Source of the DNA: Cercospora beticola
Lineage: Eukaryota > Ascomycota > Dothideomycetes > Mycosphaerellales > Mycosphaerellaceae
Direction: 5' to 3'
NCBI RefSeq assembly: GCF_033473495.1
Contig: NC_088935.1
Span: 5,022,001-5,086,000, forward strand
DNA length: 64,000 bases
Shown here: positions 1-64,000 of the stretch, piece by piece
Numbering within the stretch: the stretch's first letter is position 1
Layout of the letters: each line of letters starts with the position of its first letter
Notes under the pieces: model-generated
Told to the model about the DNA's origin: nothing
Database searches by the model: none
Seen by the model: only the letters and a program-made list of their open reading frames with translations
Program-made: the position numbers and the translations under genes

Positions 1-474
1 AAAGACTGTGTCATTGTATCACCAGACGCAGGAGGAGCGAAGCGCGCCACGAGTATCGCGGATGCACTCGACCTGCAATTTGCACTCATTCACAAAGAGA
101 GAGCACGACCGAATGAGGTGTCACGCATGACGCTTGTCGGTGATGTCAGAGACAAGATTGCCATCGTGGTGGACGACATGGCAGACACATGCGGCACGCT
201 GGTCAAAGCTGCAGACGTGGTCATGGAGCACGGAGCTAAAGAGGCAATCGCCATCGTGACCCACGGCATTCTCTCTGGTAATGCTATTGAGAAGCTCAAT
301 GGCGGGCAGCTGAAAAAGCTGGTCGTAACGAACACTGTGCCACACGAGGAGAAGAAGAAGTTGTGCGACCGGATTCAGACCATCGACATCAGCCCCACAC
401 TGGCTGAGGCGATTCGGAGAACACACAACGGCGAGTCCGTGTCGTTCTTGTTCAAGCATGCACCACTGGACTGA
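1..474 (+). CDS. Ribose-phosphate pyrophosphokinase (PRPP synthetase), 3' part
   Basis: This is the C-terminal 157 codons of a PRPP synthetase, which transfers pyrophosphate from ATP to ribose-5-phosphate to make PRPP for nucleotide, histidine and tryptophan synthesis in the cytosol. The frame is open from base 1, so the start lies outside the window. Visible signatures are [10 protein letters not shown] near the 5' edge and the PRPP/ribose-phosphate binding loop [12 protein letters not shown] at about 166-201, written as in eukaryotic Prs proteins. The ending ([12 protein letters not shown]) is also typical of the family. No intron is seen in this part. Fungi carry several PRS paralogues; the fragment is too conserved to say which one this is. 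Confidence 0.93.
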
Positions 475-1246
475 GGGATTTTGGCATTTGAAAAGTTTTG
501 GAGTTCACGAGATCGTGCGGGAGCTTCTCGGGATTGTTACGATACCAACCTGAACTGTAGATGACCTCGTTCGGACGGCGTAGGATGAGAAAATACGTGG
601 CTGAAGCATAGATTACTGAATGTCGTGCGAAGCTCTCTAACACAAAGTCACTTGAGCACCTCGCGTCCTTTGCGATCGCAACGCAGTCGGCAAGCATGAA
701 AGTCTTGTACGAGGATTCTCACAGACACAACATGGATTATGTGGAGACTTGGCCGGATAGAGGGTCGTACGCGTTATTCATGGCCTCCTTATGAACGTCG
801 AATCTCAACAACTACACACGAATCAAGTCCCGCGCTTCCTCTGTTGAATATGGACGCGACCAGAAACTCTTACAGGCAGGCATTCCGTGCTTCAGTGTGT
901 CAGAGCTTCTCTGCGCACGTTTTAGGCATGGACTGAGACAGGATGCGGACGTAGATCTGTTCGTTCGAAGAATAGTGTGCCACCACTCATGCGCATCAGG
1001 ACGAGTTCGAACTTGTTGGCGACATGCAGGATGTTTTGAAGCACCCTTTCCGTCGATAATCTCAAGATCAATTGCGCGAAGTCTAAGAATGCTCAAATTG
1101 TCTGGCTCCTGGGAATATACCACATACGCAGCCTGTCGAGGTATTACATGCACAGACCGCGATTCCACTGCGTTTTTCTGATTTTCATTCGCTTCTCCTA
1201 GAGACCTCCTGGAACGCACAACTCGTTCTAATCGAGCAGGAGCCAT
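475..1246. other. Intergenic, convergent 3' ends
   Basis: The 3' ends of the PRPP synthetase (+) and phospholipase-D-like (-) genes face each other here. I see only short unconvincing frames and no RNA gene. Confidence 0.6.
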
Positions 1247-3417
1247 CTACTGCCCCTCAGCCTTTCTTAAGGTCCCCATGAACCCTTTCACCCAGGAGAA
1301 ATGACCAGCATTCGTCCCCAAACTTCCTCCAGCGAGCTTGCCCGTCTTCGGATCATACCAGCATCCATCTTCTGAGCTCGCCAGTCCATATTGCGCCGTG
1401 TTCTGATTACGTTCAACCCCTTCCCTCCAAGCTTTACAGATGACAGGACTATCGATCATAACATTCACTTCTTGGGAATGGAACCAGCTTTGCGTATCCT
1501 GATTCCCAGAGCCCTGAACTGCAACACTCTCATCCACGATCATGAGTTTGATATGGCATGATCTCTGCTTGAAGTTGTTGTGGATCGGATGGTCCTGATC
1601 TGCCGCGACGTAGTAATGGACTCTCAACAGCGGCTTCTCATCAGCTTGGAGCTGGGAATAGAGATAATTGGCATTCATCTCATTTGTACCGCCTTGGCCT
1701 GGGAGAAGTTCGCCTCCGTCATTGTAGCCAAGGCAAACATAATATGTCACTTCGACACCGCGTTTCACGGCGCTTATCAGTGCGGCTAAAAGTGGCTTTG
1801 CATTGAGATCAGGCGTCTGAATGAAAATTGTTCGCTTCGCGTTGCGGATCAACGATAGGAACGCTTCGTTCTGCGGCACGAAGACGGAATCGTTGTTGAT
1901 ATTGGCATACGGCTTGCGTGAGCACATTGCCATTGAGACAGGCTCCACATTCGGCAACGGGATGAAAGGGAAGAAGTTGAGGTTGTTGTCCCTGTCCGAA
2001 GCTGTCGCTTTGACAGAGAGCCCTGTCGGTTTGTTCAGATGCCGGGCGACAGCATTGACGTGCGGTTCTCCGGGCTCGGATGGCCTCAGTACGGATCGCA
2101 TTCGCTGGATCTCATCGCTCATGTTCTCGTCATAGTGAGGCTCGCCTGGCATGTGCTCTGGCAGCTCAGCTTCGATCGGCTTTTCTGGGAGTCGAAAAGA
2201 TCCATCGGGCTCGAAGAGGGCTGTGAAAGTCTGCTCCTGATACGTCGGTGGCTTCTGAAGCGCAGCTCGAGTCTCACGACAAGGCAGTGCAGGCTCAATC
2301 TTATTGTGCCAACTTATCAAGAAGGTCTCCCAAATTGAGTCGACAATTGGGCCTTCGATATGTGTCATTATTTCGAGATTGTCATTATCCTGGATGTTGT
2401 TGCTTGACACAGTGGCAATTTGTCGATCAACAATCATGAACTTGCTATGGAAGGTCCCGAGTGGAGGTCGATGAAAGTTGACGATCGCGAGGTCGATATT
2501 TGGCATCTGCTCAGGAGGCGGAAGACCAACGCCAGCAGCTTGCCATCCGACTGAGTCTACGTTCTGGTGATTGTTGATTATTTGCTTGAGAGCACCTAGG
2601 AAATATCAGCTAGTATCGCCAACACAGCAGTGGCTCTGACTGACCTCGATCGAACATAATCTTGACCACGACACGTTCGCCACGCAACCCTGCACGCTTC
2701 GAAAGCTCGACCAAAGCATCATTGATGAAAGTACTGGCTCCTGATTTCTTCCAGAAGTTGGTCGCAAGCAAGACTTCCTTCTTCGCTCGCACAATGAGAT
2801 TGGACATGTGTCGGAGTTGGTCATTGAGAGGGCCAATAATGGTCACTAATCAGATTCGTCAGAGCATTCACACACGCCTCCTTAAATCTGCCAAGGCGCC
2901 CGTTGCATACGGCAGAACTTCTTGGACGATTTTCACATCAACAACAACAAAGGCACTCTGAACAGATCTCGGACTTACTTGGCACATATCCTGTCGTCCC
3001 AATGAGCGAGGGAGAGACACAGTCCGCAAGAGGATCTTTCTCCAAGCATTGTAGAAGGTCGTGGAAAGCATGCAAGAACAGCTCACTCGGCTGCGTGTCG
3101 CCAAATTTGCCGCAACCTTTTGCCCATTGCAATGTGTCGATTGACGAGGTGCCGCGATGCTCTGGATCTGCCGCCGGTATACTCTTGAGGTGCTGCAACT
3201 TATCAGCTACTCCGAGCAATCGACGCCGTCTCTCAGACTCTGCTCAGCGTTGACGGATGTTCAACACAAAGGATAAACGAACATGGCTTCCAAATAGTTC
3301 CTCAGCTATTTCTCCAGGACTCTTGCTAGGGTTCTTCGTATATTCAGAACTGACAGATGCTTCCGAACAACAGAGCTGTACAATCTTGCCAGGATCTCGA
3401 GGATCCTTGTCGATCAT
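1247..3417 (-). CDS. Phospholipase D-like protein with two HKD motifs
   Basis: The product is a PLD-superfamily phosphodiesterase. I model four exons: 3417-3283, 3237-2979, 2845-2645 and 2595-1247, which join in frame to about 647 aa. Junctions are GTAAGT at 2978 and GTCAGT at 2644; the first intron's exact ends (about 3238-3282) are less sure, because two donor/acceptor pairs keep the frame. The two catalytic motifs are HSKFMIVD, early in the last exon, and HIKLMIVD followed by GSGNQD about 260 residues later. Both match HxKx4D. The N-terminus (SSEYTKNPSKSPGEIAEELF) resembles the helical leader of filamentous-fungal PLD-like proteins. I see no PX or PH domain, so this is not the classical Spo14-type enzyme. 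Substrate is unknown; lipid or nucleic-acid phosphodiester bonds are possible. Confidence 0.85.
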
Positions 3418-4030
3418 CCTGTCAATTAAGCTGCAAGCCAAGCCTTTGCCAATGCTTGGTCGCGAATGTAAGTGAAGAAGTGGAGGCGGCAGTGGAGTCT
3501 GACTCTGATCAAATGATATCTGTTCCTCCTCAAGAAGATTCTCATCCCAATAAAGCTACACCGCGAGATATTTCGGTCGAGGTGACGTAGAGGTATACGT
3601 ATGCGTGTGCGTGTCCTTGCGGTTAAATCTGAGCGACAGGCCTGGACCCTTCTTGCCCTGTCTCGGTCTCGCAAAAGTCGCGCTTTCTAGTTTTTGACTT
3701 CAGTAGAGTTCTAGCTTCCCTCCATGACCCTCGGGAAAGGCAACATCATGCTTTCTACCAAACATCAGCGTCCGGGTGGGAAGGATATGCTGGTTGCTAA
3801 GTATATTCCACAGTGGCCGAATTGCGGTATTGGGCCAGTCGAATGACTGTATAGAAACACCGCATTCCCACATGATCCTGAGCTGACTCTAGAACACGAG
3901 ATATCTCTTCTGCACCAGCATCGCGAAAAGAAGAAGAACTCGGCCCGGAATCTGACACCACAGCTCGCTTCACAGAAAGCTAGCAAGAATTCCTCGAGGA
4001 GTCCACCACAAGGCAGACAGCGCTGAGAAG
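3418..4030. other. Intergenic before the RNA array, possible decayed unit
   Basis: No protein gene is evident. At about 3811-3850 a stretch (CAGTGGCCGAATTGCGG, then GGGCCAGTCGAATGAC) resembles the conserved 5' box of the array units with an insertion. It may be a decayed extra copy, but I could not find the matching 3' arm. Confidence 0.35.
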
Positions 4031-4040
4031 CATTCATATA
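4031..4040 (+). promoter_or_regulatory. CATTCATATA box, first of the array
   Basis: The same box recurs at 4596, 5438, 5724, 6019, 6291, 6579 and 6871. Each lies 31-32 nt before the AACG start of its unit. Constant spacing beside variable flanks suggests a TATA-like promoter element for each RNA gene. Confidence 0.65.
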
Positions 4041-4062
4041 GGGCTTCATATGCCTCATCATC

Positions 4063-4221
4063 AATGATCGTCACTGGCGAATTGGGCGAGTCGATAAGTC
4101 GTCAGCATCAGCCATGGTGCTGACGCTCGACAAGACTGCGGGAACTTCTTCTGCTCGAGGCGAAGGCGCTCATGAAGAATGGTTTGGCCAGGGTCGTTCA
4201 CTGTCTAGTGGCGGTTGTTTT
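4063..4221 (+). ncRNA. Array unit A, putative structured RNA
   Basis: The terminal stem pairs 4063-4077 with 4205-4219; all 15 positions pair, counting G.U. It includes T.G in place of C-G at position 3 and a T-A pair at position 13. An internal hairpin of nine pairs (4101-4109 with 4116-4124, loop AGCCAT) is the longest of the array. The upstream box CATTCATATA is at 4031-4040. A T-run ends at 4221. Gene status is inferred from structure and signals; expression is not shown. Confidence 0.72.
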
Positions 4222-4340
4222 GCCTTTTGATCTGACCTTTGCAGTCGCGAGGTATCTTTGCCCCTTCGCATCGTTGGCACCTTTCATTCACTTGCCTCGC
4301 TGTATCTAGCACTTATATTCTTGTTGCGTTCCGACCTGGC

Positions 4341-4499
4341 AACGAGCGTCACTGCGAACTGGGTGAGTCGGTAAGTCGTCCAATTCTCGATGGTCGACAA
4401 ATTTGCAAATCGCTCCTGCCGCTGAGCCAACAAGAAACGCGTGGCTCTCTCGAAAGGCGTGCGAAGTTTCAGTTCCAGTTCTGCAGTAGCGATTGTTTT
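4341..4499 (+). ncRNA. Array unit B, putative structured RNA
   Basis: The start block is AACGAGCGTCAC and the 3' arm is GTAGCGATTGTT before the T-run at 4496-4499. Two of the first 12 pairs are mismatched, so this is one of the weaker terminal stems. The middle hairpin pairs GTCG.CCA with TGG.CGAC. A six-pair third hairpin joins 4424-4429 (GAGCCA) and 4442-4447 (TGGCTC) around an A-rich loop. The upstream box is less well kept (CACTTATATT). Confidence 0.66.
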
Positions 4500-4626
4500 G
4501 CTTCTTTCTTGCTAACTTCTGCTTCTCGCTGGCAACAAGGAGGTCACATTGGTCGTCTTCCGGATCCCTTTCTATCTATGGATACTGGTGTCCAGCATTC
4601 ATGTTGTCGTGGACTCCCTGAGCAAC

Positions 4627-4781
4627 AACGATCGTTACTGGCGAACTGGGTGAGTCGGTAAGTCGTCTGAATCCGGTTGCTCGACAAAGTTGCAGCTGTT
4701 TATCCCTGCTCAGCAACGACAAGTACGAGGCTGCGTGGGAATGCGAAAGCAAGCTCTAGTTCTCTGGTGGCGATTGTTTTT
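4627..4781 (+). ncRNA. Array unit C, putative structured RNA
   Basis: This unit is close to consensus. The 5' arm 4627-4641 pairs with 4764-4778 at all 15 positions, with several G.U pairs. A run of five T follows (4777-4781). The upstream box CATTCATGTT begins 31 nt before the start. TGGCGAACTGGG, just inside the 5' arm, fits the Pol III A-box pattern TRGCNNAGYNGG with one mismatch. The third hairpin pairs CAGC with GCTG around an A-rich loop. Confidence 0.72.
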
Positions 4782-4899
4782 GCTTCTCTTTTGCTGACTT
4801 TTACATCCGCAGGCAACAAGGAGGAAGGTCATTTCATTATTCTCCTGTACTAATCGCTCGCGCTTAGCATTGACATAGTGATTATTGACACCGTCTACT

Positions 4900-5064
4900 A
4901 ACGACCGTCACTGGCGAACTGGGTGAGTCGGTAAGTCGTCAGGTCGGATCACAGCTGATGCCCGATTAAGCTGCAAGTTTCTTGTCCCGTTGAAGCAATA
5001 GAGAACATAAGGCTTCTAAGGAATCGAAGGCATGCCTTCCGAGTCCTCCAGTGACGACTGTTTT
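4900..5064 (+). ncRNA. Array unit D, putative structured RNA
   Basis: The 5' arm AACGACCGTCAC faces GTGACGACTGTT. Two of 12 pairs are broken, but T-A replaces T.G at position 9. The tRNA-like second hairpin pairs GTCGG with CTGAT around a seven-base loop ATCACAG. The third hairpin pairs GAAGC with GCTTC around an A-rich loop. The T-run is at 5061-5064. Confidence 0.68.
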
Positions 5065-5187
5065 GCATCCCAGAAGCTGACACTTTTGCACTCGCGAGCG
5101 AAAGATCTTTCTTCTCGCTACCCGAATTTTGCAAACGAGCCGCTGATTCTGTATAGCGTTTATATAGTCCTTCAGTGCTCGACTTCC

Positions 5188-5352
5188 AACGATCGTTACC
5201 GGTGGATTGGATGAGTCGGTAAGTCGTCAGGTCCTAACAAGATCTGGATGCTCGATTAAGCTACAAGTTCCTTCTCCCTCCGAAGCAACACAAAACACGA
5301 GGTTGCGTCGAGATGGGGCTCTGCAAGCTCTAGTTCTCCGGTGACGATTTTT
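5188..5352 (+). ncRNA. Array unit E, putative structured RNA
   Basis: The 5' arm 5188-5202 pairs with 5338-5352. Here the inner end is CCGG against CCGG, four Watson-Crick pairs where other units use T.G and G.T, so both sides changed together. The second hairpin looks like an anticodon arm: AGGTC and GATCT around the seven-base loop CTAACAA. The third hairpin pairs GCAAC with GTTGC. TTTATATAG lies about 27 nt upstream. The arm itself ends in five T, the candidate terminator. Confidence 0.73.
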
Positions 5353-5469
5353 CTTTTGGACGCTCTTCTAACCTTACTCCTTGCGTTCGCAAGCGGAACA
5401 GCATCACTTTTTCTCGACGATAAGTCACCCTAAGCAGCATTCATATACCCCTCCCTATATTCACCGAGT

Positions 5470-5644
5470 AACGATTGCTACTGGCGAATTAGCTCAATCG
5501 ATAAGTCGTCATATGCCGTCGAGGCTGATTGATGCTCGATAAAAGCTACGAGGTCTTGCAGGTCGACGAGGCAATAGACTATGCCCTCCGATTTGCCAAA
5601 GCCCATGTATCTACTAATTCCTAGTAGCGATTGTTTCGTTTTTT
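5470..5644 (+). ncRNA. Array unit F, putative structured RNA
   Basis: The 5' arm 5470-5484 (AACGATTGCTACTGG) pairs with 5621-5635 (CTAGTAGCGATTGTT) at all 15 positions. C-G, T-A and T-A pairs stand where the consensus has T.G pairs, the clearest compensatory set in the array. The next bases, TTAGCTCAATCGATAAG, resemble a tRNA D-arm. The upstream box is at 5438-5447. A three-T run is followed by six T at 5639-5644. Confidence 0.74.
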
Positions 5645-5755
5645 GCCTCTCCCATCTCAACCCAAGCATCGCCTCCGACAGCGCAAACGCTTCTTTTGCT
5701 TATGTGCTTTGTCTAACTTCTGGCATTCATATACCTGCTCTATGGTCACTCCCTC

Positions 5756-5911
5756 AACGATCGTTACCGGTGAATTGGTCAAGTTAGTAAGTCGTCTATC
5801 ACCAAAGACGCTCGACGGATCCCGCGGTTGTGGAACTGCATCAGGTACTAGGACTTACGTCTGATGGATCTCTACTTCTGCGCGCTGCAGTTCGCTGGTG
5901 GTGATTGTTTT
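5756..5911 (+). ncRNA. Array unit G, putative structured RNA
   Basis: The 5' arm 5756-5770 pairs with 5895-5909 at all 15 positions, with C-G at position 13. The second hairpin pairs GTCT with AGAC. The third hairpin pairs CATCAG with CTGATG around a long loop. The upstream box CATTCATATA is at 5724-5733, 32 nt before the start. Four T end at 5911. Confidence 0.73.
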
Positions 5912-6050
5912 CTTTTGCATCCCCAGCCCAAGTTTTGTGTTGACGGGCAAAGAGGAGCTAGTGCTTGCAATCTGATGCCCCCCTTTTTTTTCCCTTGCAC
6001 GTAGAGGCTAGATTTCAGCATTCATATTCTCACGTACCTTTCTATCTAGC

Positions 6051-6209
6051 AACGATCGTTACTGGCAGACTAGCTGAGTCGATAAGTCGTCACGCTCGAA
6101 CGACGCTCGACAGCTTGTAGAACATTCGTATCGGATATGCGACTTGATACGCTGTCGGGATTGCGGATTATCTCAGGTTCTGGTCCTCTGGTAGCGATTG
6201 TTTCGTTTT
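6051..6209 (+). ncRNA. Array unit H, putative structured RNA
   Basis: The 5' arm 6051-6065 pairs with 6188-6202 at all 15 positions. The second hairpin pairs GTCGT (6086-6090) with ACGAC (6100-6104). The third pairs CGTATC (6127-6132) with GATACG (6146-6151). The upstream box is CATTCATATT at 6019-6028. Three T and then four T (6206-6209) follow the 3' arm. Confidence 0.73.
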
Positions 6210-6322
6210 GCTCCTCCACTTTACTCTTTTGTGGATTCATGTGCAAGTAGTGGTTTTCCCTTTTATTCCTTACCTAGCCTCAGTAGGCAGCATTCATGTA
6301 TTCATTCCCATGCTCGGCCGTT

Positions 6323-6479
6323 AACGATCGCCCACTGGCAGGTTAGTCAAGTCGGTAAGTCGTCAATCATGCTTGACGCTCGACAAAGCTATAGAGTAAG
6401 GATCTGAACAAGGCAAAGAAACATGCTCGATCAGGTTTTGCACGCTGTCCGCTACATCTTCCCGGTGGCGATTTGTTTT
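6323..6479 (+). ncRNA. Array unit I, putative structured RNA
   Basis: The 5' arm carries an extra C and the 3' arm an extra T relative to other units, so the terminal stem keeps 15 pairs with one bulge on each strand. The second hairpin pairs GTCAA (6362-6366) with TTGAC (6373-6377). The upstream box is CATTCATGTA at 6291-6300. Four T end at 6479. Confidence 0.7.
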
Positions 6480-6609
6480 GTCCTCTCTTTTGCCTTTCTA
6501 ACTCTTACTCTTTGTATTTTGCTGGCGGGCATAAGCTGTCCCTCTTGATATTTCCTTCCATCTATCCCTAGAATCCAGCATTCACATACTCCTTTACTGC
6601 TCACTCCCC

Positions 6610-6771
6610 AAGGATCGTCACTGGCAGGGTTAGTCAAGTCGATAAGTCGTCAGACCCAATTATGGTTCACGCTCGACGAAGCTACAAGGTTTCGCGCTCC
6701 AATTAGGCATCAAGACTATGCCTTTGAAATAGTTCGACTTCAGCCAGCTATAATTCTCTGGTGGCGATTTT
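6610..6771 (+). ncRNA. Array unit J, putative structured RNA
   Basis: The start block is AAGGATCGTCACTGG, changed at position 3. The 3' arm CTGGTGGCGATTTTG pairs with it except at the outermost base. The third hairpin pairs AGGCAT (6705-6710) with ATGCCT (6718-6723). T-runs occur at 6768-6771 and 6779-6782, so either could end the RNA. The upstream box is CATTCACATA-like at 6579-6588. Confidence 0.68.
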
Positions 6772-6902
6772 GGTGTTCTTTTGCCTCTCCAACTCTCCCT
6801 TTCCGCATTCTTCCTTCCACGCATAAGCTCTCCCTCTCAATCTTTCCTCCCCGTAACCCCTAGACCCCAACATTCATATTTCCACCCATCGTTGAACGAT
6901 TC

Positions 6903-7061
6903 AACGACCACCACTGGCAGGGTGAGTCAAGTCGATAAGTCGTCAGCTTTTCGTCTGATGCTCGACGAATAGCCGGAAGTTCCTGAGACTCGAAGGCAGC
7001 AGGTTGTGCCTCGTAGTGCAGTGCTGTTTGCAGCGAAGTCCTCCAGTGGTGATTTGTTTTT
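6903..7061 (+). ncRNA. Array unit K, putative structured RNA (last unit)
   Basis: The 5' arm AACGACCACCACTGG faces CCAGTGGTGATTTGTT. An A-T pair replaces the usual G-C at position 8 and C-G pairs replace G.U further in. One mismatch and one bulged T remain. The third hairpin pairs AGGC with GCCT. The upstream box is CATTCATATT at 6871-6880. Five T end at 7061, after which the periodicity stops. Confidence 0.7.
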
Positions 7062-7869
7062 GTCTTTGCCGTCCGTTCCAGCTTGTGCATATCGGGTATT
7101 AAGTTAAAGGAATGCCATTTTGCATTCATTGCATCGTTTTCTTTTTGCTCTTGATTCTTTTCGAATTCTGATATTGAGATGGACATTGATACAACATTGT
7201 GCATCCCCATGAACCTTGTGAAGCTCATGGAGTCCAGGCTAGGAGGATGTGTCAGATCATGTGAAAACGTAAGTGCAGTCATTTCTCGTTCAGTCCTCAT
7301 CCGCTTTGATTCATAACAATGCTATATACGTACAAGAACAAGATTAGCGTCTCATCATCCTCGAGTCTGACATGTCAGGGCCCTCGCATATCAATACTTT
7401 CCACCGCAAACACACGCGTCCATGAAACAGCGAATAGAAACAACAATGCCTGGGTATCGAAGAATGGACCAAACTAATGTAATCAGGTCGTTGTCGTATC
7501 GCTCATCGCATCGTTAAGTAAAGAATCTCCTCTAATCGTGAGGTATTGGTACAAGAAGTCCACAAGTCATAACTTCGTGTGGAACGCCATCGCAATGCTA
7601 TCGTGTCGTGGTGTCTTTTGTTGTATTGATAATGTTTACTCTCCGTCTCCATAGGATTGGAGTCGTGTCCGGGATCGGCTGCGGAGTTGCCGTCGGGCTT
7701 GTTCAGTCGAAGATTCGCTGTCGAAGCTTTCGCGTTGTTCCTCACGATTGCTCTCGCGGCGCATCGGAGATGGTCCCGGGTTCTTCAGTATGGAATGGCT
7801 GGGGCTGCTGGTGCTGCCACCGGTAAAAGTTGGGCTGCCAGAGCTGCTTTTGCCCTTACCCTTGCGCTC
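7062..7869. other. Intergenic after the array
   Basis: The array periodicity ends at about 7061. The 3' flank of the following minus-strand gene fills the rest. No gene or RNA is recognised. Confidence 0.55.
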
Positions 7870-10278
7870 CTAGTGCGTGGGTGGCGGCCCAAACTGGTTC
7901 GGATTGTTGGCATAACTACCATAACCATCTGTACCACCTGGCGCGGCCGATGCGCCAGGATACCAGCTACGTCTTCTTTCTTCGGGCATGCCTGGCATCG
8001 AGTTGCGATTAAAGTTGTTTGGAATGCTGCCAGACCCATATTGCACCTGGTCGTACATGTTCTGGCCTGGCTGGGGGCCGGGAAATCGCTCGCGAGGCGG
8101 TGGGCCGTGAAGGTTGGATGCAAATTGAGATGGGGGAATCTGGTTGATATCGAGAGGCTCGCTCCGGAAGGGTCCCCTGAGAGGCGGTGATCTGCGGCCA
8201 CTCTTGGAGTACGGACCACCGTTGGGGGCAAGAGGTGGTGGACCTGAGGATCTTTGGCTCCTGCTCGGTGGTGGTATGTCCAGCGGGTCCGTCGCTGGGA
8301 AGTGGCTAGAATCTTGCCGTGTCGGTCGTGGAGGCACGAAGTCCGGTCGTTGTTGGGACGTGTTGGCTCTGCTCGACTGTCGATGAGAGCGGTCTCGGTC
8401 TCGATCTCGCTCCCGATCGCGTTCACGTTCCCTCTCCCGCTCCCTCTCTCGCTCACGATCCCTTTCGCGCAGTTCCTTCTCTCGTTCGCGTTCGCGTTCT
8501 CCATCTCGATCTCGCAGTCTCTCCCTCTCGCGATGATCCGCTTCGTACTGCTTTCCTGTACCTTCCTTCGCAGAGTACGGTTTTCTCTCGCGTTCTATTG
8601 ATACGGCGGGTGGTGATACTGCAGATAAGTCATCGTCGTCCACGGCATTAGATTGAGATGCAGATTTGCTGTAGGGCGCTCTTTCGCGTTCGGGGAATGC
8701 CTGCTGTTGGGGAGAGGCCGAAGGTGGAGCCGAGGGCGGTGGAGGTGGCATTGCGTTGATGACTCTCTCAAGAGGCACCAAATCTGGCTCATGATTGAGA
8801 CTAGCAATCAGTCTTTGCTCAGCCTGCACATTCGGCTTTGGTGGCAGCAATCGCCTCGGCAGCTCCTTCGGAAAGCGCTCTTTGACGTCGTCGGCATTGG
8901 AAATGGGCATGTCCCTGACGGCCAAGGACAATCTCGCGTATTCGGTATCTGGATGTGCCTGAATGAGGCAGGTCATGAACGAAGCAAAGCCATGCGGAGT
9001 CAGAGCCGGCACGGTGGGAGCATCCTGAGCATGCTGTTGGGGCTGGATAAAATGATGCTGGCACAGCAGCTTCCGATACATGAGGGAAATTGACTCATGA
9101 GACATTTTGCCACCAAATATGGTCGTCCAAGGGTAGTTCTCCTTCTCGACTTTGGTCTCATCCAGGAAGCGAAGCATCTTCTTAGGGCCAATCACCAGAC
9201 TTCCCTTGGGCTCATCGTCATCAACGAGATGCCGGGCCAGTCCTCGCAAAAGTTGGCCGAGCCGTGGAGTAGGACTTCCGTTGTCGAACAGTGGCCGCCA
9301 ATACTGCTCCAGCGTGGTCGGTTCCTCTGTGTCACTAGAAGCTCCGTCCAGTTTGGCAGAGCGGTCCTTGTTTGGTGCTGCAGAGTCGAACGAAGCGCGA
9401 TTACCTTCCTGTCGTACTGCACGTGCAGCGGCCTCAGAGGATCCTCTAGTCCGGTTTGGCAGCACATCGCTGGCACTCAGATCTTGAGCCAAGGTTGCCG
9501 TCTGACTACGCTTCAGCCCCGTAATGCTGATATCTGGTTGCGACCCTCGCGGAGTGGACTCCTTTTCCTGGTTGGCCTGAGTGCTGCCTCGACTCCGGAT
9601 ACTTTCATGGCTCCGGTGTGTGGGGTTGTCGGCGCCTTCAGCGGGCTCTGCCGCACGTTCTGGCGATGACCCTTTACTGGAGCGGTAGAAAATGTCTCTG
9701 TCCAAGGCGGGAGAAGGAGGAGTGAAATGAGGCGGGAAGGATTCGGCAGTCGAGCTCAATGCAGGAGAACGTTGCGGTGATGATCGGGAGGCATTGGAGA
9801 CCGAACGCGGTGCCGAGGGAGGGCGTTGTGAATGCGGTGGGAAAGTTGACGCCGGACCCGCAGACAAATTGGCCAAATGAAGGTTCTTGATAACTTGCTC
9901 AGTCACCTGTTCAATTAGTCTCTTCTCAACCTCGGGAGCCAGCTGGCTACTGGAAGCAGTGTTGTCAAAGGCGGCATTGACGGCATCTTTGACGGGCTGC
10001 TGTTGCTGCTGCTGGTGCAGAATGGGCGGAGGTCGCTCCGAACGAGACCCCGCGCGTGGCCGTGAGGAAGTGGTAGCCTTGGGAATGGAGTCTTCGGATC
10101 CGACGGGTGAGGAGCACGTTGGCTGCAACGACGGCCGGTCTGAGGAGGCTTGGGACCGAGCCACGGATGGGCGCTGGCCGGGCTGTGTGGACGGTGGTGA
10201 AGTTTCGTGGACGACTGCCTTGGCGGGTGGCCGCACGGGCGAGGGTGAAGAGCGTGAGTCGCCCATGTTGGAGGACAT
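7870..10278 (-). CDS. DUF7514-like low-complexity protein, 802 aa
   Basis: This is a single-exon protein of mostly disordered, Pro/Ser/Arg-rich sequence with one folded block at about residues 318-505. That block begins TTLEQYWRPLFDNGSPTPRL and contains PWTTIFGGK and LPPKPNVQAEQRLI. I associate it with the fungal domain of unknown function DUF7514, from memory. Residues ~588-630 are an almost pure Arg/Glu/Asp run, like the RE/RD-rich segments of some RNA-processing proteins. The tail is Pro/Gly/Asn-rich. The first Met at 10278 has a second Met five codons later. Nuclear or condensate roles are possible but unproven. Confidence 0.8.
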   Translation of the reverse strand: MSSNMGDSRSSPSPVRPPAKAVVHETSPPSTQPGQRPSVARSQASSDRPSLQPTCSSPVGSEDSIPKATTSSRPRAGSRSERPPPILHQQQQQQPVKDAVNAAFDNTASSSQLAPEVEKRLIEQVTEQVIKNLHLANLSAGPASTFPPHSQRPPSAPRSVSNASRSSPQRSPALSSTAESFPPHFTPPSPALDRDIFYRSSKGSSPERAAEPAEGADNPTHRSHESIRSRGSTQANQEKESTPRGSQPDISITGLKRSQTATLAQDLSASDVLPNRTRGSSEAAARAVRQEGNRASFDSAAPNKDRSAKLDGASSDTEEPTTLEQYWRPLFDNGSPTPRLGQLLRGLARHLVDDDEPKGSLVIGPKKMLRFLDETKVEKENYPWTTIFGGKMSHESISLMYRKLLCQHHFIQPQQHAQDAPTVPALTPHGFASFMTCLIQAHPDTEYARLSLAVRDMPISNADDVKERFPKELPRRLLPPKPNVQAEQRLIASLNHEPDLVPLERVINAMPPPPPSAPPSASPQQQAFPERERAPYSKSASQSNAVDDDDLSAVSPPAVSIERERKPYSAKEGTGKQYEADHRERERLRDRDGEREREREKELRERDRERERERERERERDRERDRDRDRSHRQSSRANTSQQRPDFVPPRPTRQDSSHFPATDPLDIPPPSRSQRSSGPPPLAPNGGPYSKSGRRSPPLRGPFRSEPLDINQIPPSQFASNLHGPPPRERFPGPQPGQNMYDQVQYGSGSIPNNFNRNSMPGMPEERRRSWYPGASAAPGGTDGYGSYANNPNQFGPPPTH

Positions 10279-12256
10279 GCGCTAAGGCGGAGGCCCAGGC
10301 GGCGGCGGGTGGGAAAATGTGTCACTATCGACGCGCAGGGCGGAAGTGGTGGTCGCAGTCGCAGTCGAGGGCAGGCAGTGTCGTGGTCATGTTATGTGTT
10401 GTCACGGACGCTGTCGCGGCGGCGCTGGAAGCATATGAAGGCTAGTTAGCAGGAATCACAGGTGGCGCGGACGGACGGTGATATGCTCGTGAAGTGGTGG
10501 CGCCCTCGAGCCTTGCGCGACGGTCGTCAGGCTGTGCGCGCGCGTCGTTCGGCTGGCGAGCTCGAGCGGTTCGACTTGACGTACGTGTCGGTGCGTGGGC
10601 GAATGGGCGGGAGCAGGTGCGCAGGTGTGTGGAGGATGCGATGCGGTGCGGTCTCGCAGTCGTTCTCACGATTCCTGCTTCTCGCGGTTCCAATAAAAAT
10701 GTGGCTGCGTAGCGAAGTTCAAGAGATCGACCCTTGAAGTGACGTAGAACGACGGACGTGCATGAGTAGCAGCACATGGCAGGAGCAGAGCAGCTCGACC
10801 CTTCTTCGGTCAAAGGCAAACCCTTCACCGGCGATGATTGTGGATCGTCGACGATAGCCGCACCGACACAGATGCTCGATTTTCAGCAGTCTGGCTGGTC
10901 GGCGCGTGATGCATCGCTGCCATACAGCCATGTCCCTGGTGCGCGATATTCGGGTTCCGTTGCACAGCAACGACGACGGCGATGGCTCATCGCTTGAGCA
11001 ACGGCAACAGGCACCAGAGACAGCGCGCTCTCGGATCCCACAGTCCTGTGGTCCTAACCCGGTCGCTGAGGATGCTGATCCATGTCGGCAGCCATTTGCT
11101 CGAGACCACCAAGGCTCGCCACCGGTCGTATGTATATCCTACGCCCCAGTATACGCCCCATCGCCCACCTGTCTCTGCGCGTCGCTCTGACAGCACCACC
11201 TGCGCCCATCTGATCGGCACGTGTGAGTCTGGGCGGCCGGCAAAAGGAAAAGACAAGAGGGACAGCTCGCTCGCCCCTTTTGCAGCTGTGCTCTCGGACC
11301 GCCGCATGCTCCCATCGCTGCCCATCTCACCTTCTGACACGCGAGGTCAACGGGGGCGTGTGTGCAGTGCAGTCACGATGATGAATCAACTGGGCGCTGC
11401 TATTTGGGGTCGCGAAACGGGTCATCATGTTCTGGCAGGCAAAGTCGGCAGCGCGGCCAATGAGTGGGCGGCATTGGCGAAAGGAATGGGACGGGATCTG
11501 CTCTGAAACGTCGCGCGCGCACTCCTGACGTTTCTCCTTCTCGACACGCGCGCGCACCGTCGCAGCCGTGTCGTGTCTTCGCGCGTGCTGCTCGACACTG
11601 CACCCGCCGTAGTCTCATTTCGTTCATCGCAAGTGCTATTCTCATCGCCAATCTCTTCGGTGTGAAAGTCTCGCAGTCTTTTCCATCTCATCTCGCTCGT
11701 CGTGCCACGGCGCGACAGGAGCTGACAGCCTGCATCGTGCGCCCCGGTCGGTTTTTGGTACGTACTCTAGCCGTGCTCGCGGCGTGAGTGGAGTGGTGCT
11801 GCAAACCTGAAACAGACGGAGCTTCCACACTCAGACACGCTCGGCCTGGACAACCGCTCAATAACCACCGCCTGCTTGCTGACCACCCACGCACCTTCCG
11901 CACCTGCAACGGTGTCGTTGTTGCTGCTGCTGTCGTTGTCGCCGCGCTTGCTCCTGCTCTGCACAAGCGCCGGTCGTCAGCTGCAGCGCAGGTCGAAGGA
12001 AGCGCATCGCATCGCCAACAACCCCAGCTGGAGGCCAGCCCTCACTCGGTAACACACACGCACCTCATCGCTCCGTCACAACGTCAACGACGACCACGCG
12101 CGCTCTGCTGGACGAGCACCTCCATACCGGACGTCGACCATGCGGAGGTGCTGACGACCCGACACCCCACACCTCTCTTCTTTCTTGGACGCCGTTTATT
12201 CTTGGTCTTTGTTACACAAACGGGCAAGCAGCCACGCCGCTTGATCTCTGTCCACC
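10279..12256. other. 2-kb divergent intergenic region
   Basis: This separates the divergent DUF7514-like and STE11-like genes and should hold both promoters. A pyrimidine-rich stretch lies at about 12100-12250, just before the MAPKKK start, consistent with a fungal 5' leader. Several frames of 100 codons or more exist on both strands, but they overlap one another and look random. Confidence 0.6.
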
Positions 12257-15137
12257 ATGACCGCGCTGGCCTCGCGATCGCCCTACCCGGCACCACCGCT
12301 CACGAGCACCATGGCTCCCGCCCATTACCGCCCGACCCAGCTCAATGGCCATGGCGTCTTCACCTCGCCCACCGAGTCCGAGTTCTCCGAGTCGTACAAG
12401 GATATGGGCGGAAGCAATGTCTTGCAGTGGGACGAGGAGCGCGTGGGCGAGTGGTTGAAGAGCATCAATTGCGCGCAATACGTCGAAATATTCAAAAGAA
12501 ACAATATCACGGGCGAGAACCTCATGGATCTGGACCAGGCCACCTTGAAGGAAATGGGCATCAAGAAGATTGGGGATCGCGTGCGGATCAATTCTCATGC
12601 GAAGACGTTTAGGAACAATGTATACAAGCGGACCAGCAAGCGCAGCATCAACAGGGTGAGCTGGTACGCATGTGCAATCCACGCGCAAGCTAACATTGGC
12701 ACAGCATTCCCTTGCCGTCCTCGATGGCAACCAACAGCTAACACCGCCTTCTTCTGGATCTCCACGACCTCTACACTCTGCGCGAAGTGCCGCTACATCA
12801 CGAGCCGACAAACGGATATCACGGCAATTCAACAATGCCGACCTCACATATGCTGCCAACCTGGGCAAATCATCCTCCCGCCCCAGTTCACCCATGGTCG
12901 ATCAAGAGAACCGGGCCAGGCGAGGCGCTCCAAGCCCCATGGACATGTCTCGCAAGGACACTGGGTCGTCGTACGCTAGCAGCCAAGCACCACTCACCGC
13001 TCGCCATTACACAGGTAACACGAGGACACCACTGGAAACGCCACAGACAGCACGCTTCCAATCACACGTTAAGGGATCACCTTCGATGGACAACATGCAA
13101 CCTCGATCATTACCCAGCGAAAAGCCATACATCCGTGTCATCTTCGAAAGCGGCCAAGGCAAGGTCATCGATATCAAAACTTTCCGCACCGCAGAAGACA
13201 TCATCCGTGCGACGTTGCGCGCTGGAAAATTGAATGAGAACCACTTTCGCTCGTATTGCTTCTACGTGCTCGATGGCACAGACCCGAACCCGAACTTTTG
13301 CAGAAGGCTAGGAGAGGCTGAGCTCTGCAAGCTGTGCAATGACGGAGTGCGGACAGAGCGAGGGCGACTCATCTTACGAAAGATCCATGCCGGCGAGCCA
13401 AATGGAGAGCAACTCAGACACGCTGCTCGGATAGCAGAACAGCAGCAACCGGAGCCTCCCGCCATCGAAGTGCAGACTCCATTCAAGTCGAAGAGTCAGC
13501 TGAAAATTGAAAAGCTGACCGGAGAACCCCTGGCTGCAGTCAGCTACCCCATGAGCCCTGCAAGCCAGGCAGAAAGGAATGACTATTTTGCGAGCAACAG
13601 TGATTCCGGGACGAATTCTAATTTGCAGCGCAACCAAAGCACCATGTCAACAGCGTCTGCTCGGGCGAGGAAGCTCAAAGGCTTCTATGGTGCTCGGCCT
13701 CCAACAGAACTGATCACGCAAGATTTGCAATCGTACTTTCCAGAAGTGGATCGGGAAGCCATGGACCGCACAGTACGAATGTCAATACGACGAAGTCAGC
13801 GACTGAGTCGTGCAGTACGCACCTTGAGCACAGCAAGCAACTTCAGCATTGCGAGCAGTCTCAAGGATGCGCCACCACTCCCCACCATCGCCGATACGTG
13901 GCTGAAGGAGGCAGGTCAAGCGCAAAAGTCAGGCCTGAGGCCACTAAGCGTGGTCCGCCTTGGTAGGTCAGATTCACATCGTGAGTCCGTCACCAGCAGC
14001 GTGCTCGAACCTCTTGACGAGGAGTCACCTCTGGAGCCCAATCGCAAGAGTTATGTCTCCTTCGGAGGGGATAGTGGCTCAGATACAGCCACGAGTAACC
14101 TTGCAGTGACTGATCCTGATGGCAATACAGTCACATCATATTTTGATGAAAGTGGCAGCAGCCCAGCAGCGACAGAAGGCGGCTCAGACAGCTTCAACTC
14201 ACGTCTGTCCCGATTCATCGCCGAGGATGGCGAAGAGCCTGACGAAGAGCTCATCGCACATCTCGAAAAGGACAGTTGGGATGACCTGAAGTACCTGAAA
14301 GGAGCCATGATCGGTCAAGGCTCTTTCGGCACTGTCTTCCTTGCTCTGCATGCAGTCACTGCAGAATTGATGGCCGTGAAGCAGGTCGAGATGCCCAGTA
14401 AAGTTGGAGGCACGACGGATGCCAAGAAGAACAACATGATCGAAGCACTCAAGCATGAGATCACACTGTTGAAGGACCTCAAGCACGAGAACATCGTGCG
14501 CTACCTCGGTTCGAACAGTGACGAGACTCACCTCAACATTTTCCTCGAGTACGTCGCTGGTGGTTCTGTCGCCACCATGCTTCAGAACTACGGATCCTTG
14601 CCGGAGGGACTGGTGGCGAACTTTGTCAGACAAATCTTGCAGGGCTTGAGCTATCTGCACTCCAAGGACATCATTCACCGTGATATCAAAGGTGCTAACA
14701 TTCTTGTCGACAACAAGGGCACTGTCAAGATCTCAGATTTTGGTATCAGCAAGCGTGTCGAGGCATCAACGTTGCTCAACCCAGGCCCACACAAGCGTGG
14801 CGGACCACGAGTGTCGTTGCAGGGGTCCGTATTCTGGATGGCGCCCGAAGTGGTTCGTCAAACAGCATACACAAAGAAAGCCGACATCTGGTCTCTTGGA
14901 TGCCTCATTGTGGAAATGATGACTGGTAGCCATCCACATCCCAACTGCACACAACTGCAAGCAATTTTCAAGATTGGCGCCAGTGGTGGCAATGCAGAAA
15001 ACGCGAAACCAGATCTTCCTGACGACGCGAGCGAGGCGGCGAAGGAGTTTCTGGGACGCACATTCGAACTCGAACACGAGAAAAGACCAAGCGCAGAAGA
15101 GCTATCAAGTATGGCGTTCTGCGCGATCAAAGCCTGA
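12257..15137 (+). CDS. STE11: STE11-type MAP kinase kinase kinase
   Basis: This is the top kinase of the pheromone/filamentation and osmostress MAPK cascades; it phosphorylates the Ste7 or Pbs2-type MAPKK. Two exons (12257-12655 and 12705-15137) flank a 49-nt GTGAGC..CACAG intron in phase 0 and give about 943 aa. A SAM domain (WDEERVGEWLKSINCAQYVE) occupies ~residues 55-120 and binds the Ste50-type adaptor. A Ras-binding-like domain starts at ~270 (KPYIRVIFESGQGKV). The kinase domain covers ~660-940, with the Gly loop GAMIGQGSFGTVF, VAIK-type lysine in MAVKQVE, catalytic HRDIKGAN, DFGISK and WMAPEVV. A second Met at 12311 could be the start. The domain order matches Ste11 exactly. Confidence 0.95.
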
Positions 15138-16587
15138 GCTGGTTCAGAAGCCAGGCAGGGCCCTGGCAGCAACAAACAAACGAAGTATATGACGGAATGG
15201 AATCAATGATGGGCATTAGAGGGGACACAGAAGGAAAATTTTCACAGAAAGAGGCATAGCATACTGAGAAGACTACAACACCAACAACAACAACACAAAC
15301 ACAGCAGCGGCATTTACGGGGAGGGAAGGAAACCCTTTGGGAGGACCACACTTCGACTCTTCGACCAAGACTGATGACCCTCGAAAAGAGGGCAAGTCAC
15401 CTTTTCTCTTTTCATCACCACTATGGGCTGGTATCTGGAAACTTTTTTCCTTTTTATGTTGCGGTGTCTTCGCATGTGTGCGCATGTGTATGACCAGATG
15501 GAGGAGACGTTAGGGGATCGCGAGGGAGGAAACGAAGAAGTAGCTGCTAGCAGGCACTTCACCGACCAGTAATGGTAATTCGCGTGGAATGGAACAGGAG
15601 CTACTGCTACCAATCACTACTACTACAAATGCAAATGCAGCATATCTCCATGCAACCAGTTCTCTTCACCTCCGTCGCTGTCGAGCTGTATGGGATGAGT
15701 CACACTTCACTAACTATCAAGCACCACAATAGGGAGTATAAGCCCGTTCGTTTCAGAACTTTGCACCATGTGATGCTCCCTGAAACTTTTTTTTCTTTCG
15801 CTCGCGTGTGCGACGTGACGTGGCAAACGTGCCGTGCAGCGTTGCTTACTGTACAAAACTTTACAAATACAGGTGATCCCTGTCGGGAACTGTTTTGCTT
15901 TCTTTAACGAGGAGGCCGTGGCACCGCCGACAGATGCCGAAAGTCACTGTTTTAGGCGATGGTATTGGTAAGTGAAACGATGGCTGGGGAGGTGTGGTAG
16001 TGAGGAGATGAGGTTGTCTGCACTCTGGTGGGTGGTGGAGCGAGGTTGTCTGGCGCTTTGAGGTAAGAGCATTTTCCGGATGGGGGGATGGTCTCGGTGG
16101 GTTGCACTGGGGTGGGTTCGTGGTGTTGCAATGCATACGTCTACTGCTGTCAGCGTTGCAGATGGGTCGTTCAGGCTGCATTGTGCATACAACATAGCTG
16201 CTAGGACTGTAGCTCGGCTCGGATGCGTGCCACCGGCGTCTGATGTGGAGGCTTTGAGGTGGTTGGATTGGAAGAATGACTCGCATTCATATGCATGGAA
16301 GAGCGTGGCGCGCATGGAAGGTTTCCTTGCATGCTGTATAGCCTTGCAGTGCATTGTTCTGATGGTTAGAGGCTTGGGTGCGTGGCGTGTGGCGCGATGC
16401 TGGGCCAATAGAGTCTCAATGTTGTCTTTTTTTTCCATGCTCTAGGCGCTTGACTTGAAGAGGCTGAGTGAGACTGTGCGAATGGAGTACCGGCAGCTTC
16501 ATGTGGACATGATGGATATTGATCCTGTGAGGTTCTGAACATAATTGCTTCGTCTGCACTCCATGGTAATTAGTGGCAAAGACTCAC
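15138..16587. other. Intergenic, convergent 3' ends
   Basis: The STE11-like and SSU1-like genes converge here. Short (CAA)n-like runs follow the kinase stop at about 15270-15300. The minus-strand frames at 15860-16440 are low-complexity and not convincing. Confidence 0.55.
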
Positions 16588-18031
16588 TCAGTCGGCATCT
16601 TGTGGTCGATGTGTCTTGCGCTCTCTGCTCTCCGCACTAGCGTTGCCATTGGTTTTGTTCTCCGCTAGGTCAATCACCTTTTCCATCTCTCCATTCTCTT
16701 CAAGTGTTCTGGCCTCCGGCTCTCGGTCCTTCAGATTTGCTAGACAGGGGGCATTGAACAGCTTGCCACTCCACGCTCCAATAGCTGTTCTCACGAAGAT
16801 ATAGATCCAAAGCAAGATTACTGCCGCTGCAAATATCGTTCCAAGGACCCGAAAGAAGCGAGATGGCAATTCATTACCCATGAGTATTGTAGAAAGTGCA
16901 TAGACCCCCAAAGGGAAGGTGAAACCCCACCATCCCATGTTGAAAGGAAACGGTCGTGCCTTGTAGATCGACGCAAGAGCAAGAGCGAAGAATATCAGTC
17001 CGTATGCCCACATGATCAGTGCAACGAAGAATCCAAGAATATACGCGATCCTTCCTGCCATTGGGTCGAGGGTGTTGGTCTTTGGAAAGAGTTCTGCAGA
17101 CACTTTCCCAAGGTACAAAATGGTGTAACCTCCCAAGCCCAGAGGTCCAAGCGGTAGGAAGGCAGATACGATGACCTCTCGAGGTGGCATCTTATGCAAA
17201 GCAAGTCGCTGATAGTATATCACGAGCACCACAAGCGCCATTGGAACACCCATTCCCCACATCACATAGCTTGCAATCACCGTTCCGAGCGAGACTTGAG
17301 GATCCGGCACAATGCGAGCAACTTCAGATCCAGTGCTAGCCGCAACAATAGTCGCAGCAATCGGAAGCAGCTGCGCCGCAGTAATAGAATCCAGTGATCG
17401 CTGATGCGAAGCCGACATCCTGTACCCCCAAAAACTGATCAGCCAAACTCCTCTCCAAGTTGCACTCTCACCAAACAACTTACAACAAAATCCCCAAACT
17501 AACCGTAACAGCAACCGCAACCAAACTATCCAAAACCCACAACCCAAACGCAAACCACACCGCCCACTCTCCCCAACTCGGCACACAAATCGCCATAAAA
17601 CTCCTAATAATCGTCGCAAAACCCATCGGAATCGTCCCCAGAAACAAACTATTCACCGGATCCTCAATCATGACAGTCCAAATCTCCGGCCAAATCGTAT
17701 ACCTCGCGACGGAGATAAGAAAGAAAGAAGAGAAGAGTAGAATGTTGAGAATGAAAAATATGATGGAGAAGTAGTGGAGCCAGGAGGATTGCCAGGGGAT
17801 GGCGATGAAGAGGTTTGAGACGATGCCTGTGCCCATTGTGACGCTGAACCAGGAGGGGCTGAAGTTTCGGACGATGCGGCGCCAGCCATGGTCGTTTTTG
17901 CTTTGATGGTGGTGGTGGTGGTGGATATGGTCTTGTTTCTGTGAGCGGGGTTGGCTGGAAGTCGTGTCTGGGTTGTGCTTCTCGGCGTCGAGTTTCTGGA
18001 CAGCAGGTTCTGTTACTGCTGGATTATCCAT
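16588..18031 (-). CDS. SSU1/TehA-family transporter, probable sulfite efflux pump
   Basis: This is a plasma-membrane anion transporter of the SLAC1/TehA fold. Two exons (18031-17484 and 17419-16588) flank a 64-nt GTAAGT..TACAG intron and give 459 aa. The opening FSPSWFSVTMGTGIVS is the family signature. Later segments include LLPIAATIVAASTG and PFNMGWWGFTFPLGVYALST, as in Ssu1 sulfite pumps; about ten hydrophobic spans are visible. Malate or other dicarboxylate transport (Mae1 type) is the main alternative. The cytosolic N-terminus has an eight-residue stretch with seven His (HIHHHHHH), which could bind metal or sense pH. Confidence 0.88.
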
Positions 18032-18335
18032 CTCGCGGGTGTCATATCATCGCGAATTTCATCTTCTGGAGGCTGAAATGGGCATACATAAATGCTGAGA
18101 GCCTAGTGCTCGGGTTCATGCTGAAAGCTTCAATGTTGTTGACAGATGACGTGCATGAAAGCGAGCCATTCAGCCGAGGCGGGTGCCAAGAAGTCCACGG
18201 AATCGAAGACATAATTGAATGCTAACGATCATTCCTTTCTCAGTGATAGCTATGGTACTGTAACGACTTAAAAAGCACGCGGTCGGGTATCATCATATGT
18301 GCAATGCCATTCGTAACAATCTGTGCAGCTTTTGC
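18032..18335. other. Short intergenic gap between two transporter genes
   Basis: This gap holds the 5' flank of the SSU1-like gene and the 3' flank of the MFS gene. Nothing else is seen. Confidence 0.5.
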
Positions 18336-20381
18336 TCACAACGCCTGTCTGTCTCGGGTCTCGTACGGCAGGAAACACATAGCCAGGAAAGCTGCGAAGA
18401 ACAGACCCGCTGATGCATAGATCGGTGCCGATGGATCCGCATGCCCAGCATTGACCGCGACAATAGGAGCACAGAGACCAGCAACGCGGTTCAAGAAGCT
18501 GGCAATACCAGATCCAGTACCTCGGTTTGGAGCAGGGAACACTTCAGGTGTGTAAGCGTACAGAACTCCGTACATAATGTTCTGAAAGAAAGCTTCCAGA
18601 CTGGTCATGGCCAATTGGTACCCAGAGCTCGTTGCTTGCGTGAAGAGGACCAGGAAGATACCAGAAATGACTGTCGCGCCAGCCATGGTAAACTTGCGGC
18701 CGATGTATGGGACACCGACCAGCCAGCAAGCAAGAATACTTCCCGGGACACCGACGATAGAAGTGATTGCGTAGTCTCGATACGTGTCGTGCTGCGAGGT
18801 CTGGCCAGAGTTTCCTCTTGCTGCAAGGTATTGAGGCAGGAAAGAGTTAAACAGTGGGTAACCCCTGCATTAAACAGTCAGCGAATGTTGTACTGGGGTA
18901 CTGTGTTAGATGGGGTGAGTACTTACATGCCGATGGTTGCCCATATGAACCAGATCATGACTGTTGAGATGGCGAGCTTTCTTCCGCGGAATAGAGGCTT
19001 GATATGTCCTCCGGAGAATGACTTCAGCTTGCGTGCCACAATCTCCTTGTTGGATAACTTTGCGTCTGGAACCTCGTCCGGATGGCCACCGATCTCGTTC
19101 AGGATGTCTTCTGACATCCAAGTCTTCTTCCCGTTGAACTTTGCGATTCCCCGAACGACCGCGACTGCCTCAGCCTGTCGTCCTCTCGAGAGCAAGAACT
19201 TTGGCGACTCGAAGAGGTGGAAGAAGAGAAACCGGCAGATGAACATGAGCATTGTGATCGCGCCGCAGGTGAGAATGAAGTATCGCCAGCCCCATTTCTC
19301 GCTGAAGTTCACGATGAAGACCCAGCCGAGGAGAGAAGATACGAGTTGTCCGAGTGGCCAGAAGATGGAAAGCATCGTCAACAGGTTACTCGAAGATCCG
19401 GGCAGGAACTCCAGGAAGAGAGCACCATCGACTGGCAAATTGCCGCCGACGCCCAATCCTACACAAGCGAATAAGGCGCAGGCGCCGAGCCAGCTGGGGG
19501 CACCGCCTGCAGCTAAGCCAAAGGCTCCAGCGAGGAATAGCGTGCAGTTGAAAGCCAGCCTTCGTCCGACGATATCCGAGATGATACCCCAGAATGAAGC
19601 ACCAATACACAGTCCCAAGAAGAGACTCAGTGTGGTGTACCGCACCATCCCTTCCGCGATGCCAAACTCTTTGCTCAGCGACGGCAAGGCGATGGCTACT
19701 CCTTGCAGCTGCAACATACATCAGTGCCTTACTTCGTATATTGCAAATCAGGATTGCACTCACCCATAAGTTGTCTGCAAACCAGCCACATCCACAAAGG
19801 GTGAAGAGTTGCCATTGATAGGCACCCATGCCAATGTCTTCGATGGCTTGATTGATGACTTTTGCTTTGGCTGCGAAATGTTAGTCATGGCCTGCCAACT
19901 TCGTTCGAGGAATGATCTTACTGTCGTATGATGTCTGCGTGCCACCTGCCGCGAGCTCAGAGTCAATCTGAGCCTTGAGACGTGCCATGGTGGTTCTTGC
20001 AGGTCCAGCCTGCTCTACACCGGTCTCACTTGGCGGTGGTTGTGATATTTGACCCTTCTCCGGGTCTGAACCACTGGTGTTCGTGCTGATGCTGCCGCGA
20101 TCTGCAGGTTTACTCTCTACAGCCTCTGGAGGAGTTGGTGTACGCCGCGGTGACCTTGGTGACTATCAGTAAGAGCAGCTCCAGCTATGACGAAGACAAC
20201 TTACTCTGGCAGAGGCTCATATGCATCTGCAAACTCCTCTGGAGTATGCGTCGCGAATCTGATCACACAATCAGTACATGCCACTGGACACTGGGACTTA
20301 TGCAAGGCGTGCTCTCTGCGCACAGAGCTCATCCGTGCGTCGAATGGAAACTTACGGGTTCATGATCAATCCGAACCCCAT
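18336..20381 (-). CDS. MFS transporter, SVOP/sugar-porter-like, six exons
   Basis: This is a 12-span major facilitator. The exons I derive (20381-20356, 20258-20205, 20154-19922, 19870-19764, 19708-18927, 18864-18336) join in frame to about 576 aa, each with GTRAG donors and AG acceptors. The start MGFGLIMNP leads into a disordered, Pro-rich N-terminus. Then come VINQAIEDIGMGAYQWQLF, GCGWFADNLW, the loop motif GIISDIVGRRLAF, and a C-terminal half with YTPEVFPAPNRGTGSG, the SV2/SVOP-type version of the PESPR region. Substrate is unknown; organic ions, phosphate or sugars are possible. The first exon is only 26 nt. Confidence 0.88.
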
Positions 20382-22208
20382 CTTGGCGACCTTCTGCGCA
20401 CTGGGATAATTTGGTCGTCAATGAGCGATGCGTTACCGATTCGAGAGTCTAAGATGTGCTACGAGCGTCGAGTTTTCGAGTTGGTCCTTCGGCCTATGTT
20501 GCGAGAGTTGTCACTTTCGAGCAGTGTGCGGTGGTAGCACGATCTTGTCGGTTGCTGCGTTTGGGGATGTCGCTCTGGGTTGCCGAAGAAGATAGTCGAA
20601 GTGCAGGCCAATCCAGTTGGCGAAGTGTGTGTGTGCTTTGGCAAGCTCGATCGGTGTTCACAGCGAAGACGGTGCCACTAGTGTCGATCTGTCGGGCACG
20701 ATGGACGAAGTGGATGTTGATGATGGTGTTGTCTACGTAGTAGAGTGATAATAATTCGTGTAAGTCAAATGATGTCGCTAGAGTATGTAGCGAATATAGA
20801 AATCGTCGAGGGCGGAACCGGCTTTGGCAGCGCTCGAGGTCTCTTTTTGTATCTCGACTTCCTAGAAAAGTAAGAAAGCAGTCGTGCGGAGTAACAGAAG
20901 GAGCGACGCCTCTTAAGGACAGGAGCAAGGAACCACCGGAGTGGCCTGGGTTCGCCCATTTTTCTCATTATGTTAGTCACGGTTGGCTAGATTGATGAGG
21001 CGGCGTCATTTGCCGCCTCCGTGGGCAGAGGTGGCACGAGTGGGTGTGAAAAAGTGATACCCACCAGAGGTGTTCGGCCACCAATCTAGTTTCGTGCAAT
21101 AGGCATCGAGTCGACAAGTCTCACTGGACGTCGAGTCAAGCATTTCTCCGGCAAATCATGCTTTGCCGTTATAGCTTCTGTGCTTGACCCAAATGCTTGG
21201 TCCATGTAAGCAGGTGTGGTACGCTGGGCTTATAGCCTTTTGCATGTGCTACTTCCTCTGCAGAATTGTAGCTTCGCTTTGTCGTTACACCAGCTTGCGC
21301 ACATTGCCTATTGTATTTGATGATCGAAAATGCATATTTGTTCAAGACGGCCGGTCTTCCCAACGTGATGGTCATGGCGTGAGAAGTGGATCCTGTCGTT
21401 GACATTTTCGGCCTCGTCCGGGATTGAAGGTGCCAAGACCGGCATGCTCGACCATGGCTCTGCAGGTCAACCTGTGCCTTCTGCACGTCATGAACCATTC
21501 ATTGTTGTGTGCGTAAGCCATATCCATAAGCAGCGAAATTTTACTATTCGTCGTTGTAGGTGGCGTTGGATTCGCCCCAAAGCTTGATCCTTTCACAGTG
21601 AAAATTCCCGAAGTCAGATAATTGACACCTGAGGCCCACTTTTCCACTGAAACTGATGAGAGAAATGAACATTGTGGCGAAGAACATCCGTGTGGCCACT
21701 TGACGATTGGCTATCTGCGGCTTTGCTTGCCGATTTTACCTCCAGCCTCCTCCGCTTGCGGCCATCACTGGTTGCGTCAGTTATCCTAGAGGTTGAACTT
21801 GTCATGCCAGCAGCAGCCTCACATGAGGGACATTATTTAATAGAGGACAGGCGGTTGACTATTATAGCTCCTCTCCTTTGCGGTCCTTGATCGTCGCTCG
21901 GATTTCTGTGCACGTTCAATTCGAGGTCCTAGAGACTGTAGATGGGTTGTAGATCCGACGCGTTCTCCATGCGGGCAATACATCCTGAGTGGACAATGTT
22001 GAGGTCACTGTCGGGTGGTGTAGCTCGATGAACAAGGCAATCCCACTCAAGCTGATCTTCATCAATCCTGGCTCGTCTCTTCAGTGCCTGGATGCATCGA
22101 TGCTTGGGTATTGCTGTGATAATTGCTCGTCGCTCCTGGGCCTGGATCATCGGAGAACTCTTCCAAGTTAGGCATCTCTACGAGAAAGTGGTGCCGCTAT
22201 GGCATCTC
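20382..22208. other. Intergenic region without recognised gene
   Basis: This holds the promoter of the MFS gene and the 3' flank of the Bfr2-like gene. The minus-strand frames at 20494-20928 and 21169-21498 have no family resemblance and unlikely composition. Confidence 0.55.
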
Positions 22209-23667
22209 TCATCTGCCGAAGAGCATGATGCCATCGGTGTTTGCATCGTCTTCGCCGTCCATGTCTGCATCGTCCTCATCATGCTCGCCAAGCGTCACTT
22301 TCTGCCCAAACAAGCTGGAGAACAGCTCATCCGACTGCTTCTCTCCCCAAGTCGTCCTATCCTCAGGTGCCATGTAATTCTGCAATTTTTCGTGAACAGT
22401 ATATCTCAGCTTTCGGCCTTTGCTTGCCTTCGTATCCACGTTCTTCTTCGTTTTGTTCTCCCTCCGCATCTGAAGGCCAATGTCGATATTTGATGCGGCG
22501 ACAGAGTCAGCACTTTTTTGTTCCAACAGTTCCTTGAGCAGAAGTCCATAAAAATCGGCGTCGTCATAGATCTTGTCGTCCTCGGGTTTCCGTTGAGACG
22601 CTTGTAGTGGCGCACAAGAGCGCGGCGCATGTACTCGCTTCAGTAGGCGGTCAACATTCGTGTCTGCGAGCTGCTCTTGAATGACATCGATGATGGTTGC
22701 CCCTGCTGTCTGCGCCAGACGACCTGTTTGTGGCTGAGCGGTTGGACCTTGTGTCTTCTGCGACCACTTTTTCAACACGGTGTCCCGAGCTGGACGACTC
22801 TCTTCCTCCTGAGCGCGCACATGTTCCCAAAGCTCTTCGGTCGAGCTATCGACAGAGAAGATGGCCCGCTTGCGTTTTTTGCCTATCCTCGCAGCAATCA
22901 AGTCCTCCCGAAATGTATTCAACGAGCTCCACAAATTGAAGGCCGCAGTTTCGGCAGCATCGAGCGCTTGTTGCGCATCGGCTCTCTCTGAGCTGAGCTG
23001 TTCTGCAGATGTTCCAACAAGAGTATTTGTTGCTATGAGGGATTTCTGGAGCTTCATCCTTGTGTTCAAGAATGAATCGAATGTCGTGCGTTGCCGCTTC
23101 ACCGCTCGCCCCTTTGCTGCGTCAAGTCTGCTAGCTTCTGAGAGGGTGGTAGAGACCGCCGTTCGTTGTGTCGCTTTTGCAATCGCGGCATATGCTTGAT
23201 CTGGATCATCCTTGGCTTTCGTAGCAGTCGACTGCCGTTGCGGTTTTTCTCCATCCTCATCACTGAGATCTGTCCCATCTGTGCTGTCCTCGAAATCGCC
23301 TGCTTCAAGCTCACTTCCTTCGCTGTCATCTTCAGGGCTATCAAACTCATCTCCCTCGTCGCTGCCAGCTTCGAGCTCCACCCGACTGACTTTTGCTCCT
23401 CGATATTGCGGGCCGAGCGCGACTTCCTTCGGTTTTCGCAGTTTACTCTTTCCGACGCTCGTGTAGTGTTCTCGGCCGTCGTTTTCGTCAGCGTCGCTCC
23501 CAGAGTCGGCATCGCTGTCGTCTATCGGAACATCCTCTTCAGGATCAAAGTCTGTCGAGGCTGTGAGCATCTGCAGCTTGTGGTTGGGACGATCGCATAC
23601 CTTTCGCTCCAGGCTGTAAGTATTCCTCGAACTCAGAAGCGCGATTGCGCCCTCTGTTGGGAGCCAT
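22209..23667 (-). CDS. BFR2: Bfr2/AATF (Traube) family ribosome-biogenesis protein
   Basis: This is a nucleolar component of the early 90S/SSU processome, needed for 18S rRNA processing. Exon 1 (23667-23601) encodes MAPNRGRNRASEFEEYLQPG; a 40-nt intron with GTATGC donor is followed by exon 2 (23560-22209). The total is about 472 aa. Acidic serine-rich stretches fill residues ~25-140 (DFDPEEDVPIDDSDADSGSD). The AATF leucine-rich block contains RQRTTFDSFLNTRMKLQKSL. The C-terminal TRAUB block has DDADFYGLLLKELLEQ, KGRKLRYTVHEKLQNYMAP and LFSSLFG, all hallmarks. It is divergent from the SNF2 gene across ~560 bp. Confidence 0.93.
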
Positions 23668-24231
23668 GGCGAATGATATTGGGCTTCGTCGATGTAGCGG
23701 AACTTTTTCGAGGTGAAGCTTTGGCGTCGGTACTTCGGAGAGGGTTTATCCGGTAGCCGATGCGGAACAAGCCCACCACCACCAAGTCGAAGACGGGAGA
23801 CAGATTTCCATTTGATCTCTATTTAACAGAATGTGAAGTTTGAAGCTTACTTTCAATATGAATTGCCAGATTTCTCATCGTATCACACCTCATTACATGA
23901 TGACGATTTCCCAACTGTTAAATTTATATACCGGGTCAGCCATTGCTAGCAATCGCGAGCACCTTTGGTGACAGTTGCATAGTGGGTGATTCAACAAGCA
24001 TTTGAGGCTCGTTGAGTCGAGACTGTCTGCTCGAGTGTGTCTTGATGACTGGCATACATATTATTGCACAGCACGAACGCGTCGTAGAAGCCACGTTTTT
24101 TCGCGTCGCGGCTGCAAGGGTGCCTGTTTACCATAGCAACGCTGCTAAAATAAACGAAAGTTGAAACCCTGTGACGTTCTGCGCGGCGTGGGAAGCTGCC
24201 TGCGCGTGAGCTTCAAGTTGACCACAACCTG
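23668..24231. other. Divergent promoter region
   Basis: About 560 bp between the BFR2-like and SNF2 genes. The part near 23820-23960 is AT-rich. No further gene is seen. Confidence 0.55.
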
Positions 24232-27200
24232 ATGCCATCGTAAGTGCTCACACCAAACGCATCGTCGCCCTGCGGACTGAACGACGACGCCAGACAAGAC
24301 ATAAGCAGGTCGCCGACACGCCGTCGAGGCATCCAGCCCGCCAACACCCTCCGATCCCCGCAGAAGCCCAGCTTTGCGCGTGACGGGGACGTGAGAGATT
24401 TGCTGAGTGACTGGCTTGATGACCAAGAAGCTTTGGGAGTGAATGACATGGTGCGCGAACGCTCTCCCAGTCGAGTCTCGTCTGGCCATTTTCTGTCACC
24501 TCAGAAGCAGGACAGACAGCCCTTAGCAAAGTGAGCATCAACAGTACCCCGCCATACCGAACGACTCTAATAACATACAACCAGCATTTCCGCAAAGATG
24601 CAGTCTCCCGGCCGCGGCCGAGAGTCCGACGGCGACAAGCCTGTCAAGGGCGACGTCGAATTTGGCAAGGCGAGCCCGCTGAGGAATCCGCTCAAGAAGC
24701 CCTCCTCGAGCGTCTTCATGCCAAAGAGTCGCCCTGTCCAGACTCAACCCTTAGGCACACACAACCGCATGCCAGCGGGTGCAACCTCTACCGCAGAGCC
24801 TCGTTCATTCCAGCATCCTGGACCACTCCCAGGATCTATCGCGCCCCATCGCCAGACATCAAATACCTTCCAGCGCCCGCAGCCGCCGAACTCGACCGCG
24901 GTGCCGATGCCAACAAACAACCCGCTGCGTACGATCCCAGCACCTCCGAAGCCAACATTCTCGGCCTCGACTGCCGGCATGAACCCCTATCAGACGTACG
25001 TACCGCCGCGACAGGTCGTTGATCTGACCAAACCCAAGCCTCGAGCCCCGCCAAAGCACATCGAAATTTCCGATGATGGCGACTCAGATGACGGTGAGCG
25101 ATTCGACCCAGACGCAGAGATTCGCGCAAACGCTGGCACATTCGGCGCACCTGATCCATACATGTACATGGACTCGAGCAAGGCCAATGAGGATATGAAG
25201 AAGCTGCTGGAGGCAGCATTTGACGACGAGGCTGAGAAGGGCAAGACACGTCTACGATCCCGTATCAAGAAAGTTGAGAAACAGAAAGACGAGGACAAAC
25301 AGACGTCATCCTTGGCTGGCAAGCTTGCGGCTCTGAGTGTCAAAGAAGAGAAGACTGAAGAGAAGGAAGGTGAGGAGGATGAAGAGGAAGATGGCACAGT
25401 GGATGGGCTTGCAGTCAAGCTCCTGCCACATCAGGTCGATGGTGTCTCCTGGATGATCGACAAGGAGATTGGCAAGAACAAGACGAGGGGCATTCTCCCA
25501 CGAGGTGGCATCCTCGCAGATGATATGGGTCTCGGCAAGACCGTTCAATCTGTGACCTTGATGCTCACGAATCCTCGCCCCGCCTTGGATGCGAAGCCCG
25601 AGCACAAAGGCCAGAAGCTTCCAAGCAAAGACGTCGGCAAAGGCACGCTGGTGGTGGCCCCTCTTGCACTCATCAAGCAGTGGGAAGGTGAGATTAAGAG
25701 CAAAGTCAGCAAAAGCCACGCAATGAGGGTCTTAGTTCACCATGGCCCCAGTCGGACGAAGGACAGCGCAGAGTTGAAGAAGTACGACGTTGTGATTACA
25801 ACATACCAAACGCTGACCTCCGAGCACGCGGGTTCAGACATGTCCAAGGATACCGGGAGGCGCATCGGCTGCTTTGGCGTACACTGGTATCGTCTCATGT
25901 TGGATGAAGCACACAGCATCAAGAACCGAAGTGCCAAATCGACCCAAGCGTGCTGTGCTCTGAACGCCTGGTACAGGTGGTGTCTGACTGGTACTCCGAT
26001 GCAGAATAACTTGGATGAACTGCAATCGCTCATCAAGTTCTTGCGCATTAAGCCATATTGCGAGCTGCCCCGATGGAAGGCAGCCATTACACAGCCGATG
26101 AAGAGCGGTCGCGGCGGTCTCGCAATGCAGAGATTGAATGTCTTCCTCAAGGCATTCATGAAGCGTCGCACCAAAGACATCCTGAAGCTAGACGGCGCAC
26201 TCAACTTTGGCGGAAAGACGAATGAGGAGGGTGGCGCGATGAACGGTGGCATGCAGATTGTTAAGCGTGAAGTTCTCACAGTGCAATGCGATTTCGATCC
26301 TGTCGAGAAGGAATACTACGACAAACTGCAAGCCCGTGCAGACAAGCGTCTCGAGCAGATGGAGAAGGCAGGATCCAATGATTACATTGGAGCTCTTGTG
26401 CTCCTCCTACGCTTGCGACAGATGTGCGATCATCCACGATTGATCGAGATGGCCATGTACAAGGACAAAGACGCGATCACGACTGGTATGCCTGCAGCGC
26501 TGAAGTCGAAGCGCGCGGAGAACGAGATGGATGACCTGGCGGCATTAATGGGAGACATTACAATGCAGGCAAAGAACTGTGACGTTTGTCAGATCAAGCT
26601 GTCTGCCTCAGAGACGCGAGACGGCGCTGTGCGTTGCGGTGAGTGCGAAGACGATCTTGCAGCAATCAAGGCAGACAAGTCCAAGAAGTCGAAGTTGAAA
26701 TCGAAGAAACCCAAGGAGAAGCGCATCAAGAAGCGTAGCTCAGTCGGTAGCGACGAAGAGATGAAGCCACAAGCGCGACGAGCGAGAGGGCGCAAAGTTG
26801 TTCTCGACAGCGACGACGAGGATGATGAGGAAGGAGAGTGGATCGCAAAGGGGCCAGAGCAAAAGATCGATCTTGGCTCAGATGACGAGGACGCTGACGG
26901 CGGTGGCGAGACACTGGACACTATCGACTCTCAGCGCAGTGATGAGGATGATAGTCAAGTCAAGGACTCGCCATCACGAGCTCGCAAACTCAAGGTGGTA
27001 GACTCGGACGACGAGACCGAGGCTTCTGATGCGGACGAGGACGATGAAGATGGCACGGATGCTTCGAGCGAAAATGAGGAAGAGGAAGAATCGGACTCAG
27101 ACCAGAGCGGAGTGCTTGATGGGATCGGCAGCATGCGACGGTCGAGCCATGAGCCTTCTACCAAGATCCGCCAGCTGCTTCGCATTCTGCACACCGAAAC

Positions 27201-27861
27201 GCCCAAGCACAAGACCATTGTCTTCTCTCAATTCACCAGCATGCTGGATCTGATTGAGCCTCACCTCATCCACGCCGGGATCAGCTTTGTCCGCTACGAC
27301 GGGAGCATGCGTCCTGATGCTCGCGAGCAATCCCTCAATTCCCTACGCAACAACAAGAGAACGCGAGTCCTACTCTGCTCGCTCAAGTGCGGCTCTCTAG
27401 GTCTCAATCTCACAGCCGCGTCTCGCGTGGTCATCGTCGAGCCATTCTGGAACCCCTTCGTTGAGGAACAAGCAATCGATCGTGTCCATCGTCTAAACCA
27501 GACCGTTGACGTCAAAGTCTTCCGGCTCACCATCCGCGACAGCGTCGAAGAGAAAATTCTCGAGCTGCAGGAGAAGAAGAGAGAGCTCGCCAAGGCTGCC
27601 ATAGAAGGCGGCAAGGGCATGGGCAATCTCAGTATGAAGGATATCTTGGGATTGTTCAAGCACGACGCCGATGTACAGGAACATGCCAATGACCGAGAGT
27701 ACTGGCAGAAGTTTGGTGGCGATGAGGGCTTGCTTGATGGACCAAAGAATTCGCGTACCTTGTCTGCTACGCAGGATCTTGGACACACGAGCAGAGCTAT
27801 GCCGAAGCCTCAAGCATCGAGACGCGCGCAGGAGAGTGAGATCTATGGCAGGAGGTGGTAG
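24232..27861 (+). CDS. SNF2-family ATPase, Uls1/Rrp1/Rrp2-like
   Basis: This is a DNA translocase of the Rad5/Rad16 branch. Three exons (24232-24239, 24309-24530, 24585-27861) give about 1,168 aa. Exon 1 is only 8 nt, ATGCCATC before GTAAGT. Visible motifs are GGILADDMGLGKTVQS (Walker A, ~residue 388), LDEAH (~517), LTGTPMQNNLDELQSL, and the C-terminal lobe with FSQFTSML, CSLKCGSLGLNLTAASRV and DRVHRLNQ. Between the lobes sit a short Cys module (CDVCQIKL and CGECEDDL, ~742-770), a reduced RING-like element, and a long acidic Ser/Asp/Glu region (~800-920). Uls1-type proteins act on SUMOylated chromatin proteins; a full RING is not evident here, so ubiquitin-ligase activity is doubtful. Confidence 0.92.
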
Positions 27862-28387
27862 TTGTCCGGACGTCCTTACTTTGGCTACGGACTGATTGTA
27901 TAGAGCTTCGAGGGGAAGGAAGCTGGCCTGGAGCCACGCAGTTGTCGGGTTGTCGACACTGCGCTTTTCGTACTTCACACTGATACTTAAACTTCGAAAA
28001 GGCTTTACGATACCAGGTTGATATCAAGGTCAATCAAGCTTGCAGTGAACACATCAAATCAAGGCCATCATCTCAGAAGTGTTGCTAATTGAGCGGACTG
28101 AAGACCTGATGTCTAGCTAGTCTAGTAGTGTTGTTAATCGTCGGCTGATACGAGATCTGCCGGTTCGATTTCGGTTGATGTCTACGCAACCAATCCAAGT
28201 ATGGCGTGGAAGCACGCATCGCGACTAAGGTAAAGCAGAAGGGGGTCTATCGTCTTCCAGGCATCACCAACATTCGAAGAAAACCACAACAGCAGGACGA
28301 GACAAGTCGCCTTCCAAAAGATTCAAGCCCAATACCTCCTTCAACCAAGACATTCCCAAGTAACCAAGCCACCACAAATCACCGAAC
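27862..28387. other. Intergenic
   Basis: 3' flank of the SNF2 gene and 5' leader of the small membrane protein. No gene is seen. Confidence 0.5.
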
Positions 28388-28657
28388 ATGGCACATGTAC
28401 CACACTCCGATAAGGCAGCACAGAAATACGATCACGCAGCACCGCCTCTTCTTCCCCAGCAGCAGCAGCCATCTCAACAGGAACCCTACTTCCAAGTCTA
28501 CAGCCGCTGGGACCGAGTTCCCATCGAACTTTACACGCGAACTCCACGTCAAATTCTCGCTGCAATTGCTATTGGCATTATCTTCGCTATCGCTGGGATC
28601 TATTTCGTGGCAACGACGTTAAGGAAATGGGAAGGGGCGGAGAAGACGAGTGAGTAA
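28388..28657 (+). CDS. Small single-pass membrane protein, 89 aa
   Basis: I do not recognise the family. The N-terminus is polar and Gln/Pro-rich (LLPQQQQPSQQEP). A conserved-looking stretch (YSRWDRVPIELYTRTPRQ) precedes one strong hydrophobic span at ~residues 56-77 (ILAAIAIGIIFAIAGIYFVA), and a short basic tail ends it. The Trp/Arg/Tyr block before the span looks selected. The ATG at 28388 is the first Met of the frame. It could be a small ER or mitochondrial protein; I cannot tell which. Confidence 0.65.
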   Translation: MAHVPHSDKAAQKYDHAAPPLLPQQQQPSQQEPYFQVYSRWDRVPIELYTRTPRQILAAIAIGIIFAIAGIYFVATTLRKWEGAEKTSE

Positions 28658-29927
28658 GGGCTTGCACAAATGGAAACCGGGGGATGAAGTGCGAGTTAGG
28701 CGTGTTGTGAGGGAGGGGAGAGGTGTTGATTGACTCAAGAAGTAGAAGGGTTGATTTGCTCTGGATTGGGCGAAGAATAGAGAGTCAAGGACTTTTCTGA
28801 AAACCGTGCAAGAGAGCAATTTGTCCTACGCTGTGTGTATATCTTGTATGATCTTGTATTGAGAGAAAGAAAGAGAAATTCCATACGGCGAATAATCGCA
28901 ACAGGTTTCTTGATTCCAGAATAAACTTACAATTAACGCGTTCAACAACGGCATTCTATACATAATACATATAAAGTCAGACAGTTCCCAGCGCGTTTTA
29001 CCACGGATCATGAAATGCCACAACCTACAACTAAGTACGGCAATACGACTTGAACGTATACATCCTCGCGCGTGAAGCAATGGTAACTCCTGAAGAGACG
29101 GTGTCGCCAGCAGCATCTCAGGAAGAAACTTCCCCTTCTGGTAGATGCATACCGCTAAGAAACAACGTTTTTGTCCGCGGCAAGTGCTCTCCCATTTCTT
29201 GTTGAGATCTTTGTACAGTGGTGAAATATGTCAGGGGTCCCTCCAGATGAAGTGTGTAAGTGCTCTGTGTTCAATTGCAAGGCGTTGGCGACTTGATGTG
29301 CAGTAGCTGGAGTTGCTTTCGTCGCTCTCGAGTTGACTATGGACGTTGGCAGCATCATGCGGTAGCGTGGTGGGACGGAAGAACGACAATAGCGGTGCAC
29401 TGAAGGATGTCTTCTTGTGACGGGATGCAAGCCATGTGGTTCTCTGCCTTTCGTCAGCTCCAAGATCCTACCTCTTGCCCGCGCTCGAACTGTTTCGACC
29501 TTGTCGTCTTTTCTTACTCGTAGCACCCTCAAGCTCGCCAGTTTGTTGCCCTGTATGTAGTGTGGTTCTCGTGCCATCACTGACCTCCGCCTTCTTTGCT
29601 GGTGTCTCGCTTTCTCTGTGGCGGTCGTTGCACCCGCTGCGGCGCTTCCGAGTGGTGATTCCGTTCATCCCAATTGCGCCTTTGTCGATACGATTGACAT
29701 GTCTTTAGTGCAGATTTCCCGAAATGCCCAAAGTCGTCGGCTTCAGGTACACAAGCATTGGTATCTCCGACATCTCACTGCTGAGCCTTTTCGCTAGGCT
29801 TAGAAGCAGAGAATGTCTCGCATTTCTTGGGGAAAGCGGCTGGTGTTTTGCGATCACTAGTCGCCTCTCCGATGACTCCTCGAGGCTCGTTTTCGACTGT
29901 AGTCAACCTTGTGGGCTATGGAGCGCC
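28658..29927. other. Intergenic
   Basis: No convincing gene. The minus-strand frame at 29155-29580 and plus-strand frames at 29436-30227 have no recognisable domain. Confidence 0.5.
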
Positions 29928-32236
29928 TCACTCTGCAGAGAAAGGTCTGCCTTTGTCGCGATCGACATGAGGATTGTGAACTGGTATATCAGGTCCATGC
30001 TCGATGATCGCTTCCATCATTCGTTCATTCAACTCCCAGGTGCCTTGATCATGTCTGGGGCCTACGGTCCTGGCAAACGCGCTGGTCCCCTTCTGATTGA
30101 ACCACTCACATGTGATGATCCGTTGATCGAAACGATCGCCATGGCGAGTGATGAGACGGTGACCGATGATCTCGTTCTCGAGGCGCTGTGCAAGTCTCAC
30201 TTCACCAACGAATGCCTCGCTGCTTGATCGCATTGCGACGAGAACACGGTTGACAACTGGACAGGTTGTTGGGAGGCCGTAGATCAGACAGTCTTCAACT
30301 TCCTGGGAATATCGGCCAAATTCACCGGATCCTGGCAAAGTCAGGTGTCCATCCCCTAAAACTTGATGGAGAGTCTTGCGGTCCCATGTGTAGTCTGCAG
30401 GACCAGCACAGCGATCCACTGGTGCAATGGGCATCGCCCAGTACAATTCCTTCTCGACCAATGGTTCCAGGACCGCCTGCCGTGCTTTGAATTTGTTGCG
30501 TTTATTTCTATTCCTGCCGTTATGCACTGGCATGACAGTGACCAAACCTGACAGCTGCATGTCTTGTGGCCAGTCCTTTTTTTGGAAAGGCAGTCTTATT
30601 CATGCTCTCCCAGTCACGACGAGTGATGCGGTCGTCCGAGATAGCGGCCGTACTGCTCCTGTCGTCTTTCGTGTTCTTAGAGAGGCTGCCATCACCGGGC
30701 TGCCCTGTCTCATACTGATTCGTCGTATTCTGCACAGCACGCTCCGTTTTAGCTGCTGTCTCCGCGCTCACCACTGTCTTCTGCACGCGACGCTCTGCTG
30801 CCCGTTGTGACGTTTGCGAGGTGTCATCATGGGCGGTGCTTGATCCGTCATCGTAATGGCATAGTGTCGTGGGGGAACGGCATCGACCACAGGGTGTCTC
30901 GTGGTCGCAAAGCTGACAGTCCGCTGATTGAGTTCTGTGATAGTCGAAGCCGTCGCGGGTGAAGCTCCGGTTGCAATCCAAGCATGCCATCATGTCAAGT
31001 CCGTTTTGCTGCAGCGAGCCCGGAGCTAGCAGATATCGACCAGGAAGGTCGAGTGGGACTGCGTTGGTCGGAAACAGTCTTGATGGAATGGAAGGTGTGA
31101 CTCTACTGGCACGAGCCCAGGTCCTGAGTGGCAGAATGAGCAGGCCAGTGGGCGTTGTCAATCTGGTGTGCTCTGTCATGCCCTGGGCATGCTGGTCAAA
31201 GTGAGCCCTTGTATCATTCGTGTACTGTTTATTTCTTTGACCAATCCACTGAGTACAACCAATTACCGGACAGCAGCTAGAGCGCTTATGCTCATGGAAA
31301 ACGTGACGTGCATCACAGCCGGCGACACTTCCATTCAATTCGCGTGTGGCAACTAAGAGGGCTTTGACGAGCTCGTCCGCTTCCGATATCAAGACGTGGC
31401 CGTCGTAGAGGTCTGGTTGCTCCTGTCGATGCTTGACATACTTCTGCACCAGCGACCGGATGGCCATGGTCAATCTCGTTGGCAGTGATGTGCCCAAGGA
31501 TTGAATTCTATTGTTCAGAAGGCCGTGACGCACACATACGATTTGTGTATCAGATTTTTTTGCGTAGCTGCACTGCATGTGCTGCGTAGGAGTCGCAACG
31601 TGTTTTGGTCGGTCCCGGGGCTGTGTACGCATAAGTCGTGTCATCGTACTTGTAGATTGTGGCGATGATCCGAGGAAAAACGCCTTGCGCGGCGTCCCCC
31701 TTCAATCCAGAGTAGTCGTCCTGGACTAATTGCTCCAGCTCCTTGTCCGTCTCGATGCCCCCTGAGCTTTGTGCGTTGGGTTTCAGAGGCACGGGTGGCC
31801 TATTCGGAAAGGCCAGCTCAAGCGCGGCACTCATGGCTTTGGCCACTTTTGCCTTTAGAGTCCTTGCAGCCACGGGTAAAATTCCCCAGTTCGTTCGTAA
31901 ATCCGACAAATACTTGTATAACAGTTTGAGGGCGCCATCTAGGTTACATTGTTCGTGAGAGAGGACCATCAGCAGCTGCGTGCAGAACCAGCCGGATGGA
32001 ATGGGTATCGTCGGCCCCTCGCGGACGTGATTGCGCGATATCTGGCCCAGGTGCTTTCGTAGACAGATCAGATCGTCTTGTCGGTACCCCTCGACTGGTT
32101 TATATTGTCTGTGCCCCTTCGATCGTTCAACATGTTCTTCGATATTCGACAAAAAAGGATCTCGATCTAGCAAGTTGCCATCGAACGATGTGGAAGCGTT
32201 GGACACCGAATCTTGTGGCAGATGATCAGACAGCAT
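29928..32236 (-). CDS. Uncertain protein with zinc-finger-like motifs, exon structure unresolved
   Basis: Three long minus-strand frames follow one another: 32236 to ~31560, ~31600-30520, and 30560-29928. They may be exons of one gene. The first (ATG at 32236) has an ordinary globular look (GWFCTQLLMVLSHEQCNLDG, ELAFPNRPPVPLKP). The second contains a C2H2-like element (CPVIGC then HFDQH) and clustered Cys pairs (ACLDC, CQLCDHETPCGRC). The third has KTLHQVLGDGHLTLPG and other plausible stretches. I could not fix the junctions: the best second intron would be only 34 nt, too short, so a decayed gene or frameshift is also possible. Function is unknown. Confidence 0.45.
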
Positions 32237-35200
32237 CTACCGGAAGGGCTGTTACGTGAACGCCAGATCCTGTCAGTGCTCATGGGATGGCTCAGCTTGT
32301 GTGCATGTATGATGCCGCTCGTCGAGCTCCCGCGAGACAGGATCTTGCATATTGCCAGCGAAAGACAGCGGGGTGTTGGACATCATGTCTGGCGATGCAA
32401 TCTTGCCATTTGCATTGCGCGAGCAACTGATGTCGCAAAGCTGGACCGTGGCTGCATGCTATCATCCGAGCAGACAGTGAGCGGCAATGATAGCGATGCG
32501 AGAGCAGGCATTGCGAGCTGTTCGGCACTAACGATCGTCTCGTTCAGAGCAGTCTTGATCGAACTCGTCCTAGATCACCACCTCAACAGTGAGTTTTGCT
32601 AGACAAGAGATTCCACATTCAAGTCTTCGCACTCAGTCAGTATTCACTTGGCTTTTCCAGTTTGCCGCATTTCCCGGAGCCTCCCTTGCGACTCATCATA
32701 CCTCAACTCATCCAACCTCTTCTCCAACAAAAAGCGACCATGTGACATTCCGTCTCAAAAATGATGCAAATACTGCAAACACTGGTCCGATCGACCGCTT
32801 TCCCCACACACAAGTCAATACCCTTCCCCATGGTACAAGGAACTTACATTCAACGCCTTCAACGGCATCCCATGATATCAGGACATCATGCTGCCTGTCG
32901 TTTCACATCCATGGAAGCGGGAAAGCGGAAAGAGGGAAACAAAAATAAAGCCTGCAGGTAAGCATCATAACAGGAGTTCAGTATAACCACGGTACGGATC
33001 TGCGGAGAACAACCATGAGCACAGATGGGGTGGTTGGTCGTTATGACGAACGTTGCGTTGCATGAAATGACCCGGCGAGCCGATGATGAGTGCCATTGAC
33101 GAGATTGGCTTGCTGGCGGCAGGTACATGTATGGCAGATGGTGGTGGAGATTAGCGAGCGTGGTCGCTTTCCTTTGCAGCCGTACCTGAATCCGTGTGCG
33201 AGAGGGAGGGCGAGAAGTTTGGTTCCCCGTGATAGGCGTCCCGCGGCCCACTGAGGTCCGTACCTAATGTACTCCGCACGTATGTATGTATAGATACACA
33301 CCTGCTGCATCAATGCGGAGGTCGTTGGATGTGCTTTTTGTTTCATGCTCGAGTTGGTAGCAATGCATCGTGAGAGAATGATCGGCATTTGGACAGTATC
33401 TTTTGCATTTGTCATCGTCTGAAGTTCTGCACGTCGTGTCTTGTGTAGCTCGTCGAGTGAAAGCGGTGTTGTACGAACGTCTTCGGCGTCATTCCTGTGT
33501 GAGAACAGACTCTCGTACGAACTTGTTCTGCAAGTTCTGTTACATAGTGACAAACCTACCTGCATGTGTTCGCGGACAGGCGAGTATGCATATGCGATGC
33601 AAGTGCCAACTTTATTACCCTCTACAATAGATACGGAGAAGAGCCAATCGTGCCTAGCGAGTGTCGTGCCGGGTTACTGGGACCACAAAAGACGGTGTTG
33701 GCGAGCATTGCTTGCCTCTATTTGGTAATGTGGCGAAGTGTGGCGATTGCGCCGCGTTGAGCGCGTTTGGCGACCGAGGCGCGATATCCGCCTTGATTGT
33801 TGTTCTGGGGAAGTGAACGTCCAGGAGTGCACACAGACAGAACTGCTCGCACCGGTAGCTGAATGGTTGAAAGGCCGGTGCACTCGCAATAAGCCGATCA
33901 ATTGACCTTCGAAGTCTCGTATCCTGCGGTATGCTGGCCTACTGCATGTCGGCTCGTCACTTGAAGAACGATGTTCCACCATGCTTGAGAAGCGGTGTAG
34001 GTGTAAGACATCCTCGGTGCCCATTTTGATAATCTGCCGTTCGAGTGAAGGCGATACCTGATTAATCACAGCATTGTTAATTGAAGTCATCAGCGCGATG
34101 TGCCGCTATCACAACGACGATGCCCCCAACCTGGTTTGAAAGACGGAGCAATCAATACCTGACCGCGCTTGTAGGTCACAGGACACTGACCGAGTTGCTG
34201 GTGGTGTCTGCGCTGGTAGTTGGGCAGCATGGGCTAGGAGACCGAACGTTCGCTAGCAGACAAGCAAGCGAGCACACCACAAACGGTGCACTTAAGATCC
34301 CGGCAACAGGTCACGAAGTGGTTTCTGACCGATCGCGGTCATATTCCTCCGAGACACAGGCTTTAGCGGAAGCAGGAGTCCTTGTCTGCCATGCAGCAGA
34401 CTAGCAGCCACTGTGATCTAGATCGTAGACTAGACTCCAAGACACACACAATCGCAAATGAGCAGTGCCGTGCTCGTCCATAGCGATGGTGCAATCTGGA
34501 AGGGCACACGCAGGGCACAACCATCCCACGGCGTGGGCGAAAAAGGAAGTGCAGACAAACGTTGGTGCTTGCCGAACATGTCCGTAACAGGAAGGCGCGC
34601 AGTTCGCCTGTTATGAAGGGTGCGCGGCGGGTGTCACCCCAGATGTTAGGAGACACAGAGCTGGAGAGGAACAGTAGCGCTCGGAGGTGGAAAGGTCATC
34701 CGGGCATCCTAAGCGCAGCCAGCCTTTCCAGCGGCGCGTACCCAACGGCCGGCAGCAGTCCCCCGCGAGCGACTAGTCCAGCAAGCGGGTGCCGGGAGAT
34801 GTGACAGATCACCGGCGACGGGCTGGAGGGCGGACGGGGGGAGAGCAGAGTAATTTCGGTAGGCGTGATCTTGACGGAGTCTTATCGCGACCCCACGAAC
34901 CGCCGCAGGTGAGAGACGGAGATGTGTGAAGAGGTCGGAGAGCGTGCGACTTGGAAGGAGCCGAGCAGGGAAGGTGCGGAGGTGGGCGCTGTGGGATGGT
35001 CGTTGGTGCTCGGTGCTTTCTCCTCCAAAGGATTTCGTGGGAGGACGGGCAGACCGCGTGGCGCAACGCATTGGCTTGATCCTGTGCGAGATCGTCAACG
35101 CATGTGCTGCAACAGCCGGACGTGAGTGGACGAAAGCAGACGTCCTTCTTCCACGAAGAACAACGCCAGAAACAGGGCATGTCGGGGACGGAGGACGTCT

Positions 35201-38200
35201 GCATTAGTCGCAGCAGGAGACGAGAATAAACGAGAAGCCGCGGGTGCGTCAAGCAGAGACCGACCGATCAATCCCACTGGGTCGGGAAACGACAGGCAAC
35301 GAGTGCGCTGAATTGAGGAATTGCGATGTGTTGCGGTGAACCAGTCCGGTTGTCAATCCCAAACAGAGACCGGAGGGCAATTATCCGTCGCCCACATCCC
35401 TCAAGAGGGCCTGGATCGAATGGAGCATTGCCGATCGTGGATGTGGAGGGAAATTCCCAGCCCGCGGCTTCGGGAGCTGACAAGACGCTAATTGTTCATG
35501 CGTGTAGACATTGAAGCCTGAGGCATGTTTGACACGCTGTGGCGCAGGCAGGCAGACATATTGATGATGAATGCGGAAAACGAGCTCGGGAACAACGAAG
35601 CACATGACCTTGATCCGTTTGCACGCTGGCAGGAGCAAAGCGCTTGAGGAAGCACAATCTCCGAATTCTCAAACGGCCACATCATCATCGCAAACGTGGG
35701 TGTCGTGGCCCATCGCCACGGCTCTTCACACCCTCAGCCAGGTCATTGCATTTCACAGTGTAACACTAAGGGGATGCGAACGGCTCTCTGCAGCAATCAA
35801 ACAACAATAGATCCAAAGAGGGTGCAGAAAGTGCTTCTGTAGGGCATGCTGTGGCGTACATGGCGCTGCTTCTTTCTGCAGGGAACCTCGTGGGGTGCGA
35901 GCGCGTTTCCCCGGCGGAGACCACGCATGCCATGTGATGTCGTGTTCTTGGCACAAGAGGTCATCTGCTCAGAACAGCCTGTGGAAGTGCCGTGTCCGGC
36001 ATGTCCTTGGTTCCAACTCGATGCCGTGATCGTGATGGAGGCGCGGAGCGTTCCTAATGGCGTAGCATTCCAGGTACACTTGTCACCCGCCTCCGATTTG
36101 GGACCTGTACGCAGAGAGGGCAGTCGTGTACAGGTTTCCCCAGACAAAAGCAGACCACACGGCACCGTACCCACGGTCCAGAACACGCGGATGCATAGCG
36201 ACGTTTGTGCGGAATGAATGCGGTGCACTACTGCGCCGCTGTCGAACGAGCAAGATCCCAACTCCCATTCCCACGCCAAATCTGCTCCTTATCCTGATGG
36301 ATGTGAGTTGACATCAGGCTGAGGTGCGCGAAGGATTCCTGCGCCTATCAGGACGTGGGAGCATATAGGCGCAGAGCGGATGGGTGATGTTGTGATGCGT
36401 TGTCAGTCATCTGAACAATCTGAGCAGCCACGGTCGCGTCGCAAGCGCAGAACAGCATTGCGGCCGTTGCTCACTCGCCTCTTGGGGGCACTGTTGCGAT
36501 GGGGGACGCGCTCCTTACTGGCCGTGCGCTCTACGAATACAATCGTGCCGTGGCTGTGCCTGGAAGTTGGTCACACGTAGGACCCGTTGCAAGACGTCTG
36601 ATTTGACGGCATACGTCGAATCAGGCATGGAGACGGAGCGTGACATGCTCCCATCCTGCTTGTCGATCTCCCCAGCGGCAGTGGTCAGTAAGTTGTAGTA
36701 TACGCAATGCTTCCTTGATCGTGGGATCTGGTCACGATCAAGCGGCTAGCAATATGCGAAACATATTGCTTTGATGCGCTGTCGGTGTTCTGTCGCGCGG
36801 AGGAGAGCAGCAAGGAAAGCAATTGGTGCGTCGCGTGGAAAAGCAAGTAACGTGGTTCGCCCTATCGACACACCATGCAGATGGGCATGCTCGCTGTCCG
36901 ACGGGTCATCCTCATCATGGTGTTGGACAGGAGACCAGTCCAGTGCCATGCATTTTCATGCGCCGCGTGGGCGGGCGGAATGGTCGCCTCTCGATGGTAG
37001 TCTGGCGGCAAAAGGGCGGTGGTCTTACCAGAAGATGAGGACGTCGCTGGTGAAGCAGTTGCGACCGGGTATGATATTGAAGGAGGCCTCGACACGAGAG
37101 CACGGTGCGCCACAGAGCATTCTCAGTGCGGAAATCCGGCGGTTATTGACCAAGAATTGCGATTGCGCCTCACATCGGCCACGTGCCGTCGAGCGGAGGG
37201 CCGGCGTCTGCCAGGATGAGGATGCCCCGGCTCTCAGGCCCGCTGCAAAGGCCGACGCTTGCATGGCAGATGACTGCTTTTCGGCGAGAAGTGAAGAAGA
37301 GAGTTGCACGTTGCTTTTCCACGCCGCCCTGTCCGGCTGACAGTGCTCTGCTGCTGTCCGCCACTCGACAGGCGACCGGTCAATTTTAGCAGCCAGCGCA
37401 TCGTATTTTCGTTGGTATGTAACAGTGGCACACATGCAACCGTCACGCTGCGGGCGAAAACAGAGCCTGACTGAGTCGTGCCGCGCCGCGCCCAGGGCAC
37501 CTGAATATGATGAACGAGAGCGTGACGAGTGACCGCCTCTTCCGCCCGGCCTTGGGCACATGCGGCCCTGCCGAGGTGTTGTTCTAGTCCGCTCGTACGC
37601 GGCACCGGGGAGCACTACGCCGCCGTGTTTTGCGATGCGACTCCTGGCGCCAGGAGGCGTGACCAGCGACGTAAGGCATATGGCAGGAGGAGAAGGTATA
37701 TCGGCAACGACTCGCACCGCCGTCGGGTCGCAAGCCTACTGCTGTAGGTGTGCGGAGGCGGCAGGAGACCAGATAGGCTTGATCAAGATGTGATACACGG
37801 GTGAGTAGATCGGCGGCGTCCAACAGTAGCGGCTTGTCGGAAGGGAAGCAGAGTTTGTGCTCGTCGCTAGAGTACCACCCCCATGTCCCTGCACAGTGCT
37901 CTGCAGCCGTCCAGTCTTCCGGGCGTGGACGTGCTGGTGCAGTATGTATTAGCCAGCCTTGCACCTGTTTGCCGTGCCCGACGCTCGCTCTACGACCATT
38001 GCTGCTGCTCGACACCACCGCCTCTCCACGCAACCCACTGTTTGACGGATTGGCCTTTACTGCGCACTGCCGGATCACCAGCGATACGGCCCTCTGCATC
38101 GACATCATCACCACAGCCGCGCGCAGCCACACTCGTCTGTTGTCGTCGCTCTGGCCCATGTACAATACCACACCGCAAGACCACCTGACGTATCTGGCCG

Positions 38201-38296
38201 CCGTTTTCGGTCACTCTGCACCAACAACACATATCTCTGCCGCGCCCGCCCCTCCTCCCTCCCATTGCCTACGGCGACACGTTCGCACCTTCCACA
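32237..38296. other. 6-kb gene-poor region
   Basis: Many overlapping frames of 60-230 codons occur on both strands, none with a family signature or clear intron signals. A hairpin containing a tRNA D-arm-like sequence lies at 33849-33881. The last part is probably the long promoter and leader of the Mks1-like gene. Confidence 0.5.
33849..33881 (+). other. Perfect 7-bp inverted repeat around a tRNA D-arm-like loop
   Basis: GCACCGG pairs with CCGGTGC across a 19-base loop TAGCTGAATGGTTGAAAGG that resembles a class II tRNA D-arm. A TTCGAA core about 33 nt downstream sits in a weak three-pair stem. No full cloverleaf could be drawn, so this is at most a tRNA relic. Confidence 0.35.
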
Positions 38297-40027
38297 ATGC
38301 CTTTCAGGCCTGAACTCCCGCTACTGCGGGTCGAAGTGGCGGCCTTGCATACTATCGACACCACCAACGTTGAGGCCCTCTTTGGAATGCATTCTTTGTT
38401 TTCCAAGACATCGCATGTCATGCAGGACGGCAAACGCCTGGAGAACCTCTCGTGGCGACTGTGGAACAGAGAGACCTTCTGCTGTGCACCGCAGCCGCAC
38501 TCACGCCAGGCCTCTGTCGCGCTTCCCACACGCCGTTCCGCCCTTGCGAAATCGAAAGCCGCGACGGCTGGAGAAGTGCCGATGCCCGCATTGTCATCCA
38601 GCCTCGATTCCGCTTCCTCCTCTGACGACGATCTAGAACTCTCGTCGCCCACGACGCCGCGAAACTACTCGGCACAGCCATCCGCGCCTCGCAACGACAC
38701 TCCCACCGAGAACGTGACAGGACGTGGCCGTGAAAAGCATCTCACACCCATTGTCCTCGAGAAGATCGTCGTCGCTATCACCGAAACGAACGCGCTCGAG
38801 CCCATTGACTTACCCATTGCCGCACCTGCGACTACCGCTCGCGAATCTCCGTCCACGGACGCTTCTCAGGTACTCTCTACATTGGACCTTACATCCTCGC
38901 AAACCTCAAGAGGCACTGCACCTCACGCCTCCGAATCGCAAGCCACTCTACCCGAATCATCTACCTCGACCATTGGCACTCAGGAGTCAAACGACTCGCC
39001 CTCCTCCCAGTCGTCACAAGAAAGCTCGTCTACCGAAATGAGCACACACAGCATTGTGCGTGGCTTTGTGCCAGGCGGAGCGCCATCTTCGTATCGCTCG
39101 CAAACAAACCTCGCCTCTCAGCCAACACCGATCCTCAAGACGTCTCCCACGTATCGGCCACAGCCCAAGAAGAAGGTGCCCATGTTCCAAATTGGAACAT
39201 CGTCTGGAGAAGACGAGGGCTCGTTCGACAACCACATGGTAGGGAGCCGCAGCACATTATCCGACAACCTCAAAGCGCCTGGCAGCCAGAACAGCAACGG
39301 GAGTCAGAAACACGCGTCTTTCAATGAGGAAGTATCAGTTGCCAAAGCCGCTCCACTCCGACACAGCGCCGTTTTCGAGTCGGACGACGAGGAAGAGGAC
39401 GTATCCGAGAGCGCCATCGAAGATGACGACGATTCGTCGGATTGGGAAGACTCAGACGACGCGAGTGGGCCATCATCTGTCAACGAGAAGGACCTGTTCC
39501 AGCGAGTCGATTCAAGACCCAACTTGACTTCGCGTTGCTCCCTGCTGACCACTTTGATGCATGAGCCCGATCGAGCAAAGGCTCTGGCGAACGCTGCTTC
39601 AAGATCTACCCCAGCAATTCGACGGTCTCGAACGACAACGCCAAATGGACCCTCTGTTGCGACATCGCCGGAAATCGGCGCCCAATTTCCAATGCACGCC
39701 GGTCAAGATATTCCACGCTCGAAACCTATCATTATGACCACTTCCAACACACACCAACAGCTTGCTCTTTCGCCACGCACAACACGGAGAAACATGCTAT
39801 CAACCGAACTTACGGAGTCTCTTCGAAAGAACCTATTGTGGGAGCGCCAGCATAAAAGCACCGGCAATCTGGCTGCGCTGAAGCGAAGACATACTTCTAA
39901 CGATGTCAAGAACTTGAAGCAGCACCCAGAGCCTGGCCCGGTGCTTTCCCACCAGGGACCAAAGGGCAGATTCACCAACGATTACTTCCACGCTGGCCTT
40001 GGAGAATATCATGCCAAAGGCTGGTGA
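38297..40027 (+). CDS. Mks1-like regulator (DUF1752 + DUF3295 type)
   Basis: This is a fungal regulatory protein of 576 aa with no intron seen. The N-terminal block (VEALFGMHSLFSK, DGKRLENLSWRLWNRE) is the short motif shared by AreA-like GATA regulators and Mks1 (DUF1752). The middle is Ser/Thr-rich and disordered, with an acidic run (SDDEEEDVSESAIEDDDDSS) at ~355-395. The C-terminus carries RRNMLSTELTESLRKNLLWE, RRHTSNDVKNLKQHPEPG and NDYFHAGLGEYHAKGW, the DUF3295-type ending. In yeast, Mks1 restrains retrograde and nitrogen signalling; that role is inferred by family only. The ATG at 38297 fits the usual N-terminus. Confidence 0.85.
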   Translation: MPFRPELPLLRVEVAALHTIDTTNVEALFGMHSLFSKTSHVMQDGKRLENLSWRLWNRETFCCAPQPHSRQASVALPTRRSALAKSKAATAGEVPMPALSSSLDSASSSDDDLELSSPTTPRNYSAQPSAPRNDTPTENVTGRGREKHLTPIVLEKIVVAITETNALEPIDLPIAAPATTARESPSTDASQVLSTLDLTSSQTSRGTAPHASESQATLPESSTSTIGTQESNDSPSSQSSQESSSTEMSTHSIVRGFVPGGAPSSYRSQTNLASQPTPILKTSPTYRPQPKKKVPMFQIGTSSGEDEGSFDNHMVGSRSTLSDNLKAPGSQNSNGSQKHASFNEEVSVAKAAPLRHSAVFESDDEEEDVSESAIEDDDDSSDWEDSDDASGPSSVNEKDLFQRVDSRPNLTSRCSLLTTLMHEPDRAKALANAASRSTPAIRRSRTTTPNGPSVATSPEIGAQFPMHAGQDIPRSKPIIMTTSNTHQQLALSPRTTRRNMLSTELTESLRKNLLWERQHKSTGNLAALKRRHTSNDVKNLKQHPEPGPVLSHQGPKGRFTNDYFHAGLGEYHAKGW

Positions 40028-43000
40028 TCTTCGCACACATTTTGTTTTCATGTTTTCTTGCTGCGTTCTAGCGATTGTTCTACGGAGGGTTTTGTTTTCT
40101 TTTGGGCACATAGCGAGGTGTCCTGGACATAGCTACTTCCTCACGGATGGAACACGGCGTTCAGAGGGTCTGGACCGAGAAGAGGGCTCGGGATTTCGAG
40201 ATTCGGATGATACCAGCATCGGCATACTTTTACACATACTTGACGGCCGCGCATGCGAACACTTTGCTACGAAGCAGCCGGAAACTAGCATGCTTGAAGC
40301 ACATTCATTGTGCTCGGCGTGAGTACGGCCTGTACATCATCACTGTAACATTACTGTTGTTGTCAAGGACTCTAGGTCTTCAAAAGCGATATTGCACGGG
40401 ATCCACTACGCGGAGGAATCTTAGTTTGGGCAGCAGCGTCCTGTAGCACAGTCGATTCCACACGCATAATGACAAACTACTCCTGGGTCCAGCGAACTTG
40501 TGTCTCACCATTTCCTCTTACCGAGTTTTCATGTGTAAGTCTACCATACCACTTTCCCCAACGTCAGATGGCCTTCTTCATCAGCAGTACACATGGATAA
40601 CATGTGCAGCTGGCAGGCAGCAGTCGGTCACGAGCAGCATGTGATGGACAGACCGCTATTCTGCAGCCTCTGAACACTAATCTGACTGTTCAACGCTTCA
40701 CATATGCAGTCTGCATGCCTTGCATGAGAGCTCTTACCTCGCGCTCCCACCATAGGCCAGCATTGTCTTCTGACAGCACAAGAGATCTACGTACCGCACG
40801 CCCGCCGCGGTAGCGAGCCTCTCTGGCGTACGACTCTGCTGCAAACAGGTCCACAGCGAGCGGCCTGGCCGCCTCACGGAATCACCGCACATTCGCACTG
40901 CCTTTCTGGTTTGTTATTACTCACGCGCCTGTAACATCCGTCCGTCAAGCGGAACGCGTATAGTCATGCGACAGTGCCATCGCCCTTCTGGACAGCAACT
41001 CCACTCCTCGGCTCAATTCGAACCTCCCAACGAGTGCGCATTTGAGTTCTGACGGCCAATTCCCCACCTGCGGCGAGAGGCCATAGGAAGAATTCGGAGC
41101 GGAGTGGAGCTGGTAGGAAGCAGCTTGTGCACGTGAAAGAGGTGTCTCCTCCACAGCGGGAGCGCTAGAAGGTGAAGAATCTTGTTCGGCGCCATGCGCG
41201 ATTTGGCAATTGGACTTCTAGACTTTGGCGAGCAAGTCGAAAAGCAGAAAAACACTGCCACCACTGGCGTGAGCGAATTTGACGCGTCGTCTCCTCTCCT
41301 CCCTTGGACGCGCTTCTCTCGGCCTTGCCTTGCAATTCGGCCTTTCTTCTTCTTCTGCTTCCGGCTTCCACCCGAACTACTCCATTCTGCGTATATCGCC
41401 GTCGCCGTCGCCGCCGCCGCTGCCAAGACCGAGCATGTCACGCTCGAGGTAGCACGTCTCAGTCTCAGCTGAGAGCTCGGCATATGGACTGCTGGAGCCT
41501 GGATGACACGTGCGGTACGAGCGAACGTGATGTGGCTTCATGACTGCCGCGGCAAAAACGGCAAGCATGAACAACAACACGCACCGCACAACACAGGAAC
41601 CGAGATCAAGATTATGTCTGGAAACACACGATCCTCGCGCCTGACGAGGCGGCTAGACTGAGCACCAACTGCATCAAAGATGATGTTGTTGTTGTCCAAC
41701 TCATCTTCGATCGCACAAGCAAAACCTCCTGTCACGCGCGCGACAGTTGGATATGTGTATCGAATTGTGCTCAGAAGGTGAGTACCCGCGCGCCAAAACA
41801 CTCTGACGAAGGTCAAGTGAACACTGCCGGAGCGGGCACATGTTGTCTTCGGCGGCTACCAGGTACGCGCTGACACAACTTCCTGCACCTAAACGGTAAG
41901 ATTCGACTTCATCTTTCGATCTCTACAGTTGTTTCTTCTTTTCACTGCTGCGACAGACCAAAAGCAAATTCTCAATCCAGAATTGGACCAGCTGTTACAT
42001 GTCTCAAGTGAAGAGTTGTTTCAAACCATACTACACTTCGGAGGAGTTTGCATTGTGACGAACGACACTCACATCCTCACGCGATGTCTGAAAGCAGATC
42101 TCGATGATGGTTTGGTACCTGCTCAGCATGCATGTCCATAACGGACGTGATGAGTCCAACCAAAGTTCCCATCATACGACAGGTCGAATGACCATCAGGT
42201 GTACCCCATGGCAAGTCCGCGATCAAACCATGCACTCATATCCATGGCGACTCAAAACCGTTTGTCCGAGTCGTGCACACTGCATTACCGCCCAAAAGCC
42301 GTGCTGTCTGGCTGTCCGGCGCTTCGGGAGATGTGCACGACAAACTCTCCTGTCATGGAACAACCTCGTGCAAGGTCATATGGCGTGCCTGGAATGCCCT
42401 CCTCGCGAAACACTGTTCAAGGACCAGGTTTCAAGATTCGGCATGCCGATGGAAATACGACTCATGAAGTTTGTGGTCCGACGTTTCTTGAATACGATCT
42501 AGCCACCTTGATTATTTGCCGACCTGGGTTGTTGCAACACTGGTCGCAATATCCGACCTCATTATACAAAGTCATGGTCGCTGATGAGACGTGCTTGACT
42601 GGAGAGATCGAAGTTATCCTCACACATCGGAGGTCTTCGAGTCGCAGACTCCCAACTACGTGCGCCGATCACGCTCTATCACGGAGGTCTTTGTCGGCGA
42701 CGATCATACACTGCCGTCACGGTCCGTGTTGGCGCAAGGCACCGCATCCACAGCCGACTTCTCCTTCCGCACCCCTTCCACCGACGTTCAGGATATGTCT
42801 TGTATTACAATGCGCTCCTAATGGCCGCAGACCTCCGTATTCCTGCGCATATCCTGGACGTTGGTCGTTCGAGACTTCAAGCGGACGCGGTCCTGTTGTT
42901 CCGCATTCCTGCCCAACAAGCATCTCTCGCCATTGGAGATGACGAACCGCATATGCCGACGTCCAGCTGACCTGTTTGCTCCCAGCGGCACTTCACCGTT

Positions 43001-45439
43001 GTATGAGCCGAACGAGCAACAAATATGCCGCCGCGGCCCTGCTTCCCCGCAATCCGCTGCATTTGCTGCAGGTTGGCAGATGACTTGCGGAAGGGAAGCA
43101 GAGTTTGAGCTTATACTTCTCCGCCCCCCATGGGCGTCCCCGTCATTTGGGAAACCGTTTGGCTTTGGCTGTTTAAGGCTGGCCTGTCGTTGCGCGACGT
43201 TTGCCCGTCGGAACGCCTTATTCACGACTTGCTTCAGCCAAAAAGCCTTGGATCGAACAGTATTTGGCATGCGACGCAACGAATAGCACGAAAGACGTCC
43301 ACTTCCCGAGCGTGCAGCGCCATACGACCCTCCAACACCAAGTTCGCGGAAAGCGGTGAGAGTGATGACTGTCCAGCCACGGATGAGCTGACTGTCTAGA
43401 ACTCGCTTCAGGATCACTTGAGACCACGTTGATGACCTGATGTGCAATCGCAAACCAAAAAACAAGGAACAACCTGTCCGGCACAACATCTTGCATTGCG
43501 CTGCACATCGGCGAAACTCTCCAGAAATGGTTAATTACCCCATCCGTGCTTTGCCTTGCGCGTTGTTAGGAAGTAGTTGCGAGACGACGCGTATGAAAGA
43601 TGAAAGGTCAAAAGTCAACCACAGTTGCGCCGATAGGACGAAGATGGCCTCATGTGAAGGTGTATCACGATCTGATGGCGGTACATGGCTACTAGGACGC
43701 GTTGTTTTGCATCTCAACGCTTTCTATCTTGGGGCGCGTTTGGTAGGTCGGTGTGGCATGGAGCTCTCTGCTTGATGCTTGGAGCTGATGAGTCGATAAT
43801 GCACCCCAGCTCACCCATCTGCACGGCCAGCAAATCACTTCGTGTGTAGCGCTTCGATGTATCTTTTCAAGATTTTTCGCATGCTCTGATGACCTGGAAC
43901 TCAGTCAGTCGAGAGTCATCGAGAGTCATGACCTGTTTGTTTCCCGCCCGCCATCCTCGCGGCTAAAGAGACTCTGGTACTTTCAAACTTGCACCGCCAC
44001 ACCTCCCCTGCTCGTCTCGAGGACTGTTCTGATTGAAAATGGCATACCGGTCGGCCTCCGCTCCAACTTCCCTCAGGGTCTTCTTCTGCTTCTTCACGAT
44101 TCATCTTCGGCTGAATGGGACCACGGAAGGAAACGGCTTAACGCAAGTTCAATGGAGTTTTGACGACGTCACATGTTCTCTGATCCTTGCGATGAACCCA
44201 CAATGGGATCTTCAAGGGACTCTGGGGAACCAAGAAAAGAAGAAGCACCACTGCCACTGGCGCGTCTGGATCGTCTTCGTTCCTACATGAAAGCTCGATG
44301 GAAAGTATAGGCAGAACCGCGGCTCGGATGAGTTCTTGTTGGTCATTTGATGTCATGCGGAGGCCCTCTTCCGATGGAGAAACGCCAACCCAACCAACCA
44401 ACCACGTCTATTTTCCCCTTTCGCTTAACCACCAACGTCCAATGTTGTGATGACTTCACGCTTCACGCGTCTCTCCAGGTTTTTCCTTCCCCATATTTCT
44501 TTGCTATACGATGATGACGATCTTTTTGGCAACTGATCGGCTAATGAAGGTGACTGCTGCTCATCGCTAAACAGTACCGTACCTCACAAGGCAGACACAC
44601 TACGAAAGTAGCACCGGCGATTTGGCCGCATCGCAACACTCCCATGATCACAATGTCACGCGGACAGGTCCAATGGCTTTTTTCGCCGTATCACAAGACA
44701 TTGTAGGGCTGCGTCATAGGCATGAAGAAAGCAGCAGCAGTCGGCTAATGGATTGGACTTCTTCACCTTTGACTTTCCCCCTTCTTCGCGCCGCCTCGCC
44801 TGCATTGTCCTAGATGAGACATAGACATCACATGGCCTTGTGAACGACTGGCATTAGGACGTACTTTTCGATCCTGGTCGCATAGTAGCGAAAACTCGGG
44901 AATCGAAGACATCGACGAGACATCGAATGGAGACGTACAGATCCTATTCCCGTACGGAAAGCTTGTCTCCGGATACACGAGATCAAGATCTGTACTGTAG
45001 TTCTACGTCCAGCAAAATGGAAGAACGCTACTGAGGCCTTTGATCGATCATCATGCTGCAGACGTCAGGCGTGCTGATCCTTCGTGTTTCGATGAAACGC
45101 TCGCTTGGCGACGACTTCACGTTGATGGATGAGCTGATTGTGAATAGGCTGAATGATTAACCATTGCAGTCGAAGCACTGCACTGTGAAGCGCTGCTCCA
45201 CTCTTCTTCGTGTCGATTCACGCCATCCCGTAGAAGATGCTGCGAATCGTGATCAAGGACGTGGTATTTACCGAATGGGGCAAAGTGGTAGTTGGCATAG
45301 GTCGGCTATTCGAATTATGGGTTTGGTATTCTCTTCAGAAGGCACGATTCCGAGAAACGATTCGAGCCGACACTGCATCTCGTAATGGCAGCCTTGTTAT
45401 CGAAGCTAAACTGCCGGCTTTCTTCGCTGCGCTGAAAAC
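40028..45439. other. 5.4-kb gene-poor region
   Basis: No confident gene. Frames at 42199-42942 (+) and 42818-43489 (-) are the longest. The fragment at 42591-42821 (+) has protein-like composition (ITEVFVGDDHTLPSRSVL) but no clear start or splice sites. An imperfect inverted repeat lies at 42781-42864. Confidence 0.5.
42781..42864. repeat. Imperfect inverted repeat, 17-nt arms
   Basis: CCGACGTTCAGGATATG (42781-42797) and CATATCCTGGACGTTGG (42848-42864) are reverse complements except at two positions. They are separated by 50 nt. Confidence 0.6.
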
Positions 45440-45459
45440 TGCCAGCTGCCGACTTCGAC

Positions 45460-46120
45460 TTCTGGAAATCGGTAAGCTGTAATCAATGTCTGAGCAAGTT
45501 CGGAGCAGCATCGTGCTTGTTGCTGCTGTCGGAGACATAAGCCTGGCACGTTGACTCTAAACTTCAGTGAGCTAGAATTAAATGCCTGGGCGACATCGAA
45601 GCAGCATCGTATCCGTTGATGCGGCTGGAGAGATGAGCGCTGCAGGTTGACTCTGAGAAGTGGTAGGCTGGAATCAACATCTGAGCGAGTTTGAAACAGC
45701 ATCATGCTTGTTGCTGCAGCTGGAAACACAAGCGTGGCAAATTTGACTCTGAAAATCGGTAAACTGGAATGAATGTCTAGGCGACGATGGGCCAGCACCG
45801 TGTTCGCTGCTGCTACCGGAGACATGAGAGCGTAGTAAGTTGACTCTGATATATGAGAAACGGGAATCAATGCCTGGGGGACAACGGAGCAGCATCGTGT
45901 TCGTTGCTACTGCCGGAGGCATGAGCGTCGCAAGTTGACTCTGAAAGTCGGTAGGCTGGGAACAATGTCTGGGCGAGTTCGAACCAGCATCGTGTTCGTC
46001 GCTGCTGCTGGAGACATACAGCGTGGTCAGTTGACTCTGATACTTTAGAAACTAGAATGAATGCCTGGGCGATGCCAGAACAGCATCGTTCTCTTCGCTG
46101 CAGCTGGAGACATTGAAACA
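45460..46120. repeat. 96-bp minisatellite, about 6.5 copies
   Basis: TTGACTCTGA-like blocks recur at 45551, 45647, 45743, 45841, 45936 and 46031, a 95-98 bp period. Each unit also holds CAGCATCGTG, TTGCTGCTGC and GGAGACAT-like blocks. The period is close to 32 codons, so long minus-strand frames cross it, but the frame in use shifts between units and no protein repeat is kept. I read it as non-coding. Confidence 0.85.
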
Positions 46121-46461
46121 GCGCAGGAGAGAATGGAAAACTACCTTCGAAATGGATGAGATATAAAATGGTTTTACAAGCCTCAATTCTTAATTCTCAA
46201 TGTACCTCTGCCTCAATCGATCTGTAGCAGTGCCATGCTTCATGTGCTGTGTTGTCCCCGGCAATCGCCATGCTTGCAGAAATGCATCAAATCCGAACGC
46301 TAACAAAAGCATCTTGAACTCCCAAAATGCCCAATAACCCAAACGCCAGCAAAATCCACTTCAATTACTCCAATTCCCAATAGAACTCCACTTTGCAGCC
46401 TTGCCACCCTTTAAATGTATTAAACCATACCCATAACCAGAAGCAATAGCAAATATCCTTG

Positions 46462-46770
46462 TGAGAACCCTCCAGTGCCCAAGAAACAGAAAAGCAAGTA
46501 AACCAAAACCCGTCGTCTCAGTGGTGCTTCAAGCGACCTCCGATCTCAACGGGAGTTGTCCAATGTGTGCCAGGAGGCTTCATCTAATCGGTGGTGCTCA
46601 GAGCGACCTCCATGAGAAAACCTCCAAAGCCCAGAAAAACATAGAAGCAAGTAAACAGAAATCCGTCATCTCAGTGGTGCTCAAAGCGACCTCCGATCTC
46701 AACGGGAGTTGTTGGAATTGTGCCATGAGACTTTCATCTAATCGGTGGTGCTTACAGCGACCTCCGAGAG
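46462..46770. repeat. 153-bp tandem duplication, two copies
   Basis: CGATCTCAACGGGAGTTGT occurs at 46541 and 46694. The flanking CTCAGTGGTGCTYAAGCGAC and CATCTAATCGGTGGTGCT blocks are duplicated too. Within each copy the motif GTGGTGCTNANAGCGACCTCC appears twice. T-rich tracts follow at 46790-46830. The gene 3' to this lies on the minus strand. Confidence 0.85.
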
Positions 46771-47011
46771 AGATGAAGTCTGGCTTTTTTGTGAGTTTTT
46801 TTTTTCGTATGTTTTTCTTCTTTTTTTGATCGTTTTTGTGTTGAATTTGTCGGCAGGAGGTATACATCGTGGTGTCTCTGATAATCCATCGCAACGCAAT
46901 TGCTCTTCTTTTCCAGGCCGAAGAACAGCGAGCTTCTTGCATTCTTGGAGAGAGAGCTAGTATTCAGCGACTGCTTATATGTATGTCATGCAGTCTACAG
47001 TACTTGCCGCT

Positions 47012-50000
47012 TCATCTCTTCATTGTATTGAACACATTATTCTCCCGACTCCCAAAGTCGTAGAGCCAAGGAAAGCTTTGCTTGACAAGAGTAGGGTCCT
47101 CATTACCCAGAAGAGCTTCCATCCAATTCTTCATGTCAACAACGAGCTTCTTGACTTCATTATACTTTTCCACCGCAGACCCGAAGTTGGTCGCGAGCAT
47201 ATGTGCCCAACAGCCCTTGCGTTGCCCAATGAGTATGTATATTTCGTCCATGATCCGCATCGATTCGTCAAAGAAAGGGGCTTTGCTGTTCGCGTCAAAG
47301 AGCATGTTCCAGTACGACTGGACTTTGAACAAAGCGTGACGGTCTTTCAGGCCTGTGATCTTCTCATAAGTCTTGCCACAGGTCGGTCTCAACAGGTCGT
47401 GAAGATATCGAAGCTTGTCGGGAATCACGACCATGGGTGTGCCTGGTGCGAAGCGGAAGATTTCGTTCACGACATTGTAGCATTCCCAAGTAGGCCGCCC
47501 GGATGTCTCCTTGATTTTGACGCAAAGCATCTGGGTGCTAGTCAACATGCCGAAGATTTTCTGCATCCAAACAGATGGCATCCCAGTAGTGAAGGACTTC
47601 CAGTAGCGGTTCGGAGCCACAAGATATTCGTCGATGTGCTTGAGGCGCTGGTGTAGCAGGTCAAGCTCGCCTTGAAGCGCTTTGTCGTCGACAGAGCTCT
47701 TCATCATATCATTGAGCGTATCCTCGGAGAGTTTGAGCCAGCTGCCAATCAGCTCGGTTGCGTCGTCCACCGTCAAAGTAGCATCCTGTAGTGGATGATT
47801 GTCTGCAGTCGGAACCATCCGGCGTTGGAGACCAGAATCTGCGAAGTGGCCCTTCTTCCTAGAGCCTAAATCATCGCTGTGAGCGGCCACTCTATGACGG
47901 CAGTCTGTAGTCTTCATAACATACTGTGATGTGGGAGCCAAAGTCGGGGAAGAGGGTGGCGGAATAGTTGGTCCAGCAGAGCCATCATTGATCACGGCTG
48001 TCGGCAGATATCTTGTTTGCAAGATCTGGAGGACTTCTTGTGCAATTGGCTGGTAATGGCGGCTGTCTTGAGCCGGTGTCATCTGAACAATTATGTCCTT
48101 GATGACCTGGAGCTTTGCCACGATATTCGAAACATCTGCCGCGACATTGTTCCTGGCTGAGCCATTCTCGTCGAAGTAATATTCGTCGAAGTCCCTCAGT
48201 CGACGCGCGAACAAGCAAAGAGCGGATTGGCGAGCCCGGATTTCGAAGCCTGTCGTAGCTGCTCGTAGCCTGCTCTCTGAGTCGAGTAGCCAACGTTCCA
48301 TCTTCGCGATGACTTGCTCGATCGTGACATTGGTCAGTGCTCGCAGAGGGTTGTATTCTTTCAAGAGCTTTTGGCACATCTGCAAGCCATCCAGGAACCA
48401 CTCTCGCTCAATGTCCTCCTGGTTCGTGGGAAATGCAATATTGGCCTGCTCGATCGCCAATTGTAAGACCAACAATTGCAATAAAACTGGAGCTGTGTCG
48501 TCCGATTTGCGCAGGTGCTCCTTGAAAGATTGCGACGACTGGTTGTGGTATCTCTTGAATACTTGCAGATCCTCTTGCAGTACTTTCAAGTCCTTGGGCA
48601 CTTTGGCTGCAGGAAGTGGCTTGTTCTGTTCCGTGCAAGACCGCAGAATTTGATTGAGGCGATCGGCATTCTGGTAAAGTAGCCCGATGATCTCTTTCAG
48701 GCTTGAGTCTTTACTGCCATCACCGAAGAAGCCGCCTTTTTGCAGCTCAGTGCAATGTTCCAGCGCTTTGTTGCCCATGTCGGATGGATCCATGCTTCGG
48801 AGCTTCGCCTCAATGTACTCGCAGTAGTTCTGGGTCAGAGAAGGCGTCAATCGGTCGATAGGGCCGTTGAATCCCTGTGTCCTCTTTTTTAGGCAGAACT
48901 CGACCATTGATACAAGTTCCGCGCACAGTTTCTTCATGTCCTCCGCGTCGATCGTTTTACGCTCAGCCCACCGAAACAGTTTCATATGACAAGTTCGGCC
49001 CAGTCTCCGAGCTTCTTGCAGCGTCTGTTGGCTCGGGAGAGGCCTCTGCGGCGGCACGCTATGGCTGGCAGGCTGTGGAGCGACAGGCTGCGGGACGGCC
49101 TGCTGAGGGATGGCAGGCTGCACCCCGGCACCGGTGAAGGCGCCCAGCCCCTGCTGTGGGCTCGCCGCAGCAGCCGTCTCCACGAGGCCAAGCGAGGGAG
49201 CGGGGGCTGGAGGTGCCTGCGGAGGCGCTTGCAGGCTCGCCTGACTGAGGAGAGGCATGGCGTCCTGCGCCACAGGGAGACTCTCCACGACATCCTCCAT
49301 GGCTTGCTCCTGGACTTCTGGGGCGCGCCCAGCCACCTCATGCGGAGCATCGTCGAGCATAGCCAGCTCCTGCGACGGAGCGACTGTCTGCTCGATGCCC
49401 TGCATGCCAGTCTCACCCTCAGAAGCTGGCTCGGCAACGGGCATTTCTGCCACATCTGCCATCACCATGTCTTCTGATGGCGCGTTGGTGAGACTGGAGT
49501 GGGCTGAGTGCGCGCCCTCGCCATCGTGCCCGTTCTGCGGCTGGAGACACGCTGCCGTCTCGCTGACACCCTCCATTGGTTGGCTGGGAGGTGCACAGCT
49601 TTGACTTGGCACGGTGTTCTCCAAGTCCACGGGCACGATGCTTCCAGCGGCCGCCTTGACCTTGTTGGCTCGCTCGGCTGGCTTCCAGACACCGCGCCAC
49701 TTGCGATGGAACGCGAGAGGCCGCGGCTTCTTCGAGACACGAGCCTCGGCCTCTCGTGCCTCTGTATACGGCGTTGATGCAGGGCCGGCCTGCTCATCCT
49801 CATGGCTGGGCTCGGCGTGGGTAGAAGTAGCAGAGGGAACCGGAGTGGCGGGGTGTACAGAAGCAGCCGCAGGAATGAGCTCAGACTCCACCTCCGCAAA
49901 CGTGACGTGCTTCTGGCGGCGAGTCTCGGTCGGTGCTGGCGGAGCTGGCTCTGCAGCGGAAGTTGGTGCGAGGAAGGAAGCAGAGGGGGAAGGAGGTTGC

Positions 50001-51832
50001 TCGGAGGCTCCAATAGCCTTGCTTCCAACGATTTCTTGCTCAGGCTCATCGATTGGCTCAACTTGGGTAGAAGTAGCAGAGTTGACAGGAGCGATTGAAG
50101 AAATAGGCTCAGGTTGAGCGGAGACCGAGACATGCTTCTGAGCTGGACGTGGAGACGGCGCTCGCGAGGGTGGTGTTGCAGTCCAATTTGGCTCGTGAGT
50201 GGAGGCAGAGGCAGCCCGACGATGCTCAGAGACTCCAATAGCCTTGCTCTTGACAATGATTGGCTGACGCTTGCTGGTTGGCTCAACGTGTGTAGGAGCA
50301 GCAGAGTTGATGGGAGCAGTTGTAGAGATGGGCTCAGGCAGGCTGGGAACGGAGGCCTGCTTCTGACTGCGGCGACGGGTCGGTGCTGGCGGAGTTGGCG
50401 CTGCATCTGGAATTGGCTCGCGAGTGGAGGTAGAGGCAGGTAGACGTTCCTCGACGACTCTCGTAGGCTTGCTCTTGACGATATTTGGCTGAGGCTTACT
50501 GGCTGGCTCACCATGTTTATCACTGTCGGAGTCCGCCTTTGGTGGCTGAGCAGAGGTCGAATAGATCGGCTTATCAGCAACAGACATGTGACATCTGTAC
50601 ACCCATTTGGCATATTCAATGTCGTATTTCCGCTGCTCGAATCGCTCCTGTTCTGCCTGCTTGCGCGCTGCATGTTCTCTGAGGAGGCGGGAGTTGTGGG
50701 AGGTAACCCACGCTGGATCTGGGCCCCACATCAAACGATCTTCCCAAGGACACTGCATCAGTGCTTGTGGAGTCGAACGTCTGGTTTGCTTGTTGATAAG
50801 TTCCCATCCAAAAGGTGTGCGGATTCTCCAAGGGTGCTGATAGAAGTGGCCTTTAAGCTCTGGACCGTCGCATGCGATTGGCGGTAAAGTCGATTGAACG
50901 GATGGAGCATCTGCCATCTCAGACTCAATGGGTGGAGCATCTTCCATTTCAACATCGGGGACGGTGATCTCTTCAGCAGGTTGACAGGGACGCCACGTAT
51001 TGCCGACGAAGAAGCGGCGAAGCTCAGTGAAGGCGCAGTATAGCTGGTGAACAGTCAGTGTCTTTCGAGGATGTATTCGCAGCCAGCACCAACTTACCAA
51101 GATAACGATAACCAGGCCACAGGAGATACAGATCAAAGCCTCGAACCACCATTGAATAGCAGCGCAGACGCTGGCGATGGTATTGGCGAAGGAGATGAAT
51201 GGGGCGGCGACAGTGCGTGCGACCGCGTGTGCTCCAGCAGCTGCGATGGCCCACAATTTGTGCGCCATATCTGCATTGAAGGTCTGGTTGTACGCAGCGG
51301 TGACGAAATCGGTCACCGCGAGAAGAGAGTTGGCGACAGCGTGTGACATCGTGTTTGCGACGGTCAAACATTGGTGTGTCATGTTCGAGTCGAGGATCTT
51401 GTGGTAGGCGGCAGCGACGAAATCGGCAGAGATGAGATACCGAGCGACGACTGTGCGTGCCACGGCGCGGAAGGTATCCAAGCAAGCTTCTGTTATGTCT
51501 GTGTCGAGGATGTTGTCGTACGCGGTGGTGACAAGATTGGCGAAGATATCAATCGCATCGAGCATCTTGTTGTAACCGGCGGCGACGGAATATGAGAAGG
51601 CAAGAAGCGCATCAAGCAGCTTGTTTTGAGCGGCGGCGACAAGTTCGGCGAAGATGGAAAAGGGGGCGACGACAGTGCGTGCCACAGTGTGGGCGATGGC
51701 CAGAAGCAGCTGCGCCATTTCCGAGTCGAGAATCCTGCTGCAGTTGTCGGCGGCAAGATTGAATAGAATGAGAAAATGGGTGACGACGGCGACGGCGGCA
51801 GTGCGGACGAGGTCCAAGCACTGGTTCGCCAT
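47012..51832 (-). CDS. Giant unrecognised protein with hydrophobic repeats, membrane span and helical C-terminus
   Basis: I do not recognise this protein. The first in-frame ATG is at 51832 (MANQCLDLVRTA); the frame is open further upstream only with non-ATG codons and leader-like sequence. From there it reads ~1,606 codons. Residues ~1-260 hold about six Ala/Val-rich repeats of ~38 aa with the theme FVxAAYxKxLD. A strong membrane span follows (LICISCGLVIVILV). Next is a disordered Pro/Ala/Ser region (~420-1000) with at least three ~70-aa repeats around KSKAIGVSE. The C-terminal ~600 residues look helical and folded (EREWFLDGLQMCQKLLKEYN). A 54-nt in-frame GTAAGT..CACCAG segment (51097-51044) may be an intron. 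It could be an anchored scaffold; no enzyme motif is seen. Confidence 0.72.
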   Translation of the reverse strand: MANQCLDLVRTAAVAVVTHFLILFNLAADNCSRILDSEMAQLLLAIAHTVARTVVAPFSIFAELVAAAQNKLLDALLAFSYSVAAGYNKMLDAIDIFANLVTTAYDNILDTDITEACLDTFRAVARTVVARYLISADFVAAAYHKILDSNMTHQCLTVANTMSHAVANSLLAVTDFVTAAYNQTFNADMAHKLWAIAAAGAHAVARTVAAPFISFANTIASVCAAIQWWFEALICISCGLVIVILVSWCWLRIHPRKTLTVHQLYCAFTELRRFFVGNTWRPCQPAEEITVPDVEMEDAPPIESEMADAPSVQSTLPPIACDGPELKGHFYQHPWRIRTPFGWELINKQTRRSTPQALMQCPWEDRLMWGPDPAWVTSHNSRLLREHAARKQAEQERFEQRKYDIEYAKWVYRCHMSVADKPIYSTSAQPPKADSDSDKHGEPASKPQPNIVKSKPTRVVEERLPASTSTREPIPDAAPTPPAPTRRRSQKQASVPSLPEPISTTAPINSAAPTHVEPTSKRQPIIVKSKAIGVSEHRRAASASTHEPNWTATPPSRAPSPRPAQKHVSVSAQPEPISSIAPVNSATSTQVEPIDEPEQEIVGSKAIGASEQPPSPSASFLAPTSAAEPAPPAPTETRRQKHVTFAEVESELIPAAASVHPATPVPSATSTHAEPSHEDEQAGPASTPYTEAREAEARVSKKPRPLAFHRKWRGVWKPAERANKVKAAAGSIVPVDLENTVPSQSCAPPSQPMEGVSETAACLQPQNGHDGEGAHSAHSSLTNAPSEDMVMADVAEMPVAEPASEGETGMQGIEQTVAPSQELAMLDDAPHEVAGRAPEVQEQAMEDVVESLPVAQDAMPLLSQASLQAPPQAPPAPAPSLGLVETAAAASPQQGLGAFTGAGVQPAIPQQAVPQPVAPQPASHSVPPQRPLPSQQTLQEARRLGRTCHMKLFRWAERKTIDAEDMKKLCAELVSMVEFCLKKRTQGFNGPIDRLTPSLTQNYCEYIEAKLRSMDPSDMGNKALEHCTELQKGGFFGDGSKDSSLKEIIGLLYQNADRLNQILRSCTEQNKPLPAAKVPKDLKVLQEDLQVFKRYHNQSSQSFKEHLRKSDDTAPVLLQLLVLQLAIEQANIAFPTNQEDIEREWFLDGLQMCQKLLKEYNPLRALTNVTIEQVIAKMERWLLDSESRLRAATTGFEIRARQSALCLFARRLRDFDEYYFDENGSARNNVAADVSNIVAKLQVIKDIIVQMTPAQDSRHYQPIAQEVLQILQTRYLPTAVINDGSAGPTIPPPSSPTLAPTSQYVMKTTDCRHRVAAHSDDLGSRKKGHFADSGLQRRMVPTADNHPLQDATLTVDDATELIGSWLKLSEDTLNDMMKSSVDDKALQGELDLLHQRLKHIDEYLVAPNRYWKSFTTGMPSVWMQKIFGMLTSTQMLCVKIKETSGRPTWECYNVVNEIFRFAPGTPMVVIPDKLRYLHDLLRPTCGKTYEKITGLKDRHALFKVQSYWNMLFDANSKAPFFDESMRIMDEIYILIGQRKGCWAHMLATNFGSAVEKYNEVKKLVVDMKNWMEALLGNEDPTLVKQSFPWLYDFGSRENNVFNTMKR

Positions 51833-52679
51833 GTCGGCGGCGGTAAAGAAGGTGCTGATAACACAGTCGAAGTTCGCGGTGGTGGTGGGTACTGGATGTA
51901 CCGAAAGTGTGCTGTGCGAAGTTCGAGTTGTGTTGTCGAAGAAGAGAGAGGGCGGAGGAAGCTGGTGGGTGGAAATGGCTGGGTTGTAGCTAGCGCGAGG
52001 TCGCGCGTTTCTTGGCAGCGAAGTGAAGTTCGCTCGACGGCGACAGTATTCACGCGCGAGCGTCACGACGCTTTACTGTCCACAAACACCTCGGGTTCAC
52101 CAAAGTCACGATTCTGCGCTACTGCGGAACACTGTGCATGCCTCGCGCTGCACCAAATCGATTACATTGCGGCCAGGAGACAGGCGTAAACAGTTGCTTT
52201 GTCGAAACACATTCACAGTGGCGGCTTTGTGTTTCTTTTCTGCTGCATGATTGGCCACAATGGCCGCATACATGGGTTGAACGACGGCGAAGATCTTCCA
52301 ACCTGCCAGTAAGTTCTCTTCTCTCCAATTTGTCGGATCTGAGATTATAATCTTTTGTGCTGTTACGTGTATATGCGATATCGGTGGCGAATATTCGATC
52401 ATCCAGGATGCTGCAGCTCTTCAAATTTCCCGCATGAAGAGCCAACGTCCAGCTCGAGCACCACAGCAGCTTTGCTGGTGCCATACTTGGAAAATATCAT
52501 ACTGATGAAGCTCCCGTGAGCTATGATTCAAGCTTTGGCTTCGCCCGGTGTCCAGGGCCATCCACAGCCTCTTTGGGACGCAGACAATCAGATCTCACGG
52601 AGCCATTGTTCGATGGGTCTGAGGCCTTATTCAGCACTCTTGTGCGCCAAACAGGAAACAACCCAGCCTTGGAATTCCT
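51833..52679. other. Intergenic between the two giant genes
   Basis: This is the 5' leader and promoter of the 47012-51832 gene and the 3' flank of the next. A GTG-initiated extension of the upstream frame runs to 52066 but has leader-like composition. Confidence 0.5.
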
Positions 52680-55600
52680 TCACGATGCGTTCCAGAGCCT
52701 TCTGGGGGTGATAGGAGCCCCTCTTCCTCTCCCACGAGCGGAGTGCCCTCCCCGGTCGCCTCGCGACCGCGATGAGCGATCAGGGACCCTCCTGCTTCCA
52801 GTCTCATGGCCTCGTCCTTCTAGGATACGTCCCGCTTCATTGCTGACACGCTCCTGTCTTGCGGCCACGTCTGCTCCTGTTTCTCTGTCATAAGAGTTCC
52901 TAGCCCTTCCTCTTCCTCGCGCCCCGCGCGTTTCGTCCGCACCTCTTCCACCTCTCGCGCCTAGACCTGCTTGTTCCGACTGTCTATGAACCACTTCTAC
53001 TTGGCTCTCGGCATCTTGCTCAAGGACTTGCGAGCCTCTCGATCCACCACGATCAGAACGTGTTTCACGATGCCCGGCTTCAGCTCGGCCTCTTGCACGC
53101 CCGCTGCCCCTTCTATTACCTTCATTCATAGGAGTCTCAGTATCTCGTGTGCCGCGTGGACGTGTAAGTGGTGGCTCAGGCGCAGTCTGATCGCCTCTCT
53201 GCGATACAGGCCTGCCACGTCCTCCACGATCGCCGCGCCGGCCGCGTACGGAACCATCTCCTCGGCCTCCATATGTTTCACGAGGATCTCTACCATCGTC
53301 TGAGACAGCATCACGCCCACCTCGTCCAGCAAACCCACCACGCTGGCCTCGCACACCCCGGTCTCCTCGACCTGCTCTTCCACGAGGAGCAGGTGGCGGC
53401 TCCAAGGCAAACTCTCTCTCCGGACGCACAGCTCCAAGAGGTCTAGGCAATTTGCTGCCATGGAACCACGAGTTCAACATAGCATTGGCTTCGTCGTCAA
53501 CTCCAGCAGACGAAACAAATCCTCGCCAATGCGATGTTGCGCCTGGAACAGGATTTGAAGCATTGTCGTAGTACACCCACACAACAGCGTTCGTGTTCGA
53601 CTCATCTTGTTCTCCATAAAGGTCCACAGTAGCCGTGGTGCTGTTGCGACTATCATCCACGTCTCTAGTAACCACGCCCAGACGAAGGTCGATGGCTGGT
53701 AGCGGGAACACATGACCCTGCGCAATGAAGTCGAACACGATTTGGAGCTTTCGTGGAGTCCAGTCATTGAGTGCCCTGGCCTCGTTCCAATGCTGTCGGT
53801 AGATTTCCGAATCTAAGCCATGCTCAAGCTCGATGGCAGAAAAGCGCGAAAACAGGAATGCCGCGTACTCAGACGTCGGCTCCATCAAGTTCTCTGGGCT
53901 TTTCGTTGGCACTGGCCGCAGAGCCAACATGTCGTCAAATTCGATGAACATCTTCCTAAGCATTTCTTCGGCGTCTCCAGGACTTGGGATGCGCCCGTCA
54001 AACATGAGGTTATCTTGCGCCTCCAGACAAGTCTGCAAAGACGTCAACAAAGCTCGAGCGCCGCACAGGTGGTTCTGGTCGTCAGTCGCAGAAGGAATCT
54101 TGCCGGCTTCAGTCCACCTGCGAAGATTTGAGATCGCTTCAGCCGGGCCATCCAAGAACCAGCGCTGATTGTGCCGCTCCTGCATCCAGGTGTACACGTC
54201 TTTGAGTCCGTTCTGCAACCTCTCAGTCCGCTCTCGTACCTTTCTAATCCCCTCCACGTCAACAGGCGCAGTGCAGACCTCCGCCAGTCGATCCGTGCCA
54301 GTCCGATGGTACTCCAGCTGGTCCAGTATGAGTGCCATACTTCTCAGTTCTGCAGGCACAGTTTCGCCACAGGCTTTTTTGTTGATTGCATCGAACTTAT
54401 CCTCAATGGCTGCCTGGGCGGCCTCCAGCTGAGGGACATTGTTGTATCTGCCAACGAAGCTTCCCTGTTTCAATCCGACCCAGCAAGCAACGCTGGCATA
54501 CAGCTGTGCCTGCTCGAAAGTGACCTTTGTTTGATCAAGCTCGCTGCTCCGCTCGCCTAAGTCAAGCAAACACTGAAGCACGTAGTCCAGAGCTTGATTA
54601 GCGGTACGCTCGAGGTCATTGCACTGTACAACGCTTTGGCCTCCCGGCCTGGCTTGCTCCGATCTCTTGCGTTCGAGACTTAGCAGCAGCAACATGCTCT
54701 CGAATTCGCTCCGGATATCGTTCAATCTGCTCAATGGTGATATCAGCACTTCGTGGCTGATCTGGCCGTCCTGCACTACTACCAAGTCCGACGGTGAAGG
54801 CCAAACTCGTACGGCAGACCTCGTACCTCCGGTTGAATTTGTGCCGTTGCTCATGTTCGGCTGGCCTGTCTGTGTGGCATGGCCGTTACCCTTGGATCCA
54901 TGCTTGTCGTATACGGACGTGAGGCGCTCGTAGCTGGTCCTCCACCTTTCGAGATCCTCGACGACACTTTGTAACTCACGCTGCAGAGATCTGAGTTCCA
55001 AACCGTCACTAGTCGAGAACTGAGCAGGGAGTGGCAGCGGCAAAGTTCTGTCAGCTTGATGAGTGTCAAAGCTTTCGATGTATTGGCGTTGCCAGAGAGC
55101 TCGTTTCGCTGGATAGTCGCTGGGTTGCCCAGTTCGGGCCTCCTTTGCAGGCACAAGTTGTACTGGGGTCGGTGGCTCAGAGCGTTGCCGAAGTGGACCA
55201 AAGTTGACATTGGTAGGCGTCCTATCGGGAAGAACTTCTGGATCAACCGGCGAATATGTAGGCCCGGTCTTGATGTTCCTCAGTTCAAGCAGCAGAGCAT
55301 CTGCGATCTCGAAGACATGATCAATTTGAAGTCTGGTATGCTCGTCGCTGTAGTCAACAATACTGCTGAGCTCGCTGAGATGTCCTCTGATATCAATCTC
55401 GATCTGCTCAGCGTTGCGGGTGCGATCTGCGCTTTCGAGGAACACGACTTTATCGAGCTGTCTGGCTGCCTCCCAAATGTAGTTCTTCAAGACAGCGATC
55501 TCGTCGTCCTTCGCCACTGCCTGTCCGAAGGCTACTTTTGGCGTGGTAGGAGTTAGACCGGTCATTTTGGAATCCTGTAGCATGTCCCGTGCATTTTGTC

Positions 55601-57584
55601 CAGCGTACTCATTCAGCGATCTTGTGTAATCTGCTCTCTCGAGATCCGATTTCAGAGCAGCAATTTCGGCATGCACTGTCTTCTCCACATCAGCGACCGC
55701 GCGCTGTAACTGTTCGTTTCTGGAGCCCAAGCCAAACAGTTTACCTTGTGCTGCCAGCGGCCACAGTTGAGACTGCAGCTTCCCGTATTCTGCAACAAGC
55801 TTTTCCTTGGAATATGCTCGACCCAAAAGGTACACTGAGTCGAGAATTTGCAGCCGACTTTGGGCCAGCTGACGAACTTCTTTCCGGACAAGCTGCACTT
55901 GATTGAGGCTCCAGCCATCTGAAACGATTTTGCTTGGTCTCGACTTTCTCTTGCCCTTCGTCCCCTGGTGATCTAAGGTCTGCACACGACCGAGAAGTGC
56001 TTTCATCAATCTGTGAGCGTCGTACAAGATCTCATCATCAAGGAAGGCAAGGGTCTTGCGCTCGCGGACGTCCTTCAGTTGCTGGATGCCGACCAGAAGA
56101 TCTGTTTCCGACGATTCGTATTTCCCTTGGTCGAGGGCGTCCCAGGCAATTCTGACATCCAGATGATGAACGAGCTCGCACTCTTGTTCCACTTGCTGCA
56201 ATGCGGTGTCACACCGCGCAGGGTCAATCATTTCCTTGTGGTGTGAGTGCCACAAAATGTCGCAGGCTTGGCTCAAATCGCTCACTTTGGTGAGCCATCG
56301 CTGAAGCATGGCGATGTTGCCCAGAGGTCGTGATATTGCTGCGGTTTCTTCTCGGATGCTAGTCAAGGAAGACCGCGCTTCGTCGGCAAGTGTACGAGGC
56401 GTCGCTGCCACCAGAGATGCGAGAGAGTTGGGCGTATTTGGCAGCTCGGTACCTTCTGTGATTTCCACATCTCGTCTGATGTGCAATGGCTTCTCAAGAC
56501 TCCTGGACCAATAAGGCTTCCAATTCATGTCGTCCAAGCTGGAACTCTCCGAAGCATCGTGCTGAGAATCAATCGCCTCCAGCCGAGGTTCGATATTGGC
56601 TCCTGCTCGCACCTCCTCTTCCTGCAGGTCGTCTCTGAGCACATTCATGAGCCATCTGTCAAGAGGGGCGATCCCTGAAATTGGGGATTCTCTGGCCCTA
56701 CCAGCATTGAGATCGATGCGGTTCATACGTCGACCAGGCTGCCGCATGATCCTGCCCATGTCCACGCCGGAATACATGCTGTCGACGGGAGAAACGTCTG
56801 ATGCCGTTCGATGTCCTTCGAAGCTTCGCAGCTGTGGAAGGTCATTTTGGCTTCCGTCTAAGTGCTCTGATACTGCACTACTGGCACCAAGCGACCTTGA
56901 AGCAGCATGTACAGCCCATCCGAAGTATGTTGCCCAAACGTCGAGCATATGCAACACCTTGCGGAGCAGCATTCCTGGTGTAGAATCCCACAGTTGCCAT
57001 AATACCAGGAGGCCCAGCCTCGGGACTAAATCCAGTAGTCCTCCCAGGAAGTAGCAAAACTCCAGCCCTTTCGATACAAGCATATAAACAACCCTCCCTA
57101 CGCTTCTTCCCCCCTCATCTCCATCACTAATCCCCTCAACCCACCTCTCCCAAACCCACGCGACATACTCATACCCCGCCCATCCCGTCAACAGCACCGG
57201 AACCATAATCAGCCAAAACCACACCCACCCCGCAGCTTCGTAGATCAACAAATTGTTAAGTATGCTCACCACTCCATCAAATGTCCGCCATCCTCTCGAC
57301 TCCTCATCTTCCCTCCCCTCCCTCTCCCACCGTTCCTGCTCCTCATGAAATCTCAAATGTCCATATTCCCATTCCGGTTCCCATGCAGCGTTTCCAAGCC
57401 AGCTTGCTGAGATGCGTTTCCGGCGAGGAGTTCGGATCCAGGGAGAGAGTGGAGAGCGGAGGAGAGAAGGTGTTGTTCCGGAAAAGTTGGTTGAAATTTT
57501 GTTGATGCGGCATTTTCGTGGGGAGGAACGGAGTCGTAGAGGAGATTTTGGGGTGGATGGAGTTAGGGATTCCATTGCTGGCAT
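52680..57584 (-). CDS. Giant unrecognised membrane protein with RGG-rich tail, 1,634 aa
   Basis: I do not recognise this protein. A basic N-terminus (SPLRLRSSPRKCRINKIS) is followed by hydrophobic segments at ~105-135 (GWVWFWLIMVPVLLTGWAGY) and ~165-235 (FCYFLGGLLDLVPRLGLLVL). The long middle (~380-1300) is mainly charged helix. The region at ~1200-1420 seems folded (QRWFLDGPAEAISNLRRW, PLPAIDLRLGVVTRDVDD). The last ~200 residues are Arg/Gly-rich with many RG and RGG repeats (GRGGRDAVSDDGRDPRETYG), typical of RNA binding. A membrane anchor plus an RGG tail suggests an RNA- or ribosome-tethering scaffold, which is inference. It lies upstream of, and on the same strand as, the other giant gene. 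Confidence 0.75.
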   Translation of the reverse strand: MPAMESLTPSTPKSPLRLRSSPRKCRINKISTNFSGTTPSLLRSPLSPWIRTPRRKRISASWLGNAAWEPEWEYGHLRFHEEQERWEREGREDEESRGWRTFDGVVSILNNLLIYEAAGWVWFWLIMVPVLLTGWAGYEYVAWVWERWVEGISDGDEGGRSVGRVVYMLVSKGLEFCYFLGGLLDLVPRLGLLVLWQLWDSTPGMLLRKVLHMLDVWATYFGWAVHAASRSLGASSAVSEHLDGSQNDLPQLRSFEGHRTASDVSPVDSMYSGVDMGRIMRQPGRRMNRIDLNAGRARESPISGIAPLDRWLMNVLRDDLQEEEVRAGANIEPRLEAIDSQHDASESSSLDDMNWKPYWSRSLEKPLHIRRDVEITEGTELPNTPNSLASLVAATPRTLADEARSSLTSIREETAAISRPLGNIAMLQRWLTKVSDLSQACDILWHSHHKEMIDPARCDTALQQVEQECELVHHLDVRIAWDALDQGKYESSETDLLVGIQQLKDVRERKTLAFLDDEILYDAHRLMKALLGRVQTLDHQGTKGKRKSRPSKIVSDGWSLNQVQLVRKEVRQLAQSRLQILDSVYLLGRAYSKEKLVAEYGKLQSQLWPLAAQGKLFGLGSRNEQLQRAVADVEKTVHAEIAALKSDLERADYTRSLNEYAGQNARDMLQDSKMTGLTPTTPKVAFGQAVAKDDEIAVLKNYIWEAARQLDKVVFLESADRTRNAEQIEIDIRGHLSELSSIVDYSDEHTRLQIDHVFEIADALLLELRNIKTGPTYSPVDPEVLPDRTPTNVNFGPLRQRSEPPTPVQLVPAKEARTGQPSDYPAKRALWQRQYIESFDTHQADRTLPLPLPAQFSTSDGLELRSLQRELQSVVEDLERWRTSYERLTSVYDKHGSKGNGHATQTGQPNMSNGTNSTGGTRSAVRVWPSPSDLVVVQDGQISHEVLISPLSRLNDIRSEFESMLLLLSLERKRSEQARPGGQSVVQCNDLERTANQALDYVLQCLLDLGERSSELDQTKVTFEQAQLYASVACWVGLKQGSFVGRYNNVPQLEAAQAAIEDKFDAINKKACGETVPAELRSMALILDQLEYHRTGTDRLAEVCTAPVDVEGIRKVRERTERLQNGLKDVYTWMQERHNQRWFLDGPAEAISNLRRWTEAGKIPSATDDQNHLCGARALLTSLQTCLEAQDNLMFDGRIPSPGDAEEMLRKMFIEFDDMLALRPVPTKSPENLMEPTSEYAAFLFSRFSAIELEHGLDSEIYRQHWNEARALNDWTPRKLQIVFDFIAQGHVFPLPAIDLRLGVVTRDVDDSRNSTTATVDLYGEQDESNTNAVVWVYYDNASNPVPGATSHWRGFVSSAGVDDEANAMLNSWFHGSKLPRPLGAVRPEREFALEPPPAPRGRAGRGDRGVRGQRGGFAGRGGRDAVSDDGRDPRETYGGRGDGSVRGRRGDRGGRGRPVSQRGDQTAPEPPLTRPRGTRDTETPMNEGNRRGSGRARGRAEAGHRETRSDRGGSRGSQVLEQDAESQVEVVHRQSEQAGLGARGGRGADETRGARGRGRARNSYDRETGADVAARQERVSNEAGRILEGRGHETGSRRVPDRSSRSRGDRGGHSARGRGRGAPITPRRLWNAS

Positions 57585-58036
57585 TGCTGGCGATTCGGCG
57601 AAGAATTCGTATTGATGGCAGGAAGATAGCTGCTCTGTTTGGAGTTAGACGTGCAATTGCCACGAGGAGCGCGATCCCACGGGCATTCTTTGTTCTAATA
57701 TTCCGAATTTCTGCAATGGGAGACTGAAGTATCTCTGGAGAACAAAGACTGACTTACCACCAAACAAAGGGAAATCGAGGAGCACGCCCGTAAGGGCGGA
57801 TGGCAGAGAAAGCAGTCTCAATTTTGATTTTCTAATGTGAAGCACTCTCTATTATTACAATTTTGACCCAAGTGAGCTAGCATAACAGCCAGTTTTCTCG
57901 ATATCTCGCTAGGCCCAAGAACTTCCAAGATATCCACTCAGCATAGCACAGCTGGCTCAGACTGATATCAGAGCGATGTTGCCCCTTCGCGTGTACTCCA
58001 CCACCACCCACCCAACCTCATCTCACCACACCATTC
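57585..58036. other. Intergenic
   Basis: Promoter side of the 1,634-aa gene and 3' flank of the next minus-strand gene. Nothing else is seen. Confidence 0.5.
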
Positions 58037-58702
58037 TCACTTCCCCTCCTTCTCTCCACCACCACCCTGCTGCTCGCGCAGCTTCGCCGCCTTCAGGCGC
58101 TCAGCATGAGCCACATGCGGCGGAACGACCGTGCGACGTGGTGCTGGAGTCTCCTCCACCTTACCCTGCTCCATTCCTCCGCCCACGGCACCCTTCTCCG
58201 GAACGCCCTTCTTAGCACCCGTGTACTTGAACGTCTCCTTGAAACGGTAGCCGTTTCCCTCGGGAGCGTGCTGCACAGGCTGAACAGCAGCACCACCACG
58301 CTCTCTCTCCAAATTCAGCTTCTCGAGGCGCTGGATGTTGGCAAGACGATTCTTTTCCGCTTGCTCTGCGAATTGAGATGCCGCGAGACCCCAAGCTGAG
58401 TTCGGATTGGCTGGTTGTGGTGGGCGTGGAGCCTGAGTGAGGTACGAGCCTTGCTGAGGGGAGCGAGGAGCCTGACTCTGCTGGAAAAGAGGAGCAGGAA
58501 ACCGAACCGGAGGCGCACGCGATGCCTGCGAACGACAGTCGCGGTTGGAGTGACCGCCGTGAAGGACGCATTTTGCGTTGGGGTTGTTCTGGGCGCGGCA
58601 TTCACCGTTGGTGTGGTTGCCGTGGCGTACGCAGACGGCTTCTGAGTCCCATTCGATTTTGTACTTGGTGTTCGAGTTGAAGGAGGAGTTTCCGAAAGCC
58701 AT
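58037..58702 (-). CDS. Small protein with two CxxHGxHxNxxC modules, 221 aa
   Basis: I do not recognise this protein. Starting at MAFGNSSFNSN (58702), it has two near-identical modules: CVRHGNHTNGEC and CVLHGGHSNRDC, each Cys-x2-His-x2-His-x4-Cys, 20 residues apart. Each could bind one zinc ion in a knuckle-like fold. The rest is Pro/Gln-rich and disordered, with a helical charged stretch (AEQAEKNRLANIQRLEKLNL). A Met 32 codons upstream (58798) is possible, but that extension looks like leader. No intron is seen. A role in RNA or protein binding is guesswork. Confidence 0.7.
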   Translation of the reverse strand: MAFGNSSFNSNTKYKIEWDSEAVCVRHGNHTNGECRAQNNPNAKCVLHGGHSNRDCRSQASRAPPVRFPAPLFQQSQAPRSPQQGSYLTQAPRPPQPANPNSAWGLAASQFAEQAEKNRLANIQRLEKLNLERERGGAAVQPVQHAPEGNGYRFKETFKYTGAKKGVPEKGAVGGGMEQGKVEETPAPRRTVVPPHVAHAERLKAAKLREQQGGGGEKEGK

Positions 58703-58798
58703 TTTGGAGGTTGATTGAATGAGTCGGATAGAGAAGTTTTGTTGGAGATGTCTTGTATTTGGTTTGTTGAAGGAAGACTTTTCGGTCGATGTCGACAA

Positions 58799-59533
58799 GT
58801 CTTTGATGTAGAGTTTGCTGTTCGAAGAGTACCTTCTTATACCGAAGATGCGAGTCTTTTCTGTTATTCACCAGGTGACTGATAGCCCGCCCAGTGGCGG
58901 TGAATGCGATTGCTTGGTATCGGGAGCTGTTGAAAGAGCTTTTGAACAGTGGGTCTCGAAAGAGGTGAATGAAGCGAATGTTGTCCGAATTTGGGTTTTC
59001 GTGGCCTGTGAAAGTCAGGAATTTGAAGCAGCATGTTGGAGGGCTGGCTGTAGTATATATTCTCGCAATCTCGCAAAAGACCTCAGGACAATATGAAATT
59101 TGAGACCTCAAAATGGAAAATTTGATGGAAGCTTCATGTCCTGAAAAAGATTGCCAGACAATGGGCCAATACCTATCTCAAGCCGTCAGCATAATGAGGC
59201 CACTTTTGTAGTCTTTCCGGGTAGCCGAAGTGGGCTGCTTTTCCATCCGAAGCCCATACCATTCACTATGACGAGTTTTCAGCTGACAAACGATTCACCA
59301 AAGAGCGATCAGAGACCCACAATGAAGCACAAGAAAACGCCACGAAGGCGGTCAAAGATGATCAAGTCGTAAATTGCATGCGCGTATTTGGGTATCTCTG
59401 TAATCATACGTACGCACGCTGAAAAAGCCTGTGATAGTCACTGGCTGCGTGACACTCATCATCAAAATCATGCCTATGTATCGCTTTGGATGCTATCCTG
59501 CACTTCCACCTTCTCCAACATGAGCTTCCTTGC
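58799..59533. other. Intergenic
   Basis: 5' flank of the Cys/His protein gene and 3' flank of the KCH gene. The plus-strand frame at 58815-59096 has no recognisable features. Confidence 0.5.
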
Positions 59534-61780
59534 TCAGGAATATCTCCGCCATTGCCCAGGTTCTGGTCCCGCAGTGTTTGATCGCCCTTGTACAGGATTT
59601 GATGGCGGCTGAGGCCGGCTGAAACTTTGATTGTTGACAGCTGGCGCATATGGCTCGGCTGTGTATGAGCGGTACTGCACAGGGTTCGTCGGCGGTTGAG
59701 GCCTACTGAGTGTCTCGTTGCTCGGTGGCGGTCCATAGTCGTTAAGGATGTCATTTACAGATTGTCGAAGTGGCTCGGCGCTCTGTGGTTCAATCGGTGC
59801 CGTCGCACTTCGTTGAGGCACTCGACGTGCATCACCAAAATAGTCGCTCATCTGGCCAGCTACTGTGATATTGCGGCGCGGGCCATCCTGCATTGCCGGA
59901 GCTGTTGGCGCAGGTGTAGAGCCGCTCTGCGCTGCAGGGTTGAAAGCCACGTAGCCGCCGGTCGCGGGCGCAGGTGTTCTCGAGACTGGTACAGAGTGCG
60001 ATGGCTGTGTGGTCATCTCGTAACTATGCTGTTGTCGTTCTGGAGGAGCCATCTGGGACGGCACTTGCGCTGTGGCTGGTGAGTACGGCCTACTAAAGCT
60101 TGTGTTCGAAGGCTGACGGGCTACCGGACGGCTGAATGACTGTTGCTTCTGTATGCTGTTCCAGTAAGCTTCATCGACTTTTGGGCCAGTATGAAAACCA
60201 CCTCCTGTGTTCGATCTTGAAGGTGGCGCCGTTGGTCTGTTGTAGCTGTCCTGGCTGGCGAAGCTTGTGGCAGACTGCGGTTCCGGTTGGTAGGTCTGTG
60301 GTGTCATGGTCCTCATTGGGGTGGGTCCTCGAGGCTGTGGAGCTGCTCGTGGGAAACCTGAACCCATTGTTGGAGGGTAAGGTCGTGCTGATGGTGGCGC
60401 CTGCGGCATGTGTCCAGACGCAAAGGAGTGCGCAGACAATTGCGAGCCATGCGATCCTGATCTATCGTGCCAAGGCTGTTGCAGTGATCCATACGACGGC
60501 TGTCGCGTTACAGCTCCAGGTGGCAGAGGCGGCAAAGTTGGCAAGGATGGCTCGCTCTGGCCTGGCATGCTCGCGTTGTGAAGTAGAGGTGCTTCAGTGG
60601 TATAGCTTGGTGCATTGGACCACGCGGATGCGCCTGTATTTGTCCTGTTCATTGGCGGACGCTCTTCTCCCAAATCTGGCAATGTGGGCTGGCGTTGCAT
60701 TCGGTCTTTAGTCGAATATGGCGGCAGCGTCGCAACAGACGCATCAGTGCCCTGTCTTTGGAGTGTGAATTCTGACTGCTTGTCGTCGTTATTGATATCG
60801 GGCGATCCAAGATTTGGCAGCGTAGGTTGCTCCTTGATGCCAATTTTTGCAACTGGAGGTGGCATCTCGCCAGTCTTTTGTCTTCTGAGCTCTGCCTTTT
60901 CTTCTTCTTTCCGCTTCTTTCGTTCTTCGTCTTCGATTGCCTTTTGCACCTTGGACGACACGATTCTCTCCAGTCTCTTGTCGGCCTTGCGTCTGCAATA
61001 GACGCTCAGCCTACCGTCCCGTTGCGGAATATAGTGCCATAGGAAGCAGATGTAAAGAATCGCAGAAGCGATCAAGGAAAGCGCGCTGAACACCCAGATG
61101 ACCATGGTGAACAACATGGCAAAGTAGATGAGGGCTTGGCGTTGGTCCTTGTTCCATAATGCGCCAATGTTGATGAAGAACTGCTCGAAGCTGTTATGGT
61201 CGGCGTCGGCGGCTGGCACTAAGTCGGCCTGCAGCACAGCGTACAGGGTCATAGCATTGACGCCTACACGAGGGCCCTCGGCGAGAATGACTCGAATGGC
61301 GGTATGAAATGAGAAGTAGACGAAGAGGGCGACATAATCGGCGCCCTTCCGACTCTTGGTTAAGGCCTCGAAAACCAAAAAGCGCTTGAAACCCTGTGGC
61401 CGCATACTTTGTATGTTCACTGCCAGCGAATCCAAGAAGCTCTCTGCCACACCTCCTCGTTTGATAATGCGAAGGGCTCTGATCCATTCGTAGAAGCATA
61501 GCGCCCAGGACAATAAGATGCAGATGGCGAAGATCCATTTGCTGTACTTGAAGTCCAGTGCAGGTTTGACTTCACTGCTCCATCGATCAAAAGCCAGGAG
61601 ATTGACAGCGGTGAAAGTGTCAACAGCGTAGACTGCAATGCCGACAAGCGCCATAAACCAGAGCCATACATATGCCAGGTAAGTCCAGAAGGAGGTGCAT
61701 CGGAAGTCGCTGAGGTTGAGGTAGTCCCATTTTTGCGACTGTTCTGACGGGCCCTTCTCCCGATCGCTGAAGCAGCCCAT
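59534..61780 (-). CDS. KCH-type potassium transport protein (Kch1/Prm6-like)
   Basis: This is a fungal plasma-membrane protein of the KCH family, which gives low-affinity K+ influx and, in yeast, supports Ca2+ entry during the pheromone response. It has 748 aa in one exon. The N-terminus (MGCFSDREKGPSEQSQKWDY) leads to several hydrophobic spans in residues ~28-260, including WTYLAYVWLWFMALVGIAVY and SKWIFAICILLSWALCFYEW. Between them lies the family block PQGFKRFLVFEALTKSRKGA. After the last span comes HYIPQRDGRLSVYCRRKAD and a charged helix (EDEERKKRKEEEKAELRRQK). The remaining ~430 residues are a Pro/Ser/Gln-rich disordered tail, as in filamentous-fungal members. Confidence 0.92.
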   Translation of the reverse strand: MGCFSDREKGPSEQSQKWDYLNLSDFRCTSFWTYLAYVWLWFMALVGIAVYAVDTFTAVNLLAFDRWSSEVKPALDFKYSKWIFAICILLSWALCFYEWIRALRIIKRGGVAESFLDSLAVNIQSMRPQGFKRFLVFEALTKSRKGADYVALFVYFSFHTAIRVILAEGPRVGVNAMTLYAVLQADLVPAADADHNSFEQFFINIGALWNKDQRQALIYFAMLFTMVIWVFSALSLIASAILYICFLWHYIPQRDGRLSVYCRRKADKRLERIVSSKVQKAIEDEERKKRKEEEKAELRRQKTGEMPPPVAKIGIKEQPTLPNLGSPDINNDDKQSEFTLQRQGTDASVATLPPYSTKDRMQRQPTLPDLGEERPPMNRTNTGASAWSNAPSYTTEAPLLHNASMPGQSEPSLPTLPPLPPGAVTRQPSYGSLQQPWHDRSGSHGSQLSAHSFASGHMPQAPPSARPYPPTMGSGFPRAAPQPRGPTPMRTMTPQTYQPEPQSATSFASQDSYNRPTAPPSRSNTGGGFHTGPKVDEAYWNSIQKQQSFSRPVARQPSNTSFSRPYSPATAQVPSQMAPPERQQHSYEMTTQPSHSVPVSRTPAPATGGYVAFNPAAQSGSTPAPTAPAMQDGPRRNITVAGQMSDYFGDARRVPQRSATAPIEPQSAEPLRQSVNDILNDYGPPPSNETLSRPQPPTNPVQYRSYTAEPYAPAVNNQSFSRPQPPSNPVQGRSNTAGPEPGQWRRYS

Positions 61781-62758
61781 GGATATCGTCGTTTGTAGGA
61801 AGTTGGGGAAATACGAGATCTTGGTGCTCGGACGGGTGGGGCTCGTGTATCAAACACGCCTGTCTGTGCGCAACTGAACCTATGTTGCGGATGAATGAAT
61901 GTGTGGTGTTCTGTATGCGCTCGCCTGACCAGCAGGCGACGGCAGGTGCGAAAGGCTTCTGCCGGAAGGAGTGTGGTGTAAGGAATGTGTGGGTTCGGCG
62001 TTCTAGACGTCCGCGAGAGTGCTGGGAGGAATGTGGTGTCGCATGCCGGTGCGGCTCTGGAAGTGTCGTTCTTCCGTTGTCTTTCCCTCTTTCCCGCGCG
62101 ACAAAGGCGTCAAAGGAGCGTGGCGGCGTGTAAAGGAGTCGACCTAGACACCGGAGACAAAGAGAAGGAACAAGCAGGAAAAGGTCGAGTGATGGCGGCG
62201 CGGTGAGGGTCGGTCGTCGTGGGTCGCAAGGGCGCGCGCTCCCCTTTGAATGAGCGAGTGGAGGGATCAATGGATGAATGAATGGCCGAGTGGGTTCGCT
62301 ATTGTCGCTGCTGCTGGAGTCGCTGGCTGCATGGGCCGCCAATGGCCTGTCTGTTGCTGTGCGCGGCCGTTGCGCTCGCGGCTGCTCTTCGTCGACGATG
62401 CTGCACCTGCGCCGTCGGACCTCTGCGCGCACCTCAAACAGCCGCCCGTGCAACCCTCAGACCATGGGCGGCGGGAGAAGGGGAGGTGAGCCAAGCTGTT
62501 TCAGCATAGCGCGCTCTCAAGGTTTGGGACCTGCGTCCAATCACCCGCCGCCGCCCGCTGATCCACCAAAGTCATGTTTGAGCATCTCCTGCCCGAGTGC
62601 TGGCTTACACCTATAGCATGGCCAAGCTTCCAAACGAATGAGCTGGTCCCTGCCCGTTGCGGATCACGCCGCTCCACACTGGTGAGCCGCCTCCCAGGAT
62701 AATTTCTCGATACAATTTCGCATGCTGTCATACCAATCACATCCACCCTCAGGCACAC
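61781..62758. other. Divergent promoter region
   Basis: About 980 bp between the KCH and DPH2 starts. Two antisense frames near 62250-62620 overlap and look random. Confidence 0.55.
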
Positions 62759-64000
62759 ATGATGACCGAAACTGGCCCCGTTCTGTCAACGCCCGCAGAA
62801 CACATTCTCGAAGAACCAACTCCTCTTGTTGTGCAGTCCAGTGAAGAACGACTGTCGGAAGAACAACTCTACGTGCAATATGAAATCAAGCGAACGATCG
62901 ACGAAATTAGGGCTGGACAATGGAGGCGCATTGCTTTGCAGTTTCCCGATGACATGCTCGTCGATGCACCGAGAGTATATGAACGATTGCGAGATGGTTT
63001 GAAGCAGGCCAGATCAGATCCGCAGCCAAGTGTCGAAGTCGTGTCCGAGAAACTGGAAGGTGCCAGCCTGGACGAGCAGGTGCAAACAACTCCCGCACAA
63101 GATGTTGAAGAAAAACTCTGCATTCTCGGTGACACATCGTACGGTGCTTGTTGCGTCGACGAAGTTGCTGCCGAGCACATGGACGCTGAAGTCGTCGTGC
63201 ACTACGGACGATCATGTCTGTCGCCAACGGCGCGCCTGCCTGTGATTTATGTCTTCACTGCCAAGGCTCTGGATGTCAATGCTGTTGCGGCAAGCTTCAA
63301 GCAGACTTACCAAGCGAAGGATGAGAAGGTCTGCCTCATGGCAGACATTCCATATTCACATCATCTCGATCAGTTGCACAGCAGGCTTATCGAGGAAGGG
63401 TATACGAATGTGTTCAAGACCGAAGTCCTCCACAACCCTGCGTCACTCATACCGAACAGAACCACACCCAAAGGGATCACGGAAAGTCCAAATGCTCTCA
63501 AAGAGTATTCGATCTTTCACATTTCTGAACCACCCACTTCACTTCTACTGATCCTTTCATCACGCATCAGATCGATGCACATCTTCCCCACGGACTCAAA
63601 TGTCAGCACCTCAACAACCACAATCGAAGCCTCGACATCACAACTCCTCCGACGCCGCTACGCACTCATCACACGTCTTGCAAGCGTACCGATTTTCGGC
63701 ATCCTCATCAACACATTGAGCGTATCGAACTACCTCGTCGCTCTACAGCACTGCCAGGACCTCATCCGGAAAGCAGGCAAAAAGTCCTACGTCTTCGTCG
63801 TTGGCAAGGTGAATGCTGCCAAGGTGGCGAACTTTAGCGAAATTGGGGGCTGGGTGGTAATAGGTTGCTGGGAGAGCTCATTGATCGAAAGCAAAGAGTT
63901 CTACAGACCCATCATCACTCCTTTCGAGCTCGAGGTTGCCTTGCAGAGTGATGCTACGAGGCAGTGGGGCGGAGAGTGGATTGGAGATTTCAGCCAGTTG
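62759..64000 (+). CDS. DPH2: Diphthamide biosynthesis protein 2 (Dph2), 5' part
   Basis: This is the partner of Dph1 in the iron-sulfur complex that moves a 3-amino-3-carboxypropyl group from SAM to a histidine of elongation factor 2, the first step of diphthamide synthesis. The frame runs from ATG at 62759 to the window edge (414 codons, no intron seen). Recognisable parts are WRRIALQFPDDMLVDAPRVY, LGDTSYGACCVDEVAAEHMD (Cys 131/132) and VVHYGRSCLSPTARLPVIYV; a later Cys (~370, VVIGCWES) is the likely second cluster ligand. A middle part (~250-310) is divergent. The adjacent Met codon makes the exact start uncertain by one residue. Confidence 0.94.
   Translation, partial: MMTETGPVLSTPAEHILEEPTPLVVQSSEERLSEEQLYVQYEIKRTIDEIRAGQWRRIALQFPDDMLVDAPRVYERLRDGLKQARSDPQPSVEVVSEKLEGASLDEQVQTTPAQDVEEKLCILGDTSYGACCVDEVAAEHMDAEVVVHYGRSCLSPTARLPVIYVFTAKALDVNAVAASFKQTYQAKDEKVCLMADIPYSHHLDQLHSRLIEEGYTNVFKTEVLHNPASLIPNRTTPKGITESPNALKEYSIFHISEPPTSLLLILSSRIRSMHIFPTDSNVSTSTTTIEASTSQLLRRRYALITRLASVPIFGILINTLSVSNYLVALQHCQDLIRKAGKKSYVFVVGKVNAAKVANFSEIGGWVVIGCWESSLIESKEFYRPIITPFELEVALQSDATRQWGGEWIGDFSQL

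Follow-up and report, generated by a model that had tools for sequence, protein, structure and literature searches.

In the window analysed here, a 64-kb stretch of the Cercospora beticola genome, eleven tandem units occupy positions 4031..7061 of the forward strand, each combining a TATA-like box with a predicted RNA unit (Table 1). They share a 9-base core, TAAGTCGTC, the 11 copies of which start at 4095, 4372, 4659, 4932, 5220, 5502, 5788, 6083, 6356, 6643 and 6936, with a spacing of 273–295 bp (mean 284.1). The initial annotation had placed eleven tandem units here, and this is borne out: against these 11 core copies, no 9-mer in the whole window recurs in a series of more than 3 at a spacing of 200–400 bp once the array is masked, and the maximum is 2 in each of 20 base-shuffled control windows. 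The array is absent from the output of Tandem Repeats Finder for the window. An upstream box, a start block, a TCGA block and a T-run block had also been described, and all four were found at the same positions when the sequence was read again. The upstream boxes in Table 1 were located by such reading, against the family motif cAGc.TTcATATaC. All 11 RNA units score at least 89 bits in cmsearch with the covariance model R1, which was built partly from these same units.

Table 1. TATA-like boxes and RNA units of the eleven-unit array, in window coordinates
Feature	Position	Strand	Basis
TATA-like box, unit 1	4029..4040	+	sequence reading, family motif
RNA unit 1 (P1, A-box-like, P2, variable arm, T-run)	4059..4221	+	cmsearch R1 93.4 bits; in R1 build set
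TATA-like box, unit 2	4308..4319	+	sequence reading, family motif
RNA unit 2	4337..4499	+	cmsearch R1 93.3 bits
TATA-like box, unit 3	4594..4605	+	sequence reading, family motif
RNA unit 3	4623..4780	+	cmsearch R1 105.4 bits
TATA-like box, unit 4	4866..4877	+	sequence reading, family motif
RNA unit 4	4896..5064	+	cmsearch R1 107.1 bits
TATA-like box, unit 5	5155..5166	+	sequence reading, family motif
RNA unit 5	5184..5354	+	cmsearch R1 107.7 bits
TATA-like box, unit 6	5436..5447	+	sequence reading, family motif
RNA unit 6	5466..5636	+	cmsearch R1 89.9 bits
TATA-like box, unit 7	5722..5733	+	sequence reading, family motif
RNA unit 7	5752..5911	+	cmsearch R1 89 bits
TATA-like box, unit 8	6017..6028	+	sequence reading, family motif
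RNA unit 8	6047..6203	+	cmsearch R1 89.1 bits
TATA-like box, unit 9	6289..6300	+	sequence reading, family motif
RNA unit 9	6319..6478	+	cmsearch R1 96.1 bits
TATA-like box, unit 10	6577..6588	+	sequence reading, family motif
RNA unit 10 (interrupted T-run: TTTTGGTG)	6606..6774	+	cmsearch R1 93.2 bits
TATA-like box, unit 11	6869..6880	+	sequence reading, family motif
RNA unit 11	6899..7059	+	cmsearch R1 91.4 bits

The units belong to none of the RNA classes for which we searched. In the window, no Rfam 15 family reaches its gathering score; at an E-value of up to 5, the region 3900-7200 yields two matches, both far below that score, and at up to 1, eight loci of other arrays yield a single below-threshold match, which lies outside the units. 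With no Rfam match to the units even at these permissive thresholds, the earlier impression of an unrecognised family holds. ARAGORN finds no tRNA in the window or in seven further arrays (L009, L010, L011, L017, L043, L044 and L045). Among 67 units of the family, none has the layout of box C/D snoRNAs, with a C box near the 5' end and a D box near the 3' end, and a single one has an ACA near its 3' end, so that the H/ACA class does not describe them. The sole Fungi_SRP match in the genome, C5:1833596-1833863, is the SRP RNA and lies away from the units. GTAAGT was not accepted as a spliced leader or 5' splice site because the G preceding TAAGT is not conserved. The array was likewise not accepted as coding: the ORFs of at least 120 aa over it are just two, of 140 and 146 aa, and the first has no Pfam match. 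Outside the genome, a 21-letter family pattern has no match in viral contigs and two in prokaryote genome contigs (a Latescibacteria MAG and Rhodococcus), which we take as chance, judging by the record titles alone. Among the literature matches listed, no title or abstract opening describes anything resembling the family; some of these listings lack any paper with the word Cercospora, or with the words Cercospora beticola, and have scant bearing on Cercospora itself.

Counting the one in the window, the genome has nine or more such arrays, which together comprise at least 72 units, as counted from pattern searches and the covariance model. The eight further arrays (L009, L010, L011, L017, L043, L044, L045 and L049) were found by pattern search, and a covariance model, the check proposed for the array at the outset, confirmed the same layout in all of them; L009, L010 and L011 had contributed to model building, the other five had not. 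Statistics on fold, promoter, arm and tree refer to 67 units and exclude the five units of L049, while counts of the promoter motif refer to 66, as one of the 67 has no 60 nt of upstream sequence. Excluded from all counts were the weak partial matches L011:1929-1955 and L010:6954-6974, three antisense matches, the L016 rows, which duplicate L017, and L051:14-173, which is the same unit as L044:4814-4973. Over the 67 units, TAAGTCGTC is intact in 41 and has one mismatch in 16, two in 7 and three in 3. The TCGA block, originally regarded as the core, is typical of the window array and of L009; elsewhere, the sequence at this place is variable and often reads CTTG (by eye), and we therefore consider TAAGTCGTC to be the family-wide core.

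Within each of the nine arrays, all units lie on the same strand, and their spacing is fairly constant. In a tree of the units, the arrays cluster, with 13 label changes compared to 44.7 after shuffling, and the tree suggests local duplication as the main route of array growth; L010 is the only array that forms a clade of its own. Not all units are equally well preserved, as two weak ones in L017 score just 16.8 and 23.3 bits (R1). With the covariance model, no unit was found at an E-value of up to 1 in eight bare-core loci (L001-L008), none in 17 further loci (nine of them bare-core, some coinciding with the first eight, and eight next to arrays), and none in L050, a locus chosen for a pair of core-like matches. 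Seven of the nine arrays sit in the outer fifth of a half-contig and two lie away from contig ends; a strong contig-end bias was therefore dropped as a candidate feature of the family. By eye, the ORFs near five of the eight further arrays (all but L043, L045 and L049) look like scattered, unrelated genes, and those of the window have the same appearance. In the window and at these five further arrays, the units fall outside long ORFs.

Each unit spans about 160 bases, and its fold comprises the terminal stem P1 and the hairpin P2, in which the core UAAGUCGUC lies. Over the 67 units, 89.8% of the cells of the predicted stems are paired, compared to 31–49% in slid controls, and 199 cells are double changes, compared to 71.9 in shuffled data, a count that none of 500 shuffles reached; these pair counts are inflated, since the covariance model itself aligned the units to the structure. 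The 36 units outside the model build set are paired in 90.8% of cells. Pairs changed on both sides number 17, compared to 14.2 in shuffled data, and 33 of 500 shuffles reach this value. When P1 strands are swapped, the own strands pair at -19.2 kcal/mol and those from other arrays at -12.5 kcal/mol (own better in 63 of 67 units, p 2e-12); even against strands from the same array, with -17.3 kcal/mol, the own partner is better in 47 of 67 (p 4e-4). Covariation demonstrates the fold of P1 and P2, and the compensatory changes in both imply selection on an RNA fold. Which strand is the RNA can be read from the 303 G-U pairs, compared to 47 A-C mismatches: this excess identifies the + strand. The fold z-score is -2.76 in sense and -1.71 in antisense orientation.

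The units are further accompanied by candidate signals of RNA polymerase III genes. A free search places the upstream motif 34–36 nt before the AAC start in 54 of 66 units, and a search confined to 32–38 nt finds it in 64 of 66. It marks two of the four small-RNA genes scored in this genome: its best place is -28 for U6 (1.2% of random 65-base stretches are as good) and -32 for the SRP gene (1.9%); it was not found at the RNase MRP gene (22% of random stretches as good, with the start taken from the Rfam match) or at the one tRNA-Met gene scored (8.8%). Inside the units, an A box (TRGYNNAR) is present in 51 of 67, compared to 7.35% of random stretches, and the strict form is absent from 16; in the window, 5 of 11 units have G or A as the fourth base of the box, and unit 11 has no match there. 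A T4 or longer run coincides with the unit end, starting at offset -3 or -4, in 56 of 67, a feature that is partly built in because the covariance model ends in a T-run; in the other 11, it lies at most 15 nt past the end or at most 7 nt before it. Taken together, TATA-like box, A box and T-run suggest transcription by RNA polymerase III. The B box of type 2 Pol III genes (GGTTCGANNCC-like) does not belong to this set: GDTCRANNC matches 8 of 67 units, compared to 3.5 (sd 1.9) when shuffled, and four of the eight matches begin 25–29 nt into the unit, too close to the A box. The TCGA block was considered as a B box as well, a reading abandoned in view of the variable sequence at this place in other arrays and the few B-box matches. 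The proposal that the + strand carries genes for structured RNAs is supported by covariation, strand swap, G-U/A-C asymmetry and, with the limits seen at the MRP and tRNA-Met genes, these Pol III-type signals.

P2 is separated from the 3' strand of P1 by an arm of 64–88 nt, the sequence of which is no more alike between copies than that of the spacers. It was considered as a conserved third hairpin, but its fold is just weakly better than that of shuffles and nearly equal on both strands (mean z -0.74 sense, -0.68 antisense), for which reason the arm may be filler. Some individual arms form long hairpins. Compared to the genome, the arm L010:4755-4840 matches only itself, and unit 4 matches only family members and itself, in searches insensitive to targets of about 20 nt.

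Given these features, we lean with modest confidence towards regarding the locus as an eleven-gene tandem array of an unrecorded, putative Pol III RNA family, built from a constant module and a variable arm. Judging from the sequence signals, RNA polymerase III would most likely make a separate transcript from each gene of about 160 nt; the promoter would consist of an internal A box and the TATA-like box some 35 bp upstream, and transcription is predicted to end at the T-run. As covariation shows, P1 joins both ends of the putative RNA and P2 presents the near-invariant core UAAGUCGUC; the two form a constant module, which probably binds a single protein or complex shared by the whole family. 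As the arm sequence is not kept between copies, the family would then combine a single RNP core with a wide range of arms. We can only tentatively extend this to a modular RNA system, in which at least 72 Pol III genes share one constant RNP-binding module (P1 and P2 with UAAGUCGUC) and a single protein partner, and dozens of different arms set the specificity towards RNA, DNA or protein targets, in the fungus or its host; we consider this extension possible, but rather doubtful. If the family is what it appears to be, its 72 or more structured units in a 36-Mb genome would, in our judgement, make it a large Pol III family beyond tRNA, 5S and SINEs, which annotation relying on Rfam would skip, since the units have no match there. 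It would also raise the question of what role a constant RNA module with a copy-variable arm plays in a plant pathogen. The claim can be put to a direct test with the unit coordinates, fold and promoter elements reported here.

Other readings of the same data deserve consideration. The units are unlikely to be microRNA-like precursors, that is, Pol III hairpin RNAs from which Dicer would cut P1 or the arm, yielding arm-specific small RNAs that silence targets. For this speaks that Neurospora crassa milR-1 to milR-4 are Pol III transcripts with a T-run right after the milRNA (PMC3547838), and that milR-1 uses TATA-like elements and has no predicted A or B box; here, too, P1 ends at the T-run, and there are arms with long hairpins. 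As a set, however, the arms are not markedly structured, and P2 and the core are kept along with P1, which is needless for a Dicer substrate. That neither L010:4755-4840 nor unit 4 has genomic target matches is weak evidence against such precursors, because targets of about 20 nt would escape the search.

Less probable again is a regulatory family akin to Plasmodium RUF6, whose RNAs would act, locally or in trans, on chromatin or Pol II genes. With its 15 members, RUF6 is a Pol III RNA family tied to var gene choice, and the placement of seven of nine arrays in the outer fifth of a half-contig would fit such a role; yet RUF6 has canonical A and B boxes (PMC9670795), whereas the units have no B box, two arrays are not near contig ends, and the neighbouring ORFs in the window and at five of eight further arrays look, by eye, scattered and unrelated.

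The tRNA-like A boxes, the T-run and the many diverged copies also recall a SINE-like selfish element of tRNA origin, with copies that turned tandem. We regard this origin as very unlikely, since the B box is missing, the arrays are same-strand and fairly constantly spaced, no unit was found in the loci searched outside arrays (L001-L008 and the 17 further loci), and the compensatory changes reveal selection on an RNA fold. Hardly more credible is an element acting at the DNA level without a functional RNA, such as a TFIIIC-bound boundary array: TATA and A boxes are DNA signals and the arrays lie outside long ORFs, but TFIIIC boundary sites depend on the B boxes that are missing here, and the G-U excess and paired changes in P1 and P2 argue for selection on the + strand RNA. 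Finally, decaying pseudogene arrays of a formerly functional RNA, as the weak L017 units and the large sequence divergence might indicate, are the least plausible of all, given the scores of all 11 window units, even though these helped build the model, and the better pairing of the own P1 partner within the same array.

Among known systems, vault RNA and Y RNA are small Pol III RNAs with a terminal stem that closes them and a 3' T-run, and are present in few copies in known genomes. The units, which have no Rfam match, resemble them in stem and T-run, and we know of no motif common to both. In the same genome, SRP RNA and U6 share with the units a match to the TATA-like motif at a similar distance; they are separate single genes (C5:1833596 and C2:3146896), and the units match neither Rfam model. 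Fungal structured RNAs from comparative genomics are also the subject of PMC8216456 and PMC5640933, and in their main texts, the words tandem, Cercospora and Dothideomycetes are absent, and polymerase III is mentioned once, in the background of PMC5640933, and not in PMC8216456. Plasmodium RUF6 (PMC9670795) is likewise a parasite's family of ncRNA genes that has many copies and Pol III signals, but the Cercospora units have no B box and lie in tandem arrays, a comparison by description rather than by folds. Neurospora milR-1 to milR-4 are four confirmed separate loci for Pol III-made milRNA precursors (PMC3547838): they, too, come from a filamentous fungus and pair a short, here putative, Pol III RNA with a TATA-like element and a T-run straight after the stem, whereas Cercospora has at least 72 related units, arranged in tandem arrays, in which a second hairpin and its core are conserved.

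The related units form a family whose RNA fold, on the + strand, is conserved; it comprises at least 72 units in nine arrays of the same genome. In the window, eleven units are centred on the core TAAGTCGTC at a spacing of 273–295 bp, whereas the longest run of any 9-mer at 200–400 bp spacing is three elsewhere in the window (array taken out) and two in shuffled windows. The tandem array described in the initial annotation is thus borne out, and the positions of its four blocks were confirmed; the output of Tandem Repeats Finder for the window does not contain the array. The family had also been called unrecognised, and this agrees with the searches: Rfam 15 yields no match in the window at gathering score and, at E-values up to 5 (window 3900–7200), just two unrelated low-scoring matches, while a tRNA search of the window yields none.

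A search with the core pattern revealed further candidate clusters in the assembly (36.07 Mb, 10 contigs). The covariance model proposed as a check, here R1, was trained on 31 units from four arrays and recovered 67 units in eight arrays; with the ninth (L049), five of the nine arrays are independent of its training. The total is a lower bound, because both the reading of the genome and the runs of R1 covered only part of it. At E-values up to 1, which are rough because the calibration was short, R1 found no unit in eight loci with bare cores (L001–L008), nor, L017 apart, did it find any in 17 further loci, nine with bare cores (some repeating places of L001–L008) and eight flanking arrays.

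Arrays of the family and other features of the window and contigs
Feature	Position	Units or copies	Remarks
Window	C1:5022001–5086000		
Array in the window	window 4031–7061	11 units	R1
Core (G/A)UAAGU	window 4094–6944	each unit	
Array	C1:4990090–4991384	5 units	R1
Array L010	C2:473055–476148 (L010:3055–6148)	10 units	R1
Array	C2:4874494–4879285	16 units	R1
Array	C9:2284572–2287055	9 units	R1
Array	C5:119494–120746	5 units	R1
Array	C7:2209701–2213473	8 units	R1
Unit-free gap in the C7 array	C7:2210700–2212140 (L044:2200–3639)		~1.4 kb
Array	C4:4134004–4134775	3 units	R1
Array L049	C4:2042393–2044172	5 units	ninth array
96-bp tandem repeat	window 45461–46113	~6 copies	69% matches; overlapping 154-aa ORF without Pfam match
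225-bp repeat	window 50053–50510	two copies	within the 1684-codon ORF
1684-codon ORF	window 47012–52066		− strand; no Pfam match
1634-codon ORF	window 52680–57584		− strand; no Pfam match

That the units encode a structured RNA on the + strand, as first proposed, is supported by double-change cells, strand-swap pairing, folding z-scores and the counts of G-U pairs and A-C mismatches. From the window units alone, RNAalifold predicts a terminal stem (P1) together with a hairpin holding the core (P2), and the outcome on 31 units is the same. In the alignment of 67 units, which is fitted to the structure, 89.8% of 1661 cells are paired, falling to 31–49% when the partner is slid by 1–3 columns, and 199 cells show double changes, compared with 71.9 in shuffles, none of 500 being as high. 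The number of pairs changed on both sides (17 of 25 versus 14.2 shuffled, with 33 of 500 shuffles reaching 17) is a weaker test. The 36 units outside the training set are 90.8% paired, although R1 served both to find and to align them. Two tests are independent of the alignment, with unit ends set by R1. In the first, the P1 5′ strand was matched with 3′ strands of its own and of other units: its own partner gives the better pairing in 63 of 67 units when set against the average for other arrays (p 2e-12), and in 47 of 67 when set against the average for the same array (p 4e-4). In the second, whole units folded against 40 dinucleotide shuffles each have a mean z of −2.76 in sense (z < −2 in 42/67) and of −1.71 on the opposite strand (22/67). 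Finally, there are 303 G-U pairs and 47 A-C mismatches; since these counts are swapped on the opposite strand, the RNA is the + strand.

Within each of the nine arrays, all units lie on the same strand. A tree of the conserved parts (L049 left out) requires 13 changes of array label, against 44.7 when shuffled and a minimum of 7, so growth of the arrays seems to have been mainly local. Only L010 forms its own clade (support 0.998); L011 takes in two foreign units, and the other arrays are mixed. Seven of the nine arrays lie in the outer fifth of a half-contig (fractions 0.02–0.18), one at 0.53 and one mid-contig, and the two C1 arrays are just 35 kb apart. By eye, the ORFs flanking the arrays of L009, L010, L011, L017 and L044 resemble ordinary, unrelated genes, and Pfam matches near the window array include a PLD-like protein, a DUF7514 protein and a protein kinase. 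One window protein is 100% identical to a Cercospora beticola protein and 97% identical to one of C. berteroae, which places the genome in C. beticola or very near it.

A variable arm of 64–88 nt (mean 79) separates P2 from the 3′ strand of P1. Its within-array global identity is 0.593 (shuffled baseline 0.562), compared with 0.600 (0.581) for the 80-nt spacers after the units and 0.728 (0.566) for P1–P2; in the 40 closest pairs, arm and spacer are alike (0.602 and 0.612, p 0.40). The arm sequence is therefore hardly conserved from copy to copy. Strong hairpins occur in single arms (z as low as −5), yet the mean z is only −0.74 and similar on both strands, so that folding does not establish a common third hairpin. 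A genome search with one arm, of a kind that would miss short targets, gave no match beyond the arm itself. A common protein would dock on P1 and P2 with its UAAGUCGUC core, and the arm might serve either as a specificity module or as filler. In each unit the core resembles a 5′ splice site, its first base not being conserved; because of this resemblance, its pairing to the U1 snRNA 5′ end is conceivable.

Upstream, the motif cAGcaTTcATATaC occurs 34–36 nt ahead of the AAC start in 54 of 66 units in a free search, and in 64 of 66 when confined to 32–38 nt. This box is common to two of four small-RNA genes tested: within 60 nt upstream, its best place is −28 at this genome's U6 and −32 at its SRP RNA (starts set by eye), scores that random 65-base stretches equal in 1.2% and 1.9% of cases, and it is absent from the RNase MRP gene (start set by the Rfam match; 22% of random stretches score equally) and from the one tRNA-Met gene examined (8.8%). 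In 51 of 67 units the 45 nt at the 5′ end include an A box (TRGYNNAR), compared with 7.35% of random stretches. In L010 the A box sits ~8 nt nearer the 5′ end in all ten units than in the other arrays, overlapping P1, while the core is unmoved; the promoter element therefore moves independently of the RNA fold. A T-run of at least four begins where the unit ends in 56 of 67 cases, which is partly built in because R1 ends there. From these signals we infer a Pol III promoter of the TATA plus A box type, and they suggest that each unit is transcribed separately by Pol III. The units could alternatively be milRNA precursors: as described in PMC3547838, Pol III transcribes Neurospora milR-1 to milR-4, in which a T-run follows the milRNA; for milR-1, TATA-like elements are present and neither an A box nor a B box is predicted. 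They could also be RUF6-like regulators; RUF6, as presented in PMC9670795, is a Pol III family of 15 members with A and B boxes, and in our family the B box is missing (8 of 67 units versus 3.5 in shuffles). Readings of the units as a selfish element, a DNA element or decayed genes fit the data poorly.

Among the literature matches listed, nothing resembles the Cercospora family; those listed for queries naming Cercospora lack that term, and most subscription papers lay outside the scope. The main texts of two surveys of fungal structured RNAs (PMC8216456, PMC5640933) contain neither Cercospora nor Dothideomycetes nor tandem. Vault and Y RNAs are a further point of comparison for the family. 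Though it matches no family searched, we rate it as belonging to the Pol III structured RNA kind.
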